A stretch of 64,000 bases of DNA from Sporichthyaceae bacterium. GTDB lineage: Bacteria > Actinomycetota > Actinomycetes > Sporichthyales > Sporichthyaceae. The stretch is taken from assembly GCA_036493475.1 (NCBI GenBank), contig DASXPS010000056.1, positions 1 through 64,000 of the forward strand, in the 5' to 3' direction. How positions within the stretch are numbered: the first letter of the stretch is position 1; every line of letters starts with the position of its first letter. A program made the translations under genes and the position numbers. Below are positions 1-64,000 of this stretch, piece by piece. The notes below the pieces were generated by a model, which searched no databases, was not told the DNA's origin, and saw nothing but the letters and a program-made list of their open reading frames with translations.

Positions 1-43
1 GTCGGACATTGGCGATGGGGGGCGCGTTCGCGATGGGGGTGCC

Positions 44-1180
44 TCAGCGGTTGCCGAACACGTCGCGGATCTTGGAGAACAGGCCGGGCTGACCGCTCTT
101 CAGATTCCCGTCCGGCTCCTCCTCGCCGCGCAACTGGGCCAGCTGGAGCAGCAACGCCTCCTGGGCGTCGTCCAGCCGGGTCGGGGTCATCACCTCGATG
201 TGCACGATGAGGTCACCACGCCCGGTCGCCCGCAGGTGCGGAATGCCCTTGGCGGTCAGTCGCTCCAACTTCCCGGACTGGGTGCCCGCACGAACCACCA
301 GGTGGTGCGGGCCGTCCAGGGTCTCGATGTCCATCGCGGTGCCCAGGGCGGCCGCGGTCATCGGCAGCGACACCGTGCAGTGCAGGTCATCGCCCTGCCG
401 GGTGAAGTACGGGTGCGGCGTCTCCAGGATCTCCACGTACAGGTCGCCGGGCGGGCCACCACCGGACCCGACCTCGCCCTCGCCGGCGAGCTGGATCCGG
501 GTGCCCGTGTCCACACCGGCCGGGATCTTCACCTTCAGCGTGCGCCGGGCCCGCACGCGGCCCTCACCGTCACACTCGGTGCACGGGGAGGAGACGATCT
601 CGCCGAACCCGCGGCACTGCGCGCACGGCCGGGAGGTCATCACCTGGCCGAGGAACGAGCGCTGCACCGAAGCGATCTCACCGCGTCCGTGGCACACGTC
701 GCAGGTGACCGGATGCGTACCGGGCTCGGCGCCCTTGCCGCGGCAGCGTTCGCAGACCACCGCGGTGTCGATGTGGATCTCCCGGGTAGCGCCGAAAGCG
801 GACTCGGCCAGCTCGATCTCCAGCCGGATCATCGCGTCGTTGCCGCGCTGCACCCGGCTGCGCGGGCCGCGCGCGCCGGACTGCCCGAAGAAGGCGTCCA
901 TGATGTCGCTGAACGCGCCGAACCCCGCCCCGCCGGTGCCGAACCCACCCGCGCCCGGGCCGCCCGCGGACAGCGGATCCCCGCCCAGGTCGTACATCTG
1001 ACGCTTCTGTGGGTCGGAGAGCACCTCGTAGGCCGCGGTCACGTTCTTGAACTGCTCCTGCGCGGCCGGGTCCGGGTTGCGGTCCGGATGCAGTTGCATG
1101 GCCAACTTGCGATAGGCCCGCTTGATGGTCTCGGCGTCCGCGTTGCGGGGCACACCGAGAATCCCGTAGTAGTCAGGCAC
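44..1180 (-). CDS. dnaJ: Chaperone protein DnaJ (Hsp40)
   Basis: Type I DnaJ co-chaperone that stimulates the DnaK ATPase and delivers unfolded protein. The J domain is at the N-terminus with the HPD tripeptide at residues 31-33. A Gly/Phe-rich linker (about 66-100) follows, then four CxxCxGxG zinc motifs between about 143 and 215, then the substrate-binding C-terminal domains. The length of 378 aa is normal. The start is GTG and lies inside the 3' end of hrcA (8 bp overlap), so the two genes are surely co-transcribed and controlled by the CIRCE operator upstream of hrcA. This hrcA-dnaJ pairing is typical of the second actinobacterial dnaJ (dnaJ2 type), as opposed to the dnaK-operon copy. A minus-strand ATG at bases 9-7 could begin the next gene, but too little is visible to name it. 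Confidence 0.97.
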
Positions 1181-2210
1181 CCGGGTTGTCCCCCGAGATC
1201 ATCTGTCCGACGTACCGAGCCACCGCACGCACCGCCCCCATCGTTCCCGGATAGTCCATCCGCGTCGGGCCGATTACCCCGAGCCGGGAGACCACCTCGC
1301 CCCGTCCGTACGCCGAGGCCACCACCGAGGTGCCGGCCAACCCGGCCAGTGCCGTCTCGTGCCCGATCCGCACGCTCAGGTCGGTGGTCGCCGCCTCGCC
1401 GAGCAACCGCATCAGCACGACCTGCTCCTCCAGCGCCTCGAGCACCACGTGCAGCGAGTCGGAGAAGTCGTGCCCGCTGCGGGTGAGGTTCGCCGCCCCG
1501 GCCATCACCACCCGCTGGTCGCGGGAGTGGTCAATCATCTCGCGCAGCGCCTCGACCACCCGCGCCACCACGGTGCCGTCGACCACCGGGTCGAGCACCC
1601 GGAACTGCGTAGCCAGCGCGGCCACCGCTTCGTCCGCGGCAGTCAGCCGCTTGCCGTCCATCACCGCGTTGAGCCGGGCCCGCAGGTCTGGCAACAGCTC
1701 TTCGGAGGTCACCACCGGGACCTCCACCACCCGCTGATCCACCCGACCGGTGTCGGTGATCAACACCATCATCACCCGGCCCGGCGCCATGTGCAGCAGC
1801 TCCAAATGACGCACCGTCGCCCCGGACAGCGACGGGTACTGCACCACCGCCACCTGGCGGGTGAGCTGCGACAACAACCGCACGGTGCGATCCACCACGT
1901 CATCGAGGTTGACCGCGCTGTCCAGGAAGTGCTGGATGGCGCGGCGTTCGGCCGGGGACAGCGCGCGCACCTCGGAGAGCCGGTCGACGAACAACCGGTA
2001 GCCCTTGTCGGTGGGGATACGCCCGGCGCTGGTGTGCGGCTGGGCGATGTACCCCTCTTCCTCCAGCACCGCCATGTCGTTGCGGATCGTGGCCGGGGAC
2101 ACCCCGAGGTTGTGCCGGTCGACCAGGGTCTTGGACCCGACGGGCTCCTCGGTGGCGACGTAGTCGCGCACGATCGCGCGCAGCACGGCCAGCTTGCGGT
2201 CATCGAGCAC
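1173..2210 (-). CDS. hrcA: Heat-inducible transcription repressor HrcA
   Basis: Repressor of class I heat-shock genes that binds CIRCE operators and needs GroEL for activity. The N-terminal winged helix is recognisable ([20 protein letters not shown]) and is followed by the family marker with [14 protein letters not shown] at about 59-72; the rest is the GAF-like dimerisation and inserted domain. The length of 345 aa is usual. The GTG start has a good GGGAGG ribosome-binding site about 7 bases upstream. It is the first gene of the hrcA-dnaJ operon and its leader holds a CIRCE element, so it should repress itself. The gene to the right (DUF3097) is divergent. Confidence 0.97.
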
Positions 2211-2246
2211 CGCGCACCTCCCGGCCCTGCGTCAACTGCCCGACAG

Positions 2247-2273
2247 TTAGCACTGTCGGGTGGCGAGTGCTTA
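2247..2273. promoter_or_regulatory. CIRCE operator for HrcA
   Basis: The left arm TTAGCACTG, a 9-base spacer and the right arm GAGTGCTTA match the CIRCE consensus (TTAGCACTC-N9-GAGTGCTAA) at 16 of 18 arm positions. It lies 37 bases upstream of the hrcA start, the expected place for autoregulation. A second perfect 8-bp inverted repeat (CCCGACAG at 2239-2246 with CTGTCGGG at 2253-2260) overlaps the left arm. Confidence 0.93.
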
Positions 2274-2281
2274 GTCTACCG

Positions 2282-2370
2282 GCGATTGAGGCGAGCGGAC
2301 CGCGAGCAGCGAGGAACGAGCGATCGCGAGTCCCGAGCCGATTGAAGCCGGTTGAGCGCAGCGAGCACCG
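2282..2370. repeat. Dispersed intergenic repeat, copy 1
   Basis: This GC-rich block lies between hrcA and the DUF3097 gene. It begins GCGATTGAGGCGAGCG and, after about 35 variable bases, contains CCGAGCCGATTGAAG followed by CCGGTTGAGCG. The same two blocks, inverted, recur at 48679-48745, and the CCGGTTGAGCG part recurs at 25292-25315. An open frame runs through it into the downstream gene, but the codons look like repeat sequence and do not belong to the protein. Confidence 0.55.
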
Positions 2371-2398
2371 GCCCGACGTGCCCGTTACGGTTTACGCG

Positions 2399-3223
2399 AT
2401 GGACCGATATGCGGGCGATCCACTCGCCGGGAACTGGCGGCGGCCCACGGTGGTGCCCGAGGTGGCCGCCGATGTGGACCTGGTGATCGAGGTTTCCGAG
2501 AGCGGGTTCTGCGGGGCGGTGGTGGGCACCGAGAAGGGGCCCGGCGGACACCTGGTCACCCTGGAAGACCGGCTGGGGCGGCGCCGGGTGTTCCCGCTGG
2601 GCCCGGGGTTTCTGCTCGAGGGCAAGCCGGTGACGCTGATCGCCCCGGTGGTCGCCGCACCCAAGCCGTCGACGCGCACGGCGTCCGGCTCGGTCGGCGC
2701 CTCCGTCGGCACGCGCGCCCGGGTGGCCCGCGAGGGCCGCATCTACGTCGAGGGGCGGCACGACGCGGAGCTGGTGGAGAAGGTCTGGGGCGACGACCTG
2801 CGCGGCGAGGGGGTGGTCGTGGAGTACCTGGAGGGCGTCGACGACCTGCCGGCCATCGTCGCGGAGTTCCAGCCGGGGCCCGGCCGCAGGCTGGGCGTGC
2901 TCGTCGACCACTTCGTGCACGGGTCGAAGGAGTCCCGGTTGGCCCAGCAGGTGCGCTCGCCGCACGTGCTGGTCGTGGGGCATCCGTTCATCGACATCTG
3001 GGCAGCGGTCAAGCCGGACGCGGTGGGCATCGGTGCCTGGCCGACGATCCCGCCCGGTCGGCCGTGGAAGCACGGCGTGCTGGCGGAGTTGGGCTGGGAC
3101 GTGGAACCGCACGTGGCCTGGCGGCGCATCCTCGGCGGGGTGCGCACCTGGAACGACCTGCAGACCCCGTTGCTCACCTGCATGGAACAACTGATCGACT
3201 TCGTCACCGACCCCAGCGACTGA
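2399..3223 (+). CDS. DUF3097 family protein
   Basis: Conserved actinobacterial protein of unknown function. I chose the ATG at 2399 because the protein then starts MDRYAGDPLAG, like family members as I recall them, and because the upstream frame runs through repeat DNA. The N-terminal half (about 1-95) looks like a small beta-rich domain. The C-terminal half contains IYVEGRHDAELVEKVWG and later LGVLVDHF, a spacing reminiscent of TOPRIM domains (Glu in the first block, Asp in the second). That suggests a nucleic-acid or metal-dependent phosphotransfer role, but this is inference. The gene is convergent with hemW, with only 7 bases between stops. Confidence 0.85.
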   Translation: MDRYAGDPLAGNWRRPTVVPEVAADVDLVIEVSESGFCGAVVGTEKGPGGHLVTLEDRLGRRRVFPLGPGFLLEGKPVTLIAPVVAAPKPSTRTASGSVGASVGTRARVAREGRIYVEGRHDAELVEKVWGDDLRGEGVVVEYLEGVDDLPAIVAEFQPGPGRRLGVLVDHFVHGSKESRLAQQVRSPHVLVVGHPFIDIWAAVKPDAVGIGAWPTIPPGRPWKHGVLAELGWDVEPHVAWRRILGGVRTWNDLQTPLLTCMEQLIDFVTDPSD

Positions 3224-3230
3224 CCACCCG

Positions 3231-4385
3231 TCAGTCGGTCAGGTCGCGGATCACCGCATCGGCCAGCAACCGGCCGCGCAGGGTGAGCACCGCCCGGCCC
3301 GCCGCATGCGCGTCCGGTTTCAACAGGCCATCCGTGACGGCGCGGGCGGCGGCGGTGCGGCCGACGTCGGACAACTCGTCCAGACCGAGGCCGCCGCGCA
3401 GGCGCAGCTCGAGCATCACCCGCTCCAACTGCTGCTGAGCCGGCGTCAGCTCCTCGAAGTCCGCCGCCGGACTGCCCTGCGCCACCCGCTGCGCGTAGTC
3501 GCGCGGATGGCGCACGTTCCACCAGCGCTTCCCGGCCAGGTGCGAGTGTGCGCCGGGGCCGATCCCCCACCAGTCCCCGCCGGTCCAGTACAGCAGGTTG
3601 TGCCGGGCCCGCGCGGATTCCCCACGGGCCCAGTTCGAGACCTCGTACCAGTCGAATCCCGCGCCGGTAAGTACCGCGTCGGCCACCTCGTAGCGGTCGG
3701 CGAGGCCGTCCGGGTCCGGCGCGGGCAGTTCGCCGCGGCGCACCCGGGCGGCCAGTCGGGTGCCCTCCTCCAGGATCAGCGAGTACGCGCTGACGTGGTC
3801 CGGGCCGGCCTCGATCGCCGCGTGCAGGGAGTCCTGCCAGTCCGCATCGCTCTCGCCGGGCGTGCCGTAGATCAGGTCCAGGTTGACGTGCGCGAAGCCC
3901 GCCTGGCGGGCCCACTGCACGCACTGCAGGGCCCGGCCCGGCGTGTGCTGTCGGTCGAGTACCGCCAGCACATGGCTCGCCGCGCTCTGCATGCCGAACG
4001 AGATGCGGGTGAACCCGGCTTCCCGCAGCGCGGCCAATGACGCAGCGTCCACCGATTCCGGGTTGGCCTCGGTAGTCACTTCGGCGTCCACGGCCAGTCC
4101 GAACTCCTCGTCGATGACCGTCAACAGGCCGCCGAGTTCACTCGGGCTGAGCAGGGTGGGGGTGCCGCCGCCGACAAAAACGGTCTGCACCGAACGGCGG
4201 CCCATGGTGGCCGCCGCGTACCGGATTTCCGCGGCCGCCACCCTCGGATACTCCGCGCGACTACCGCCGCCGCCGAGGTCGGCCGCGGTGTAGGTGTTGA
4301 AGTCGCAGTAACCGCATCTGCTGGCGCAGAACGGCACGTGCACGTATATGCCGAACGGCACAGTGATGCCGAACGGTGCGCTCAC
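3231..4385 (-). CDS. hemW: HemW-like radical SAM protein (heme chaperone, formerly HemN-like)
   Basis: A radical SAM enzyme of the HemN/HemW group, 384 aa. The cluster-binding motif CASRCGYC occurs near residue 20, after the beta-strand IYVHVPF. FVGGGTPT and the TTEANPES block are typical SAM-binding elements. HemW proteins insert heme rather than performing the oxygen-independent coproporphyrinogen oxidase reaction. The CxxxCxYC motif is not extended to the additional Cys seen in HemN, and the HNLLYW motif is the one kept in HemW. The start is GTG. It is the last gene on this strand before the convergent DUF3097 gene. Confidence 0.93.
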   Translation of the reverse strand: MSAPFGITVPFGIYVHVPFCASRCGYCDFNTYTAADLGGGGSRAEYPRVAAAEIRYAAATMGRRSVQTVFVGGGTPTLLSPSELGGLLTVIDEEFGLAVDAEVTTEANPESVDAASLAALREAGFTRISFGMQSAASHVLAVLDRQHTPGRALQCVQWARQAGFAHVNLDLIYGTPGESDADWQDSLHAAIEAGPDHVSAYSLILEEGTRLAARVRRGELPAPDPDGLADRYEVADAVLTGAGFDWYEVSNWARGESARARHNLLYWTGGDWWGIGPGAHSHLAGKRWWNVRHPRDYAQRVAQGSPAADFEELTPAQQQLERVMLELRLRGGLGLDELSDVGRTAAARAVTDGLLKPDAHAAGRAVLTLRGRLLADAVIRDLTD

Positions 4386-4398
4386 ACCGTCGATTGTG

Positions 4399-6849
4399 TC
4401 AGCGCGGAGAGGCGATCGAGTCCGTGTGCGAGAGGGTGACCTCGATCAGCACGTCGGCCGACTCTCTCACTGCGACCTCGGCCGTTGCGGGAGGGTAGCC
4501 CACCGCGTGCAGGGTGTAGCCACCCTCGGCGACATCGGCGAACTCATAACGCCCGGCGCTGTCCGTGCGGGTGTTCGCCACCACCGCGCCCGTCGGGTCC
4601 TCCAGCCACACCCGGGCGTCCGGGATGGGCAGGCCGGACGCGGTGCGGGCCACCCCGTTGACGGCCGCCCGACCGGGCACCGGCACGTCGTACACCGTGG
4701 TCCCGGATGACTCGATGAGCACGGCGGCCTGCACCGGTGTCGTGCCCTCGCGGTGCACCGACACGGTGCCCACCCCGGCCTGCAGGTCGGCGAATTGGTA
4801 CCGGCCCGCGTCGTCGGTGCGGGTGGAGGCCAGCACCTGACCGGAGGCGTCGCTCCAGGTCACGGTCGCGTTTACCACCGAGCGCTGGGTGCCCAGCGTG
4901 TGCACGGTGCCCACCAGGCCGACGGCGCCGGACAGCCCGATCTCCACCTCGACGTCGGCGCTGGCCGCGGGCACGTGCAGCGTGCAGGCGTACGGCCGGT
5001 GCCGGGCGTGCCGGGCCACCAGCACGGCCTCGGTCGGCCCGGTGACCAGGAAGGAGAAGCGACCGTTGTCATCGGTCCAACCGCGGTCCAACTGGCGCCC
5101 GGCGTCGTCGAGCAGGGTGAGGGCCACCCGACCGATGGGGTGCCCGGCGTGGTCGCGCACCAGGCCACGCACATTGCCCCGGGTCGGCACCTGCTGGGGG
5201 TGGGATCCGTTGGCGGTCACCCCGATGATCGGGCGGGCGCCGGGCGCGCCGGACGCGGCCCAGGCGGGCGCGTCGTCGCGGGGTCGGCGGGGAATCGGTG
5301 GCACATCTTCCAGCGTGGCAGACCCGTCCGGCTGCAGGCCGGACGACACGGCGGCGCGCACCACCAGATCGGCGTGCATGGCACCGTCCAGGCGCCGCAC
5401 GTTGACCAGCCAGATGATGATCGCGGCCGCGGCGAGCATGATCAGGGCCGACCACAACGCGGCCCGGACGTAGCCCTGGACCTGGGCGGCGATCAGCGTC
5501 TGCGGGTCGAAGGGCTTGCCCTTCATCCAGTTCAGGCTGCGGTGCGCGGCCACCGTGGACAGCAGCGCCAGACCCAACGAGGTACCGACCTGCTGGGCGG
5601 TGTTGATGGTGGCGCTGGCCACGCTGGCATCGCGCGGCTCCACCTCGATGGTGGCCCCGTTGAAGGCCGGGACGAACACCGCACCCATGGACACACCCAG
5701 CACGAGCATGGCGGGCAGCAGATCGTGGCTGAACGTGGACTGCGGGGTGAGCCGCAGCAGCAGGCCCATCCCGATCCCGGCACCGGTCAGGCCGAAGCCC
5801 ATGATCCAACGCGGCGCGACCTTGGTGACCAGCGAGCTGACGATGCCGGAGGCCACGACGATGCCGATCGTCACCGACAGGAACGCGACGCCGGTGCGCA
5901 GCGGTGAATACCCGAGCACACCCTGCATGAAAAAGGTCAGGAAGAAGAACGCACCGAACAGGCCCAGCGCGGACAGCGCCACCGCGATGTTGGCGCCCGC
6001 CCGGGTGCGGTGCATCAGGATGCGCAGCGGCAGCACCGGGTTGGGCACCACGCGTTGGCTGACCACGAACAGGATCAACAAGGACAGGCCGAGGAACAAC
6101 CAGAACAGCGTGGCGTTCTGCGTCCAGCCATGGCGCTCGGCCTCGGAGAAGCCATAGACCAGGCTGAGCACGCCGCCGGTGCCGAGCACGGTGCCCACCA
6201 GGTCCAACCGCCCCGGATGCTCCGGTCGGAACTCGTCGACGAAGGCATAGGCGCCGGCCACGGTGAGCACGGTGAGCGGGATGTTGATGAACATCGTCCA
6301 GCGCCAACTGGCGTACTCGGTGAGCACACCGCCGAGCACCAGGCCCAACGCGGAGCCGCCGCCGGCCACCACACCGAAGATGGCGAAGGCCCGGGCGCGT
6401 TCCTTGGCATTGGTGAACGTATTGGCCAACAGGGCCAGCGCGGCCGGCGCGAGCAGGGCGCCGAACACGCCCTGCAGGGCGCGTGCGGCCAACAACATGG
6501 CGAGGTTCTGCGCCGCCCCACCCAACGCGGAGGCCAGACCGAAGCCGAGCAGTCCGATGACCAGCGAGCGGCGCAGCCCCAGGTAGTCGGTCACCCGGCC
6601 GCCGAGCAGCAACAGGCCGCCGAAGGCCAGCGTGTAGACGGTGACCACCCACTGCCGGTCGGCCTCCGACACGTGCAGCCCCACGCTCATGCTGGGCAGC
6701 GCGACGTTGATGATCGTGGCGTCCACCACAATGACCAGCTGACCGAGGGTCAGCACCAGCAGGGCGAATGCCTTGCGGCGCGCGGCGTGATCTGGGTGTG
6801 GCGCCGCCGGTGCGGCGCCGGATCGAGCGACCTCGGACTCCACGGCCAT
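4399..6849 (-). CDS. MFS (DHA2-type) efflux transporter with C-terminal Ig-like/CNA-B repeats
   Basis: The first ~490 residues are a 14-helix major facilitator of the drug:H+ antiporter-2 type: motif A-like GGRVTDYLGLRR at about 83-94 and VVDATIINVALPS at about 41-53. The C-terminal ~260 residues (about 557-810) hold three beta-rich repeats of the carboxypeptidase-regulatory/CNA-B kind, each with a core like TDDNGRFSF, TDDAGRYQF or TDSAGRYEF. At 816 aa it is far longer than the ~500 aa of plain DHA2 transporters. These repeats are normally extracellular, but the C-terminus of this transporter class is expected in the cytoplasm. It lies 9 bp downstream of a TetR gene, probably in one operon and repressed by it. 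The substrate is unknown. Confidence 0.9.
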   Translation of the reverse strand: MAVESEVARSGAAPAAPHPDHAARRKAFALLVLTLGQLVIVVDATIINVALPSMSVGLHVSEADRQWVVTVYTLAFGGLLLLGGRVTDYLGLRRSLVIGLLGFGLASALGGAAQNLAMLLAARALQGVFGALLAPAALALLANTFTNAKERARAFAIFGVVAGGGSALGLVLGGVLTEYASWRWTMFINIPLTVLTVAGAYAFVDEFRPEHPGRLDLVGTVLGTGGVLSLVYGFSEAERHGWTQNATLFWLFLGLSLLILFVVSQRVVPNPVLPLRILMHRTRAGANIAVALSALGLFGAFFFLTFFMQGVLGYSPLRTGVAFLSVTIGIVVASGIVSSLVTKVAPRWIMGFGLTGAGIGMGLLLRLTPQSTFSHDLLPAMLVLGVSMGAVFVPAFNGATIEVEPRDASVASATINTAQQVGTSLGLALLSTVAAHRSLNWMKGKPFDPQTLIAAQVQGYVRAALWSALIMLAAAAIIIWLVNVRRLDGAMHADLVVRAAVSSGLQPDGSATLEDVPPIPRRPRDDAPAWAASGAPGARPIIGVTANGSHPQQVPTRGNVRGLVRDHAGHPIGRVALTLLDDAGRQLDRGWTDDNGRFSFLVTGPTEAVLVARHARHRPYACTLHVPAASADVEVEIGLSGAVGLVGTVHTLGTQRSVVNATVTWSDASGQVLASTRTDDAGRYQFADLQAGVGTVSVHREGTTPVQAAVLIESSGTTVYDVPVPGRAAVNGVARTASGLPIPDARVWLEDPTGAVVANTRTDSAGRYEFADVAEGGYTLHAVGYPPATAEVAVRESADVLIEVTLSHTDSIASPR

Positions 6850-6858
6850 CGCGGTCTC

Positions 6859-7464
6859 CTAGCGTTCGGCGGACGACAGCAGCGGCAGCAGGACGCGGTC
6901 GACGAGGCGGTGCAGCAAGGCGTCATCGACGGGTTCGCCGGTGATCAGGATGCGGGTCATCAACGTGGCCGGGGCGAGCTCGCGGACGAACTCCGGATCC
7001 GGGGCGGTGATCGCGCCCTCGGCGCAGTACCGGGCGAGTAGGTCATCGGTGGTCGCCCGGCAACGCGCGATGTCCGCGCGCAGCAGACCGGCCAACTCCG
7101 GGTCGCCCTGCATGGCGTGGACCATGCCCGCCAGCAGCGCGGCCTTGTCGGCGAAGCGGTCGCGCGCATTAGTGAGCAGGGTGAGCAGGTCGGCGCGCAG
7201 GTCGCCGGTGTACTCCGGGGCGATGTTGTCCGAGTCGGTGATGTAGCGCACCGCCGCACCGACCAACGCGGGCTTGCCCGGCCAGCGGCGGTAGATGGTC
7301 GCCTTGCTGGCCCGGGCGCGGGCGGCCACCGCATCGATGGTGAGCCGCTCGTACCCGATCTCGGTGAGCAGTTCGGCGCACACGCCGAGAATCTCCTGCT
7401 CGCGCGTGGTCAGCTCGGCCTCGTCCACCCGGTCCGACGTTGTCACCTCAGTCACGGCCCCCAC
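6859..7464 (-). CDS. TetR family transcriptional regulator
   Basis: 201-aa one-domain-plus-ligand-pocket repressor. The helix-turn-helix is near residues 25-65 and contains IDAVAARARASKATIYRRWPGK, with the TIYRRWPGK recognition helix typical of TetR. The ligand-binding half resembles the TetR_C_11 type, judged by eye. It precedes the MFS gene in the same direction and has a palindromic operator just upstream of its start, so autoregulation with control of the efflux gene is likely. The GTG at 7464 is used; a second in-frame GTG at 7455 is possible. Confidence 0.93.
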   Translation of the reverse strand: MGAVTEVTTSDRVDEAELTTREQEILGVCAELLTEIGYERLTIDAVAARARASKATIYRRWPGKPALVGAAVRYITDSDNIAPEYTGDLRADLLTLLTNARDRFADKAALLAGMVHAMQGDPELAGLLRADIARCRATTDDLLARYCAEGAITAPDPEFVRELAPATLMTRILITGEPVDDALLHRLVDRVLLPLLSSAER

Positions 7465-7473
7465 CTTACGCGC

Positions 7474-7493
7474 GGAACAGTACGGTTCCGTAC
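7474..7493. promoter_or_regulatory. Probable TetR operator
   Basis: Two overlapping dyads lie 10 bases upstream of the tetR start. GGAAC-N-GTAC-N-GTTCC (7474-7489) is symmetrical at 14 of 16 positions, and GTACGG-TT-CCGTAC (7480-7493) has perfect 6-bp arms. The position and symmetry fit an operator for the adjacent TetR protein; no binding data are available. Confidence 0.65.
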
Positions 7494-7643
7494 CGGTAAG
7501 CGCATGGACTGATCAACAAACCCCGGGCCCTCCTGACACGGCATCAGTAGTGACGGCGCGCCTCCGCCAGGTCACGCTGCGCGGTCGTCAAGATGAACTT
7601 GAGAGGCAGCCGGCCCGGGCTGCCCGGTACCCGGGGGGTAGCT

Positions 7644-8366
7644 GTGTTCGGACGGAAAACGGCGCTCGGGCTGTTGACCGGGGCGTTTGCGGCGACAGGG
7701 GTGGTCGGCGGGGGCGCAGCCGTGTGGGCGGCCAACGCCAAGACGACCCAGGCGGGCGACGTCATTCAGGCCTGTGCCGGCGATCACGGCGTATTGCGGC
7801 TGGCGGTCCCCGATTGCCGTGCCCACGAGTCCGTGATCAGTTGGAATGTGGAGGGTCAGCAGGGGCCGGTCGGTCCGCAGGGGCCGCAGGGGCCGCAAGG
7901 GCCCGCGGGTGTTGGCAGTGGACCGACATTCGATGTGCTGCCCTTCGTCGCGAACAACGTCGCGCACCGCACGGGGTACGTGCTCAGCACCCACCCCACG
8001 GCGATCCCCGACCTGCAGCTGGTCCTCCCCCGGCCCGGCACCTATCTGATCGCCGCCGATGTCCGCGGGGTGCTCGTGCAGAGCGCGGGGCACGACTGCT
8101 TCCTGATGGCCCAGTTCGTCCAGGGTTCGCCGGGCACCGCGGTGTCCGGCACCCAGCGCACAGTGGTGACCGACTTCACGACGCCCGGCACCGTCGTGGA
8201 CGGCACCGCACCTATTCAGACCGTGCTGACCACCACGGTCGCGAACACGGTCGTCGAGGTCAGTGCGTTCGCGGTCAACTCGTTGGGCAACGCTTGCGCG
8301 GGCGTGGGCCGGATCATCTCCGATCGGCACGGAGCCAGCACGCTCAACGCGGTACGCATCCACTGA
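7644..8366 (+). CDS. Exported protein with short collagen-like stalk and beta-rich head
   Basis: Secreted protein of about 240 aa. The GTG at 7644 is preferred: it follows GGGGGG with a six-base gap and gives a normal signal peptide (MFGRKTALGLLTGAFAATG, hydrophobic, then Ala-rich). An ATG at 7593 in the same frame would add 17 Pro/Gly/Arg-rich residues and lacks a Shine-Dalgarno sequence. The mature part begins with a Cys-containing segment (IQACAGDHGVLRL ... PDCRAHE), then about six Gly-X-Y triplets ([16 protein letters not shown]), then a ~150-aa head likely to be a jelly-roll-like domain. The function is unknown. A surface or spore-coat role would be speculation. It is convergent with lepA and ends in a hairpin terminator. 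Confidence 0.8.
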   Translation: MFGRKTALGLLTGAFAATGVVGGGAAVWAANAKTTQAGDVIQACAGDHGVLRLAVPDCRAHESVISWNVEGQQGPVGPQGPQGPQGPAGVGSGPTFDVLPFVANNVAHRTGYVLSTHPTAIPDLQLVLPRPGTYLIAADVRGVLVQSAGHDCFLMAQFVQGSPGTAVSGTQRTVVTDFTTPGTVVDGTAPIQTVLTTTVANTVVEVSAFAVNSLGNACAGVGRIISDRHGASTLNAVRIH

Positions 8367-8377
8367 TCGTCACACAC

Positions 8378-8400
8378 GGGGCTTCGGGCGCCCGAACCCC
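8378..8400. terminator. Hairpin terminator between convergent genes
   Basis: The arms GGGG-C-TTCGGGC and GCCCGAA-CCCC are complementary except for one bulged C and lie 12 bases past the exported-protein stop and just past the lepA stop. T-rich CTTATTT follows on the plus strand, so it mainly serves the plus-strand gene and may work in both directions. Confidence 0.65.
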
Positions 8401-8404
8401 CGAC

Positions 8405-10261
8405 TTATTTGCTGCCCGCCCTCTTGGTGTCCGGTGACTCGTCGGTGGACAGCGCGGCGATGAAGGCCTCCTGGGGGACCTCGACGCGGCCCACCATCTT
8501 CATCCGCTTCTTGCCCTCTTTCTGCTTCTCCAGCAGCTTGCGCTTACGGGTGATGTCACCGCCGTAGCACTTGGCCAGGACGTCCTTGCGGATCGCGCTG
8601 ATGTTCTCCCGGGCGATGACCCGGGTCCCGATCGAGGCCTGAATGGGCACCTCGAACTGCTGGCGCGGGATCAGCGTGCGCAGCTTCTTGGTCATCCGGA
8701 CCGCGTACTCGTAGGCCTTGTCCTTGTGCACGATCGCGGAGAACGCATCGACCGGCTCGCCCTGCAGCAGGATGTCGACCTTGACCAGGTCGGCCATCTG
8801 CTCGCCCTTGACCTCGTAGTCCAGCGAGGCGTAGCCGCGGGTCTTGGACTTCAACGCATCGAAGAAGTCGAAGATGATCTCGGCCAACGGCAACGTGTAG
8901 CGCAGCTCCACGCGGTCGGCGGAGAGGTAGTCCATCCCGCCCAGCGTCCCGCGGCGTTGCTGGCAGAGTTCCATGATCGTGCCGACGAACTCGGACGGCG
9001 CGAGCACCGTCGCGCGCACCACCGGCTCGTAGATCTCCGCGATCTTGCCGTCCGGGAACTCACTCGGGTTGGTGACGATGTGGGTGCTCGCGTCCTCCTT
9101 GATCACCCGGTAGACGACGTTCGGCGCGGTGGAGATCAGGTCCAAACCGGCCTCGCGCTCGAGGCGCTCGCGCACGATCTCCAGGTGCAGCAGGCCGAGG
9201 AAGCCGACCCGGAAGCCGAAGCCGAGTGCGGCGGAGGACTCCGGTTCGTAGACCAGCGAGGCATCGTTGAGGCGCAGCTTGTCCAGGGCCTCGCGCAGCT
9301 CCGGGAAATCCGAGCCGTCGATCGGGTAGAGACCGGAGAACACCATCGGCTTGGGCTCGCGGTAACCACCCAGGGCCCCGGTGGCCGGGTTGATCGCATC
9401 GGTGATCGTGTCGCCGACCTTGGATTGGCGCACGTCCTTCACACCGGTGATCAGGTAACCGACCTCACCCACGCTGAGCCCCTCCGACGGACTCGGCTCC
9501 GGTGAGCTCACCCCGATCTCGAGGAGTTCGTGGGTCGCCCGGGTGGAGAGCATCAGGATTTTCTCACGGGGCGTCAGATGGCCGTCCACCACGCGAATGT
9601 AGGTGATCACTCCGCGGTAGCTGTCGTAGACCGAGTCGAAGATCATCGCCCTGGCCGGCGCGTCCGGGTCGCCGACCGGCGCCGGGATGTCCTCCACGAT
9701 CTTGTTCAGTAGTTCGACCACGCCCTCGCCGGTCTTGGCGCTGACCTTGAGCACCTCGCTCGGCTCGCAACCGATGATGTGCGCAAGCTCAGCGGCGTAC
9801 TTCTCCGGTTGGGCGGCGGGCAGGTCGATCTTGTTCAGCACCGGTATGACGGTGAGGTCGTTCTCCATCGCCAGGTAGAGGTTGGCCAGGGTCTGCGCCT
9901 CGATGCCCTGCGCGGCGTCGACCAGCAACACCGCACCCTCGCAGGCGGCCAGCGATCGGGACACCTCGTAGGTGAAGTCGACGTGGCCGGGGGTGTCGAT
10001 CAGGTTCAACACGTGCATCCGGCCGTCCGGCGCGGTCCACGGCAGGCGCACCGCCTGGCTCTTGATGGTGATCCCGCGCTCGCGCTCGATGTCCATCCGG
10101 TCCAGGTACTGGGCGCGCATGTTGCGGGCGTCGACCACGCCGGTGAGCTGCAGCATCCGGTCGGCGAGGGTGGATTTGCCGTGGTCGATGTGGGCGATGA
10201 TGCAGAAGTTGCGGATCAGCGCCGGGTCGGTCCGGTTCGGCTTCGGCGGAGTGGGCGGCAC
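8405..10261 (-). CDS. lepA: Elongation factor 4 (LepA), ribosomal back-translocase GTPase
   Basis: Translational GTPase of 618 aa. The P-loop [10 protein letters not shown] is near the N-terminus, the switch I region contains [16 protein letters not shown] is the G3 motif and NKIDLP the G4 motif. The C-terminal LepA-specific domain has [22 protein letters not shown] chose the GTG at 10261 because the protein then starts with a short Pro-rich leader and [20 protein letters not shown], as in other actinobacteria; a longer frame upstream has unlike sequence. It is divergent from ung and convergent with the small exported protein gene. Confidence 0.97.
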
Positions 10262-10375
10262 GCGAAAGATCCGTCTCGTGGCTGTCGGGAAGTGGTCGGC
10301 GGCGGCGCTGTGCGCCCGGCCCCATCCTCCCATGCCCTGGCGGGCCGCCCGGTGATCTCACTAGGGTCATCGGCC

Positions 10376-11077
10376 GTGACGGCGCCCACGCAACCCGCGG
10401 CCGGTCCTCGGCCACTGGCCGAGATCGTCGAGGCGGGGTGGGCGGGGGCGTTGGCGCCGGTGGCGCCGGTGATCGCGGCGATGGGTGAATTCCTGCGTGC
10501 GGAACTCGCCGCCGGGCGGTCCTATCTGCCCGCCGGGGCGAACGTGTTGCGTGCGTTCACCCGACCGTTCGACGCGGTGCGGGTGCTCATCGTCGGGCAG
10601 GACCCGTACCCGACGCCGGGGCACGCGGTGGGCCTGTCGTTCTCGGTGTCCGCGCAGACCCGGCCGCTGCCCCGGTCGCTGATGAACATCTTCCGGGAGT
10701 ACGGCGCCGATCTCGGTCTGCCGCCGCCGACCAACGGAGACCTCAGCCCCTGGGCGGACCGCGGCGTGCTGATGCTCAACCGGGTGCTCACGGTGGCGCC
10801 GGGCAACCCGGGCTCGCACCGCGGCAAGGGGTGGGAGCAGGTCACCGAGCAGGCGATCCGGGCCCTGGTGGCCCGCGACGCGCCGCTGGTCGCGGTGCTG
10901 TGGGGCCGCGACGCGGCGACGCTGGTGCCCATGCTCGGTTCGACGCCGCAACTGCTCTCCGCACACCCGAGCCCGATGTCCGCGGACCGCGGCTTCTTCG
11001 GGTCGCGACCATTCAGCCGGGCGAACGAGTTGCTGTTCGGGATGGGTGCGGATCCGGTGGATTGGCGGTTGTCCTAG
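10376..11077 (+). CDS. ung: Uracil-DNA glycosylase (family 1)
   Basis: Removes uracil from DNA in base-excision repair. The water-activating motif [11 protein letters not shown] is at about 74-84, the LMLNRVLTV block follows, and the minor-groove loop [12 protein letters not shown] lies near the C-terminus. The length of 233 aa is typical. The GTG at 10376 (MTAPTQP...) is chosen; the open frame continues upstream antisense to lepA. The stop overlaps the stop of the convergent GH25 gene by four bases. Confidence 0.96.
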
Positions 11078-12168
11078 TCCGCGCCCTCCGCGGACAGCAC
11101 CGGGCCTGTGCCGCGGATCGGCGCCACCGCGTCCACGCTGCTCAGACCCGCGAGCGCAAGCAGTTGATCGCGCGAGGCGAAAGAGATGTTGAAGTCCAGC
11201 GTGGACTGGCCGGCGTCGGGGTGGTTCATCTTCTGGTGCTTGTACTGCGCATAGGTGGCCGTGCTGGTGAACTGGCGGAAGGTGTAGGAACCCCAGGTGC
11301 CGACCGAGTTGCGCTGGTACGGGTCCTCCGCGGTGCCCGGCGCGGCGACGTTCCCGGCCAGGTGCTCGACAGGGGCGGTGCCGTCGAGGTAGCTGGCCCA
11401 GTTCAGCACGGTGCCCTCGGGCGCGGGCGGATTGCCCAGCGCGCCCGATTTACCGGCTTTCCCCCAGTACCGACTCAGCGTGTACACCACGATCTGACGG
11501 CCGGGCACCAACTCGCGCAGTCGCGCGCAGAAGTCGGTGATGTCGGCGTAGGACGGGCCGGAGGTCTCCGCCTCGTCCTTCCATTCCACGTCCACCATGA
11601 GCATGACGCCCGCCGCCCCGCCGGTCTCCTGCAGCCGCTGGAAGAAGGCGTCGGCCTGTGCCACGCCGTTGCCCTTCTCCAGGTAGTGGTAGGCACCGAA
11701 CAACAACCCGGCCTGCTGGGCGCGCGCTCGGTTCACCGCGAAGTAGTCATCGGTGAACCAGGTGCCCTGGCTCGCCTTGGCGAACTCGAAGTCCATCCCG
11801 TCCGCGATCATCTTGGCCGGGTCGAGCAGCCCGGCGTTCATGTTCTCCTGCGCGCTGCGGCCCGGATTCGCGAAGTCCTGTTGCCGCTTGGCGACGTCCG
11901 GGCCGACGTACGGGCCGGACTCGGACAGCATCACCGGAGCCGGCAGCGCCACCGGGGCAACCGGTCCGAGCGGTGGCGGGGCGGTGGCGGCGTCGATGTG
12001 CAGGACGTCAGGCGCGGCCACCCGGGTCAGCACCACCAGGGCGAGTCCGGCAGCGACCAACGGACCGAGGGCGGTGAGCGATCGGGGTCGCGGCCGCGGC
12101 GCGCGCAGGGACACCGGAACAAGGGCGGCGACCACCTGCTCCTCGCCGTTCCACGCCAGGTCCGCCAT
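11074..12168 (-). CDS. Membrane-anchored GH25 muramidase-like protein
   Basis: 364 aa. One N-terminal membrane segment (about 32-50) is followed by a Pro/Ala-rich linker and a glycoside hydrolase 25 (lysozyme-type) domain from about 88. The fold markers are GPDVAKRQ at the start, [14 protein letters not shown] (about 128), [12 protein letters not shown] (about 153) and the catalytic-type strand MVDVEW with Asp193 and Glu195. GH25 enzymes cleave the MurNAc-GlcNAc bond of peptidoglycan, so a cell-wall remodelling role outside the membrane is likely. The DxE pair is present, but activity is not proven. It runs toward ung and ends in a 4-bp overlap with it. Confidence 0.85.
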
Positions 12169-12253
12169 GATCGGATCCGACGTCGGGATGGGGGCGGCGG
12201 TTCCGACAACGACCGGCCGGGTGAACTTCTAAGCCAATCCCCGGGCGGGCGGC

Positions 12254-13099
12254 TCAGGCCAGCCGGGTGACCTCGACCTGTACACCCAGCGCCGTGCCCG
12301 CCGGGCCGGAGTAAACACCCTTGTGCGGCAGCACATCCCAATAGTCGCGACCGCGGGCGACCACGACGTGTTCGGGGCCGACGGGTTTGCCGTTGGTCGG
12401 GTCGAAGGAGGTCCAGTCGCCGTCCCACCACTGCACCCAGGCGTGACTCTCCCCGACCACGGTGGCGCCGACCTCGGCCTCGGCGTCGGGGTGCAGGTAG
12501 CCGGAGATGTACCGAGCCGGGATGCCCAGGCCTCGCAGCGTGCCCACGGTGAGGTGCGCGAGGTCCTGGCAGACACCTTTGCGCTCCGCCCACGCCGCCA
12601 TGGCGACGGTGTGCACGCCGGTGGACCCTGTTTCGTAGACGACCTGGTCGCGTAACCAGTCCGCCACCGCGCGGGCCGCTTCGGCCGGCGGTTGGCCGCC
12701 GGCCATCGCGCGGGCGGGCTCCAGCAGCGAATCCTCCACCGCGGTGTGCTCGGTCGGGGTGAGGAACTCCACGTGGCTGTCCCGCACCCGATCGTCGTGC
12801 AGTGCGTCCCACCCGACCTTCTCCAGGGTGCGCGCGCGGGAGTGCGTCTCGACCACCGACAGCGCGTCGAGCACCATCTCAGTGTGCGGGGTGTGCACAT
12901 CGAAGGCGGTCACCTGGGAGCCCCAATAGTCGCGGTAGCGGGCTACCGCGACGTTCGGCGAGATGCTCACCCGAGTTTCCAGCGCGGTCTGCCCGGCGTC
13001 GGACAACGGGGTCATCCGCACCTCGTTGTACGAGGCCAGAACCGGCGATTCGTACCGTATGCCCGTACGGTGACGCACCCTCAGCCGCCAGGTGGTCAT
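12254..13099 (-). CDS. Transglutaminase-like protein
   Basis: 281 aa. The N-terminal domain (about 1-90) is the bacterial transglutaminase-like N region, and the catalytic core has the papain-like triad Cys177 (KGVCQDLAH), His219 (ESHAWVQ) and Asp233 (SFDPTNG). It is the third gene of an operon with a circularly permuted ATP-grasp protein and an alpha-E protein; its ATG overlaps the alpha-E stop (ATGA). The same trio is found in mycobacteria (Rv2409c-Rv2411c). Comparative genomics has proposed a peptide-making or peptide-modifying function, but the substrate is unknown. The transglutaminase member would act as a peptidase or amide-forming enzyme. Confidence 0.93.
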   Translation of the reverse strand: MTTWRLRVRHRTGIRYESPVLASYNEVRMTPLSDAGQTALETRVSISPNVAVARYRDYWGSQVTAFDVHTPHTEMVLDALSVVETHSRARTLEKVGWDALHDDRVRDSHVEFLTPTEHTAVEDSLLEPARAMAGGQPPAEAARAVADWLRDQVVYETGSTGVHTVAMAAWAERKGVCQDLAHLTVGTLRGLGIPARYISGYLHPDAEAEVGATVVGESHAWVQWWDGDWTSFDPTNGKPVGPEHVVVARGRDYWDVLPHKGVYSGPAGTALGVQVEVTRLA

Positions 13100-14040
13100 G
13101 CCGTCAGCTCCGCGGTCCAGGTCACCGGCGCGACGTGCGGGAAGTACCGTCGGGCCACCGCATCGGTGACCGCAGCGCAGGTCTCCTGCAAACTCTCCAG
13201 GTGCTCGGAGAAGTCCTCGAGCAGGCCCCCGCGGCTGCGGTACTCCAGGTCGGTACGGGCGCGGCCGAGCATCAGGCGGGCAACGTCGTCGAACCCGCTG
13301 CGGGCCGGCCGCGGGTCCAGGGTGGCCAGGCAGGTTTCGGCGGCGGACAGCGAGTAGAACACCGAGCGCGGGGACAAGCGGTCAACCATGAGGAACTCCG
13401 CGGCCAGGTAGTCCCGCACCGGACCGCGGTAGGTACGCAGATAGCTCTCGTAGGAGCCGCAGGAGCGCAGCAGCGTGCCCCAGGTCGGTGCCCGGCCGCC
13501 GGGCACGGTGCGCAACATGAGCAACCGCGCCGTCATGTCGGCGCGCTCCAGTGCGCGGCCCAGGGCGAGGAAGGTCCACCCCTCGTCCCGGCTCATGGTG
13601 GAGTCGACCAGACCGCCCAGCACCCCGGTGCGTTCGCGTACCCAGGAGAAGAAGCCGTGCGGGCCGAGGCGGTCGGCCACCCGACGCCGCTCCCCCAGCC
13701 CCATCCACGTCGCGTTGAGCGCCTCGAAGATCTCCGCGGAAATCGTCTCGCGTGTCCCGCGAGCGTTCTCCCGCGCGGCCGAGATCGAACCTGCGATTGC
13801 GCTGGGGTTGTCCAGGTCGTAGGCGAGCGCGGTCAGCACGTGGCCGGCGCTGGTCACCTCCTCCTCGTCTTCGGTGGTCACGCCCATGACTTCCATCAAC
13901 GACGAGCACACGGTGCGCTCGTCCACCCACGGGTCCTCCACCAGCATCTGCATGTGCACGTCGAGGATGCGCGCGGTGCTGTCCGCCCGCTCCAGGTAAC
14001 GGCCGATCCAGAACACGGACTCCGCGATACGGCTCAGCAC
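13096..14040 (-). CDS. Alpha-E domain protein
   Basis: 314 aa, almost wholly alpha-helical. The N-terminus [20 protein letters not shown] is the family signature. The GTG at 14040 is chosen because the homologous protein begins there; the longer frame overlaps the ATP-grasp gene out of phase. It overlaps the ATP-grasp stop by 7 bp and the transglutaminase start by 4 bp, so the three proteins are made from one message and probably work together. Alpha-E proteins have no established biochemistry. Confidence 0.92.
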   Translation of the reverse strand: MLSRIAESVFWIGRYLERADSTARILDVHMQMLVEDPWVDERTVCSSLMEVMGVTTEDEEEVTSAGHVLTALAYDLDNPSAIAGSISAARENARGTRETISAEIFEALNATWMGLGERRRVADRLGPHGFFSWVRERTGVLGGLVDSTMSRDEGWTFLALGRALERADMTARLLMLRTVPGGRAPTWGTLLRSCGSYESYLRTYRGPVRDYLAAEFLMVDRLSPRSVFYSLSAAETCLATLDPRPARSGFDDVARLMLGRARTDLEYRSRGGLLEDFSEHLESLQETCAAVTDAVARRYFPHVAPVTWTAELTA

Positions 14041-15662
14041 GCGAACCCTCCCTGCTGCTGTTGCGCCATCTGCTGGCGCAGCAGCCCGAACGCGCCGGCC
14101 CGGCGCGGGCCGGGGTTGGAGGGCACACCGCGCGGTGAGTTCTGTGCCGCGTGCACCGGGTCGACCAGGACGTCGGAGCCGGCCAGCACCCAGGTGTCCT
14201 TGGAACCCCCGCCCTGACTGGAGTTCACCACCAACTGGCCCTCCGGCAACGCCACCCGGGTCAGGCCGCCGGGCAACACATAGACCTCCCTGCCGTCGTT
14301 GACCGCGAACGGACGCAGGTCGACGTGACGGGGTCTCAGGTTGTCGCCAACCAGGGTGGGCACGGTGGACAGGTGCACGACCTGCTGGGCGATCCAACCG
14401 CGCGGGTCGGCATTTACCTTGGCACGCAGCTGAGTCAGCGTGGTCGGGTCCGCGGCCGGCCCGATCACAATGCCCTTGCCGCCGGAGGCGTCCACCGGCT
14501 TGAGCACCAACTCATTCAGGTGCGCGAGCACCCAGGCCAGCGTGTCGGGGTCGTCCAGCCGGTAGGTGTCCACGTTGGCCAGCACCGGTTCCTCGGCCAG
14601 GTAGTAACGCACCAGGTCCGGCACATAGCTGTAGACGAGTTTGTCATCGGCGATGCCGTTGCCCACCGCATTGCAGATGGTCACCCCGCCGTCGCGGGCG
14701 GCGTTGAGCAGGCCGGGGCAGCCGATCGTGGAGTCGGCGCGGAAGTGCAGCGGGTCGAGGAAGTCGTCGTCGATACGCCGGTAGATGACGTCCACCCGGC
14801 GCTCGCCGGTGGTGGTGCGCATGTAGACGCGGTTGCGTCGGCACACCAGGTCGCGGCCCTCGACCAGTTCCACGCCCATCATCCGGGCCAGCAGCGCGTG
14901 CTCGAAGTACGCGGAGTTGTAGACGCCGGGGGTGAGCACCACGACCTCGGCATCCACCGCACCGTCCGGCGCCGCGGCGCGGGCCGCGGCGAGCAGCCGT
15001 TGCGGGTAGTCCGAGACCGGCATGACCCGGTGCGAGGTGAACGCCTCGGGCAGGCCGTGGGTCATCGCGCGGCGGTTCTCGATGACGTAGGAGACCCCGG
15101 ACGGGGTGCGGATGTTGTCCTCCAACACCCGGAACTGCCCGGCCTCGTCGCGGATCACGTCGATGCCGGAGACCAGCACCCGCACACCGTTGGCCGGGAC
15201 GACGTCCGCGGCGGCCCGGTGGAAGTGCGCGGAGGTGGCGATCAGCCGCTTGGGGATCACCCCGTCGGAGAAGCACTGACCGCGGTCGTACACGTCGGCC
15301 AGGAACGCCTCCAGCGCCCGCACCCGCTGCGCCACGCCGGTGGACAGCACCGCCCACTCATCGGCGGTGATCACCCGCGGCACGATGTCCAGCGGGAACG
15401 GCCGCTCCTCCCCGCCGAGGGCGAAGGTGACCCCACGGTCCAGGAAGGACAGCGCGAGCGCGTCGGCGCGGGCCTTGAGTTCGTCGGCCGCCATCGCCCG
15501 CACGGCATCGTGCACTGCGGCCATGGCGGCGCGCGGGGCGCCCTCGGGTGCGAACATCTCGTCCCAGGCCGCCCCGTGCGGGTAGTCCTGGAAGAGGTCA
15601 GCCACTCCCGCAGCGTATGGACGTAATGTTTCGGCCACTTTTCCCAGCGAAACGCCGGACAT
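14034..15662 (-). CDS. Circularly permuted ATP-grasp protein
   Basis: 542 aa, the CP_ATPgrasp type (formerly DUF404/DUF407). ATP-grasp features include the strand [18 protein letters not shown] and the acidic metal-site region [11 protein letters not shown] (about 165-175). The family is thought to form amide or peptide bonds using ATP. The ATG at 15662 has AGGAAG seven bases upstream. It is the first gene of the operon with the alpha-E and transglutaminase genes and is divergent from rpsT. The C-terminus ends in a Gln-rich tail ([10 protein letters not shown]). The substrate is unknown. Confidence 0.92.
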
Positions 15663-15705
15663 GAGCGCACTTCCTACCCGCTCCTGCCAGGTCGACACCC
15701 GCGGT

Positions 15706-15735
15706 TTGGCCGACGCCGGGGGACGCTGATAACCT
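15706..15735 (+). promoter_or_regulatory. Candidate sigma-A-type promoter of rpsT
   Basis: TTGGCC (15706-15711) and TAACCT (15730-15735) are separated by 18 bases, a reasonable -35/-10 pair 66 bases upstream of the rpsT start. A start site near 15742 would place the following hairpin at the very 5' end of the message. Confidence 0.45.
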
Positions 15736-15743
15736 CGGCGGTC

Positions 15744-15762
15744 GCGCACCGCTGCGGTGCGC
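15744..15762 (+). other. Hairpin in the rpsT leader
   Basis: GCGCACCG and CGGTGCGC form a perfect 8-bp stem with a CTG loop, 38 bases before the rpsT start. It could stabilise the mRNA or be a translational control element; neither is known. Confidence 0.5.
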
Positions 15763-15800
15763 TGTATCGGCGTGTCGGCGACCCAGAGGCGAGCTTCTTC

Positions 15801-16061
15801 GTGGCGAACATCAAGTCCCAGATCAAGCGGAACCGCACTAACGAGAAGGCGCGGCAGCGCAACAAGGCCGTGCGCTCCTCGCTGAAGACCTCGGTGCGCA
15901 AGTTCCGCGAGGCGGCCGCGGCCGGGGACACCGAGGGCGCGAATACCTTGATGCGTCAGGCCGCCAGGGCGCTGGACAAGGCCGCGAGCAAGGGCATGAT
16001 CCACGCCAACGCCGCCGCCAACAAGAAGTCCGCGATGGCGCAGGCCCTGCACAAGCTGTAG
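15801..16061 (+). CDS. rpsT: 30S ribosomal protein S20
   Basis: 86-aa basic helical protein that binds 16S rRNA in the 30S subunit. It begins [20 protein letters not shown], the S20 signature, and ends with the helix containing [14 protein letters not shown]. The start is GTG with AGAGGCGAG upstream. It is divergent from the ATP-grasp operon and convergent with holA, with 12 bases between stops. Confidence 0.98.
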
Positions 16062-16073
16062 TTCTCCGCCGGG

Positions 16074-17048
16074 TCAACTCTGCCGGCGCGCTTCGGCCAC
16101 GCCGACCAGCGCCTTCTCCAGCGCGTACCCCGCCGACACGGCGCCGCCTTTGACGGCGGCGTCCGCAGCCGCGACCGCGTTGATCGCCCGCGCGATTCCT
16201 TCGGCGTCCCAGCCGCGTAGCTGCGCGCGCACCCGGTCGATCTTCCACGGCGGCATGCCCAGCTCGCGGGCCAGATCGGCGGGCTTGAGCCCCCGCGGTG
16301 CCCCGCCCAGCTTCGCGATGCTGCGCAGGCCCATGGCCAGCGCGGCGGTAATGAGCACCGGTTCCACCCCCGCGGACAGCGCCCAGCGCAGTTGCACCAG
16401 CGCGTCCGCGGTCTGCCCGTTCACCGCGAGGTCGGCGACCGCGAAGCTGGTCACGTCGGCGCGGCCCGCGTAGTAGCGGTGCACGGTGCCCGGGTCCACG
16501 GTGCCGGCGGTGTCCGCAATCAGCTGCGCGCAGGCGGCCGCGAGCTCGCGCAGGTCACCGCCCACCGCGTCGAGCAGCGCCTTGGCGCCGTCGGCGCTGA
16601 CCCGCCGACCTGCGGTGCGGAACTCGGCGTTGATGAAGGCCAGTTTGTCGCCGGGCTTCTTGACCTCGGCGCAGTCCAGCACGACCGCCTTGGCCTTGCG
16701 CGCGGCCTCGAGCAGGCTTTTACCCTTGGCCCCGCCCGCGTGCATCAGCACGACCGAGACATCCTCCGGCGGGTCCCCGATCAACGCTTCGACCTCCGGC
16801 AGCACCGCGGCGGCCAGGTCGTGTGCGCTGCGCAGGATCACCAACCGGCGCGCCGCGAACAGCGACGGCGCACACAATTCGTCCAGGGAGCCCGGCGTGA
16901 GCACGGCGGGCAGCAGGTCGTGCACGTCGGCCTCGGCGTCCGCCGCCCGGATCATGCGCCGGGCGCCGGCCACGGCACGTTCGGCCAGAAGTTCCTCGGG
17001 GCCCAGCACGAGGGTGAGCCGGGGCAGCGACGCAGGGGTCTCGGACAT
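16074..17048 (-). CDS. holA: DNA polymerase III subunit delta (HolA)
   Basis: Subunit of the clamp loader that opens the beta ring. The protein of 324 aa starts MSETPASLPRLTLVLGPEE and carries the HolA-type N-terminal AAA-like fold (GPEELLAERAV) without a Walker A, then the clamp-contact region around LCAPSLFAARRLVILR and the helical C-terminal collar domain with the AALAMGLRSIAKL segment. The start ATG overlaps the comEC stop by one base (TGATG), so it is translated in the comEA-comEC-holA operon. An open frame continues far upstream but is antiparallel or out-of-phase coding of comEC and is not part of this protein. Confidence 0.94.
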   Translation of the reverse strand: MSETPASLPRLTLVLGPEELLAERAVAGARRMIRAADAEADVHDLLPAVLTPGSLDELCAPSLFAARRLVILRSAHDLAAAVLPEVEALIGDPPEDVSVVLMHAGGAKGKSLLEAARKAKAVVLDCAEVKKPGDKLAFINAEFRTAGRRVSADGAKALLDAVGGDLRELAAACAQLIADTAGTVDPGTVHRYYAGRADVTSFAVADLAVNGQTADALVQLRWALSAGVEPVLITAALAMGLRSIAKLGGAPRGLKPADLARELGMPPWKIDRVRAQLRGWDAEGIARAINAVAAADAAVKGGAVSAGYALEKALVGVAEARRQS

Positions 17049-19495
17049 CACGGCAAGCCTGCCATGCGCCGCCGACGAGCGTCGGTGGGCGGGGCCGCCA
17101 TACCGGCCACGCCGGGCATCCGACCCGACCCACCGCCGGATCCGGACCGCGCGGCGGCGCGCAGCTGACCGTCCTGTACAGCGACCGCGAGGTCGCCGCC
17201 GGTGTCGGTGCGCAGGGTGCGGGCGCCGGTACCGCGCAGCATGGCGAGGGTGCGCTCGGCGGGGTGGCCGTAGTCGTTGTCCGCGCCCACCGAGACCAGC
17301 GCGACGCGCGCGTGCAGCGAGCGCAGAAACTCGTCGTCCTGGTAGCTGGACCCATGATGCGGAACCTTCAGCACGTCCACGCGCAGGTCGGGCTCCGCGC
17401 GGTGAATCACCGCCTGCGCGGGCGGCTCGACGTCGCCGGAGAGCAACACGCGCAGGCCCGCCGGGGTGACCGCGGACAACACCACCGAGGCGTTGTTCGG
17501 CGGTGAGTCCCCGGCCAACAGCACGGTCGGCCACAGCACGCGCAAACGCAGCCCGCCCAGTTGGCGCATCTCGCCGGGACGCGCGCGCCGCACCGGCACC
17601 CCGGCTGCCGCGGCCCAGTGGGCGACGCGCGCGGCCTCTTCCGGAGGGTCGTCCAACGGGCTCACCTCGATACACGTCACGCGTCGACCGCGCAGCACCC
17701 CCGGCAGGCCCTCGACGTGATCGGCATGGAAATGCGTGAGCACCAGCAACGGGATGGCTCGGACCCGCAGCCGACGCAGGCACCGGTCGACCGGGGCCGG
17801 GTCCGGCCCGGCGTCGATCACCACCGCAGCGCCGGATGTCACGGACAACACCAACGCGTCGCCCTGCCCGACGTCGCAGGCGACCAACTGCCATCCGGGT
17901 GGCGGCCAGAGCAGCGGGCGCAGCATCGGTGGCATGGGCAACGGTGGACGCACCAGCAACGCCCCGACCAGCACCGCCAGCACTGCGACCCACGCCGGCC
18001 GGGAGCGGAAGGAGCCCGGCCCACGCCGCGCGATGAGCAGCGCCAGGACGGTGAGCCCGGCGAGCAGGGCCGCACCGCGCGGACCATCGGGCCAGGGCAA
18101 CGTGGCGCCGGGCAGCGCGGCGCAATGGTGGGCCACCGCGAGGATCCAGGCCGCACAGGCGCCGGCCGTTCGGGCCGGTAGCGCCGCCAGTGTGGGTGAG
18201 AACGGTTGGGCGGCGGCGGCGAGAAGGCCGCAAATCATGGCCGGGGCCACCACGGGTGCGACCAACAGGTTCGCCGGGATGGCGACCAGACTGATGTTCC
18301 CGGACAGCAGCACGATCAGCGGTGCGCAGGCGACCTGGGCGGCAGCGGGCACCGCGATCACCGTGGCCACCGGAGCCGGCAGGTGCCGGGACAGCGACGC
18401 GCGCCAGCGCGGTGCAAGGCCGAGCAGGGCGGCGGTGGCGGCCGTGGACAGCGCGAAACTGAAGCTGCGCGCGAGTGCCGGATCGGCGAGCACCAACAGC
18501 ACCACCGCGGCGCACAGCGCGGACACCGCCCGGGCCGGTCGTCCGATGGCCAGGCCGATCAGGCCCACCGCGCCCATCACGGCGGCGCGCAGCAGGCTCG
18601 GCGCGGGGCCGACGACGAGCAGGAACCCGACAACCGCGACGCCGCCGAGCGTCGGGCGCACGCGCCGGGGCAGACCGAGGCGGCCGGCGAGGAGAAGCAC
18701 GACCGCGAGCAGGATCGCCACGTTGGCCCCGGACACCGCCGTCAAGTGGGTCAATCCGGCGACCTTGAACTCCGCGGTGGCCGTGGGTTCGATCGCCGAG
18801 GTATCCCCCACCACCAGTCCCGGCACCAGCGCCCGTGGCCCGGCGGGCAGGTCGGCGACCGCGGCGCGCAGGTCGGCGCGGACCGCGGCGGCCCACCGGT
18901 GCGGCCGGGATGCACCAGTCAGCCGGGCGCCCGGTCGCGGCGTCCACAGCATGGCCGCCTGCCCGCTGTGCGGACGGGCCGGTGCCAGTCGGACCTCGGC
19001 GGCGTACCGCTCCCCCGGCAGCACACGTCGCCAGGCGAGGTTCGTGCTGTGTAACACCGCGGGACTGCGGATGCGACCCACCCGTCCGCGACCGACCACC
19101 CGCTCGACCCGTACCGCCACCGCGACCACGGGTCGCGCCGGGCCGTGTCGCGCGGGCGCGGTGAACACCTGTGGGTATTCGCCAATGCGAAGCTGCACGT
19201 CCACGATCGCGCGTTGTTCGGCCAGCCGCGGCAACGGCCCGGCTCGGCTCGCGTGCGCCCTGGTCCCGGCAGCGACCCCGGCGGCGCAGCCCGCCACCAG
19301 ACAGGCGATCAGCACCCATGCCCCGGGGGTGCGACGTCCCCGGCGGAGCAACCAGCCCACCGCCGCCACCGCGAGCAGGCCGGCGGTGGCGAGCAGGGCG
19401 CCCGGCGTGATCGGCGTGAGCCAGGCAACCGCCCACACCGCAGCGGCTACCGGCACCAGGCGCAGGTCGTGCGGCGCCGGGGCGTCGGTGCGCAC
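17048..19495 (-). CDS. comEC: ComEC/Rec2 family DNA-uptake channel protein
   Basis: 815 aa. Several N-terminal membrane helices and a soluble loop precede the competence-domain channel region (about 220-500), which includes LTHLTAVSGANVAILLAVVL. The C-terminal metallo-beta-lactamase-fold domain has the metal-binding motif LTHFHADHVEGLPG and later VPHHGSSYQDDEF. ComEC moves single-stranded DNA across the membrane during natural transformation; the nuclease-like domain may degrade the other strand. Transformation has not been shown for most actinobacteria, so the physiological role here is open. Its GTG start shares one base with the comEA stop codon. Confidence 0.94.
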   Translation of the reverse strand: MRTDAPAPHDLRLVPVAAAVWAVAWLTPITPGALLATAGLLAVAAVGWLLRRGRRTPGAWVLIACLVAGCAAGVAAGTRAHASRAGPLPRLAEQRAIVDVQLRIGEYPQVFTAPARHGPARPVVAVAVRVERVVGRGRVGRIRSPAVLHSTNLAWRRVLPGERYAAEVRLAPARPHSGQAAMLWTPRPGARLTGASRPHRWAAAVRADLRAAVADLPAGPRALVPGLVVGDTSAIEPTATAEFKVAGLTHLTAVSGANVAILLAVVLLLAGRLGLPRRVRPTLGGVAVVGFLLVVGPAPSLLRAAVMGAVGLIGLAIGRPARAVSALCAAVVLLVLADPALARSFSFALSTAATAALLGLAPRWRASLSRHLPAPVATVIAVPAAAQVACAPLIVLLSGNISLVAIPANLLVAPVVAPAMICGLLAAAAQPFSPTLAALPARTAGACAAWILAVAHHCAALPGATLPWPDGPRGAALLAGLTVLALLIARRGPGSFRSRPAWVAVLAVLVGALLVRPPLPMPPMLRPLLWPPPGWQLVACDVGQGDALVLSVTSGAAVVIDAGPDPAPVDRCLRRLRVRAIPLLVLTHFHADHVEGLPGVLRGRRVTCIEVSPLDDPPEEAARVAHWAAAAGVPVRRARPGEMRQLGGLRLRVLWPTVLLAGDSPPNNASVVLSAVTPAGLRVLLSGDVEPPAQAVIHRAEPDLRVDVLKVPHHGSSYQDDEFLRSLHARVALVSVGADNDYGHPAERTLAMLRGTGARTLRTDTGGDLAVAVQDGQLRAAARSGSGGGSGRMPGVAGMAAPPTDARRRRMAGLP

Positions 19496-20271
19496 TACAC
19501 GTGGACCAGCGTGCGCAGCACCGCGAAGCGCGCAGGCCCGATGCCGGAGACCTCTTGTAGCTCCTGGATCGTGGAGAACCGGCCGTGTGCGCCGCGCCAG
19601 GCCAGGATCCGGGAGGCGAGCACCGGGCCGACGCCGGGCAGCGTCTGCAGTTCGGCCGACGTCGCGGTGTTCAGGTTGATCGGAAAAGCCGCACTCGGGC
19701 GGACCGCGACCGGGCGCCGGGATATCCCTGCCTTGCCCACCGTGGATGTCGGGACGGGCGAGGGCGTCGGGTGATCGGGGTCGAGCACGATCTGCTCACC
19801 GTCGGCCAACGGACGCGCCAAGTTCAGCGACCGGGTGGACACCCCGGCGCGGGGCCCGCCGGCGGCGCGCAGCGCGTCCTGCACCCGGGCGCCGGCTGGG
19901 ACGAGCACCACGCCCGGCCACCGCACCCGACCCTCCACGTCGACCACCAGTGGCGGCGCGCTGCCCGTGGCCGGTGTCGCGCCGGGGGCGGGCGTCGGCG
20001 TCGGGGTCGGCAACGGTGGCGGGCTGCCCTCGGCGAGCACGCTGCTGCCGACGTCGATCAGCTGCGGACGGGCCTGCCACCACACCCACCAACCCAGCGC
20101 GATGCCGACCGCCGCCACCGCGCACATCACCAGCGCGCTGTGCGCGTCCCAGCGCCGCCGCAGGCTGCTGTCGCCCTCGGCATCGGTGCTCGGCGAGTAC
20201 CACCAGGCATACCACCGCCCGCGCAGGCGCGAACGGACGAGGCGCAGGCGAGAGAAGAGATCCGGCTTCAC
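19495..20271 (-). CDS. comEA: ComEA family membrane-anchored DNA-binding protein
   Basis: 258 aa. One N-terminal membrane segment (about 45-66), a Pro/Thr-rich linker, a SLBB-like domain (about 106-165) and a C-terminal pair of helix-hairpin-helix motifs from about 197 (NLNTATSAELQTLPGVGPVL ... VSGIGPARFAVL). ComEA binds incoming double-stranded DNA at the outside of the membrane and hands it to ComEC. Gene order comEA-comEC-holA is conserved in mycobacteria. A 135-bp gap to degV precedes it, with no recognised promoter. Confidence 0.93.
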   Translation of the reverse strand: MKPDLFSRLRLVRSRLRGRWYAWWYSPSTDAEGDSSLRRRWDAHSALVMCAVAAVGIALGWWVWWQARPQLIDVGSSVLAEGSPPPLPTPTPTPAPGATPATGSAPPLVVDVEGRVRWPGVVLVPAGARVQDALRAAGGPRAGVSTRSLNLARPLADGEQIVLDPDHPTPSPVPTSTVGKAGISRRPVAVRPSAAFPINLNTATSAELQTLPGVGPVLASRILAWRGAHGRFSTIQELQEVSGIGPARFAVLRTLVHV

Positions 20272-20406
20272 GGGCGGGACGTTAGGCGGCCGGGCATGAT
20301 CGTCGTCGGGAGTTCAACCGCCTGTGGAAAACCGGCTCTGACGAGCGATCAGCGCCACCCCCCTCTTTTGCGCCGTACCCGCCGCCGTAGCGTTGCTCGC
20401 GGCGTG

Positions 20407-21237
20407 TCAGAGGCGACGCAGGGCCACCGCCAGCAGGCCGGGGCCGACGTGTGCGCCGACCGCCGCACCGATCTCCACCACGTCCACCCGACGGGCGCCG
20501 GGCACCTGCTTGGCCAGCCGGTCGGCCAGTTCCGCGGCGGCCTCGGCCGCGCCGAGGTGCTGCACGGCCAACTCGACCACGGCGTCACCGGAGCGCTGCA
20601 CGCCGAGTTCCTCCAGCCGGGCCACCGCCCGGGCCCGGGTGCGCACCTTCTCCGCGGGCACGATCTGACCGTCGATCAGGCCCAGGATCGGTTTGATGGC
20701 CAACGCGGTGCCGAGCACGGCCGCCGCAGCACCGATCCGGCCACCGCGACGCAGGTGCTCCAGGGTGTCCACGTAGAACCACACGTCGGTTTGGGCGTTG
20801 CTCGCCCGGGCCGCCGCGGCCGGATCCTCGCCGCGGTCCCGCGCCGCCACCGCCGCGCGCACCGCGAAACCCAATCCGAAGCCGACCGAGGCGCTATCCA
20901 CGACGTGCACCGGCAGCGTCGCGTCCGCAGCCGCCGCACACGCCGCCGTGTACGTCCCGGACAACGCAGCGGACATGTGCACCGACACGACTGCTGCTGC
21001 GCCGGCCGCGGCGGCCCGGGCATACACCATCGCGAAGGCCTCGACGCTGGGCTGTGCGGTGCTCACCGTCGAGCCGGTCTGCAACGCGCTCACGATCTGA
21101 TGCGGCGTCAGATCGTCCTCGGAGAACTCCTTTCCGTCGATGGCCACCCGCAGCGGGACCACGACCACGCCGGCCGCGGCAGCCTCTCCCTCGGCCAAAC
21201 TGACCGCGGAGTCGGTGACGATCTGTACCGGGCGCAC
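20407..21237 (-). CDS. DegV family protein (fatty-acid-binding fold)
   Basis: 276 aa. The N-terminus MRPVQIVTDSAVSL and the later SVHMSAALSGTY and VVDSASVGFGLG blocks are DegV signatures; family members bind one fatty acid and, in Firmicutes, feed the FakA kinase. No fakA is in the window, so the function here is not established. The start is GTG and lies 7 bp beyond the leuS stop, so it may be co-transcribed with leuS. Confidence 0.93.
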   Translation of the reverse strand: MRPVQIVTDSAVSLAEGEAAAAGVVVVPLRVAIDGKEFSEDDLTPHQIVSALQTGSTVSTAQPSVEAFAMVYARAAAAGAAAVVSVHMSAALSGTYTAACAAAADATLPVHVVDSASVGFGLGFAVRAAVAARDRGEDPAAAARASNAQTDVWFYVDTLEHLRRGGRIGAAAAVLGTALAIKPILGLIDGQIVPAEKVRTRARAVARLEELGVQRSGDAVVELAVQHLGAAEAAAELADRLAKQVPGARRVDVVEIGAAVGAHVGPGLLAVALRRL

Positions 21238-21244
21238 CGGTGAC

Positions 21245-24115
21245 TCAGGCCGGGACCACGTTGACCAGCTTCGGGGCGCGCACCACCACGGTGCGCACCT
21301 CGCGACCGGCCAGGGCGGCGACCACCTTCGGGGCGGCCAGGGCCAACTCTCGCAATGACTCCTCGCTGGTGTCCGCGGACACCTCGATGCGGTCGCGGAC
21401 CTTGCCGCCCACCTGCAGCACGCAGATCACCGTTTGGGCCACCAGCAGCGCGGGATCGGCCTGCGGGAACGGCAGGTATGTCAGCGAGCCGGTGTGCCCG
21501 ATGCGCGACCACAGTTCCTCGGCCACGTGTGGCGCCAACGGGGCCAGCATCAGCACCATGGCCTCGGCCGCCTCCCGCGGCAGCTCGGCGCCGTCGGCGA
21601 GCAGCCGCGACAGGTGGTTGTTGCACTCGATGAGCTTGGCGATCGCGGTGTTGAACCGCAGGTTCGCCATGTCGCGGCCCACGCCGTCGATCGTGCGGGC
21701 GATCACCGTGCGGGTCTCGGCATCGGCGGCCACATCGGCGACGCGGCACCTCCCGCTCTCCTCATCGATGACATTGCGCCAGAACCGTTGCAGGAAGCGA
21801 AAAGAACCGACCACCGCGCGGGTGTCCCAGGGCCGCGAGACGTCCAACGGACCCATCGACATCTCGTAGAGCCGCAGGGTGTCCGCGCCATACTCCTCGA
21901 ACATCTGATCCGGCGTCACGGAATTCTTCAGGCCCTTGCCCATCTTGCCGAACTCGCGGTTGACCGGCTCACCCTGATAGGTGAAGACGCCGTCCTGTTC
22001 CACGACCTCCGCGGCCGGAACGTGGATCCCGCGCGAATCGGTGTAGGCGTAGGCCTGGATGTAGCCCTGGTTGAACAGTCGACGGAACGGCTCGGAGCTG
22101 GACACGTGGCCCAGGTCGAACAGCACCTTGTGCCAGAACCGGGCATAAAGCAGGTGCAGCACGGCATGTTCCACACCCCCGACGTACAGGTCGACGCCAC
22201 CGCAGTCGCCGGGTGCCTGCGGGCCCATCCAGTACCGCTCGACGTCGGGGTCCACGAAGACAAGGTCATTGGTCGGGTCCAGGTAGCGCAGTTCGTACCA
22301 GCACGATCCCGCCCACTGCGGCATTGTGTTGGTCTCCCGGTGGTACTCGCGCGGGCCGTCCCCGAGATCGAGGGTGACCGTCGTCCACTCAACGGCTCGC
22401 GCCAACGGCGACTCGGGTTCGGATTCGGTGTCATCGAGTTCGAACGTGCGCGGCGAGTAGTCGTCGATCTCCGGCAGCTCGACCGGAAGCATGCTCTCCG
22501 GCAGTGCCCGCACCCCGTGCTCGTCGTAAACGATCGGGAAGGGCTCACCCCAGTAGCGCTGCCGGCTGAACAGCCAGTCGCGCAGCTTGTACTGCACGGT
22601 GGGCACGCCCAGGCCCTTGGCCGCCAGCCACTCGGTGATCGCGGCTTTGGCCGCGGTCATCTCCAGGCCGTTCAACGAGATTTCCGCGTTGGCCGAGTTG
22701 ATGGACACCCCGTCCCCTGTCCACGCGCCATCGGCCCAGTCCGCGGGCGGCGCCACGGTGCGCACGTGCGGCAGCCCGAACGCGGCGGCGAATTCCCAGT
22801 CCCGTTCGTCCTCGGCGGGCACGGCCATGATCGCGCCGGTGCCGTAGCCCATCAGCACGTAGTCCGCGATGAACACCGGGATCAACGCGCCGTTCACCGG
22901 GTTGGTGGCGTAGGCGCCGGTGAACACCCCGGTCTTCACCCGGCCCTCGGCCTGCCGCTCCACCTCGCTCTTGGCGGCGGCCGCGGTGCGGTAGGCGGCC
23001 ACTGCTGCGGCGGGCGTGTCTGCTCCACCTGTCCAGGACGCGGGCAGGTCCTCCGACCAGGCGCCGGGCAGCAGGTCGTCGACCATCGGGTGCTCGGGGG
23101 CCAGCACCATGTAGGTGGCACCGAACAGCGTGTCCGGGCGGGTGGTGAACACGGTGATCGCCGTCTGCTTGCCGCTGGCGGTACGCACCGCGAAGTCCAC
23201 CCGGGCACCCACCGAGCGCCCGATCCAGTTGCGCTGCATCAGCTTGATCGGCTCGGGCCAGTCCAGCCCGTCCAGATCGGCGACCAACCGGTCGGCGTAA
23301 GCCGTGATGCGCATCATCCACTGGCGCAGGTTGCGTTTGAACACCGGGAAGTTGCCGCGTTCGCTGCGGCCATCCGCGGTGACCTCCTCGTTGGCCAGCA
23401 CGGTGCCCAGGCCCGGGCACCAGTTGACCGGGGCATCGGACAGGTAGGCCAGCCGGTGGTCGTCGAGCAGTTCCCGTCGCTGAGGATCCGTCAGATCACT
23501 CCACGGCGTGCCGTCCGCTGTAGGCCGGGCGCCGGAGGCGTAGGCGGCCTCCAACTCGGCGATGGGCCGGGCGGCGTTCGCGTCCGCGTCGTACCAGGAG
23601 TTGAAGATCTGCAGGAAGATCCACTGCGTCCAGCGGTAGAACGCGGTGTCGGTGGTGGCCACGCTGCGCCGGTTGTCGTGTCCCAGGCCGAGCGCGCGCA
23701 ACTGGCGGCGCATGGTGGCGATATTCGACTCGGTGGTGACCCGTGGGTGCTGCCCGGTCTGCACCGCGTACTGCTCGGCGGGCAGGCCGAAGGCGTCGTA
23801 GCCCAAGGGATGCAGCACGTTGTACCCGTTCATCCGCTGGTAGCGGGCGAACACATCGGTACCGATGTAACCCAGCGGGTGCCCGACGTGCAGACCCGCA
23901 CCGGACGGGTACGGGAACATGTCCATCACGTACAGCTTCGGCCGCCCGGCCACCGCCGCGGCGTCGCCCAGTGGCCCGGATGGGTTCGGCGTGTGGAACG
24001 TGCCCTCGAGTTCCCAACGGTCCTGCCACGCCTTCTCGATCTCGCTGGCGAGGGCCGCCGTGTAGCGGTGCGGGGCCGCGTCAGCGCCGGCATTCGGGGT
24101 GCTCGTCTGGCTCAT
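21245..24115 (-). CDS. leuS: Leucyl-tRNA synthetase
   Basis: Class I aminoacyl-tRNA synthetase of 956 aa that charges tRNA-Leu. The HIGH-type motif is in [16 protein letters not shown], and the KMSKS-type loop reads [16 protein letters not shown] (the Ser positions are Gly). The connective peptide I editing domain lies between. The ATG at 24115 (MSQTSTPN...) is used; an in-frame GTG two codons upstream and a longer open frame were not adopted because the sequence before them is non-coding leader with long inverted repeats. The leader may regulate it. Confidence 0.98.
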
Positions 24116-24190
24116 GGTCACCAGTCGAGGGTATCCGCGCGGACCGGCCCGCCCGGCCAACGCACCGCCGCACACCGGCTGCGCAAGTCC

Positions 24191-24265
24191 CCCGAGTGTG
24201 TAGTTGTGCAGCTTCTTTGGGCCAGTTGACCTGCGGTTCTCCACACTCGGGAGAGAACCGCAGGT
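24191..24265. other. Interleaved inverted repeats in the leuS leader (pseudoknot-capable)
   Basis: Two perfect inverted repeats are interleaved. CCCGAGTGTG (24191-24200) pairs with CACACTCGGG (24242-24251), and ACCTGCGGTTCT (24229-24240) pairs with AGAACCGCAGGT (24254-24265). Read as leuS-strand RNA, this is a 12-bp hairpin with a 13-base loop whose loop can pair with ten bases 28 bases downstream. That is H-type pseudoknot geometry. It lies 76-150 bases before the leuS start and 86 bases past the phosphoesterase stop, so it might be a leuS leader element, a terminator or a DNA dyad. No T-box consensus was seen. Confidence 0.7.
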
Positions 24266-24351
24266 GCCGGGCGCGGCGAGGCGTGCGAAGCGGCAAGACG
24301 TGCCGGACGGAGGATGCCGACGATCGCGGCGCCGGCGGTGACGACCGCAGG

Positions 24352-25260
24352 TCAGCTCAGGTGGCGGTCCAGGATGGCGGGGCCCGCGCCGCCGGCACGG
24401 AAGGTGACCTCGCGGATGCCCAGGGCGTCCTTGAGCTTGCCCGCAGGCAGCGTCTGCGGGGTGGGGGCGGGGCCGTCGCCGGGGCGCGGCAGCGGGTAGG
24501 CGGTGGTGGTCGCGCTGTGGAAGGTGATTTTCCCGTCGGTGTAGCTGAACAGTTGGTGCACGTGCCCGTTCAGGCAGGTCACCGAGGAGAACCGGCGCAG
24601 CATGTCGAGCACCTGCATTGCGTCATCGGTGCCCCAGCCCCAGTTCGGGTACATGGCGAACAGCGGGATGTGGCTGAACACCAGGATCGGAGTGTCCGCG
24701 GACAGCCCGGCCAGGTCCTGACGCACCCAGTCGATCTGGTCCTGCCCCAAATGCCCGAGCTTCTCCAGGATCAGCGAATTCACCAGGCCCAGCACGTGCA
24801 CGCCCTTGACGTCGAGGGAGTACCAACCGTCCCCCTTGGTACCCGCACCGAACACCGCGCGGTACTTGTCCCCGTGATCGTCGACCGCGTCGTGCTCGCC
24901 GGGCACGGTGAACACGCCACCGGTCTTCATGCCCTTCATCATCTGGTGCACCTGATCGAATTGGGCCGGGGTGGCCAGGTGCGTCAGGTCCCCGGTGTGC
25001 ATGACGAAGTCGGGCGTCAGCTTCAGCCCGTTCACGTCCGAAATGGCCCGCTGGAACGAGGCCGTGACGTCGGTGTTCGCCGGGCCGGTGAAGCCGATGT
25101 GCGAGTCCGAGACCTGCACGATGTGCAGGGCCGCGGGGTCGGCGGCCGCAGCCGGGCTGGAGCCGCCGAGCACGTGCGAGATCACCTCCCCACCGGTGAC
25201 GGTCACGGCCACCGCGGCGCCGAACCAGCTCGCGTGCCGCAGCAGCTGACGCCGGGTCAT
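24352..25260 (-). CDS. Tat-exported calcineurin-like metallophosphoesterase
   Basis: 302 aa. The N-terminus [16 protein letters not shown] is a twin-arginine signal. The phosphoesterase core has [24 protein letters not shown] (Glu in place of the usual Asn), FSHIPLF and LNGHVHQ, the order of metal ligands seen in calcineurin-like enzymes. The fourth block is normally GNHD, so GEHD is a deviation at one metal ligand. The ATG at 25260 is chosen; a TTG at 25314 overlapping the cupredoxin stop is possible. It follows a cupredoxin and a Rieske gene in the same direction. Its substrate is unknown; the export signal places it outside the membrane. Confidence 0.9.
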
Positions 25261-25291
25261 GCCCTGGCCCGGCTCCGTGCTGGGCGCATTC

Positions 25292-25315
25292 GTTGACTCG
25301 CTGCGCTCGCTCAAC
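25292..25315. repeat. Dispersed repeat, short copy 2
   Basis: GTTGACTCGCTGCGCTCGCTCAAC is flanked by complementary ends (GTTGA/TCAAC). Its inverse shares CCGGTTGAGCG and GCGCAGCGAG with the repeat at 2282-2370. It spans the cupredoxin stop codon and the gap to the phosphoesterase gene. Confidence 0.4.
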
Positions 25316-25742
25316 CGGTCACCACCACGGTGGCGACCATGAACGGGTGGATCGAGCACAGGTAGTCGTAGCTGCCCGCCTTGGAGAAGGTGTACTGGAA
25401 GCTCTGCCCCTTGGCCAACGAACCGGAGCGGAAGGTCTCGTCCTTGGCCACCACGGTGTGCTCGTCGGCGTCGTTGTTGGTCCAGGTGACCGTGGTGCCG
25501 ACCGGCACGGTGAGCTTGTCCGGGCCGAACTTGTAGCTGTCGATGAGCACCTTCGCGTCGGCCGCATTTGCCGCGGTCACGGAGGTCGGCGTCATCGCCA
25601 TGCCGGGCATGGCGGCGGTCGCGGTGTCCGGCGCGGCGGGCGCGGGCGCGGCCTGTGCGGTGCTGCCGCAACCGGCCATCAGCAGACCGGCCAGCGACAG
25701 GCCGGTGGCCACCGAACCGATATGGGTCAACGTCGATCGCAC
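25311..25742 (-). CDS. Cupredoxin-domain lipoprotein
   Basis: 143 aa. The signal peptide ends in the lipobox LMAGC with Cys25, so it is anchored to the outer face of the membrane. After an Ala/Pro-rich spacer the domain has blue-copper ligands: His in DEHTVV and Cys, His and Met in YLCSIHPFM. It is probably a single-copper electron carrier or copper-binding protein. It lies between a Rieske gene and a phosphoesterase gene, so an electron-transfer link with the Rieske protein is possible but unproven. Confidence 0.92.
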   Translation of the reverse strand: MRSTLTHIGSVATGLSLAGLLMAGCGSTAQAAPAPAAPDTATAAMPGMAMTPTSVTAANAADAKVLIDSYKFGPDKLTVPVGTTVTWTNNDADEHTVVAKDETFRSGSLAKGQSFQYTFSKAGSYDYLCSIHPFMVATVVVTG

Positions 25743-25803
25743 TGTGGTATCCCCTCGTCAATGGTCCGTCAGTTCCGGACCCCACAAGGGATATGCGACC
25801 GGG

Positions 25804-26520
25804 TTACACCGGAACGTAGATGTCGATCCGTCCGTCCTGCTCGCGTACCTGCAGGTGCGGCAGCGGTGGCGGTGGGGTGTACAACTGGTGACGCACCAGG
25901 GTGCCGTCCACCGCGAACGAGGTGTTGTGGCAGGGGCAGTCCAGTTCGCGGTTGCCGGGGTCCAGGTTCAACCGGCAGCCCTGGTGCGTGCAGATCCCGG
26001 ACACCGCGCGTAACCCGGCGGCATCGCGGGACACGAAACCGACCACCGAGCCCAGGTCGAACCGGCGCACCCCGCCGACGTCGAGGTCGCTGGTCTCGGC
26101 CACCGTTTGCCAGGTGCCCACGTTGGGTTCCAGCGTCGGCACTTGACCGGCCGCCTCGGTCTGCTCCTCGGGTTCGGCGTGGGAGCTGATCAGGTGGTCG
26201 GCGGTGGCACCGATCGCCGCCGCCCCGGCGGCCACGGAGCCCGCCCACAGCACCCGGCGCCGGGTGGGGCCGAGTCGGATCGGGACCGGCGCGCGCGCCG
26301 CCGACGGAGTGGGCGCGGACGCGGACGCGGACTGCTGGGCCTGCTCGGACAGCCGGCGGTGCAGGTCCTCGACGAACTCCGCACGGGGTTCCCCGGCCTC
26401 GGGTCGGGCCGCGGCCAGGGTGATCGCGGCACGCAACTCCGCGGCCTGCGCGGCATCGGCTCGGAACCGGCGCGGACGTCGTCCACCCAGCAGATCGCGC
26501 ACGTATCGGCCGGTGCTCAT
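25804..26520 (-). CDS. Rieske 2Fe-2S protein with cytoplasmic N-terminal extension, coupled to a sigma factor
   Basis: 238 aa. The first ~86 residues are soluble and contain a helix with EFVEDLHRRL. A Tat-like TRRRVLW motif and a membrane segment (about 90-108) follow, then a linker and a Rieske domain. The ligands are Cys177 and His179 in CTHQGC and Cys195 and His198 in CPCHNTSF; Cys182 and Cys197 would form the disulfide. The ATG overlaps the sigma-factor stop (ATGA). The topology is that of a membrane anti-sigma factor (cytoplasmic N-terminus, single helix, outside sensor), but the N-terminal part has no zinc anti-sigma motif. A simple electron carrier is the alternative. Confidence 0.93.
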   Translation of the reverse strand: MSTGRYVRDLLGGRRPRRFRADAAQAAELRAAITLAAARPEAGEPRAEFVEDLHRRLSEQAQQSASASAPTPSAARAPVPIRLGPTRRRVLWAGSVAAGAAAIGATADHLISSHAEPEEQTEAAGQVPTLEPNVGTWQTVAETSDLDVGGVRRFDLGSVVGFVSRDAAGLRAVSGICTHQGCRLNLDPGNRELDCPCHNTSFAVDGTLVRHQLYTPPPPLPHLQVREQDGRIDIYVPV

Positions 26521-27107
26521 GCTCCGGCCTCCCCGAGCGCCGCGGCCCGCTTCAGCGCGCGATGTTGCAACACCTTGGCGTAGCCGACGGTGATGCCCAG
26601 TGCGGCTGCGGCCTCGCGCAGCGAGCAGGCGTCCAGGAAGCGCAACTGAAGAATGCGCCGGTGCGGCTCGGGCAGCGCGGCCAGGATCGTCGCGGTCCGC
26701 TGCGGCGCAGTCGACGGCGGCGCCGGCTCCGGCCCGGCGTCCACCAGCCACCGCTCGTCGGCGCCGTCCAGCACGGTCACCTGCAGGCCCAACGTGCGCC
26801 GCCAGTGTCCGGCCAGCACCGTTCGGGCGGTGGTGAACAGGTACGCGCGCACCTCCGGCGCGCTGGCGTCCAGCCGAAGCGGCCCGAGCGCGGCCACGAA
26901 CACCTCAGCGGTGAGGTCCTCGGCGTCGGCCCGGTTGCCGACCTTGCCGTAGAGCATGCGGTACACACGCGTGACGTTGTCCCGGTAGACCGACTCCCAG
27001 TCGGGATACCGCGGCTCCGCGCTGTGGTCACCGTTGCCGTCCACCAGGCGTAACGATGGCGCACCCGCGCCACCCGCCCGCGCGCGACCCGCGCAACCAG
27101 TTCCCAC
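26517..27107 (-). CDS. ECF-like RNA polymerase sigma factor
   Basis: 196 aa with region 2 (YRDNVTRVYRMLYGKVGNRA then AEDLTAEVFVAAL) and region 4 (LPEPHRRILQLRFLDACS through the helix LGITVGYAKVLQHRALKR). It lacks regions 1 and 3, as is usual for extracytoplasmic-function sigma factors. The GTG at 27107 is used; a later start near residue 20 is possible. It is translationally coupled to the Rieske gene, the usual position of an anti-sigma partner. The genes it controls are unknown; its own operon is an obvious candidate. Confidence 0.9.
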   Translation of the reverse strand: MGTGCAGRARAGGAGAPSLRLVDGNGDHSAEPRYPDWESVYRDNVTRVYRMLYGKVGNRADAEDLTAEVFVAALGPLRLDASAPEVRAYLFTTARTVLAGHWRRTLGLQVTVLDGADERWLVDAGPEPAPPSTAPQRTATILAALPEPHRRILQLRFLDACSLREAAAALGITVGYAKVLQHRALKRAAALGEAGA

Positions 27108-27145
27108 ACCCTGAGATAGCGCGTGGGGTTACACCGTCCCGCGCC

Positions 27146-27775
27146 TCAGTCGTCGGACATGACGGGTTCGGGCAAAGTGCCGGCGTTGTGCTCGAGGATG
27201 GCCCACCGATCCGGGCGGTGCTTGAGCACCGTCCAGCAGCAGTTGGACAGCACGCCCAGCGCGCTCCAGTGCTGCGGGGGCAACCCGCACAGGCTGCCGA
27301 TCAGCACCCGGCCGGATCCGCCGTGGGTGACCGCGACCAGGGTGTCGTCCGGGCCGAGCTTCTCCAGCGCGCTCCGCACCGCGGCTGCCGCGCGCTCAGC
27401 CACCTCGGGCATGCTCTCCCCGCCGCCGCGGCGCTCCAGTTCCCCACGCAGCCAGGCGGCCTCCTCGCCGGGGAAGCGGGCGTCCACCTCGGGCCGGGTC
27501 AGGCCCTGCCAGCTGCCCAGGTAGGTCTCCCGCAAGCCGGCGTCCAGCGCTACCTGAAGTCCCGTCACTTTGGCGAGTTCCGCGGCCGTGTCGGCCGCCC
27601 GGCACAGGTCCGAGGAGACGATCGCGGCGGGGCGCAGCGCGGCCAGGATTCGCGCCGAGGCGCGGGCCTGCGCGATCCCGACGGCGTCCAACGCCACATC
27701 ACTCTGCCCCTGGAACCGGCCGGCCAGATTCCACTCGGTTCGACCGTGCCGCCAGACGACAACCTGCTGTCCCAT
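27146..27775 (-). CDS. Histidine phosphatase, GpgP-like
   Basis: 209-aa histidine-phosphatase-superfamily protein. The catalytic RHG motif with the following TEWN is at residues 9-15, SSDLCRAADTA is the second Arg block, GLRETYLGSWQG contains the Glu-rich loop and THGG the second catalytic His. It lies directly after rsfS and nadD, the same position as the mycobacterial glucosyl-3-phosphoglycerate phosphatase (Rv2419c). That enzyme starts methylglucose lipopolysaccharide synthesis, so GpgP is a reasonable specific guess. A general sugar-phosphatase or phosphoglycerate-mutase-like role cannot be excluded. Confidence 0.88.
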   Translation of the reverse strand: MGQQVVVWRHGRTEWNLAGRFQGQSDVALDAVGIAQARASARILAALRPAAIVSSDLCRAADTAAELAKVTGLQVALDAGLRETYLGSWQGLTRPEVDARFPGEEAAWLRGELERRGGGESMPEVAERAAAAVRSALEKLGPDDTLVAVTHGGSGRVLIGSLCGLPPQHWSALGVLSNCCWTVLKHRPDRWAILEHNAGTLPEPVMSDD

Positions 27776-27779
27776 GCGG

Positions 27780-28175
27780 TCAGCCGGTGGCCCGCGGACC
27801 GTCGCGGCCTATCCGCACCGACTCGGGCAACGGCACCACCGGGCAGTCCTTCCAGAGCCGCTCCAGCGCATAGAACAGGCGTTCCTCGCTGTGCTGCACG
27901 TGCACCACGATCTCGGCGTAGTCCAGGAGCACCCAACGCCCCTCGCGCTCGCCCTCACGGCGTACCGGCCGCTCGCCCAGCCCGCGCAGCCGCAGCTCCA
28001 CTTCGTCGACGATCGACTTCACTTGGCGGTCGTTGGACGCCGAGCACAGCACGAAGATGTCGGTGATCGCCAACTGATCGCTGACGTCGAAGGCCAGGAT
28101 GTCCTCGGCGAGTTTGTCCGAGGCTGCCTCGGCCGCGGCGACGGCGAGCTCGACGGCTCGGGCGGAGGCGGTCAT
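27780..28175 (-). CDS. rsfS: Ribosomal silencing factor RsfS
   Basis: 131 aa (start at 28175). The RsfS domain binds ribosomal protein L14 and keeps the subunits apart in starvation. Family markers include KLAEDILAFDVSD, TDIFVLCSASNDRQVKSI and WVLLDYAEIVVHVQ. The second ATG (28175) is preferred over the one at 28184, since GGGAAG lies nine bases before it and almost touches the first ATG. It belongs to the nadD-LytR_C-rsfS-phosphatase group. Confidence 0.95.
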   Translation of the reverse strand: MTASARAVELAVAAAEAASDKLAEDILAFDVSDQLAITDIFVLCSASNDRQVKSIVDEVELRLRGLGERPVRREGEREGRWVLLDYAEIVVHVQHSEERLFYALERLWKDCPVVPLPESVRIGRDGPRATG

Positions 28176-28213
28176 ATGGACCATCTTCCCATGACCGCGA
28201 GACCCGCCACGCC

Positions 28214-29380
28214 TCAGGACTTCCCGAGCACGACGACCACATCCGCGCCGAACGGGACGTCGTCACCGATCCGCACCACGCTGCCCGGCAGGTTCAGCAG
28301 CGAGGCCACATCCGCGCCCAACGCCTGCGCGTCGGCAGTGCCGGTGCGCACCACCACCGAACTCTTCGCGCCGGCCACCGCGGCGACCCCGGCGACGTAC
28401 TCATAGCCCGCGTCCAGCACGTCCGCGCGGGCGTCCGACGCGCTCAACGAAGCCCCCGCCGCGATCGACACCAGGATCCGCGGCGTGGTGTCCGCCCGAC
28501 CCGCGCCGGGCTGCCCACCCAACACGTCACGGACCACCGGCAGCGCCTTGGTCTGATCCAGGGTGTGCCCGGAGGCGTCCAGCGGCAGCGCGCCGATGTG
28601 CAGCCGGGACGGGTTCTCCCGGGCCAGGCCGGCGAGCACCGCGGCCAGCCTCGGCACCGGCAGTCCCGGCGCGGCCAGCACCCCGAGGTCGCCCAGCAGA
28701 TCGTGGGCCGCGGTGTAGCGGCCGGGGAACGCGGTGACGAACCCGGTGAGCACCTGCTGGGCGCCCGCCGGGCCGCTCGCCGCCTGCGCCGCGGCGGTCT
28801 TGCCGTCCACCACACCGGAGGCCAGATGCAGCCCGCCGAGGCGATCCACCAGCCCCGAGAAGTCCCCGACGTCGACCACCCAGCTGCCCACCAGCGGTAC
28901 CCCGAGCAGGGCGGCCAGACCCTCCCGGGACAGCACCGGCCCGGCCTGGGCCAACGCCGTACGCACGGTCAACCCGGAGGAACCCTCCACCGGCAACGCC
29001 AGGTCCCCCGGCACCACCACCAGCGCCCCGCTGCCCTTGCCCCGTCGATCCTGCAGCAGCACCGCGCTGGCCGCCGCACCGGCGGGATCCTGTACCTGCA
29101 CCAGCAGCGCCACCCGGTCGGCGCCCAGCTCCTCGTTGCCGGTGTCGGTGACCCCCGAGTGGCCGGACCAGGGCCGCCACACCAGCAACGTGGCCACCAA
29201 CGCCGCGATCACCAGCAGGACGGCCAGCACCAGCACCCGCTCCCGGGCCTGCTCGCGCCGATCGGCCCGTCGCCCGGCCCGGGAGTGCACGAAGGTCAAC
29301 CAGCCCGACGTCTCCGGGGCGTCCTGCTCGTCGAGGAAGGTGAATTGTTCCGGCCGGTAGGGCGGCGGCGGCTCAGACAT
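28214..29380 (-). CDS. LytR_C-domain membrane protein
   Basis: 388 aa. A Pro-rich cytoplasmic N-terminus, one membrane helix (about 49-70), then a long extracellular part with a LytR_cpsA_psr-like region and a C-terminal LytR_C domain (the [21 protein letters not shown] segment). It overlaps the nadD stop by 8 bp and precedes rsfS. Proteins like this sit between nadD and rsfS in many actinobacteria. The catalytic Arg/Asp set of LCP transferases was not recognised, so it may be non-enzymatic. Confidence 0.85.
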
Positions 29381-29966
29381 CCCGGTACAGCCCGCGTTTG
29401 GCGATGTACTGCACCACGCCGTCGGGAACCAGGTAGCGCACCGGTCGTCCCTTGGCGATCCGCTCCCGACAATCGGTGGAGGAGATGGCCAGCGCCGGGA
29501 TCTCCACCAGGCTCACGCTGGCGCCGGGCAGGCCGGGGTCGGCCAACGGATGGCCCGGGCGCGTGCAGCCGACGAAGTGCGCCAGCGCGAACAGCTGCTC
29601 GGGGTCGCGCCAGCTCAGGATCGCGCCGAGGGCGTCGGCGCCGGTGATGAACCAGAACTGCGCGTCCGAGCCGTAGACGGTGTGCAGGTCGCGCAGCGTG
29701 TCGATGGTGTAGGTGGGCCCGCCGCGGTCGATGTCCACCCGACTGACCGAGAACCGCGGGTCGGCCGAGGTGGCGATCACCGTCATCAGGTAACGGTCCT
29801 CGGCCGGGGACACCGCGCGGTCGGTCTTCTGCCAGGGCGCGCCGGTCGGCACGAACACGACCTCGTCGAGGTGGAAACGGTCGGCTACCTCGCTGGCGGC
29901 GACCAAGTGCCCGTGGTGGATCGGGTCAAAGGTCCCACCCATGACGCCGACGCGCGTGGCCCCCAT
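29373..29966 (-). CDS. nadD: Nicotinate-nucleotide adenylyltransferase
   Basis: Converts nicotinate mononucleotide and ATP to deamido-NAD in NAD synthesis. The 197-aa protein has the nucleotidyltransferase motif [11 protein letters not shown] at residues 10-20 and the second ATP motif [10 protein letters not shown] near the C-terminus. The ATG lies 12 bases after the stop of a 49-aa membrane protein gene. The downstream LytR_C start overlaps its end. Confidence 0.96.
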
Positions 29967-29978
29967 CGCTGGGTCGGG

Positions 29979-30128
29979 TCAGCGGTCGCGGTTGAACTGC
30001 ATGGTGATCAACAACAGCGCGATGAACGCGCACATCACCAGGATGCCGACCAACGCCGGCTTGTTGTGGTGCAGGTGCGCTTCGTTCTCGGCAAGCACCT
30101 GGTCAAGGACGACGGCGGTGGACATCAT
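29979..30128 (-). CDS. Small membrane protein (49 aa)
   Basis: A short frame with a double ATG start and a TGA stop encodes a soluble N-terminus (MMSTAVVLDQVLAENEAHLH) and one hydrophobic helix (about residues 25-43), ending QFNRDR. GGGAGCC lies about ten bases upstream. It sits in the gap between proA and nadD with tight spacing on the nadD side, so it is likely an operon member. Its function is unknown. Confidence 0.75.
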   Translation of the reverse strand: MMSTAVVLDQVLAENEAHLHHNKPALVGILVMCAFIALLLITMQFNRDR

Positions 30129-30174
30129 GCGGCGTCAGGCTCCCGGGGTGGGCAGGGCGGACGAGCCCAGGATC

Positions 30175-31437
30175 TCACGTGCCCCGGACATGTCCGTCAC
30201 CGGTGACCACGTACTTGGTGGAGGTCAGCTCCGGCAGGCCCATCGGGCCGCGGGCGTGCAGCTTCTGGGTGGAGATGCCGATCTCCGCACCGAACCCGAA
30301 CTCCCCGCCATCGGTGAACCGGGTGGAAGCGTTGACGACCACCGCCGCGGCGTCCACCGCGGCGACGAAGCGCCGCGCGGCGGTCTGCGAGCCGGTGATG
30401 ATGGCCTCGGTGTGCCCGGAGCCGTGCGCGCGGACGTGTGCGATGGCGTCCTCCAGCGAACCAACCACGGCGGCGGCAATGTCCAACGACAGGTACTCGG
30501 TGTCCCAGTCCTCGTCCACGGCAGCTACCACCGGCGGGCCGCCCAGCCGGGCCACCTCGGTGTCGCCGTGCACGGTCACGCCGACCGCGCCCAGCGCGGC
30601 GATTGCCCGCGGCACGAACGCCTCGGCGACATCGGCGTGCACCAGCAGCGTCTCCGCGGCGTTGCACACGCTTGGCCGCTGCGCCTTGGCGTTGACCAGG
30701 ATCCGTTCGGCCATATCCAGATCGGCCGCGGCGTCCACGTAGACGTGGCAGTTGCCCACGCCGGTCTCGATCACCGGCACGGTGGATTCCTCAACCACCG
30801 AGCGGATCAGGCCCGCACCGCCCCGCGGGATCAGCACGTCGACCAGACCGCGGGCGCGCATCAGGTGTTTCACCGAGTCGTGGCTGTCGCCCGGCACCAA
30901 CTGCACCGCATCCGCCGGCAGCCCGACCGAGGCAATGCCCGCCTGCAGCGCGGCGACGATCTCCACGTTGGAGGACTTCGCCGAGGACGACCCACGCAGC
31001 AGCGCGGCGTTGCCGGACTTCAGGCACAGCCCAGCGGCGTCCGCGGTGACGTTGGGTCGGGACTCGTAGATGATGCCGACCACGCCGAACGGCACCCGGA
31101 CCTGACGCAACTCCAGGCCGTTGGGCAACGTGGACCCGCGCACCACCTCACCGACCGGGTCGGGCAGCCCCGCCACATCACGCAGCCCGTCGGCCATTCC
31201 GGCCACCCGCTTCTCGTCCAGCCGCAGCCGGTCGATCATCGCCTCGGACGTGCCGGCGTCGCGGGCCCGGGCCACGTCCGCGGCGTTGGCCTCGAGGATC
31301 TGCGGGCACGCGGCGATCAGCGCGTCGGCCATCGCCCGCAGCGCGGCATCCTTGTCGGCGCGCGAGGCCACGGCCAAATCAATGGCCGCGATCCGCGCGC
31401 GCCGCGCGGCGTCGTGCACAGCGCTCTGGTCGGTCAT
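30175..31437 (-). CDS. proA: Gamma-glutamyl phosphate reductase
   Basis: Second enzyme of proline synthesis, reducing gamma-glutamyl phosphate with NADPH. It is an aldehyde-dehydrogenase-fold protein of 420 aa, the usual length. The catalytic Cys is in [14 protein letters not shown]. The ATG at 31437 gives the expected N-terminus ([20 protein letters not shown]). No proB is in the window. It follows etfA in the same direction after 23 bases. Confidence 0.96.
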
Positions 31438-31460
31438 GCCCTCAGGGTAAACCGAGCAGG

Positions 31461-32423
31461 TCAGCCCTTGCGCTTGAGAATCTCTTCGGTGGCCTGCGGC
31501 AGCACCTTGTGCAGGTCGCCGACGACGCCGTAATCGGCCAGGTCGAAGATCGGGGCCTCCCGATCCTTGTTCACCGCGACGATGGTTTTCGAGGTCTGCA
31601 TGCCGGCCCGGTGCTGAATCGCGCCGGAGATACCGCAGGCGATGTAGAGCTGCGGGGAGACGGTCTTGCCGGTCTGCCCGACCTGCGACTGGTGCGGGTA
31701 CCAACCGGCGTCGACCACCGCGCGGGAGGCACCGACCGCGGCACCGAGGGAATCGGCGAGGCGTTCCACCACGCCCATGTTCTCCGCCGAGCCCACGCCG
31801 CGGCCACCGGAGACCACAATCGCGGCCTCGGTCAGCTCCGGGCGCTCGCCCTTCTCCTCCACCACCCGGTCGGTGATCTTCGCGGCCTTCGCGGCGGCGG
31901 ACAGTTCCACCGACACCGCCACCCGGTTGCCCGCGGCGGCGGCGGCCACCGGCGGGGTGGCGTTCGGCAGCACCGCGATCAGTGGGGTGCCGGTGGTGAC
32001 CTTGGAGTGCACGATCGTCGCGCCACCGAAGATGGACTGCTCGGCGACCACCGCCCCGCCGTCGCCGGACAGGCCGGTGGCGTCGGTGAGCACACCGGAG
32101 TTGGTCTTGATGGCCAACCGACCGAGGATCTCCTTGCCGTTCGCGGTCGCCGCGACCAGCACCGCGGCGGGAGACTGCTCGGCCACCAACTTGGCCAGCA
32201 CCTCGGCCACCGGGGCCACCACGAAGTCGTTCAGCTCGGCGGCGTCGGCGACGTAAATGGTCTCCGCGCCGTACTCGGCCAACTTGTCCGCGGCCGCGTC
32301 CACGCCGGAGCCGACGAAGACCGCGGCGGGCTCCCCGACCGCCTTGGCCATCGTGAGCAGCTCGAGCGTGACCTTCTTGACCGCACCGTCAGTGTGCTCG
32401 ACGAGCACCAATACCTGCGCCAT
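31461..32423 (-). CDS. etfA: Electron transfer flavoprotein alpha subunit (FAD-binding)
   Basis: 320 aa. It pairs with EtfB to pass electrons from acyl-CoA and other dehydrogenases to the membrane quinone pool. The N-terminal alpha domain begins [12 protein letters not shown]. The C-terminal FAD domain has [40 protein letters not shown] and the closing [13 protein letters not shown]. It is 36 bp downstream of etfB. Confidence 0.97.
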
Positions 32424-32459
32424 GGAAAACGCTTCTCCCTCTTCGAGTGTGACGGTCAG

Positions 32460-33239
32460 TCAGACGAACTTGCCGGTGGCCAGGAAATCGACCAGGGCGA
32501 TCCCGCCGTTGCCGTCGTCCTCGACGACGGTGCCCGCCGAACGCGGCGGACGGTTGGCCGCATCGGCCACCGCGGTCCACGCCCCCGCCGAACCGATCGA
32601 ACCGGCGTCCAGGCCCAGGTCGGCCACGGAGAGCACGTCAACCGGCTTTTTCTTTGCGGCCATGATCCCCTTGAACGAGGGGTAGCGCGGCTCGTTCATC
32701 TTCTCCACCACGGACACCACCGCGGGCAGCGAGGCCGCCACGACCTGGTAGCCGTCGTCGGTCATCCGCCGCACCTGCAACGCGGAACCGTCCACGTCGA
32801 TCTTGTTCACGAACGTCAGCTGCGGCAGCTCCAACCGCTCGGCGAGCATGGCCGGCACCACCGAGGTCCGCGAGTCCGAGGACTCGCACCCGGCGATCAC
32901 CAGGTCGAAGCCTTCGATCCGCTGCACGGCCTTGGCCAGCGCCAACGAGGTGCCGGGCGCATCCGAGCCGGCCAACGCGTCGTCCTGCACGTGCACCGCG
33001 GAATCCGCGCCCATGGACAGTGCCTTGCGGATCGCATCCGTCGCACTCGCTGGACCCATCGACAACACGGTCACCGTGCCGCCGTGCGCCTCGGTCAGCT
33101 GCAACGCCGCCTCGATGGCGAACTCGTCCATCTCATTGAGGATGTTGTCCCCGGAGCGGTCCAGCGTTTGCGAGGCCGGGTCCAGCTTTTTCTCCGCCCA
33201 GGTGTCGGGCACCTGCTTCACACAGACGACGATGTTCAT
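32460..33239 (-). CDS. etfB: Electron transfer flavoprotein beta subunit
   Basis: 259 aa, the AMP-binding partner of EtfA. It starts MNIVVCVKQVPDTWAEKKLD, and GGGAGGA lies about 12 bases upstream of that ATG; eight more residues would be added by an upstream start without support. LNEMDEFAIEAALQL is a family signature. A promoter with direct repeats lies about 50-80 bases upstream. Confidence 0.96.
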   Translation of the reverse strand: MNIVVCVKQVPDTWAEKKLDPASQTLDRSGDNILNEMDEFAIEAALQLTEAHGGTVTVLSMGPASATDAIRKALSMGADSAVHVQDDALAGSDAPGTSLALAKAVQRIEGFDLVIAGCESSDSRTSVVPAMLAERLELPQLTFVNKIDVDGSALQVRRMTDDGYQVVAASLPAVVSVVEKMNEPRYPSFKGIMAAKKKPVDVLSVADLGLDAGSIGSAGAWTAVADAANRPPRSAGTVVEDDGNGGIALVDFLATGKFV

Positions 33240-33288
33240 GGAACGGCTCAGTCCTCCCGACACCAGAAACCCACGGTTACCGCTGAGT

Positions 33289-33318
33289 AGCTTACTTTTG
33301 AGTAGCTAGCGTTGACAA
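33289..33318 (-). promoter_or_regulatory. Candidate etfBA promoter with 9-bp direct repeats
   Basis: On the minus strand TTGTCA (33318-33313) and TAAGCT (33294-33289) are separated by 18 bases. Two 9-bp direct repeats, TGAGTAGCT on the plus strand (33284-33292 and 33299-33307), overlap the spacer and the -10, a layout that suggests regulator binding. Confidence 0.45.
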
Positions 33319-33418
33319 CAGCCTGGCCGCCGTGCTGGGCGTGACTCCCGCCACGCTGTCGGTCGACCGGCCGGACCAATTCTGCTGCCCGGTCGTGACC
33401 GGCCGACACGCGGGTTGC

Positions 33419-34198
33419 TCACCGCCCGACGAACTCGGCCTTCCCCGGACCGTTCTCCACGAACGAGCGCATGCCGATCTTCTGGTCCTCGGTGGCGAAC
33501 AGCGCGGCGAAATTCAGCCGCTCCACCTCCAGCCCGGAGGCCAGATCGAGCTCCAGACCGTTGTCGATGGCGTTCTTGCAGGCGGCCAGCGCCTGCGCCG
33601 GACCGTTGACGAAGGTGCGCGCCCAGGCCATCGAGGCCTCGTACACCTCGGCGTCCGGCACCACCTTGTCCACCAGGCCGATGGCCAGCGCCTCGGCGGC
33701 GGCCACGAACCGGCCGGAGAAGCAGATCTCCTTGGCCTTGGCCGGGCCGACCAACCGCGGCAGCCGCTGCGTGCCGCCGGCGCCGGGGATGATGCCGAGC
33801 AGGATCTCCGGCTGGCCCCACTTGGTGGACTCGCCGCTGACCCGGAAGTCCGCGCACATGGCCAGCTCGCACCCGCCACCCAGGGCGTAGCCGGTGACCG
33901 CGGCGATGACCGGCTTGGGAATCTTGGACACCGCGGTGAAGCAGGCCTGCAGGTCCACCGAATGCGCGGCCATCTGCGCGTAGGTCATGTCCGCCATTTC
34001 CTTGACGTCCGCGCCCGCGGCGAACACCCGTTCGCCGCCGTAGACGACCACCGCGGCGATGGAGGAGTCGGCGGTGATCTCAATGGAGGCAGCCCGGATT
34101 TCCTCCTGCACCTGGCTGTTGAGCGCGTTCATCTTCGGCCGGTCCAGCCGGAGAGTGGCGACCCCGCCGTCCCGCTCGATCCGCACGAACTCGCCCAT
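33419..34198 (-). CDS. Enoyl-CoA hydratase/isomerase family protein
   Basis: 259-aa crotonase-fold enzyme, probably hydrating 2-enoyl-CoA in fatty-acid beta-oxidation. The oxyanion-hole block VFAAGADVKEM (about 58-68) and GYALGGGCELAM (about 103-114) are present, with catalytic Glu111 and Glu131 (QPEILLGIIPGAGGTQRLPR). The ATG at 34198 has AAAGGG upstream. It sits upstream of the etf genes on the same strand, which fits beta-oxidation linked to electron transfer flavoprotein. It is divergent from glgX. Confidence 0.94.
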   Translation of the reverse strand: MGEFVRIERDGGVATLRLDRPKMNALNSQVQEEIRAASIEITADSSIAAVVVYGGERVFAAGADVKEMADMTYAQMAAHSVDLQACFTAVSKIPKPVIAAVTGYALGGGCELAMCADFRVSGESTKWGQPEILLGIIPGAGGTQRLPRLVGPAKAKEICFSGRFVAAAEALAIGLVDKVVPDAEVYEASMAWARTFVNGPAQALAACKNAIDNGLELDLASGLEVERLNFAALFATEDQKIGMRSFVENGPGKAEFVGR

Positions 34199-34262
34199 GA
34201 CAACCCTTTCGCCGCACCGACACCCTGCCCGCCAACCTATCCCCGGCGGGTGACCCGCAATC

Positions 34263-36422
34263 ATGGGACCGATGAGCGCCGACCGCCCGCCCCTGTGGCC
34301 CGGGGATTCTGTGCCGTTGGGCGCCACCCACGACTCGCTGCGCGGCGGGGTGAACTTCGCGTTGTCCTCCTCCGCCGGGGAATCGGTGACGGTGTGTCTG
34401 TTCGACGACGCCGGTGTCGAGCAGCAGCGGGTGCAGCTGACCGAGCGCACCGGTTCGGTGTGGCACGGCTTCGTGCCGGGGCCGGGACCGGGCACCCGCT
34501 ACGGGTTCCGGGTGGCCGGGCCGTGGGAGCCGGCGCGCGGCGCGCGGTACAACGCGGCCAAGTTGTTGGTGGACCCCTACGCCCGGGCCATCACCGGTGA
34601 TTGGACCGCGGATCCGGCCGGCTTCGGGCACCAGCACGACGGCGGTGACCTGACCCGGGACAGCCGGGATTCGGCGCCGTACGTGCCGCACGCCGTTGTG
34701 GTGAGCGCCGGCCCGGACGGCCGACTCGGCCCACCCGCGCCGGGTCGCACCTGGGCGGACACCGTGCTCTACGAACTGCACGTGCGCGGGTTCACCCAGC
34801 AGCACCCGGAGGTGCCGCCGGAGTTGCGCGGGACGTTCGCCGGGTTGGCGCACCCGGCGGTCACCTCGTATCTGACGGGATTGGGGGTCACCGCGGTCGA
34901 GTTGCTGCCGGTGCATCACTTCGTCTCCGAGGAGCGCCTGCTGCTGGGCGGGCGACGCAACTATTGGGGCTACAACACCCTGGGCTGGTTCGCCCCGCAC
35001 GCCGGGTACTCCTCATCCGGATCGACCGGCGGGCAGGTCCGCGAGTTCCGCGCGATGGTGCACGCGCTGCACGCGGCCGGACTCGAGGTGATTCTGGACG
35101 TCGTCTACAACCACAGCGCCGAGGGCGACGAGACCGGCCCGACCCTCAACCTGCGCGGCATCGACAACGCGGCGTACTACCGGCTGCGCGACGGGCGGCG
35201 GTATATCGATGACACCGGCTGCGGGAACACCATCGATGCCCGCTCGCCCCGGGTGATCGGACTCATCGCGGATTCCCTGCGGTATTGGGTGTCCGAGATG
35301 GGGGTGGACGGCTTCCGCTTCGACCTGGCGCCGGCATTGCTGCGCGGGAATGTCGGGGTCGACGCGGCCGCGACCTTGTTGACGGTGATCGCACAGGACC
35401 CGGTGTTGAGCCGGGTGAAGTTGATCGCCGAGCCGTGGGATCTGGGCCCCGGCGGGTACATCACCGGCGGTTTCCCACCGCCCTGGGCGGAATGGAACGA
35501 CAAGTTCCGCGGGGGCGTGCGGGACTTCTGGCGCCGCGCCGCGCACGGCGTCAACGACATGGCGTCGCGCCTGTCCGGGTCATCCGACGTGTTCGGTCAG
35601 CCTGGCCGAGGACCCGAGGCCTCGATCAACTTCATCACCGCGCACGACGGGTTCACGCTGCGCGACCTGGTGTCCTACGAGGCCAAGCACAACGAGGCCA
35701 ATGGCGAGGACAACCGGGACGGCACCAACGACAACCGCTCCTGGAACTGCGGTGTGGAGGGCGACACCGACGCCGCCGCGGTACTCACCCTGAGGGCCCG
35801 TCAGGTGCGTAATTTTCTGCTCACGCTGGTGCTGTCCGCCGGGGTGCCGATGCTGGTGGCCGGGGACGAGCGCGGACGCACGCAACTCGGCAACAACAAT
35901 GCCTACTGCCTCGATGACCCGACCACGTGGATGGACTGGTCGCCCAACCCGGTCGGTGAGCGGCTGACGGCCTTCGTCCGGAAGGTGCTGGCGTTGCGGG
36001 CCGCGCACCCGGTTTTCCGCTCCCGAGAGTTCTTCACCGGCGCACCGCGCAACGGATCCGGGCAGCCCGACGTGGCGTGGTTCCGCCCGGACGGCGAGCA
36101 TCTGACGCAACGGGACTGGCTGGACGGCGGGCTACAGACCCTCGGCATGCAATTCAACGGCGCGGAGGTGACCCGCCGGGGGTCCCGCGGCGAGGCACTG
36201 CACGACGACAGCTTCCTGCTGTTGCTGCACGCCGGGGCGGCAGCGGTGGACTTCCGGTTGCCCGAACCCACCGCCGGCTGCCGTTACCGCACCGTGCTGG
36301 ACTCCGGTGACGAGCGCGCTGCAGAACGCCCCGAGGCCGCGGCGGGCGAGGTGGTGCACCTGGTGGCGAACTCCGCGGTACTGCTCCAGGTCAGTGGCGG
36401 CGTCACGGCGCCGATCCGGTGA
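34263..36422 (+). CDS. glgX: Glycogen debranching enzyme (GH13_11, GlgX/TreX type)
   Basis: 719 aa. An N-terminal CBM48-like domain (about 1-130) is followed by a GH13 barrel: DVVYNHSAEGDE, GFRFDLAPAL with nucleophile Asp354, IAEPWDLGPGGY with acid/base Glu390, and ITAHDGFTLRDLVSY with the third Asp. It hydrolyses alpha-1,6 branch points of glycogen. The ATG at 34263 is used, and another ATG is three codons on. It is convergent with oppF and overlaps its end by 20 bp. The nearby glgP and glgE-treS-pep2-glgB genes act on the same polymer. Confidence 0.96.
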   Translation: MGPMSADRPPLWPGDSVPLGATHDSLRGGVNFALSSSAGESVTVCLFDDAGVEQQRVQLTERTGSVWHGFVPGPGPGTRYGFRVAGPWEPARGARYNAAKLLVDPYARAITGDWTADPAGFGHQHDGGDLTRDSRDSAPYVPHAVVVSAGPDGRLGPPAPGRTWADTVLYELHVRGFTQQHPEVPPELRGTFAGLAHPAVTSYLTGLGVTAVELLPVHHFVSEERLLLGGRRNYWGYNTLGWFAPHAGYSSSGSTGGQVREFRAMVHALHAAGLEVILDVVYNHSAEGDETGPTLNLRGIDNAAYYRLRDGRRYIDDTGCGNTIDARSPRVIGLIADSLRYWVSEMGVDGFRFDLAPALLRGNVGVDAAATLLTVIAQDPVLSRVKLIAEPWDLGPGGYITGGFPPPWAEWNDKFRGGVRDFWRRAAHGVNDMASRLSGSSDVFGQPGRGPEASINFITAHDGFTLRDLVSYEAKHNEANGEDNRDGTNDNRSWNCGVEGDTDAAAVLTLRARQVRNFLLTLVLSAGVPMLVAGDERGRTQLGNNNAYCLDDPTTWMDWSPNPVGERLTAFVRKVLALRAAHPVFRSREFFTGAPRNGSGQPDVAWFRPDGEHLTQRDWLDGGLQTLGMQFNGAEVTRRGSRGEALHDDSFLLLLHAGAAAVDFRLPEPTAGCRYRTVLDSGDERAAERPEAAAGEVVHLVANSAVLLQVSGGVTAPIR

Positions 36423-37407
36423 GGCGTTCGTCGGCGTTTTCCGGGAAGTGGCACGCGGCCGCGTGGCCCGCGGTATCCGCGGTGAGCACCGGCGGGGTCA
36501 CCCGGCACACGTCGCGCACCTTCGGGCAGCGCGGGTGGAAAGGACAGCCGGGCGGCGGGCTCAGCGGCGAGGGCGGCTCGCCGGTCAACCGCACTCCCGG
36601 CCGGTGCAACCGCCGCGCCGGGTCCGGCAGCGGCGCCGCCGCCAGCAGCGCCACCGTGTACGGGTGCCGCGGTCGCGCGTACAACTCCGTGGCGGTGCCC
36701 ACCTCCACCAATCGCCCCAGATACATCACGCCGATGCGGTCGCACAGGTGCCGCACCACGGCGAGATCGTGCGCGATCACCACGTAGGCCAGCCCCAACT
36801 CGGCCTGCAGGTCCTCCAGCAGGTTCAGTACCTGGGCCTGGATCGACACGTCCAGCGCGGACACCGGTTCGTCGGCCACCACCAGCCGCGGGCGCAGCGC
36901 CAACGCCCGGGCGATGCCGATGCGTTGGCGTTGACCGCCGGAGAACTCGTGCGGGTAGCGGTTGTAGTGCTCGGGGTTGAGTCCGACCAGTTCCAGCAAT
37001 TGCTGCACCGCCGGCCGGGTGCCGTGCGGCGTCGCGATGCCCTGCAGTCGAAACGGTGCCCCCACGATGGTGCCCACCGTGTGCCGCGGGTTCAGCGAGG
37101 AGTACGGGTCCTGGAAGATCAATGCGATCTCCCGACGCACCGGGCGCAGCTTGCGGCCGCGCAGCGCGGTGATCTCCCGGCCGTCCAGCCACACCCGACC
37201 GGCGCTGGGCTCCAACAACCGGGTCACCAGCCGACCGGTGGTGGTCTTGCCGCAGCCGGATTCCCCGACCAGCCCGAAGGTCTCCCCCGGCGCCACGTCA
37301 AAGTCCAGACCGTCCACCGCGTGGACCAGGGCGGTTTGACGCCGCATCACCCCGGAGCGCACCGGGAAGTGCTTGGTCAGCCCACGCACCGCCAGCAGCG
37401 CGCTCAT
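36403..37407 (-). CDS. oppF: Oligopeptide ABC transporter ATP-binding protein (OppF type)
   Basis: 334 aa. Walker A GESGCGKT, signature SGGQRQR, Walker B VVADEPVSALD, then the oligopeptide-specific C-terminal region with HPYTVALLAAAP and a Cys-containing tail (GCPFHPRCP). The start ATG overlaps the oppD stop (ATGA). It is one of the two ATPases of a peptide importer whose genes run C-A-B-D-F on this strand. Substrate specificity (oligo- or dipeptide) cannot be told from sequence alone. Confidence 0.92.
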   Translation of the reverse strand: MSALLAVRGLTKHFPVRSGVMRRQTALVHAVDGLDFDVAPGETFGLVGESGCGKTTTGRLVTRLLEPSAGRVWLDGREITALRGRKLRPVRREIALIFQDPYSSLNPRHTVGTIVGAPFRLQGIATPHGTRPAVQQLLELVGLNPEHYNRYPHEFSGGQRQRIGIARALALRPRLVVADEPVSALDVSIQAQVLNLLEDLQAELGLAYVVIAHDLAVVRHLCDRIGVMYLGRLVEVGTATELYARPRHPYTVALLAAAPLPDPARRLHRPGVRLTGEPPSPLSPPPGCPFHPRCPKVRDVCRVTPPVLTADTAGHAAACHFPENADERLTGSAP

Positions 37408-38408
37408 CGTTGCGCCCACAACTCGCGCCGCCGCGACGGCTCCAGGTGACACGCCACCGCGTGGTCGGGCCGGCTGGGCAGCAGCACCGGTACCTCGGTC
37501 GAGGATCGCCCACCGGTCTGCGCCGCGTACGGGCAGCGGGGGTGGAACGCGCAACCGGGCGGGGTGTTGATCAGGCTCGGCGGCGAGCCCGCGACCGGGG
37601 AGAGCCGGTCGTGCCGGACGCCGTCCAACCGCGGCACCGAACCCAGCAACCCCCACGTGTAGGGGTGTTCCGGGCTGTCGAACAGATCCTCTGCCCGCCC
37701 GTACTCCGCCGCCCGTCCCGCATACATGACCAGCACGTCGTGGGCCATCTCGGCGACCACCCCGAGGTCGTGGGTGACCAGGATCAACGCCGTGTCCCGT
37801 TCCGCCTGCAGACCCCGGATCAGGTCCAGGATCTGCGCCTGGACGGTGACGTCCAGCGCGGTGGTCGGCTCGTCGGCGATGAGCAGCGCCGGGTCGCAGG
37901 ACAGCGCCATGGCGATCATCACCCGTTGCCGCATACCTCCGGAGAACTGGTGCGGATGGTCGTCCACCCGTTGCTGTGGCTGCGGGATGCCGACCCGGCC
38001 GAGCAGATCCACCGCCCGCCGCGTGGCCACCGGCCGGGACACGGGGTGGTGCACCCGGTAGGCCTCGACGATCTGGGCACCCACGGTGTGGAACGGGTTG
38101 AGTGAGGTCAGCGGATCCTGGAAGATCATCGCCGCGGTGGAGCCGCGCAACCGGCGCATCGCCTCCGGGCCGGCAGCGAGCAGATCGTGGGAGTCCAGGT
38201 GGATCTCCCCGGTGATCGTGGTGCCCGGCGAGCGCCGGTGCAGGCCCATGACGGCCAGCGCGGTCACCGTCTTGCCCGAGCCGGACTCCCCCACGATGCC
38301 CAGCGTCCGGCCGCGGTCCACGGCGAAGGACAGCCCGTCGACGGCGCGCACCACCCCGTCGTCGGTGGCGAAGCGCACCCGCAGGTCACGCACCGTCAGA
38401 AAGCTCAC
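37404..38408 (-). CDS. oppD: Oligopeptide ABC transporter ATP-binding protein (OppD type)
   Basis: 334 aa. Walker A GESGSGKT, QDPLTSLNPFHTVG, signature SGGMRQR, Walker B LIADEPTTALDVT, and a C-terminal region with GCAFHPRCPYAAQTGG. The ATG overlaps the oppB stop by four bases, and its own stop overlaps the oppF start. It forms a heterodimer with OppF under the two permeases. Confidence 0.93.
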   Translation of the reverse strand: MSFLTVRDLRVRFATDDGVVRAVDGLSFAVDRGRTLGIVGESGSGKTVTALAVMGLHRRSPGTTITGEIHLDSHDLLAAGPEAMRRLRGSTAAMIFQDPLTSLNPFHTVGAQIVEAYRVHHPVSRPVATRRAVDLLGRVGIPQPQQRVDDHPHQFSGGMRQRVMIAMALSCDPALLIADEPTTALDVTVQAQILDLIRGLQAERDTALILVTHDLGVVAEMAHDVLVMYAGRAAEYGRAEDLFDSPEHPYTWGLLGSVPRLDGVRHDRLSPVAGSPPSLINTPPGCAFHPRCPYAAQTGGRSSTEVPVLLPSRPDHAVACHLEPSRRRELWAQR

Positions 38409-39412
38409 AACCGCACCCGCGGGTCCGCGACCGCGTAGAGCACGTCCACGATCAGGTTCGCCAGCACCACGAAGAACGCGCCGACCAGCGTGACGCCGAG
38501 AATCTCCGGCAGGTCCTTCGCGGACACCGCGTCCACTGCGAACTTGCCGATGCCGGGCAGCGAGAACGTGGACTCGGTGAGGAACGCACCGCCCAGCAGC
38601 AGGCCGAGATCCAAACCGAAAATGGTGAGGATCGGGGTCAGCGACGCGCGCAGCCCGTGCCGCAACACCACCTCACGCTCGCGCAGACCTTTCGCGCGCG
38701 CGGTACGGATGAAGTCCTCCTCCATCGCCTCCAACATCGACGCCCGGGTCAGCCGCGCGTACAGCGCGGCATAGAGGAACGCCAGGGTGATCCACGGCAG
38801 CGTCAGATTGCGTGCCCACAACAGCGGATCGTCGGTGAGCCCGACGTAGTGCACGTCCGGGAACCAACCGAGTTTGTAGCTGAACAGGGCCAGCGACAGC
38901 AGTCCGGTGAAGAAGATGGGTAGCGACACCCCGGCCAGTGCGGTGGCCATCGCCGCTCGGTCCAGCACACTGCCCCGGCGCAAGGCAGACAACACCCCGA
39001 CTCCCACTCCCCCGATCAGCCAGAGGGCCGCGGCACCCACCGCCAGCGACGCGGTCACCGGCAACCGATCCTTGATCAGCGGCCAGACTGCCTGGTGATT
39101 CTTGAACGAGTAGCCGAAGCAGGGTGCCGGGCAGTGCTCGGACTCCGGCCCGAACTGATAGGTCTCGCCGACCACCAGGCCCTTGACGAACCGGCCGTAC
39201 TGCTCGTAGATCGGCTCGTCCAGGTGCAGCTTCGCGGTCACCGCGGCCACCGCCTGCGGGCTGGGGTCACGACCCACGTAGCCGGTGGCCAATTCCGCCG
39301 TGGTCTGCCCGGCCAGCCGCGGCACCCCGAAGAAGATGCCGAAGGTGACCAGCGTGGTGATCGCCAATAGGGCGACCGACCACACCAGTCGGCGGAGCAC
39401 GAAGCTCAGCAT
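38405..39412 (-). CDS. oppB: Oligopeptide ABC transporter permease (OppB type)
   Basis: 335 aa, about six membrane helices, with the EAA-type loop (LTRASMLEAMEEDFIRTARAKGLRER region) near residues 215-245. The ATG at 39412 is preferred to the TTG two codons upstream, because AGGG lies seven bases before it. The long extracellular loop between helices 1 and 2 is typical of OppB. It follows oppA by 19 bp and is coupled to oppD. Confidence 0.93.
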   Translation of the reverse strand: MLSFVLRRLVWSVALLAITTLVTFGIFFGVPRLAGQTTAELATGYVGRDPSPQAVAAVTAKLHLDEPIYEQYGRFVKGLVVGETYQFGPESEHCPAPCFGYSFKNHQAVWPLIKDRLPVTASLAVGAAALWLIGGVGVGVLSALRRGSVLDRAAMATALAGVSLPIFFTGLLSLALFSYKLGWFPDVHYVGLTDDPLLWARNLTLPWITLAFLYAALYARLTRASMLEAMEEDFIRTARAKGLREREVVLRHGLRASLTPILTIFGLDLGLLLGGAFLTESTFSLPGIGKFAVDAVSAKDLPEILGVTLVGAFFVVLANLIVDVLYAVADPRVRL

Positions 39413-39431
39413 CGCCAATCCCTAAATGTGA

Positions 39432-41189
39432 CTACCGGGTCAGCCCGAGCGAGGCGTAGTCGTACATGCCGTAAGCGCGGTGCACATAGACGTTGGTCAG
39501 GTTCGGGGCCCGGTAGAGCAGGGCCTTCTCATAGATCATCGGGAGAATCGCGGCGTCGGCCATGAACGCGGCGTCGATCTGCGCCCACAGCTTGGCCCGG
39601 GCCGCAGCGTCGGCCGCGGCGATGGACTGGGTGAACAGGTCGTTGATCGCGGGGTCGTCCAACTCGGACAGGTTGGAGTTACCCGAAGCCTTGATGGCCT
39701 TGCCGTCCGCGATCTGCTCCAGGAAACCGTAGCCGCTGGGCCAGTCCGCACCCCAGCCCATGAACATCAGACCGAGGTTGTGCGAGTGGGCGAAGTTCGT
39801 CGACCCGGCGTAGTTCGAGAAGTACTGCCCCGCCGGGTACTTCTCGATGGAGGCGTTGATGTTCACCTTCTTCAACGCCTGCTGTAGCGACAGCGCGCCC
39901 TGCACCTCTTTGGGCCGGTCGGCGCGCGCGGCGATCGTGGTGGCGAACCCGTCCGGCTTGCCGCACGCGGCCAGTTCGGACTTCGCGGCCTCCACGTCCC
40001 CGTTCGGGTGCGTCTTGATGTTGTAGACATCCGTGTCGACGTAGCCGTCCAAGGTGGGCGGCATCAGCGTGGTCGCGATGTCCCCGGAATGCGGACCGCC
40101 GTAGGCAGTCTGCAGCGACTGGTGGTCGGCGGCCAGGATCACCGCCTTGCGGCAGTGGATGTTATCGAACGGGGCCACCTTTGTGCTGATCGCGACGTAG
40201 CGGACGAACCCGGTCACCGGGTTGTCGGCGTTGTTGTACTTGTCGCTGCCCGGCCGCAGGATGTCCGCCTGCGCGGCGGTGCCGACCCCGACGCCGGTCA
40301 CGTCATAGCCCGCGTCCCCGGCCAGCAGACGCTGGTCCAGATCCGAGGAGTTCACCTTGAGGGTGACCTCGATGCGGTCCACCAACTGCTTGCGGTTGGG
40401 GTCGGAACCCGCGTCCCAGTTGGGATTGCGGGACAGGATCAGCGACTTGCCGGGGTCATAGGAGTCCATCTTGTAGGGCCCGGTGGAGGCCACATGCCGG
40501 GCGTAGTTCGCCCCGTCGTCGCGTGCCTTGGGCACCGGCGCGGTCTGCGGCAACGTGGCCAGGTCGTCGAACTCCGGGAACGGCCGCTGCAGGTGAAACA
40601 CGATCGTGGTGTCGTCCGGGGTGTCGATCGCCGACAGCCCGCCGTAGGCGTCCTTGTACGGCCCGGTGTAGTCGGTACCCAACAGGTCCTTGAAGTAGGT
40701 CGGCCCATTGGACAGCACATCGGGGGCGTAGTTGCTGCGCTCGATCGCGTACTTGATGTCCGCGGCCTTCACCACGGTGCCGTCGTCGTACTTGATCCCG
40801 GACTTCAGGTGGTAGGTGACGGTCTTGCCGTCATCGCTGACCTGGCCCAGCCCGGTGGCCAGGTCCGGCACCACCTGCAATCCGGCCTTGCCCGGTGCCT
40901 CGGCGAACGTGGTCAGCGTGCGGCTGTAGAGCCGGCCGAAGTCCCAGGAGTAGGCGTAATAGGTGTTGCCGGGATCCGGGGAATCCCAGTCGTCGGTGTT
41001 GAGCACCTTGAGCACGCCACCGCTCGCGGTGGACGGACGCACGATGCCGTTGGTGGCGGCGTCGAAGATGGCCTTGCCGCTGCTCGCCCCGGCCGAGGCG
41101 CTGGGGTTCGCGGACGGCCCGCCCTTGCCGCCGCAGGCGGCCAATGTCAACGCCAATGCGGCCAGCGCCGCGACGCGTACAGGTCTCAC
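39432..41189 (-). CDS. oppA: Peptide ABC transporter substrate-binding lipoprotein (OppA type)
   Basis: 585 aa, SBP_bac_5 fold. The GTG at 41189 gives MRPVRVAALAALALTLAACGG, a signal peptide with the lipobox LAAC and Cys19, so the protein is held on the outer membrane face. It is preceded by GAGAGG. The longer frame runs into oppC. It sits between oppC and oppB, so the operon order is C-A-B-D-F. It binds the peptide and delivers it to OppBC. Confidence 0.93.
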   Translation of the reverse strand: MRPVRVAALAALALTLAACGGKGGPSANPSASAGASSGKAIFDAATNGIVRPSTASGGVLKVLNTDDWDSPDPGNTYYAYSWDFGRLYSRTLTTFAEAPGKAGLQVVPDLATGLGQVSDDGKTVTYHLKSGIKYDDGTVVKAADIKYAIERSNYAPDVLSNGPTYFKDLLGTDYTGPYKDAYGGLSAIDTPDDTTIVFHLQRPFPEFDDLATLPQTAPVPKARDDGANYARHVASTGPYKMDSYDPGKSLILSRNPNWDAGSDPNRKQLVDRIEVTLKVNSSDLDQRLLAGDAGYDVTGVGVGTAAQADILRPGSDKYNNADNPVTGFVRYVAISTKVAPFDNIHCRKAVILAADHQSLQTAYGGPHSGDIATTLMPPTLDGYVDTDVYNIKTHPNGDVEAAKSELAACGKPDGFATTIAARADRPKEVQGALSLQQALKKVNINASIEKYPAGQYFSNYAGSTNFAHSHNLGLMFMGWGADWPSGYGFLEQIADGKAIKASGNSNLSELDDPAINDLFTQSIAAADAAARAKLWAQIDAAFMADAAILPMIYEKALLYRAPNLTNVYVHRAYGMYDYASLGLTR

Positions 41190-41199
41190 GGTCGTCCTC

Positions 41200-42180
41200 T
41201 CATCGCGATTTCGGATCCAGCGCGTCGCGCAGGCCGTCCCCGAAGAGATTGAAGGCCAGCACGGTGATGAAGATGGCAAGGCCGGGCACGATCACGAAAC
41301 CCGGCGCGACGGTGTACAGCGGCACCGCACCGGTGAGCATCCCGCCCCACGACGCGGTGGGCTCGGCCACCCCGACGCCGAAGAACGACAGCGCGGCCTC
41401 GAACAGGATGTTGGTGGGGATGAGCAGCGTGCCGTACACCAGGATCGGCCCGGCCAGGTTGGGCAACAGCTCGCGGAACACGATGTGCCCGGTGCCCGCG
41501 CCCAGGCTGCGCGCGGCGTCGACGAATTCCCGTTCGCGCAGGGAGAGGGTCTGTCCGCGCACGATGCGCCCGATGTAGGGCCAGGAGAAGAATCCGATCA
41601 CCACGATCAGCAGCACCACTCGCAAAGTGTTGCCGCTCAGGCCGAACGCCTCGCCCTGCACCGCCCCGCCCAGGGCGAGCGCGAACAGCAGCAGCGGGAA
41701 GGCCAGGAACACGTCCATGGTGCGCGCGATGACCGCATCCACCCAGCCGCCGCGGTAGCCGGCCAGCACACCGAGCACGGTGCCGAGGGTCACCGACAGC
41801 AGGGTGGCCCCGAATGCGACCAGCAAGGAGATGCGTGCGCCGTAGAGCGTGCGACTGAACAGGTCCCGGCCGTTGATGGGTTCCAGCCCGAACAGATGGT
41901 GCACGCTGATCCCGCCCCAGCGGCCCTTGGGCGCGCCGAAGGTGGGGTCGATGAGGTTCTGGTGGAACTCATCCGGCGGGTCGCCGAGCACCTTCACGAT
42001 CAGCGGCGCGGCGATGGCGACGACCACCAGGGCGATGACCACGACGCCGCCGGTGATGGCCACCCGGTCGCGGCGCAGCCGCCGCCAGGCAATGGCGGCC
42101 GGCGACCGGCCGGCCACCCACGGCCCGACCGGAACCACCACGGTGAGATCGCCGTGTGGTTCCGGGGGCGGTGCGGTCAT
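41200..42180 (-). CDS. oppC: Oligopeptide ABC transporter permease (OppC type)
   Basis: 326 aa. A Pro-rich N-terminus, a first membrane helix (about 44-65), the OppC-type periplasmic loop (DEFHQNLIDPTFGAPKG...), and five more helices with the EAA-loop segment FVDAARSLGAGTGHIVFREL. It is the first gene of the opp operon and lies 65 bp past the glgP stop, with a palindrome in the gap. Confidence 0.93.
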   Translation of the reverse strand: MTAPPPEPHGDLTVVVPVGPWVAGRSPAAIAWRRLRRDRVAITGGVVVIALVVVAIAAPLIVKVLGDPPDEFHQNLIDPTFGAPKGRWGGISVHHLFGLEPINGRDLFSRTLYGARISLLVAFGATLLSVTLGTVLGVLAGYRGGWVDAVIARTMDVFLAFPLLLFALALGGAVQGEAFGLSGNTLRVVLLIVVIGFFSWPYIGRIVRGQTLSLREREFVDAARSLGAGTGHIVFRELLPNLAGPILVYGTLLIPTNILFEAALSFFGVGVAEPTASWGGMLTGAVPLYTVAPGFVIVPGLAIFITVLAFNLFGDGLRDALDPKSR

Positions 42181-42232
42181 GGCCGATTATGTTCCGGCCC
42201 AGCCCCGCAATCGGGTAATGAACCGGCCGGAG

Positions 42233-42252
42233 ATCAGCGCTGATATCAGCGC
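42233..42252. promoter_or_regulatory. Overlapping palindromes between glgP and oppC
   Basis: GCGCTGATATCAGCGC (42237-42252) is a perfect 16-bp palindrome, ATCAGCGCTGAT (42233-42244) a perfect 12-bp one, and ATCAGCGC occurs twice as a direct repeat 12 bp apart. The block spans the glgP stop and lies 53 bp upstream of the oppC start. It may be an operator for opp or part of a terminator for glgP; the function is not known. Confidence 0.5.
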
Positions 42253-44864
42253 AGCACGTAGCTGTCCGGCGCCACGCTCGGCCCGGCCGGTGGTACCGCC
42301 ACCAGCCCGAGTTCGGCCGGCCCGGCCAGCAGGCGGTGCGCGGGCAGCACCCGGACGGTGTAGCCGAACGGCCCGGAACGGTCCAACGCGACGCTGCCCT
42401 CGTACCGCATTCGGCCGCCCTCGTAGGCCTGGGCCACGGACAGCGTCATGGTGCTGGTGTTGGTCAGCTGGTCGGCCTCGTCCACCCGACCGTGCACCAA
42501 CTGCACGTCGACGTCCGCCGGCTCGAGCTCACCGAGGGTGACGAAGGCCTGCACGGTCAACGCGTCACCGACTGACGCGCCGTCAGCCGCGCCGGTGGCC
42601 TCCACGTGCTCCACCCGCACCCCGGACCACCCCGCCCGCACCCGCGATTTCCAGATGGCCAGCTCGCGGGCCCCGGCCAGCTTGTCCTCGGCCAGTTCAC
42701 GGGAGGACCGGGCGGCCGGTGCGTACAGCTCGTTGACGTAGTCCCCGACCATCCTGGTGGCCAGCACCTTCGGCCCCAACGATCCGATGGTGTGCCGCAC
42801 CATCTCGATCCACCGGGCGGGCAGGCCCGTCGCGTCCCGCTCGTAGAACCGCGGCGCCACCGCGGTCTCGATGAGGTCGTAGAGGGCGTTGGACTCGAGT
42901 TCGTCGCGGTAGGCCGGGTCCTCGACGCCGGTGGCCGACGGGATCGCCCACCCGTTCTCCCCGTCGTACCACTCGTCCCACCAGCCGTCGAGCACGGACA
43001 GGTTCAGACAGCCGTTGAGCGCGGCCTTCATGCCGGACGTGCCACAGGCCTCCAGCGGCCGCAGCGGGTTGTTCAGCCACACGTCGCAGCCGGGGATCAT
43101 CTCCGCGGCCAGTCCCATGTCGTAGTCGGACAGGAACACGATGCGGTTGCGCACCGCCACGTCGTCGGTGAACCGCACGAGTTCCTGGATCAGTCGCTTG
43201 CCGCCGTCATCGGCCGGGTGCGCCTTGCCCGCGATCACGATCTGCACCGGGTGGTCCGGGTGGGTGAGCAGCTTGGCCAGCCGCGCCGGGTTGTGCAGCA
43301 TCAGCGTCAGGCGCTTGTAGGACGGCACCCGGCGCGCGAAGCCGATGGTGAGCACCTCCGGGTCCAGGGCGTTGGCGATCCAGCCCAGCTCGGCATCCGA
43401 CGCACCGCGGGCCAGCCACTGCGCGCGCAGCCGCCGGCGGACCGCCTCCACGAGCCGGCCGCGCAGCGTGCGGCCGACGTCGAACAGCGCTCGGGCGGGC
43501 ACCTCGTCGAGGCTGCCCCAGTCCTCCGCGGTGGCCACGAACGCCTTGCCCATGGTGCGCCGGGCCAACTCGAGGGTCTCCGGGGCGGTCCAGGTGGGGG
43601 CGTGCACGCCGTTGGTGATCGAGCTGATCGGCACCTCGTTGGCGTCGAAGCCCGGCCACAGCCCGCCGAACATGTGCCGGGAGACCTCCCCGTGCAACTT
43701 GGACACGCCGTTGGCGCGCTGGGCCAGCCGCAGGCCCATTACCGCCATGTTGAACACCGACGGGTCCCCGCCGGCGTAGGTCTCCGCACCCAGCGCGAGC
43801 ACCCGCTCCACCGGGATGGCCGGGCTGGCGTTGTCGCCGCCGAAGTACTGCGCGATCAGGTCCCGCGGGAAACGGTCGATGCCGGCCGGCACCGGGGTGT
43901 GCGTGGTGAACACGGTGCCCGCCCGGGCGGCCTCCAGCGCCGCCTCGAACGGCAGGCCGTCCTCCTCCGCGTACTCCCGAATGCGCTCGACGCCGAGGAA
44001 GCCGGCGTGGCCCTCGTTGGTGTGGAACACCTCCGGCGCCGGGGTGGCGGTCAGCCGGCAGTAGACGCGCAACGCGCGCACGCCGCCGATGCCGAGCAGC
44101 AGTTCCTGGTGCAGCCGGTGCTCGGTGCCGCCGCCGTAGAGACGGTCGGTGACCTCGCGCTCGAACGGCCCGTTCTCCTCCACATCGGAGTCGAGCAGCA
44201 GCAGCGGCACCCGACCCACCGCGGCCAGCCACACCTTGGCCACCAGCACCCGCGCGCCGGGCAGCGAGATGCGCACCCGCACGTGGGACCCGTCGTTCTC
44301 GCGCAGCGCCTCGATCGGCAGCTCGTAGGGGTCGAGGACCGGGTAGCGCTCCTGTTGCCAGCCTTCCCTGGACAGTGACTGGATGAAGTAGCCGTGCCGG
44401 TAGAGCAGCCCGACGCCGATGATCGGCACGCCGAGGTCGCTGGCCGCCTTCAGGTGATCACCGGCCAGGATGCCCAGGCCGCCGGAGTACTGCGGCAGCA
44501 CCGCGGTGATGCCGAATTCCGGGGAGAAGTAGGCGATCGCCCGGGGCAGGTCGCCGACCTCGGCGTCGGTGCGCTGGTACCAGCGGGGTTCGCTGCGGTA
44601 AGCGTCCAGGTCCCGTAGGGCCTCGGTCATCCGATCGAGGAACTCGTGATCCCGCGCCAGATCGACCAGGCGTTCCGCGGACACCGCGCCCAGCAGCTTG
44701 ACGGGGTCGTGTCCGACCTCGTCCCACACCTGTGGATCCACTGCGGCAAACACCGCTCGGGTGTCCTCGTGCCAGGACCACCGCAGGTTGGTCGCCAACT
44801 CGCCCAACGGACGCAACGGCGCGGGCAACGCCGTACGGACGGTGAAGCGGCGAATGGCTCTCAC
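42246..44864 (-). CDS. glgP: Alpha-glucan phosphorylase (GT35)
   Basis: Cleaves glycogen by phosphorolysis to glucose 1-phosphate. The 872-aa protein starts at the GTG (44864) with MRAIRRFTVRTALP, as streptomycete homologues do as I recall them; a start 19 codons earlier adds low-complexity residues. The phosphorylase region includes YFSPEFGI and NTNEGHAGF-like blocks, and the pyridoxal-phosphate Lys613 is in CGTSGMKAALNG. The gene is divergent from glgE with 84 bp between starts, so both may share regulatory DNA. Its stop overlaps a palindrome upstream of oppC. Confidence 0.95.
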   Translation of the reverse strand: MRAIRRFTVRTALPAPLRPLGELATNLRWSWHEDTRAVFAAVDPQVWDEVGHDPVKLLGAVSAERLVDLARDHEFLDRMTEALRDLDAYRSEPRWYQRTDAEVGDLPRAIAYFSPEFGITAVLPQYSGGLGILAGDHLKAASDLGVPIIGVGLLYRHGYFIQSLSREGWQQERYPVLDPYELPIEALRENDGSHVRVRISLPGARVLVAKVWLAAVGRVPLLLLDSDVEENGPFEREVTDRLYGGGTEHRLHQELLLGIGGVRALRVYCRLTATPAPEVFHTNEGHAGFLGVERIREYAEEDGLPFEAALEAARAGTVFTTHTPVPAGIDRFPRDLIAQYFGGDNASPAIPVERVLALGAETYAGGDPSVFNMAVMGLRLAQRANGVSKLHGEVSRHMFGGLWPGFDANEVPISSITNGVHAPTWTAPETLELARRTMGKAFVATAEDWGSLDEVPARALFDVGRTLRGRLVEAVRRRLRAQWLARGASDAELGWIANALDPEVLTIGFARRVPSYKRLTLMLHNPARLAKLLTHPDHPVQIVIAGKAHPADDGGKRLIQELVRFTDDVAVRNRIVFLSDYDMGLAAEMIPGCDVWLNNPLRPLEACGTSGMKAALNGCLNLSVLDGWWDEWYDGENGWAIPSATGVEDPAYRDELESNALYDLIETAVAPRFYERDATGLPARWIEMVRHTIGSLGPKVLATRMVGDYVNELYAPAARSSRELAEDKLAGARELAIWKSRVRAGWSGVRVEHVEATGAADGASVGDALTVQAFVTLGELEPADVDVQLVHGRVDEADQLTNTSTMTLSVAQAYEGGRMRYEGSVALDRSGPFGYTVRVLPAHRLLAGPAELGLVAVPPAGPSVAPDSYVLR

Positions 44865-44948
44865 AGCTCTCCCTCGTTCAGCCGACCCCTCCGTCGACCC
44901 TAATGGCCCGCTGGTTGACAACGGGACAGACGGGTACCTTCACAGCCG

Positions 44949-46925
44949 ATGAACGGACGTATTCCCATCACCGATGTGCAGCCGCAGGTGGATTGCGCCA
45001 CCCGGCCCGCGAAGGCTGTCGTCGACGAGGTCTTCGAGGTCCGCGCCACCGTCTTCCGGGAGGGCCACGACGCGGTCTCCGCCAACGTGGTGCTGCGCGA
45101 TCCGCGCGGCAAACCGGGCCCGCTGATCCCGATGCGGTTGCTGGCGCCGGGCACCGACCGCTGGGGGGCGGACATCTCCGCCGCGCGGCAGGGACGCTGG
45201 ACGTTCACGGTGGAGGCCTGGAGCGATCCGGTGGCCAGCTGGCAGCACGACGCGGGCATCAAGGTCAACAACGGCATGGACACCGAGCTGATGCTCGAGG
45301 AGGGCGCGCGGCTGTTCAGCCGCGCGGCGGAGGGGGTGCCCGCGGACGACGGGCGGGACGTGGTGCTGGACGCGGTGAGCGCGCTGCGCGACCGCAGCCG
45401 ACCCGCCCTGGTGCGGTTGGCCGCGGGCATGTCCCCGGAGCTGGCCGCGGTGCTGTCCAGGTACCCGGTACGCGACATGTTGACCGCGTCCAAGCGCTAT
45501 CCGCTGCAGGTGGAACGGCGTGCGGCGCTGTACTCCAGCTGGTATGAGTTCTTCCCGCGCAGTGAGGGCGCCACCCTGGACCCGCCGCGGTCCGGCACCT
45601 TCCGCACCGCCGCGGAACGTCTACCGGCGATCGCCGCCATGGGCTTCGACGTGGTGTACCTCCCGCCGATCCACCCAATCGGCCACGCCTATCGCAAGGG
45701 CGCGAACAACACCCTCACGCCGGGCCCGGACGACCCCGGGTCCCCGTGGGCGATCGGTTCGGAGGACGGCGGCCACGACGCGGTGCACCCCGACCTGGGC
45801 ACCCTGGAGGACTTCGACGCCTTCGTCGGCCGGGTTCGCGAGCTGGGCATGGAGATCGCGCTCGACCTCGCGCTGCAGTGCTCCCCGGACCACCCGTGGG
45901 TCAAGGAGCACCCGGAGTGGTTCACCACCCGCGCCGACGGCACCATCGCCTACGCGGAAAACCCACCGAAGAAGTACCAGGACATCTACCCGGTCAACTT
46001 CGACAACGACCCGGAGGGCCTGTTCGTCGAGGTGCTGCGCGTGCTGCGGCACTGGATGGACCACGGGGTGCGCGTCTTCCGGGTGGACAACCCGCACACC
46101 AAGCCGGTGATGTTCTGGGAGGAACTGCTCGGCGAGATCCGCAAGACCGACCCGGATGTGGTGTTCCTGGCCGAGGCGTTCACCCGTCCGGCGATGATGC
46201 GCGAGCTGGCCAAGGTCGGCTTCCAGCAGTCCTACACGTACTTCACCTGGCGTACCGAGAAGGCGGAACTGCAGGCCTATGCCGAGGAGTTGGCCGAGGA
46301 GACCGGCCACTTCATGCGCCCGAACTTCTTCGTCAACACCCCGGACATCCTGCACGCGTTCCTGCAGTACGGCGGCCCGCCCGCGTTCCGCATTCGGGCC
46401 GTACTGGCGGCCACCCTGTCCCCCGCCTGGGGGGTCTACTCCGGCTACGAGTTGTTCGAGCACGTCGCGGTGCGACCGGGCAGCGAGGAATATCTGGACT
46501 CGGAGAAGTACCAGTACCGCCCGCGCGACTGGGCCGCGGCGGAGGCCGAGGGTCGCAGCCTGGCGCCGTACCTGACCCTGCTCAACCGGGTGCGTCGCGA
46601 CCACCCGGCGCTGCAGCAACTGCGCGACATCACCTTCCACCCGGTCGACAACCCCGCGATGCTCGCGTACTCCAAGTCCGCACCCCTGCCCGGCAGCGGA
46701 CGGGACACGGTGTTCGTGGTGATCAACCTGGACCCGCACGGGGCGCGGGAGGCCATCCTCACCGTGAACCTGGCCGCACTGGGCATGGCCGAGGGTGATC
46801 GGTTCGTGGTTTCGGACGTGTTCACCGGGGCCAGTTACACCTGGGGCGATGCGAACTACGTCCGGCTGGATCCGTTCGTCGAGCCCGCCCACTTGCTGAC
46901 GGTCCATCCGATCGAGACGGGTTAG
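44949..46925 (+). CDS. glgE: Alpha-1,4-glucan:maltose-1-phosphate maltosyltransferase
   Basis: GH13_3 enzyme of 658 aa that extends alpha-1,4-glucan with maltose from maltose 1-phosphate. The N-terminal beta domain (about 1-110) is followed by a helical bundle and the barrel. The nucleophile Asp380 is in [10 protein letters not shown] and the acid/base Glu409 in FLAEAFTRP; the 29-residue spacing equals that in the characterised family. TTGACA at 44915-44920 may be part of its promoter, but no well-spaced -10 was found. It begins the glgE-treS-pep2-glgB operon, with only 4 bp to treS. Confidence 0.97.
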
Positions 46926-46929
46926 CCAG

Positions 46930-48663
<1,734 letters not shown>

Positions 48664-48678
48664 TCCTCGCGATGCTGG

Positions 48679-48745
48679 TCAACCCGCTTCAATCGGCTCG
48701 GCAGCGAGAGTGAAAGCGTGCTCTCGCTGCGCTCGCCTCAATCGC
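48679..48745. repeat. Dispersed intergenic repeat, copy 3, with 10-bp hairpin
   Basis: TCAACCCGCTTCAATCGGCTCGG and GCTCGCCTCAATCGC flank a perfect 10-bp inverted repeat (GCAGCGAGAG at 48701-48710 with CTCTCGCTGC at 48721-48730, 10-base loop). The flanks are the inverse of those in the repeat at 2282-2370. It separates treS from pep2 and may weaken or modulate read-through. Confidence 0.6.
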
Positions 48746-48780
48746 GGGTAAGGGCTCCTCCGGGGGGTAAAAGCCGAAGC

Positions 48781-50199
48781 ATGACCCCCGAAGTGATGAT
48801 GCCCTGGCTGAGCGGACGGCGATGGTTCGCCGGCAAAGGACGGCAGGTCAGCGACGTGACCCTGGCCGCGTCCGGCTGGCTGCAGGACAATCCGCCCGTG
48901 CGCATCGAGTTCGTCACGGTGCGCTACGCCGACGCCGAGGGCGAGGAGGCCCCGCAGGACACCTACCAGGTTCCGGTGGTCTACCGCCGCGAGCCGCTGG
49001 AAAGCCTGGGCCATGCGCTGATCGGGCAGACCGAGCTGGCGGAGCACGGCGACGGGCCATGGTGGGTCTACGACGCGCTGTACGACAAGGAAGTCACCGG
49101 CCTGTGGCCGACGGGCATGCGCGAGGACCGCGACACCGAGGGCATGGCGTTCCGCCACGAACCCGCCAACGCAACCCCGGACACCCCGGCAGAGGCGAAC
49201 GTGTTGTCCGGTGAGCAGTCCAACACCTCGCTGGTGTTCGGCGACGCGATGATCCTCAAGGTGTTCCGTCGGCTCGCCGACGGCCCGAACCCGGACGTGG
49301 AGTTGCACCACGCGCTCGCCGAGGCGGGCAACAGCCGGGTGGCCGCGCTGCTCGGCTGGGTGGAGGGCGAGTGGCCGAACGGGCAGCGCCCGCACCACGG
49401 CACGCTGGCCATCGCGAGTGAATTCCTGACCTCGGCCACGGCCGGCTGGGACGCCGCCCTGACCAGCGTGCGTGACCTGTACGCACAGCCGGACGGGGTG
49501 AGCGCGGACGATGCGGGCGGGGATTTCGCCGGGGAGTCCTGCCGACTGGGTGAGGCCACCGCGGAGGTGCACGCCGATCTGGCCCGCATGCTCGGTGACG
49601 CCGAATTGGACCAGCCCGCGCGCGCCGACCTGGCCGCGGAGATGTCCGCACGATTGGCCGCGGCGTGCGTGGTGGTGCCCGAACTGGATCCCTATCGCAC
49701 GCACATGACCGCGGTGTACGCCCGACTCGCGAGCTTCACCGGTCCGCTGCGCAAGCAACGCGTGCACGGCGACCTGCATCTGGGTCAGGTAATGCGCAGC
49801 GCAACGGGTTGGCGGATCCTCGACTTCGAGGGTGAGCCGGCCCGGCCGATGGCGGCCCGACGGGGCATGGACTGTCCACTCAAGGACGTCGCGGGGATGA
49901 TCCGTTCCTTCGACTATGCGGCCCGTCACCTGTTGCCCGGCGCCCCGAACACCGCGGCGTCCCGGGCCACCGAATGGGCCGAACGCAACCAACAGGCCTA
50001 CCTGGAGGGCTACGCACGCACCATCGGCGCCGCCCCGGAAGCCGACCCGCTGCTCGCGTTTGTGCTGGACAAGGCCTGCTATGAGGTGTTGTACGAAGCA
50101 CGCAACCGGCCCGACTGGCTGAACGTGCCGTTGTCCGCAATCGAGGGCTTGCTCGCCACCGCTTCTCCAGGCGCCCACCCGGGAGGATATTCCTCGTGA
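48781..50199 (+). CDS. pep2: Maltokinase
   Basis: ATP-dependent maltose kinase (also mak) making maltose 1-phosphate for GlgE. The 472-aa protein starts [20 protein letters not shown] at the ATG at 48781; the longer frame runs into repeat DNA. The kinase-like core has the catalytic HGD with Asp331 ([10 protein letters not shown]) and the metal-binding Asp348 ([10 protein letters not shown]). Its stop overlaps the glgB start (GTGA), so these two proteins are translationally coupled. Confidence 0.95.
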
Positions 50200-52388
50200 C
50201 CACCACGCCCCATCTCGCGCGCACCGCTCCAGTGGGTGCCGACGAACTCGCGCGCCTGGTCGCCGGCGCGCACCACGACCCGCACTCGGTCCTCGGCGCG
50301 CATCCGCACGCCGGGGCGGTCACCATCCGGGCGCTGCGCCCATTCGCCCGAGAGATCAACGCGCTGGTCGGCAACGAGCGGTATCCCCTGGTACACGAGT
50401 ACGAGGGCGTCTTCGTCGGGCTCGTCCCCGGCGAGACCGTGCCGGACTACCGCCTGGAGGTGATCTACGAGGGCGACACCTGGGTGGTCGACGACCCGTA
50501 CCGGTTCCTGCCCACGCTGGGCGAAATCGACCGGCATCTGATCGCCGAGGGACGGCACGAGCAGCTGTGGGACGTGCTGGGCGCGCACGTCCGTCGGTAT
50601 GACGCGCCGTCAGGACCCATCGTCGGCACGTCGTTCGCCGTCTGGGCGCCGAATGCCCGCGGGGTGCGGGTGGTCGGCGAACTCAACTATTGGGACGGTC
50701 GCGCGCACCCGATGCGCACGTTGGGCTCCACCGGGGTGTGGGAGCTGTTCGTGCCGGGCATCGGCAACGGCTCCTGCTACAAGTTCGAGATCCTCGGCCC
50801 GGACGGCCGGTGGCGGCAGAAGGCCGACCCGTTGGCCTTCGCCACCGAGGTGCCACCGAAGACCGCGTCGCGGGTGTATGAGTCGCGCTACGTGTGGAAC
50901 GACGAGGAGTGGATGACCCGGCGTACGCAACACGCGCCCGAAACGGGCCCGATGAGCGTGTACGAGGTGCACCTGGGCTCCTGGCGGGCCGGGCTGTCCT
51001 ATACCGACCTGGCCGACCAACTCGTCGCGCATGTGCGCGAGCTCGGCTTCACCCACGTGGAGTTCCTCCCGGTGGCCGAGCACCCCTTCGGCGGCTCGTG
51101 GGGATATCAGGTCTCCTCGTACTTCGCGCCCACCGCGCGTTTCGGCGACCCGGACGACTTCCGGCTGCTGGTGGACCGGCTGCATCAGGCCGGCGTCGGC
51201 GTCATCGTCGACTGGGTACCCGCGCACTTCCCCAAGGACGAGTGGGCGCTGGCCGACTTCGACGGCACCGATCTCTACGAGCACCCCGACCCCCGTCGCG
51301 GGGAGCAGCCCGACTGGGGCACGTTGGTGTTCAACTACGGGCGCACCGAGGTTCGCAACTTCCTGGTCGCCAACGCCTGCTACTGGCTCGAGGAGTTCCA
51401 CATCGACGGGCTGCGGGTCGATGCCGTGGCCTCGATGCTCTACCTGGATTACTCCCGCGAGGAAGGTCAGTGGACGCCGAACAAGTACGGCGGCCGGGAG
51501 AACCTGGAGGCGGTCTCGTTCCTGCAGGAGATGAACGCGACGGTCTACAAGCGGGTGCCCGGCGCGTTCACCGTGGCCGAGGAATCCACCGCGTGGCCGG
51601 GCGTCACCCGGCCCACGCATCTGGGCGGGTTGGGCTTCGGCTTCAAGTGGAACATGGGCTGGATGCACGACTCGTTGGCCTACATCCGCCAGGACCCGGT
51701 GCACCGCAGCTACCACCACCACGAGATGACGTTCTCGATGATGTACGCGTGGTCGGAGAACTACGTGTTGCCGATCTCGCACGACGAGGTGGTGCACGGC
51801 AAGGGCTCGATGTTCGGCAAGATGCCCGGCGACCGCTGGCAGAAGCTGGCCAATCTGCGTGCCTACCTGGCCTTCATGTGGGCCCACCCCGGCAAGCAAT
51901 TGGTGTTCATGGGTGCGGAGCTGGGCCAGGAATCGGAGTGGTCGGAATCCCGCTCGCTGGACTGGTGGTTGCTCGAGCATCCCGATCACGCCGGCGTGCA
52001 ACAACTGGTCGGTGACCTGAACGCGGTCTACCGGGACACCCCGGCGATGTGGCAGTTGGACGTCTCGCCGGACGGCTTCGCCTGGATCGACGCGAACGAC
52101 TCGAACAGCAATGTGTTCTCGTTCCTGCGCTACGGCGCGGACGGCTCGGTGCTGGCCAGCGTGTCGAACTTCGCCAACATGGTGCACTCCAACTACCGAC
52201 TCGGCCTGCCCCAGCCGGGCCGCTGGGCCGAGGTGCTGAACACCGACGCCACCGGTTATGCCGGCAGCGGGGTGGGCAACCTCGGTGGGGTGGGCGCGGT
52301 TGCCGAGCCGTGGCATGGGCTGCCCACCTCGACCAGGCTCACCCTGCCGCCGCTGGGCACCATCTGGTTGCGGTACGTACCGGGCTGA
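50196..52388 (+). CDS. glgB: 1,4-alpha-glucan branching enzyme
   Basis: GH13_9 enzyme of 730 aa that makes alpha-1,6 branches. N-terminal CBM48 domains are followed by the catalytic barrel with nucleophile Asp409 ([17 protein letters not shown]), acid/base Glu462 ([11 protein letters not shown]) and [12 protein letters not shown] for the third acid. The start is GTG in a GTGA overlap with pep2. It closes the glgE cluster; the gap to the glycosyltransferase gene downstream is 89 bp and holds no clear terminator. Confidence 0.97.
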
Positions 52389-52477
52389 CGGCCCTTCCCC
52401 CGGACGGCGGAAGCACGTTTCGTCGCGACTGTCCGATTTGTACGGTCGGCAGGAGCGTCGGAATCAGGGGGGACGTC

Positions 52478-53605
52478 ATGACCTCGGTCGGCCTGTGCAT
52501 GATCGTCAAAAATGAGGCACACGTGATCGAGCGTTGCTTGGGCTCGGTGCGCACGTTCGTCGATCACTGGACCATCGTTGACACCGGCTCCACCGATGGC
52601 ACGCAAGAGTTGATCCGCGCACTGCTCGGTGACACCCCGGGTCACCTGCACGAGCGCCCGTGGCGCGACTTCGGGCACAACCGGTCCGAGGCGTTGGCCC
52701 TGGCCCGGCCGCATGCCGACTACAGCTTCGTGATCGACGCCGACGAAGTGCTCGAGGCGCCCACCGGTTTTGGCTGGCCCGACCTCACCGCGGACGCGGT
52801 CCACCTCCAGCACCGCACCGGTGCGACGACCTACCGCCGGGCGAGCCTGGTGGCCAACCGCCTGGCATGGCTCTATCGCGGCGTGCTGCACGAGTACCTC
52901 GAAGTGCCCGGCGTGGCGACCGCCTCGACGTACCTGGACGGGCCGGTGGTCTCGGGGCTTTTCGACGGAGGCCGCAGTCAGGGCGTGAGCCCCGCCGAGA
53001 AGTACGCCCGCGACGCCCTGGTGCTCGAGGCGGCGCTGGCCGCCGAGCCCGACAACGCCCGCTACCAGTACTACCTGGCCCGCAGCTATCGGGACAGCGG
53101 GCAGCTCACCAAGGCCCTCGAGGCGTTTCGTCGGCGCGCGATCATGGGTGGCTTCGACGAGGAGGTGGCCGACTCGCTGTTCGAGGTGGCCCGTCACCTC
53201 GAAACCCTGCAGGCCGACCCCGACGAGATCGTGGTGGCCTACCTGAAGGCCTGGGAGCATCGTCCCAGCCGCGCGGAGGCGTTGACGGAGCTTGCCCGCC
53301 ACGCCCGGGAGGCCAAGCGGTTCCCACTGGCTCGTCTCGTCGCGCAACAGGCGATGCGACTCCCGCGTCCGGCAGGCGACCTGCTCTGGGTGCAGGAGGA
53401 CGTGTACTCCTGGCGCAGCGAGGACGAATTTGCGGTTGCGTCGTACTGGACGGGGCACTACGCGGAGTCGGCTGCGGCCTGCCGCCACCTGCTCGCCGGC
53501 GACCAGCTGCCCGCGGAGCAGCGGGCCCGAGTCGTCGCGAATCTCGATTTCGCGCAGAGTCGCTGCCCGGCGGAGCCCGGGCTGCTGCCGGCGCAACGCG
53601 CCTGA
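52478..53605 (+). CDS. GT2-family glycosyltransferase with C-terminal TPR-like repeats
   Basis: 375 aa. The GT-A start is MTSVGLCMIVKNEAHVIERC, then VDTGSTDGT at 34-42 and the metal-binding VIDADE with DAD at 87-89. From about 180 there are TPR-like helices (ARYQYYLARSYRDSGQLTKA). This arrangement is common in SunS-type and other peptide or cell-surface glycosyltransferases. The ATG at 52478 follows AGGGGGG. It is the first gene of the locus that holds a putative oxygenase, a collagen-like protein and a second glycosyltransferase; a role in modifying the collagen-like protein is inferred. Confidence 0.88.
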   Translation: MTSVGLCMIVKNEAHVIERCLGSVRTFVDHWTIVDTGSTDGTQELIRALLGDTPGHLHERPWRDFGHNRSEALALARPHADYSFVIDADEVLEAPTGFGWPDLTADAVHLQHRTGATTYRRASLVANRLAWLYRGVLHEYLEVPGVATASTYLDGPVVSGLFDGGRSQGVSPAEKYARDALVLEAALAAEPDNARYQYYLARSYRDSGQLTKALEAFRRRAIMGGFDEEVADSLFEVARHLETLQADPDEIVVAYLKAWEHRPSRAEALTELARHAREAKRFPLARLVAQQAMRLPRPAGDLLWVQEDVYSWRSEDEFAVASYWTGHYAESAAACRHLLAGDQLPAEQRARVVANLDFAQSRCPAEPGLLPAQRA

Positions 53606-53617
53606 TGCCACGTCCGC

Positions 53618-54421
53618 TCAGACGTCGAAGAAGAACAACTGCACGAGCCGGGACGCATCGGCAGGCTCCCGGAACCCCTCGTACGACGAGGCCGAATGGA
53701 TCAGGCTGGCGTCCCAGACGACCAGCCGGTTGTAGACCGCGCCCACCGCCTCGACAAGTTCCCAGTTGTCCGGGTGCTCGAGGTTGTAGGCCTCGTAAAC
53801 CGCAGCCTCGGCATCCGCGATCGCCTCGGTCGTGCCCAGCCGGCGCGTCTCGAGCGGATGGGTGGGACGACGCCGGCACCCGTGGGTGCGGTCGCGCCAA
53901 AAGCTGGTCCCGCTGCCCAGCGGTGCATCCGGCGTCAGATAAATCGCGGCCGCGTAGCTCTGGCTGTCGTGATGCCACACCAGCGGGTCGGCGTGGCCGG
54001 TCTGCTGAAAGCAGCCGTTGGCGTTGTGCCCGAGCCACTCGGTAACCGCGGTGCCGAGCAGCCGACCGAACTCTTCGCGCAGTCCTGGCCAGAGAAATCG
54101 TTGGTCCGATCGCAGGCCTTTGAAGTACGCCGGGTTGGACTGATAGCGCTGGGCCAGAGCCAACGCGCGGATTTCGTCGGGGTTCTGGAGAAAATCGTCC
54201 ACCACCAGCAGGTGCGGCACCCGCCGGTGAAAGGGATCGGTGGCCCGGTCCGACTCCTGGTGGGCATCAAGGATCTGCCGGGGTATCCACATGGGCAGGC
54301 GCGCCTCACCGTTCTCGATCAGGTATCCGGGCCGACCGGCCCGCTCACCGACCTCCCGGACGACACTGCGCTGCCCGGCGAAGGTCACCGTCTGACCCAA
54401 CGCGAACGCCCTGTCCGTCAT
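53618..54421 (-). CDS. Putative Fe(II)/2-oxoglutarate-dependent oxygenase (DUF6445-like)
   Basis: 267 aa. The iron triad can be read as His150-x-Asp152 (VWHHDSQ) and His242 (LIHSAS), with Arg258 (SRLVQLFFF) placed to bind 2-oxoglutarate. The strand AAAIYLTPDAPLGSGTSFW between them is typical of the prolyl-4-hydroxylase-like fold. The N-terminal ~55 residues look like a small beta domain. I place it near DUF6445 from memory; confirmation needs a profile search. The gene is transcribed after the collagen-like gene (102 bp away), and it is convergent with the first glycosyltransferase. Its substrate is unknown; that protein is the nearest candidate. Confidence 0.72.
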   Translation of the reverse strand: MTDRAFALGQTVTFAGQRSVVREVGERAGRPGYLIENGEARLPMWIPRQILDAHQESDRATDPFHRRVPHLLVVDDFLQNPDEIRALALAQRYQSNPAYFKGLRSDQRFLWPGLREEFGRLLGTAVTEWLGHNANGCFQQTGHADPLVWHHDSQSYAAAIYLTPDAPLGSGTSFWRDRTHGCRRRPTHPLETRRLGTTEAIADAEAAVYEAYNLEHPDNWELVEAVGAVYNRLVVWDASLIHSASSYEGFREPADASRLVQLFFFDV

Positions 54422-54523
54422 CGTCGCCCCACCCGATCAACCCGCGCGATCCCGGACAAACGTTACGCGTTGGCCGGCACCGGCCGCGGCCATTGCTCCG
54501 TCCGGACGATGGCTGACGGTCCG

Positions 54524-55783
54524 TCAGTGAGTTACCGGCGCGGCCGTGTCGGCACACACAACGTAAGCGTGGGCGACGGAGGAGGAGTCGGTGCCACTCA
54601 CCGTCCAACCATCGGGCGTCGGTTCCGACGATTGCACGGCAGAGGAGCCGAAAAGGCCACCCTGGACGTCGCCGCCGCCACCGAGTCGCGCATCTCCCGC
54701 GTCACACGAAGCCGTGGCGGTGCCGTGGGAGGTCGCCTGGTTGGTGTAGACGTGGGGGAAGCCCGGTCCCTGCGGACCCTGTGGACCCGTGAGGCCCTGT
54801 GCACCCGTGGCGCCCTGCGCGCCGGTGTGACCCTGAGAACCCTGTGCGCCGGTCAGCCCCTGCGCACCGGTCAGTCCCTGCGCACCCGTCGCCCCCTGCG
54901 CACCATTGTGACCCTGAAAGCCTTGCGCGCCGGTGTGACCCTGCGCACCGGTCAGGCCCTGGGCACCGGTCAGCCCCTGCGCACCCGTCGTGCCCTGCGC
55001 ACCCGTCGTGCCCTGCGCACCATTGTGACCCTGAGAACCCTGCGCGCCGGTCGGCCCCTGGGCACCCGTATCCCCGGTCTCACCGCGGGGACCACGAAAG
55101 CCCTGCGAGCCCTGCGTACCCGCGGCGCCCTGCGCACCCGTCAGCCCCTGCGCACCCGTCGCACCGATCGCACCCTGCGCACCATTGTGACCCTGCGAGC
55201 CCTGTGCACCGGTCAGCCCCTGCGCACCCGTCAGCCCCTGCGCACCGCTCAGCCCCTGCGCACCGTTGTGACCCTGAGAACCCTGCGCGCCGGTGTGACC
55301 CTGCGCGCCGGTAAGGCCCTGCGCACCGGTATCCCCGGTCTCACCGCGCGGCCCGCGAAAGCCCTGCGAGCCCTGCGCTCCCGCGGCGCCCTGCGCACCG
55401 GTCAGCCCCTGCGCACCGGTCAGCCCCTGCGCCCCCGTGGAACCCTGCACGCCTGTCAAGCCCTGCGCACCCGTCAAGCCCTGCGCGCCCGTAAGGCCCT
55501 GCGCACCCGCAGCCGATCCCGCCGGCCCCTGGGGGCCGGTCGCGCCCCGCGGCCCTGCGGGCCCCTGCGGACCGGTCCGGCCGTGATGGTGATGGCAGTG
55601 GTCCGGCCAGTATGCGTAGCAGGAGTAGTAGTACGGATCGTCGTGCGGACCGATCCGGTCGGAATGAGCCGCCGGCACTGTTGCGGCGTAGGACGAGGCG
55701 CTGTTGCCCAGCGCGGCAGTCAACATCGCCGTGGGCGCAAGCAGCGCCAGCGCCATAAGCCGTTCCCGGTGGTTGATTCGCAC
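54524..55783 (-). CDS. Secreted collagen-like protein
   Basis: 419 aa. A signal peptide (about 1-34) is followed by a Tyr/His-rich segment ([10 protein letters not shown] then DHCHHHH), about 90 Gly-X-Y triplets (68-340) and a ~78-aa globular tail with two Cys. The triplets alternate largely GAQ and GLT. Thr fills about 30 Y positions, Pro none, and one extra Ala breaks the register near residue 90. An 87-residue unit is repeated ([10 protein letters not shown] at 147 and 234). Gly-X-Thr triplets are glycosylated in Bacillus BclA; whether that happens here is inferred from the flanking glycosyltransferases. The GTG start has a GAGG site. A hairpin (CCCCTG/CAGGGG, 55794-55818) lies in the leader. 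Confidence 0.93.
54764..55582 (-). repeat. Collagen Gly-X-Y tandem repeat region
   Basis: A 9-base-period coding repeat is built of Gly-X-Y codons, with a higher-order unit of 261 bp (29 triplets, 87 aa) seen between about 55071 and 55332. It makes the region prone to recombination and sequencing or assembly length error. Confidence 0.85.
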
Positions 55784-55864
55784 GCCGACCTCGCCCCTGT
55801 TTAGTTTCCGACCAGGGGATAGTGGCGGTCGCGGGCCGTGGAGGGGAACAGCATCGGTGGGTGA

Positions 55865-57220
55865 TCACTCGCCCGGCGGACTCGCATTGGCCCATCTGAT
55901 ACCGCGAGCGGCAGGTGGAGGATCCATGGGAGCCCGCGGATGGACGAGCTGACCGCGGGGTGCCTCGGTCAGTCGGCCGGCCAATCCGGATCTGATCGGT
56001 AGATGAAGCCGGTTCAAGGCGGGTACGGGGACCGCCGGCATCTCCGACCACAGGTTGCCGAACCCGGCTTCGCCGTCCCAGCAGAAGTCATCGGCACCCA
56101 GCTGCACCAGGCGAGCATGAATGGCGGCGTCGTAGTGGGTGGAAATGCAGCGCACCAGGCGCTGGATCTCCTGATTGCGCACCGACTGCGTGTTCGTGCC
56201 GCTGGTGTAGTACTGCAGGTAACCGACCTCGGGGATGCGCACCACGGGCGCGTTGAGGAAGGACCGGATACAGATCTCGTAGTCGTCGGCCACGTGCAGC
56301 TTGCGGTTGTGCCCGCCGATGTGGTGGTAGAAGTCCCGCCTCCAGGACCGGAAGTGATTCGGCGTGGAGACGATGTGCCGAATCGTCTTGGCGTTGATCG
56401 GCGGCGCCTCGATCACCACCAGGTCGCGCCAACCGTCCATGGTCCATACCCGGTCCGGTCGGCAGACGCCGAAACCCCAGGCCCAGCCGTTTTCGTAACT
56501 ACGATCGCCACCGAGTTCGTAGACCTCGGCGCAATCGGAGTAGACGAAGCCCGCGTCGGGGTTGGCGCGGAATGCCTCGACCACCCACTCCAGCGCGTAC
56601 GGCGTCAGTTCATCGTCGTGGTCGAGTTCGACCAGGTACGCGCCCTGGCACAGATGGCCGAGCTTGTTCTTGAGTTCGCCGATGTTTCCCGACCGGGAGC
56701 GCTGCCGATACAGCGACACCCGGTGGTCGCGCGCGGCCAACGATTCCAACAGCCGCCAGGTCTCACCATCGTCGTCGGAGTCGTCGACGATGACCCACTC
56801 CCACTCCGCGTGGCTCTGCTGTTGCAGCGAGCGCAGCGCCCGTTCTATCCGCTTCCCGGTCCGATAGGCGGGGGTGAACACCGATACCAGCGGTGGCGCG
56901 TCGGCGGGCTTGGGCACCAAGGCGTCGTGCAGGAAGCAGTGGAGCGCCCGCCCGCCGGCGTCCTCGGGATCCATACCGTCGGGCAGGTTGATCCATCGGC
57001 TGCGCAGCGTGTACGGCAGCCGATGCAGCCGCGGGTAGTTCTCGATCGGCCCGAAGGTCACGATTGCCTGTGGCTCGGTGACCGACAACGCGGCGAGCAA
57101 CTCGTCCTCGCCACCGAACCGATGCACGTCCAGCTCCCGCGTCTCGAAGTCGGGCACCGCAGGTGTGTACAGCTCGCCGCTTCCGCCCAGCACGTACACC
57201 ACCGGCAGACCGATGTTCAT
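55865..57220 (-). CDS. GT2-family glycosyltransferase
   Basis: 451 aa. An N-terminal ~110-aa region of unknown fold (starting MNIGLPVVYVLGGSGELY) precedes a GT-A domain: VSVFTPAYRTG at about 112-122, VIVDDSDDDGETW, and the metal-binding ELDHDDE at about 199-204. The remainder includes RRDFYHHIGGHNRKLHVADD, typical of acceptor-side GT2 segments. The ATG at 57220 follows GGGGGAG. It lies upstream of the collagen-like gene on the same strand and could share its transcript. The sugar and acceptor are unknown. Confidence 0.87.
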   Translation of the reverse strand: MNIGLPVVYVLGGSGELYTPAVPDFETRELDVHRFGGEDELLAALSVTEPQAIVTFGPIENYPRLHRLPYTLRSRWINLPDGMDPEDAGGRALHCFLHDALVPKPADAPPLVSVFTPAYRTGKRIERALRSLQQQSHAEWEWVIVDDSDDDGETWRLLESLAARDHRVSLYRQRSRSGNIGELKNKLGHLCQGAYLVELDHDDELTPYALEWVVEAFRANPDAGFVYSDCAEVYELGGDRSYENGWAWGFGVCRPDRVWTMDGWRDLVVIEAPPINAKTIRHIVSTPNHFRSWRRDFYHHIGGHNRKLHVADDYEICIRSFLNAPVVRIPEVGYLQYYTSGTNTQSVRNQEIQRLVRCISTHYDAAIHARLVQLGADDFCWDGEAGFGNLWSEMPAVPVPALNRLHLPIRSGLAGRLTEAPRGQLVHPRAPMDPPPAARGIRWANASPPGE

Positions 57221-57413
57221 CGCTCCCCCGAGATATCGGCCGATCGAACAGCTCCAGCTAATCGGTCCCCTTTGTCCCGGGTCATGCGGATAAGCCCGAT
57301 TGGGTGACGGCGAACTGACTGACCGTCCGTCCGGTCGGGAAAGGTGGCACGGCCCTTCAACCGGCGCATCCGTACTGACACGACTATCGCGAAGGCCCGA
57401 ATAGGGCCACCAT

Positions 57414-58457
57414 GTGCGCATGACGCGGCGCCGAAGCCGGTTCGGTCCCGCGGGCGCGATCGTCGCACTGTGCGTGGGCGTGCTGAGCGCATGCGGCGCA
57501 CCGACGATCACCCCCGCCGGTCAGGTCGGCATGGAGATCCCCTACGTGGACCCGCTGGCGCCCGGCGCGTCGCCGGTCCTGGCTGTGGGCCCGGCCAAGG
57601 CCGTGACCACCGTGACGACTGGTCAGACGAAGCCGGCGCCTGCCAAAGCGGGCACGGCCAAGCAGTCCGCAACCGCGAGCGTGGCGCCCTCCACGCCGAA
57701 GAAGTCGGCAAAACCTGAGACCACCACCAGGCCCCCGCCAACGATCCAGGTCAAGAAGGGCCCGGCGAAGACCACGTCGCTGACCCTGCCCAAGCTCGGC
57801 GTGTACGGCTACTCGATGAGCGGCAACACCAGCCTCGGCCCGCCCCCGTCCACCATGCCGCTGACCGTGGCCGAGGGTTCCGGGGACGGCGCCCAGTTGT
57901 GGACGCTGGATGGCCGCCGAGCCGACGGCTCGGGGATCACCGAGGAACTCACCCTGGCCCGCGGCGCCGACGGCGTCTATTTGCACACCTACCGCCTGGA
58001 TGCCTCCACCGGTCTGGCCGGACTCATCCTGGAGTTCAATCCCGCCCAACCGGTGTTGTTCGAGCCGGACAAGTTGGCCGCCGGCCAGACCTGGAAGTTC
58101 GACCTGACCTCCACCGACGGATGCGCCAGGGCGAGCACCACCCTGGAGGCGATTGAGGTCGGCGCCATCCGTCACATTCGGCTGGCCACGGCGTTGAGTA
58201 CGGTCGGGCCGTCGTCCTGTACTGCGGTGACCGGCCAGCGGGTGCAGGATCTCGAGCACCCGGCCGCGCAGGTATTGCCCACCCGCATCTCCTCCGACCT
58301 GCACGGCACGATGGCCGGCATTCCGGTGAAGGCCACCACCACCGCCAGCAACCCGACCGGTCCCAAGCCGGCCACCGATGCAACGGAGGCTCGCGTGCCA
58401 ACTGCGACGACGCAGGCCAGATGGCTGCCGATCCGGGACTGCCGCTCATGTGGCTGA
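57414..58457 (+). CDS. Lipoprotein of unknown function, partner of an ABC transporter
   Basis: 347 aa. The N-terminus has basic residues, a hydrophobic helix and the lipobox LSAC with Cys27; an in-frame ATG at 57420 is an alternative start. A Thr/Pro/Lys-rich linker (about 55-115) is followed by a beta-rich domain without a recognised fold. It overlaps the permease gene by 10 bp and is followed by the ATPase, so the three form one export or cell-envelope system. A substrate-capturing or regulatory role is inferred. Confidence 0.75.
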   Translation: MRMTRRRSRFGPAGAIVALCVGVLSACGAPTITPAGQVGMEIPYVDPLAPGASPVLAVGPAKAVTTVTTGQTKPAPAKAGTAKQSATASVAPSTPKKSAKPETTTRPPPTIQVKKGPAKTTSLTLPKLGVYGYSMSGNTSLGPPPSTMPLTVAEGSGDGAQLWTLDGRRADGSGITEELTLARGADGVYLHTYRLDASTGLAGLILEFNPAQPVLFEPDKLAAGQTWKFDLTSTDGCARASTTLEAIEVGAIRHIRLATALSTVGPSSCTAVTGQRVQDLEHPAAQVLPTRISSDLHGTMAGIPVKATTTASNPTGPKPATDATEARVPTATTQARWLPIRDCRSCG

Positions 58458-59500
58458 TCACGCTGCGCGACCTGCAATGGCGCCGTCGTCGATTCGGTTT
58501 CGGCGCGCTGGGCGCGGCCATGGTCTTCGCGGTCACCTTGCTGCTGTCCGGGCTGAGCGCGGGGCTGCACGGGGAGGCCAGCCGCAACATTCAGGCGGTC
58601 GGCGCCGACGCCTGGCTGGTACGCGCCGGGGTCAGCGGCCCGTTCAGCGCGCTGTCCGCGATGCCGGACACCGTGGTGGAACAGGTCGCGGCCGCCCCCG
58701 GCGTCCGCCGGGCCGACCCGTGGATCCTCGCCTTCGGCACCACCGATGGTGCCCGGCAAGTGGACGTCAACGTGGTCGGCTATCGCCCCGGCGGGCTCGG
58801 TCCGCCGGCGCCCTCGGCCGGGCGGCAGCCAACCCGTCCCGGTGAGGTGCTGGTGGACTCCGCCACTGGCTACAAGATCGGGGATCAGTTCACCATGAAC
58901 GGGACCCCGCTGACCGTGGTCGGCAAGGTCAAGCACATGACCCTGCGCGGTGGGGTGGGCAATATCTACCTGAACCTGCGCGACGCCCAAGCGGTGTTGT
59001 TCAAGAGCAACCGCATCGTCACCGCGGTCATCACCCAGGGCGTGCCGAAAGACCCGGCGGCGCTCGGACTCGCCGCGCTCAGCCAGACCCAGGCGCGCGG
59101 GGACATCCTGCGGTTGTTCCAAAAGGCACTGCGCGGCATCGATCTGCTGCGCCTGATCCTGTGGGCGGTGGCGATCGCGGTGATCGGCACCGTGATCTAC
59201 CTTTCGGTGCTGGAACGCATCCAGGACCTCGCGGTGCTCAAGGCCATCGGCATCGCCACGAACTCGTTGATGTTCAGTTTGGTGGTGCAGGCGGCGTTGA
59301 TGTCGCTGCTGGCAGCCGGGGCCGCGATCGTGATGAGTTTCGCCGTCGCGCCGTCGTTCCCCATGCCGGTGTCGATGTCGGTGTCCTCGTGCGCCGCTTT
59401 GATCGGTTTCGCGTTCACCATCGGGTTGGTGTCCAGCATCGCCGGGTTACGCCGCGCCGTCGGCGTGGACCCGGCCACCGCGTTCGGGGGGGCGATCTGA
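58448..59500 (+). CDS. FtsX/MacB-type ABC transporter permease
   Basis: 350 aa from the ATG at 58448. One N-terminal membrane helix (about 16-35) is followed by a ~190-aa extracellular MacB-like domain and three C-terminal helices with the FtsX signature around YLSVLERIQDLAVLKAIG. Start alternatives upstream (58421) only lengthen the overlap with the lipoprotein gene. It is directly followed by the ATPase gene. This type moves lipoproteins, peptides or antibiotics out, or works as a mechanotransmitter; the substrate is unknown. Confidence 0.9.
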   Translation: MWLITLRDLQWRRRRFGFGALGAAMVFAVTLLLSGLSAGLHGEASRNIQAVGADAWLVRAGVSGPFSALSAMPDTVVEQVAAAPGVRRADPWILAFGTTDGARQVDVNVVGYRPGGLGPPAPSAGRQPTRPGEVLVDSATGYKIGDQFTMNGTPLTVVGKVKHMTLRGGVGNIYLNLRDAQAVLFKSNRIVTAVITQGVPKDPAALGLAALSQTQARGDILRLFQKALRGIDLLRLILWAVAIAVIGTVIYLSVLERIQDLAVLKAIGIATNSLMFSLVVQAALMSLLAAGAAIVMSFAVAPSFPMPVSMSVSSCAALIGFAFTIGLVSSIAGLRRAVGVDPATAFGGAI

Positions 59501-59501
59501 G

Positions 59502-60524
59502 GTGGAAAAGCTCGAGATCCGCGACCTGGTCGTCGAGTTCTCCAGCGGGGACTACCTGGTTCGGCCGCTGGACAAGTTCAAGCTGGACGCCAAATCCGGC
59601 GAACTCGTGCTGCTGCTCGGGCCCAGCGGCTGCGGTAAGACCACGCTGCTGTCCTGCCTGGCGGGCATCCTCACCCCGACGTGGGGCAGCATCTCGTTGG
59701 ACGGCAAGGACATCACCAAGCTCAACGCGGCGCAGCTCACCGACTACCGCCGGCACGGCGTGGGCCTGGTGTTCCAGGGGTTCAAACTGCTGCCCAGCCT
59801 GACGGCGCGGGAGAACGTCGAGGCGCCGCTGCGCCTGGCCGGGGTGAGTTCGGCCGCCTCGCGAGCCCGGGCGGAAGAGTTGCTCACCTCGTTCGATCTG
59901 GCCGAGCGCATGTCCAGCCGGCCCGGCAAGTTGTCCGGCGGACAGCAACAACGCGTGGCGATCGCCCGGGCGCTGGCCCACGACCCGCCGCTGCTGGTGG
60001 CCGATGAGCCGACCGCGGCCCTGGACTACATCCAGGTGGAGAACGTCGTGCGTACCCTGCGCGACCTGGCCAAGCCCGGCCGCATCGTGGTGGTCTCCAC
60101 CCACGACCACCGGCTGGTGCCGCTGGCCGACAAGGTGATCAAGATGGGCACCGAGCCGGTGCTCGAGGGCGCGCAACCGGGGCCGGTGCGTCTGGCTGCG
60201 GGCGAGGAGCTGTTCGCCCAGGGCGATCGCGGCGAGTTGATCTACGTGGTCCAGCGCGGCGGTATCGACCTGTTCCGCCTCCTCGCCGAGGGCGGCGAGG
60301 AACTCATCCACACCAGCGGACCCGGCGAGTACTTCGGCGAACTCGCGCCGCTGTTCGGCTTCCCCCGGTCGGCCACCGCGCGCGCCGCCGGGAACACCGA
60401 GCTGATCGGCTACACGGCGCAACAGTTCCGCGAGATGGTCGGTCCCGAAGGCATCCGCAAGGCCATGGGCCGCGGCCGCGCCGAGCCCCAACCCGAGCCC
60501 GAGCACGAGCCGGCCGACGCCTGA
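59502..60524 (+). CDS. ABC transporter ATPase fused to a cyclic-nucleotide-binding domain
   Basis: 340 aa. The ATPase has Walker A GPSGCGKT (40-47), Q-loop FQGF, signature LSGGQQQR (144-151), Walker B LLVADEPTAALD (164-175) and the H-loop His. At about 227-318 it carries a cNMP-binding (CAP_ED-like) domain with the phosphate-binding cassette GEYFGELAPLFGFPRSAT, including Gly-Glu and the Arg-Ser-Ala group. The tail is Glu/Pro-rich. MacB-type ATPases do not usually carry this domain, so the transporter may be gated by cAMP or cGMP. The GTG start is 1 bp beyond the permease stop. Confidence 0.93.
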   Translation: MEKLEIRDLVVEFSSGDYLVRPLDKFKLDAKSGELVLLLGPSGCGKTTLLSCLAGILTPTWGSISLDGKDITKLNAAQLTDYRRHGVGLVFQGFKLLPSLTARENVEAPLRLAGVSSAASRARAEELLTSFDLAERMSSRPGKLSGGQQQRVAIARALAHDPPLLVADEPTAALDYIQVENVVRTLRDLAKPGRIVVVSTHDHRLVPLADKVIKMGTEPVLEGAQPGPVRLAAGEELFAQGDRGELIYVVQRGGIDLFRLLAEGGEELIHTSGPGEYFGELAPLFGFPRSATARAAGNTELIGYTAQQFREMVGPEGIRKAMGRGRAEPQPEPEHEPADA

Positions 60525-60602
60525 GTCACTCCATCGGCCCTATCCCCTAGCGCCCGGCCGGCCCACGGTGAGGGTTAGCTCGACGCCGATCGGGCGGGGC
60601 CG

Positions 60603-61595
60603 ATGGGACGGGACCGGATGTACACCAGCCGCAGCTTCGCCATGCACCGGTGGATCAACCGTGGGGCGCCGGTGCTCGGTGCGCTCGCGCTGGGCGCTCT
60701 GGTGGTCGGCGCCACCGCGACCGGTGCGCTGGGCTCCCATTCGGCAGACGCCGCAGCCAATGCCCCGGCCGCCCAGCAGCCCGCGGCGCAAGCACCGGCA
60801 GCGCAGCCCGCCGCGCAAGCACCCGTCGCGGCGCAGCCCGCCGCCGCAGCACCAGCGGTAGCACAGGCTGCCGCGCAGGCACCGGCGCTGATCCCGATCG
60901 CGCCCGCCCTGACCGTATCCGCTCCGAACGCCGCCACCGTCCCGGTCGTCCCCGTTGACCCAGCCGGGCAGCCCTGCGCCGTCACCCTGCCGCTGAGCCC
61001 CTGTGGGTTGCCCGACACGGCTGTGTCGAAGCAGGCCCCGCACGCCCACCACCACCGCCACGGTAAGTCCGGCCACCGAACCGCCGCGACCGTCGAGGGG
61101 CCCGCGGCTCGGCCCGCCGACCATTCCGCGGCGTCCCACTCCGCCCCGGCCGCGCCCACCCGACCCGAAGCGCCCGCGCACACCTCCGCACCGGTGGTGC
61201 GCCACGTCCCCGGATCCGTTCCCTCGGGGCATCCCACCGCGTCGACCCGCCCGGCCGCCTCGGCTCCCGCCACCTCGGCTCCCGCCACCTCGGCTCCGAC
61301 CGCATCTGCCCCGGCCGCATCGGCGCAGCCGGCGGCGCCGATCTACCCCGCGGCCCCGGCCCACCCCACCGCCTCGGCTGCCCCGGCAACGCCGGCGGCC
61401 CCGGCCGGGCGGTCGGCCGGGCGGTCGGCCGGACCGAGCACCAAGGCCGGAGTCACGCACTCACCCAATGGGTCCACTCGCCCGGCCCGGGCGACGACCC
61501 CGCCGGCCACCGCCACCGGTAGCGGCTGCGGCGCCCTGGGTGATCAGTCCCGGTGCGGCGAGGGCAGCGCTCAGCCGGACGCGCCGCGACACTGA
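60603..61595 (+). CDS. Secreted Ala/Pro-rich protein
   Basis: 330 aa. A hydrophobic N-terminal segment (about 22-45) looks like a signal peptide; it is followed by long Ala/Pro/Gln runs (AAQQPAAQAPAAQPAAQAP), a His-rich patch (HAHHHRHGKSGH) and Ala/Ser/Pro repeats, with Cys pairs near residue 125-135 and the C-terminus. No known domain was seen. ATGs at 60618 and 60642 are possible shorter starts. It may be a cell-wall or surface spacer protein. The coding status rests on the signal peptide and frame length, since low-complexity GC-rich DNA often gives long open frames. Confidence 0.6.
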   Translation: MGRDRMYTSRSFAMHRWINRGAPVLGALALGALVVGATATGALGSHSADAAANAPAAQQPAAQAPAAQPAAQAPVAAQPAAAAPAVAQAAAQAPALIPIAPALTVSAPNAATVPVVPVDPAGQPCAVTLPLSPCGLPDTAVSKQAPHAHHHRHGKSGHRTAATVEGPAARPADHSAASHSAPAAPTRPEAPAHTSAPVVRHVPGSVPSGHPTASTRPAASAPATSAPATSAPTASAPAASAQPAAPIYPAAPAHPTASAAPATPAAPAGRSAGRSAGPSTKAGVTHSPNGSTRPARATTPPATATGSGCGALGDQSRCGEGSAQPDAPRH

Positions 61596-61602
61596 CCCCG
61601 GC

Positions 61603-62604
61603 TCAGAACAGCGCGCCGGCCAACGCTCGGCGGGCCGTGGCGACCCGCGGGTCGTCGGAACCGGCCACCAGGAACAGGCTCAGCAGGTGCTCGCGGGCGA
61701 CGTCCCGATCGGCGCCCGCGGTGATCCGCACGGTATCCACCAGTCGCTGGAACGCGTCCTCCACTACACCGTCGGCCGCGTCCAGGTCCGCGGCGAGACA
61801 CTGCGCGGCCACGTCCAAAGGCCGATCGGCGGCGGCCTGACGTACCGTCACCGGATCGGCGGCGGACACCCGACGGAACAGCATCACCCGGGCCAGCCCC
61901 TGCTCGGCCTCGGGGTCCCCTGGCTGGCGCGCCAACGCCTCGGTGTAACCGAGCTCGGCGGCGTCCAGGTCCCCGCGCACCAACGCGTCGAACGCCTCCG
62001 GGTAGCGCAGCGATGGCTCCTCGCCGTCCTCGTCGTCCGCCGCGTCGGTGTCCCGCAGCGCCACTCGCCCGGAGATGCCGTTGGCGGTGGCCACCTTCAG
62101 CAGTTCTTCGATGACCTGACGCACCTGCGCCTCGGGCAGCGCGCCCTGGAACAACGGCATCGGGGACTGCCCCAGCACGGCCATCACGGTGGGCAGAGCC
62201 TGCACCTGGATCAGCTCGGCCAGCCGCTGGTTGGCCTCCACGTCCACCTTGGCCAGCACAAACCGGCCGCCGTACTCCAACGCCAACTTCTCCAGCACCG
62301 GGGAGAGTTGCTTGCACGGTTCGCACCAGTCGGCCCAGAAGTCCACCACCACCGGCACCTGCATCGAGGTGCCGATCACGAGGCTCTCGAAGGTGGCCTC
62401 GGTGACGTCGATGACGAACGGATTGGACCCGTCGGATTCGCCGCCGGCCGGGGCCGCGCCGCGGTGCTCAGCGTTCACGCCCAGCGCAGATCCCGTTGAC
62501 CCGGCCGGAGACGTCGGGCCCGGACGCGTCGCCCGCGCCTTGAGCGCGGACAGGTCAACGGCACCGGCGGCGATGCGGGGAGTGGACGGCGGCTGCTGCG
62601 GCAT
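61603..62604 (-). CDS. CnoX-like thioredoxin-fold co-chaperone with TPR-like tail
   Basis: 333 aa. A Pro-rich N-terminus (about 1-60) precedes a thioredoxin domain with the active site WCEPCK (93-98) and PTVMAVLGQ, then a C-terminal helical TPR_20-like region. CnoX (YbbN) proteins protect substrates from oxidation and hand them to GroEL. The active-site CxxC suggests redox activity, which some CnoX proteins lack. In mycobacteria a thioredoxin gene of this type lies near glgB, consistent with the return to a conserved gene block here. Confidence 0.88.
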   Translation of the reverse strand: MPQQPPSTPRIAAGAVDLSALKARATRPGPTSPAGSTGSALGVNAEHRGAAPAGGESDGSNPFVIDVTEATFESLVIGTSMQVPVVVDFWADWCEPCKQLSPVLEKLALEYGGRFVLAKVDVEANQRLAELIQVQALPTVMAVLGQSPMPLFQGALPEAQVRQVIEELLKVATANGISGRVALRDTDAADDEDGEEPSLRYPEAFDALVRGDLDAAELGYTEALARQPGDPEAEQGLARVMLFRRVSAADPVTVRQAAADRPLDVAAQCLAADLDAADGVVEDAFQRLVDTVRITAGADRDVAREHLLSLFLVAGSDDPRVATARRALAGALF

Positions 62605-62631
62605 GGACCCATCCTGCCTGGCCGGGCGGGC

Positions 62632-62934
62632 TCAGGAGTGGGCGGGCACCTGCTGCGTGCGCAACCAGCGCTCCACGAAGAACGGCGCGAACGGAATCAC
62701 CGCGGCCACCAACACCTTCGCAATGACGTTATTCGGCCAGGACAGCGCCGTGCGCACCTGCCAGGCGGACAGCACGTAGAAGATGAAAAGCACGCCGTGG
62801 GTTGCCCCGGCAGGCGCGATCAACGAGTCGTTGCCCCCGATCTGCATGGGCACCGCGATACTGAGCAGCGCCAGATAGCTGATCGCCTCCAGCACCGAGA
62901 ACACCCGCAACCGCCCGATCGGCGTCGACAGCAC
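62632..62934 (-). CDS. DUF3817 family membrane protein
   Basis: 100 aa with about three membrane helices. STPIGRLRVFSVLEAISYLALL, the Gly-Asn-Asp loop and ATHGVLFIFYVL are family-type sequence. The GTG at 62934 is chosen since AAGGGA lies nine bases upstream; a TTG at 62943 is less likely. It is 27 bp upstream of the CnoX-like gene and probably co-transcribed. Function unknown. Confidence 0.85.
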   Translation of the reverse strand: MLSTPIGRLRVFSVLEAISYLALLSIAVPMQIGGNDSLIAPAGATHGVLFIFYVLSAWQVRTALSWPNNVIAKVLVAAVIPFAPFFVERWLRTQQVPAHS

Positions 62935-63000
62935 GGCAACCAATCCCTTCGCGAGCGGCGACCGTTGCCGCCGCTTCCATTCTCGCCGTCGGGGCGCAGG

Positions 63001-63894
63001 TCATTCCGCGGGGGGTGCGTTCCGTCCGCCGAATGCGTCGCCCAGACCCTCCAGGGCCTTGCCGAGTTCGCTGGGCACCACCCAGATCGTGTTGGCCTCC
63101 CCGCGCGCCAACTGCGGCAGGGTCTGCAGGTACTGGTAGCTCAACAGTTTCGGGTCCGCGTCGCCCTCGTGGATGGCGGCGAACACGATCTTGATGGCCT
63201 TGGCCTCGCCGTCGGCGCGCAGCACCGCGGCCTGTGCCTCACCCTCGGCGCGCAGGATCTGGGCCTGCCGCTCGCCCTCCGCGGTGAGGATCGCGGACTG
63301 CTTGAAGCCCTCGGCCTGCAGGATGGCGGCGCGCTTGTCCCGCTCGGCGCGCATCTGCTGCTCCATGGCGCCCTGGATCGTGGCCGGCGGGTCGATGGAC
63401 TTGAGCTCGACCCGGTTCACCCGCAGTCCCCAACGCCCGGTGGCCTCGTCCAGCACAAGGCGCAGCGCGGCATTGATCCCGTCGCGGGAGGTGAGCGTCT
63501 GCTCCAGGGTCAAGCCACCGACCACGTTGCGCAGCGTGGTGACGGTCAGTTGCTCAACGCCCTGGATGAAGTCGGCGATCTCGTAGGTCGCCGCCTTGGC
63601 GTCGGTGACCTGGAAGTAGATGACGGTGTCGATGGACACCACCAGGTTGTCCTCGGTGATCACCGGCTGCGGGGGGAAGGAGACCACTTGCTCGCGTAGG
63701 TCGATCAGCGGCCGCAACCGGTCCACGAACGGGACCAGCAGCGTCAGGCCCGGATTCAGCGTGCGCGAATACCGGCCCAGCCGCTCCACGATCCCCGCCC
63801 TGGCCTGCGGCACGATGCGCACCGCCCGGTACAGCACCATGATCACGAACAGCACCACCACGCCGAGCGCGATCAACGCCGCCACCGTGTCCAT
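63001..63894 (-). CDS. SPFH/band 7 family protein (stomatin/QmcA-like)
   Basis: 297 aa. One N-terminal membrane anchor (about 4-24), a band 7 domain (about 25-200) that includes RAVRIVPQARAGIVERLGRY, then a coiled-coil (ILQAEGFKQSAILTAEGERQ and the repeats after it). The C-terminus ends with LGDAFGGRNAPPAE. SPFH proteins form large membrane-bound cages that organise membrane domains and proteases. An NfeD-like gene ends just upstream, which is the common genetic pair. Confidence 0.93.
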   Translation of the reverse strand: MDTVAALIALGVVVLFVIMVLYRAVRIVPQARAGIVERLGRYSRTLNPGLTLLVPFVDRLRPLIDLREQVVSFPPQPVITEDNLVVSIDTVIYFQVTDAKAATYEIADFIQGVEQLTVTTLRNVVGGLTLEQTLTSRDGINAALRLVLDEATGRWGLRVNRVELKSIDPPATIQGAMEQQMRAERDKRAAILQAEGFKQSAILTAEGERQAQILRAEGEAQAAVLRADGEAKAIKIVFAAIHEGDADPKLLSYQYLQTLPQLARGEANTIWVVPSELGKALEGLGDAFGGRNAPPAE

Positions 63895-63929
63895 GTCCGT
63901 GATGTCTCCTCTCCTGACGTGACGTCAGG

Positions 63930-64000
63930 TCAGCCGATGAGCGCGGTCGCGCCCTCGATCTCCAGCACCAGAACGTCGGCGCCGGACTCGAACACGCTGA
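63930..64000 (-). CDS. NfeD-like protein, C-terminal fragment
   Basis: The window holds the last 22 codons and the stop of a minus-strand gene, ending SGADVLVLEIEGATALIG. This matches the terminal strand of the OB-fold domain in NfeD proteins, which are usually encoded beside SPFH genes. The 5' part is outside the window. Only the tail is visible, so the identification rests mainly on position and this short match. Confidence 0.55.
   Translation of the reverse strand, partial: SVFESGADVLVLEIEGATALIG

What the first reader, a model, noticed from the sequence alone, without database searches (positions are those of the whole stretch)
52478..57220. Candidate collagen-like glycoprotein locus: two GT2 enzymes, an oxygenase and a Gly-X-Thr protein
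A secreted protein with about 90 Gly-X-Y triplets lies between two glycosyltransferase genes and beside a putative Fe(II)/2-oxoglutarate oxygenase. Seen directly: about 30 triplets have Thr at Y, mostly as GLT alternating with GAQ, and none has Pro at Y, so classical prolyl-4-hydroxylation is not the obvious reaction. Known from Bacillus BclA: Gly-X-Thr triplets are O-glycosylated. Inference: the four genes make, decorate and perhaps hydroxylate one surface or spore-associated collagen. An actinobacterial collagen modification system that includes an oxygenase would be new to me.
Basis: partly seen in the sequence, partly recalled or inferred. Interest (0 to 1): 0.68.

Follow-up and report, generated by a model that had tools for sequence, protein, structure and literature searches.

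The report
Collagen-decorating gene module with oxygenase
An actinobacterium carries a secreted collagen-like protein next to two sugar-attaching enzymes and a predicted iron-dependent oxygenase, and the same set recurs beside glutamine-rich collagens in distant bacteria and in viruses of bacteria, pointing to a so far undescribed way of chemically decorating microbial collagen.

Summary
In detail: a secreted collagen (91 Gly-X-Y triplets) lies between two GT2 glycosyltransferases and beside a DUF6445 protein. DUF6445 models confidently as an Fe(II)/2-oxoglutarate oxygenase (pLDDT 93; PDB hits at E<=1e-3 are such oxygenases; H150-x-D152, H242, R258 invariant in 38/38).

The link is not local. 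Of 10 close orthologs found among ~85,000 species, 8 lie within ~10 kb of a collagen gene (background loci 1/21; distant DUF6445 0/7), usually with a related GT2: Acidimicrobiales, Streptomyces, Thiothrix. Cyanophage contigs carry GT2, GT2-TPR and DUF6445 as one operon, or GT2-TPR fused to DUF6445, often beside collagen-like proteins.

Linked collagens are rich in Gln at Y (34-68% by group, versus a median of 8% in 49 unlinked collagens; p=1.6e-6); Thr does not differ.

Best reading: a mobile collagen hydroxylation-and-glycosylation module, analogous to, but not homologous with, animal/mimivirus lysyl hydroxylase plus glycosyltransferase. The modified residue and the chemistry are untested.

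The parts
52478..53605 (+). GT2 glycosyltransferase with C-terminal TPR repeats (P0001), cytosolic; convergent with the oxygenase gene (12-bp gap)
   Evidence: PF13704 42 bits, PF00535 36 bits, TPR; phrog_13126 E 3.5e-30; relatives beside collagen in Streptomyces, beside DUF6445 in Mycobacterium ST-F2 and cyanophages; tree
53618..54421 (-). DUF6445 protein, putative Fe(II)/2-oxoglutarate oxygenase (P0002): N-terminal beta-rich domain (about residues 1-57) plus oxygenase domain with H150-x-D152, H242, R258
   Evidence: PF20043 58 bits; AF2 pLDDT 93.4; Foldseek; motif 38/38
54524..55783 (-). Secreted collagen-like protein (P0003): signal peptide, His-rich stretch, 91 Gly-X-Y triplets (Gln 48%, Thr 33% at Y), ~80-residue C-terminal domain; no cell-wall anchor seen
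   Evidence: (PF01391 148 bits)
55865..57220 (-). GT2 glycosyltransferase with an N-terminal extension (P0004); same strand and upstream of collagen and oxygenase (gaps 81 and 102 bp), likely one operon
   Evidence: PF00535 68 bits; 40% identity to a Peribacillus plasmid GT 1.3 kb from a collagen gene; tree
52389..57413 (.). Extent of the inserted four-gene block: in two genomes of the same family the stretch from treS/mak/glgB to the lipoprotein/ABC genes is present without it
   Evidence: L456, L457

Best explanation
The locus is a dedicated collagen post-translational modification module. Shown: the four genes are intact, the oxygenase has the predicted fold and the metal/2-oxoglutarate ligands of Fe(II)/2OG hydroxylases, and a module of collagen + GT2 + DUF6445 oxygenase (often + GT2-TPR) is co-conserved in unrelated bacteria and phages. 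Inferred: the collagen chain is made in the cytosol; the DUF6445 enzyme hydroxylates side chains of the Gly-X-Y region (most likely Gln at Y, with Thr/Asn or an attached sugar as alternatives) and the GT2 enzymes add sugars (in the Streptomyces version probably dTDP-rhamnose-derived, since the collagen gene sits inside rmlA-rmlC-rmlB-rmlD), either on the new hydroxyl, as in animal and mimivirus collagen, or on separate residues; the decorated chain is then exported through its signal peptide and forms a surface or matrix fibre. Phages use the same enzyme types on collagen-like, probably tail-fibre, proteins.
For: 8 of 10 close P0002 orthologs within ~10 kb of a collagen gene vs 1/21 background loci (p=5e-5; 5/6 lineages, p=4e-4) and 0/7 distant DUF6445. 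GT2 of the P0004/GT2-MT kind beside or near them in L111, L112, L113, L115-L119, elsewhere in the genome in S. albiflavescens and near a second collagen in the Acidimicrobiaceae genome. All 4 DUF6445-carrying Streptomyces have the GT2-MT, found in 20/247 sampled (chance 4e-5); 19 of those 20 GT2-MT loci have a collagen gene, many inside rmlABCD. Phage operons GT2-MT>GT2-TPR>DUF6445 (L131, L145, L146, L164, L202), with collagen on the same contig in L145, L164, L202, and one-ORF GT2-TPR-DUF6445 fusions (L191, L192); DUF6445 among GT and 2OG genes or near collagen in named cyanophages. A giant-virus (Satyrvirus) protein named GT2-like matches the oxygenase model over 213 columns. Fold, motif. 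Gln-at-Y signal; also within one genome (48% linked vs low in two unlinked collagens of G000).
Against: No biochemistry. DUF6445 is optional: most Streptomyces collagen-GT2 loci lack it, and these collagens are equally Gln-rich, so Gln tracks the GT2s rather than the oxygenase. Viral collagens are Gln-rich with or without DUF6445 nearby (52 vs 57%). DUF6445 relatives elsewhere sit in peptide/RiPP-like or other contexts, so the family is not collagen-only. Mycobacterium ST-F2 has GT2, DUF6445 and GT2-TPR but no convincing collagen in its assembly. Cytosolic sugar addition before Sec export has few precedents. GT2 also fits capsule or O-chain work. Gln at Y also helps unhydroxylated triple helices (general knowledge), which could explain its abundance without any modification.
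Confidence: 0.72

Rival explanations
1. Collagen glycosylation only: the GT2s glycosylate the collagen, but the DUF6445 enzyme oxidises the sugar (or the nucleotide-sugar precursor) and not an amino acid side chain, so the module makes a tailored glycan.
For: DUF6445 lies among sugar genes and GTs in cyanophages S-SSM7 and Sf-FS3 and is optional in rml-containing Streptomyces loci; Foldseek neighbours include the aminoglycoside oxygenases KanJ and HygX; the related GT2s are fused to a methyltransferase-like domain, typical of glycan tailoring.
Against: Top fold neighbours are prolyl hydroxylases acting on proteins (PHD2, P. putida P4H); DUF6445 occurs with RiPP-type genes such as TfuA-like and DUF692.
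Confidence: 0.3
2. One reading: Thr at Y (GLT) is O-glycosylated as in Bacillus BclA, and the oxygenase hydroxylates some other residue of the same protein.
For: 33% Thr at Y here; 20-56% Thr at Y also in the non-Streptomyces oxygenase-linked collagens; Thr already carries an acceptor hydroxyl; Thr is the glycosylation site in BclA (general knowledge).
Against: Streptomyces collagens beside the same oxygenase and GT2 have 0-1% Thr at Y; Thr at Y does not separate linked from unlinked collagens (p=0.8).
Confidence: 0.25
3. Coincidental neighbours: capsule or polysaccharide genes and a stray oxygenase that landed beside a collagen gene in a variable region.
For: The block is an insertion absent from relatives; the oxygenase is rare in the phylum sample (1/397); GT2 genes are common; the GT2-TPR is of a lineage-own type.
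Against: Recurs in several actinobacterial orders, Thiothrix and phages with the same partners, and as a gene fusion.
Confidence: 0.08

Closest known systems
Mimivirus L230 (bifunctional collagen lysyl hydroxylase-glucosyltransferase) and animal PLOD/COLGALT
   Same: Collagen Gly-X-Y substrate, an Fe(II)/2OG oxygenase paired or fused with a glycosyltransferase (PMC9614988)
   Different: GT2 and DUF6445 instead of GT25 and the PLOD-type hydroxylase; the collagen has no Lys at Y at all
Bacillus exosporium collagens (BclA/BclB, B. megaterium BclA1) and plasmid-borne glycosyltransferases near them
   Same: Bacterial collagen with linked GTs; P0004 has long homologs (N-terminal part included) on Peribacillus and Priestia plasmids beside collagen, BclB-like or spore-coat genes
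   Different: No oxygenase seen there; B. megaterium BclA1 is GXT-type (PMC4674009), whereas the collagens beside the P0004 homolog in Peribacillus are 74-90% Gln at Y
Prolyl 4-hydroxylases (PHD2/EGLN, P. putida P4H)
   Same: Nearest solved folds to P0002; HxD...H iron site and distal Arg
   Different: TM-scores only 0.3-0.5, 10-16% identity; no Pro at Y in the candidate substrate
SunS-type peptide S-glycosyltransferases
   Same: GT2 enzymes acting on peptides; local similarity of the P0001 GT2 domain to TIGR04195
   Different: 30 bits against a cut-off of 350; no sublancin-like peptide at the locus
Cyanophage fibre regions with 2OG oxygenases, GTs and collagen-like proteins
   Same: Same enzyme families, in places as one operon
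   Different: Phage structural proteins instead of a secreted bacterial protein; no account of these genes as a collagen modification system was found in the papers searched

Membership tests
Fe(II)/2-oxoglutarate oxygenase superfamily | HxD...H iron triad and a distal Arg for 2-oxoglutarate | tested here: met
   H150, D152, H242, R258 identical in 38/38 aligned homologs
Fe(II)/2-oxoglutarate oxygenase superfamily | Double-stranded beta-helix fold | tested here: met
   AF2 model pLDDT 93.4; the listed PDB hits at E<=1e-3 are 2OG-type oxygenases, probability about 1.0 though TM 0.3-0.5
Fe(II)/2-oxoglutarate oxygenase superfamily | 2-oxoglutarate-dependent hydroxylation | not testable with these tools
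   needs enzyme assay
DUF6445 (PF20043) | Score above gathering threshold | tested here: met
   58.3 bits vs 24
Collagen (PF01391) | Long uninterrupted Gly-X-Y repeat | tested here: met
   91 triplets, 83 in one run
Collagen (PF01391) | Triple helix formation | not testable with these tools
   needs circular dichroism
GT2 glycosyltransferases | GT2 domain above cut-off with acidic donor/metal motif | tested here: met
   PF00535 36 and 68 bits vs 23; VELDHDD in P0004 invariant in its collagen-linked relatives
Mimivirus L230 / lysyl hydroxylase-GT collagen system | Lys at Y as substrate; GT25 plus PLOD-type domains | tested here: not met
   0 Lys at Y; only GT2 and DUF6445 families found
Classical collagen prolyl-4-hydroxylation | Pro at Y | tested here: not met
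   0 of 91
BclA-type exosporium system | Thr-rich Gly-X-Thr collagen as the shared feature of the linked collagens | tested here: not met
   Thr not enriched in linked collagens, Gln is
BclA-type exosporium system | Spore surface location | not testable with these tools
   needs microscopy or proteomics
SunS S-glycosyltransferase | TIGR04195 above cut-off | tested here: not met
   30 vs 350 bits

The most novel reading that the evidence does not exclude
DUF6445 is a new class of collagen hydroxylase acting on glutamine in Gly-X-Gln triplets, and GT2 enzymes glycosylate the resulting hydroxyl: a prokaryotic and phage counterpart of hydroxylysine glycosylation, with new amino-acid chemistry, shared between bacteria, tailed phages and possibly giant viruses.
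Probability: 0.25. Interest if true: 0.9.

Novelty: new variant of a known kind. Interest (0 to 1): 0.72.

Why it matters
Bacterial collagens are usually treated as unhydroxylated. A conserved oxygenase-glycosyltransferase module in several bacterial groups and in cyanophages would show that coupled collagen hydroxylation/glycosylation arose outside animals and mimiviruses with different enzymes. It would assign a function to DUF6445 (a PHROG now labelled 'minor coat protein'), explain part of the many 2OG and GT genes in cyanophage fibre regions, and offer new tools for making modified recombinant collagen. It gives a direct prediction: modification of Gly-X-Gln triplets.

Tried and rejected
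First AlphaFold job with 7 similar orthologs failed (pLDDT 44); a 38-sequence diverse alignment solved it. Orthologs in the own family and genus: none for the oxygenase. PhoH viral loci used as control: collagen 1/31 vs 11/37 in DUF6445 loci, but with length matching only p~0.03, so the viral enrichment is moderate; the operons and fusions carry more weight. P0007 viral scan was a poor control because that GH130-like gene itself accompanies DUF6445 and collagen. Literature searches for DUF6445, Gly-X-Gln and actinobacterial collagen glycosylation returned nothing. Profile search of PDB sequences gave no relative. SunS/sublancin-type reading rejected. Chance neighbourhood rejected.
Full report
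What is there. The window holds treS, a maltokinase and glgB (46930-52388, +), then four genes: a GT2 glycosyltransferase with TPR repeats (52478-53605, +), a DUF6445 protein (53618-54421, -), a collagen-like protein (54524-55783, -) and a second GT2 (55865-57220, -), followed by a lipoprotein and ABC transporter genes. GT2, collagen and DUF6445 read in one direction with gaps of 81 and 102 bp, so they probably form an operon; the GT2-TPR gene converges on it with a 12-bp gap. The collagen has a signal peptide and 91 Gly-X-Y triplets with Gln (44), Thr (30) and no Pro or Lys at Y. No other collagen lies in the window.

The block is an insertion. In two genomes of the same family the order treS-mak-glgB is followed by a thioredoxin-like gene and then the lipoprotein and ABC genes, with none of the four genes. 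In the other genome of the same genus the contig ends just upstream of the lipoprotein, so its state is unknown; a search of that genome found no oxygenase.

The oxygenase. P0002 scores 58 bits to PF20043. In a 38-member alignment H150, D152, H242, R258, N231 and R232 never change. The AlphaFold2 model (pLDDT 93.4, pTM 0.83) hits HIF prolyl hydroxylase, a proline hydroxylase, P. putida prolyl-4-hydroxylase, KanJ and HygX in PDB (E about 1e-4 to 1e-3, probability about 1.0, TM 0.3-0.5). This supports an Fe(II)/2OG oxygenase of its own family. Among viral models the second match is a Satyrvirus protein annotated as GT2-like (213 columns, 26% identity), which suggests a GT2-oxygenase fusion in a giant virus; I did not read that protein.

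Co-conservation. One scan of ~85,000 bacterial and archaeal species found 10 close orthologs: Acidimicrobiaceae, Acidimicrobiales, an Actinomycetes MAG, Mycobacterium sp. ST-F2, four Streptomyces and two Thiothrix. Eight have a collagen gene in the fetched locus. The exceptions are S. albiflavescens, whose collagen and GT2-MT lie on another scaffold, and Mycobacterium, where the contig ends inside the P0004 ortholog and the order P0004-type GT2 > DUF6445 > < GT2-TPR equals that of the window without the collagen. Background loci: 1/21; distant DUF6445: 0/7. In Thiothrix the order is DUF6445, GT2, a 164-aa gene, collagen. The P0002 type is rare: 1/397 genomes in a phylum sample, 2/247 Streptomyces (one of them distant).

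The wider collagen-GT2 locus. A GT2 with a C-terminal methyltransferase-like domain, sister to the P0004 clade, occurs in 20/247 Streptomyces and 19 of these 20 loci have a collagen gene, often between rmlC and rmlB. The same GT2 type adjoins collagens in four other actinobacterial genomes (L063-L067). P0004 itself groups with GTs on Peribacillus and Priestia plasmids near exosporium-type genes and with a jumbo-phage GT. So glycosylation is the core and the oxygenase an optional addition.

Phages. Of 37 non-redundant IMG/VR loci around DUF6445, 11 hold a collagen, 16 a GT2 of this kind and 12 a GT2-TPR, versus 1, 1 and 0 of 31 PhoH control loci (with a minimum locus length p is 0.03-0.10). Overlapping operons GT2-MT, GT2-TPR, DUF6445 are seen in L131, L145, L146, L164, L202, and GT2-TPR fused to DUF6445 in L191 and L192. 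Named cyanophages show DUF6445 near a collagen-like protein (DSL-LC02, S-CREM1) and among GTs (S-SSM7, Sf-FS3).

Which residue? Linked collagens are 34-68% Gln at Y in ten lineage groups, and 74-90% in the Peribacillus plasmid collagens (75% in a 12-triplet stretch in Priestia); 49 unlinked actinobacterial collagens found with the same query have a median of 8% (Mann-Whitney p=1.6e-6), while Thr at Y does not differ (p=0.8). The contrast also holds inside single genomes. Caveats: controls come from one search; the collagens could share descent with the enzymes; phage collagens are Gln-rich regardless; and Streptomyces loci without the oxygenase are equally Gln-rich. Gln-rich repeats therefore mark the GT2-linked collagens; that Gln is the modified residue is inference.

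Mechanism. By analogy with mimivirus L230, which hydroxylates collagen Lys and glucosylates it (PMC9614988), I propose hydroxylation by DUF6445 and glycosylation by GT2 in the cytosol before export. Which comes first, and whether the oxygenase acts on protein or sugar, is open; hence the rival at 0.3, which shares the collagen-decoration core with the best explanation (the confidences are therefore not exclusive).

Role of the GT2-TPR. P0001 falls in a well-supported clade of copies from its own bacterial family, several of them next to arg genes, whereas Streptomyces uses its own copies. The type recurs beside the module in Streptomyces, Mycobacterium, G038 and phages, so it is a likely but less certain member.

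Noticed in passing
L232-L250, L068, L115, L116 (Streptomyces): A collagen-like gene sits inside the dTDP-rhamnose operon (rmlA-rmlC-collagen-rmlB-rmlD-GT2-MT) in many of the 8% of sampled Streptomyces that have the GT2-MT; no description of it was found in the papers searched.
   Followed up: partly
L096 (Synechococcus phage S-CREM1) 247-9726: A collagen-like gene followed by a tryptophan halogenase and a row of about nine 2OG/JmjC oxygenase genes, one of them DUF6445.
   Followed up: no
L103 5291-7189; L211 7791-10081: Other DUF6445 genes lie beside RiPP-like genes (TfuA-like, DUF692; a small peptide gene plus another candidate oxygenase), suggesting peptide substrates for the family.
   Followed up: no
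L106, L107 (735-kb uncultured phage LR756501): A jumbo phage carries both a full-length P0004-like GT2 and a P0001-like GT2-TPR, without a collagen nearby.
   Followed up: partly
L251-L329 (viral, P0007 family): A GH130-like protein annotated in a cyanophage as beta-mannosyltransferase accompanies DUF6445 (26/58) and collagen (30/58): probably another part of the phage fibre-decoration set.
   Followed up: partly
53696-55804 +: A 702-codon open frame antisense to the collagen and oxygenase genes, a side effect of repeat composition that misled a codon-based gene caller.
   Followed up: yes
PHROG 1644 (hit by P0002, P0006, P0011): The DUF6445 PHROG is labelled 'minor coat protein' although its members carry the iron and 2-oxoglutarate ligands of an oxygenase.
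   Followed up: partly
44949-52388 +: A maltosyltransferase/treS/maltokinase/glgB cluster (GlgE-type alpha-glucan pathway) immediately upstream of the block.
   Followed up: no
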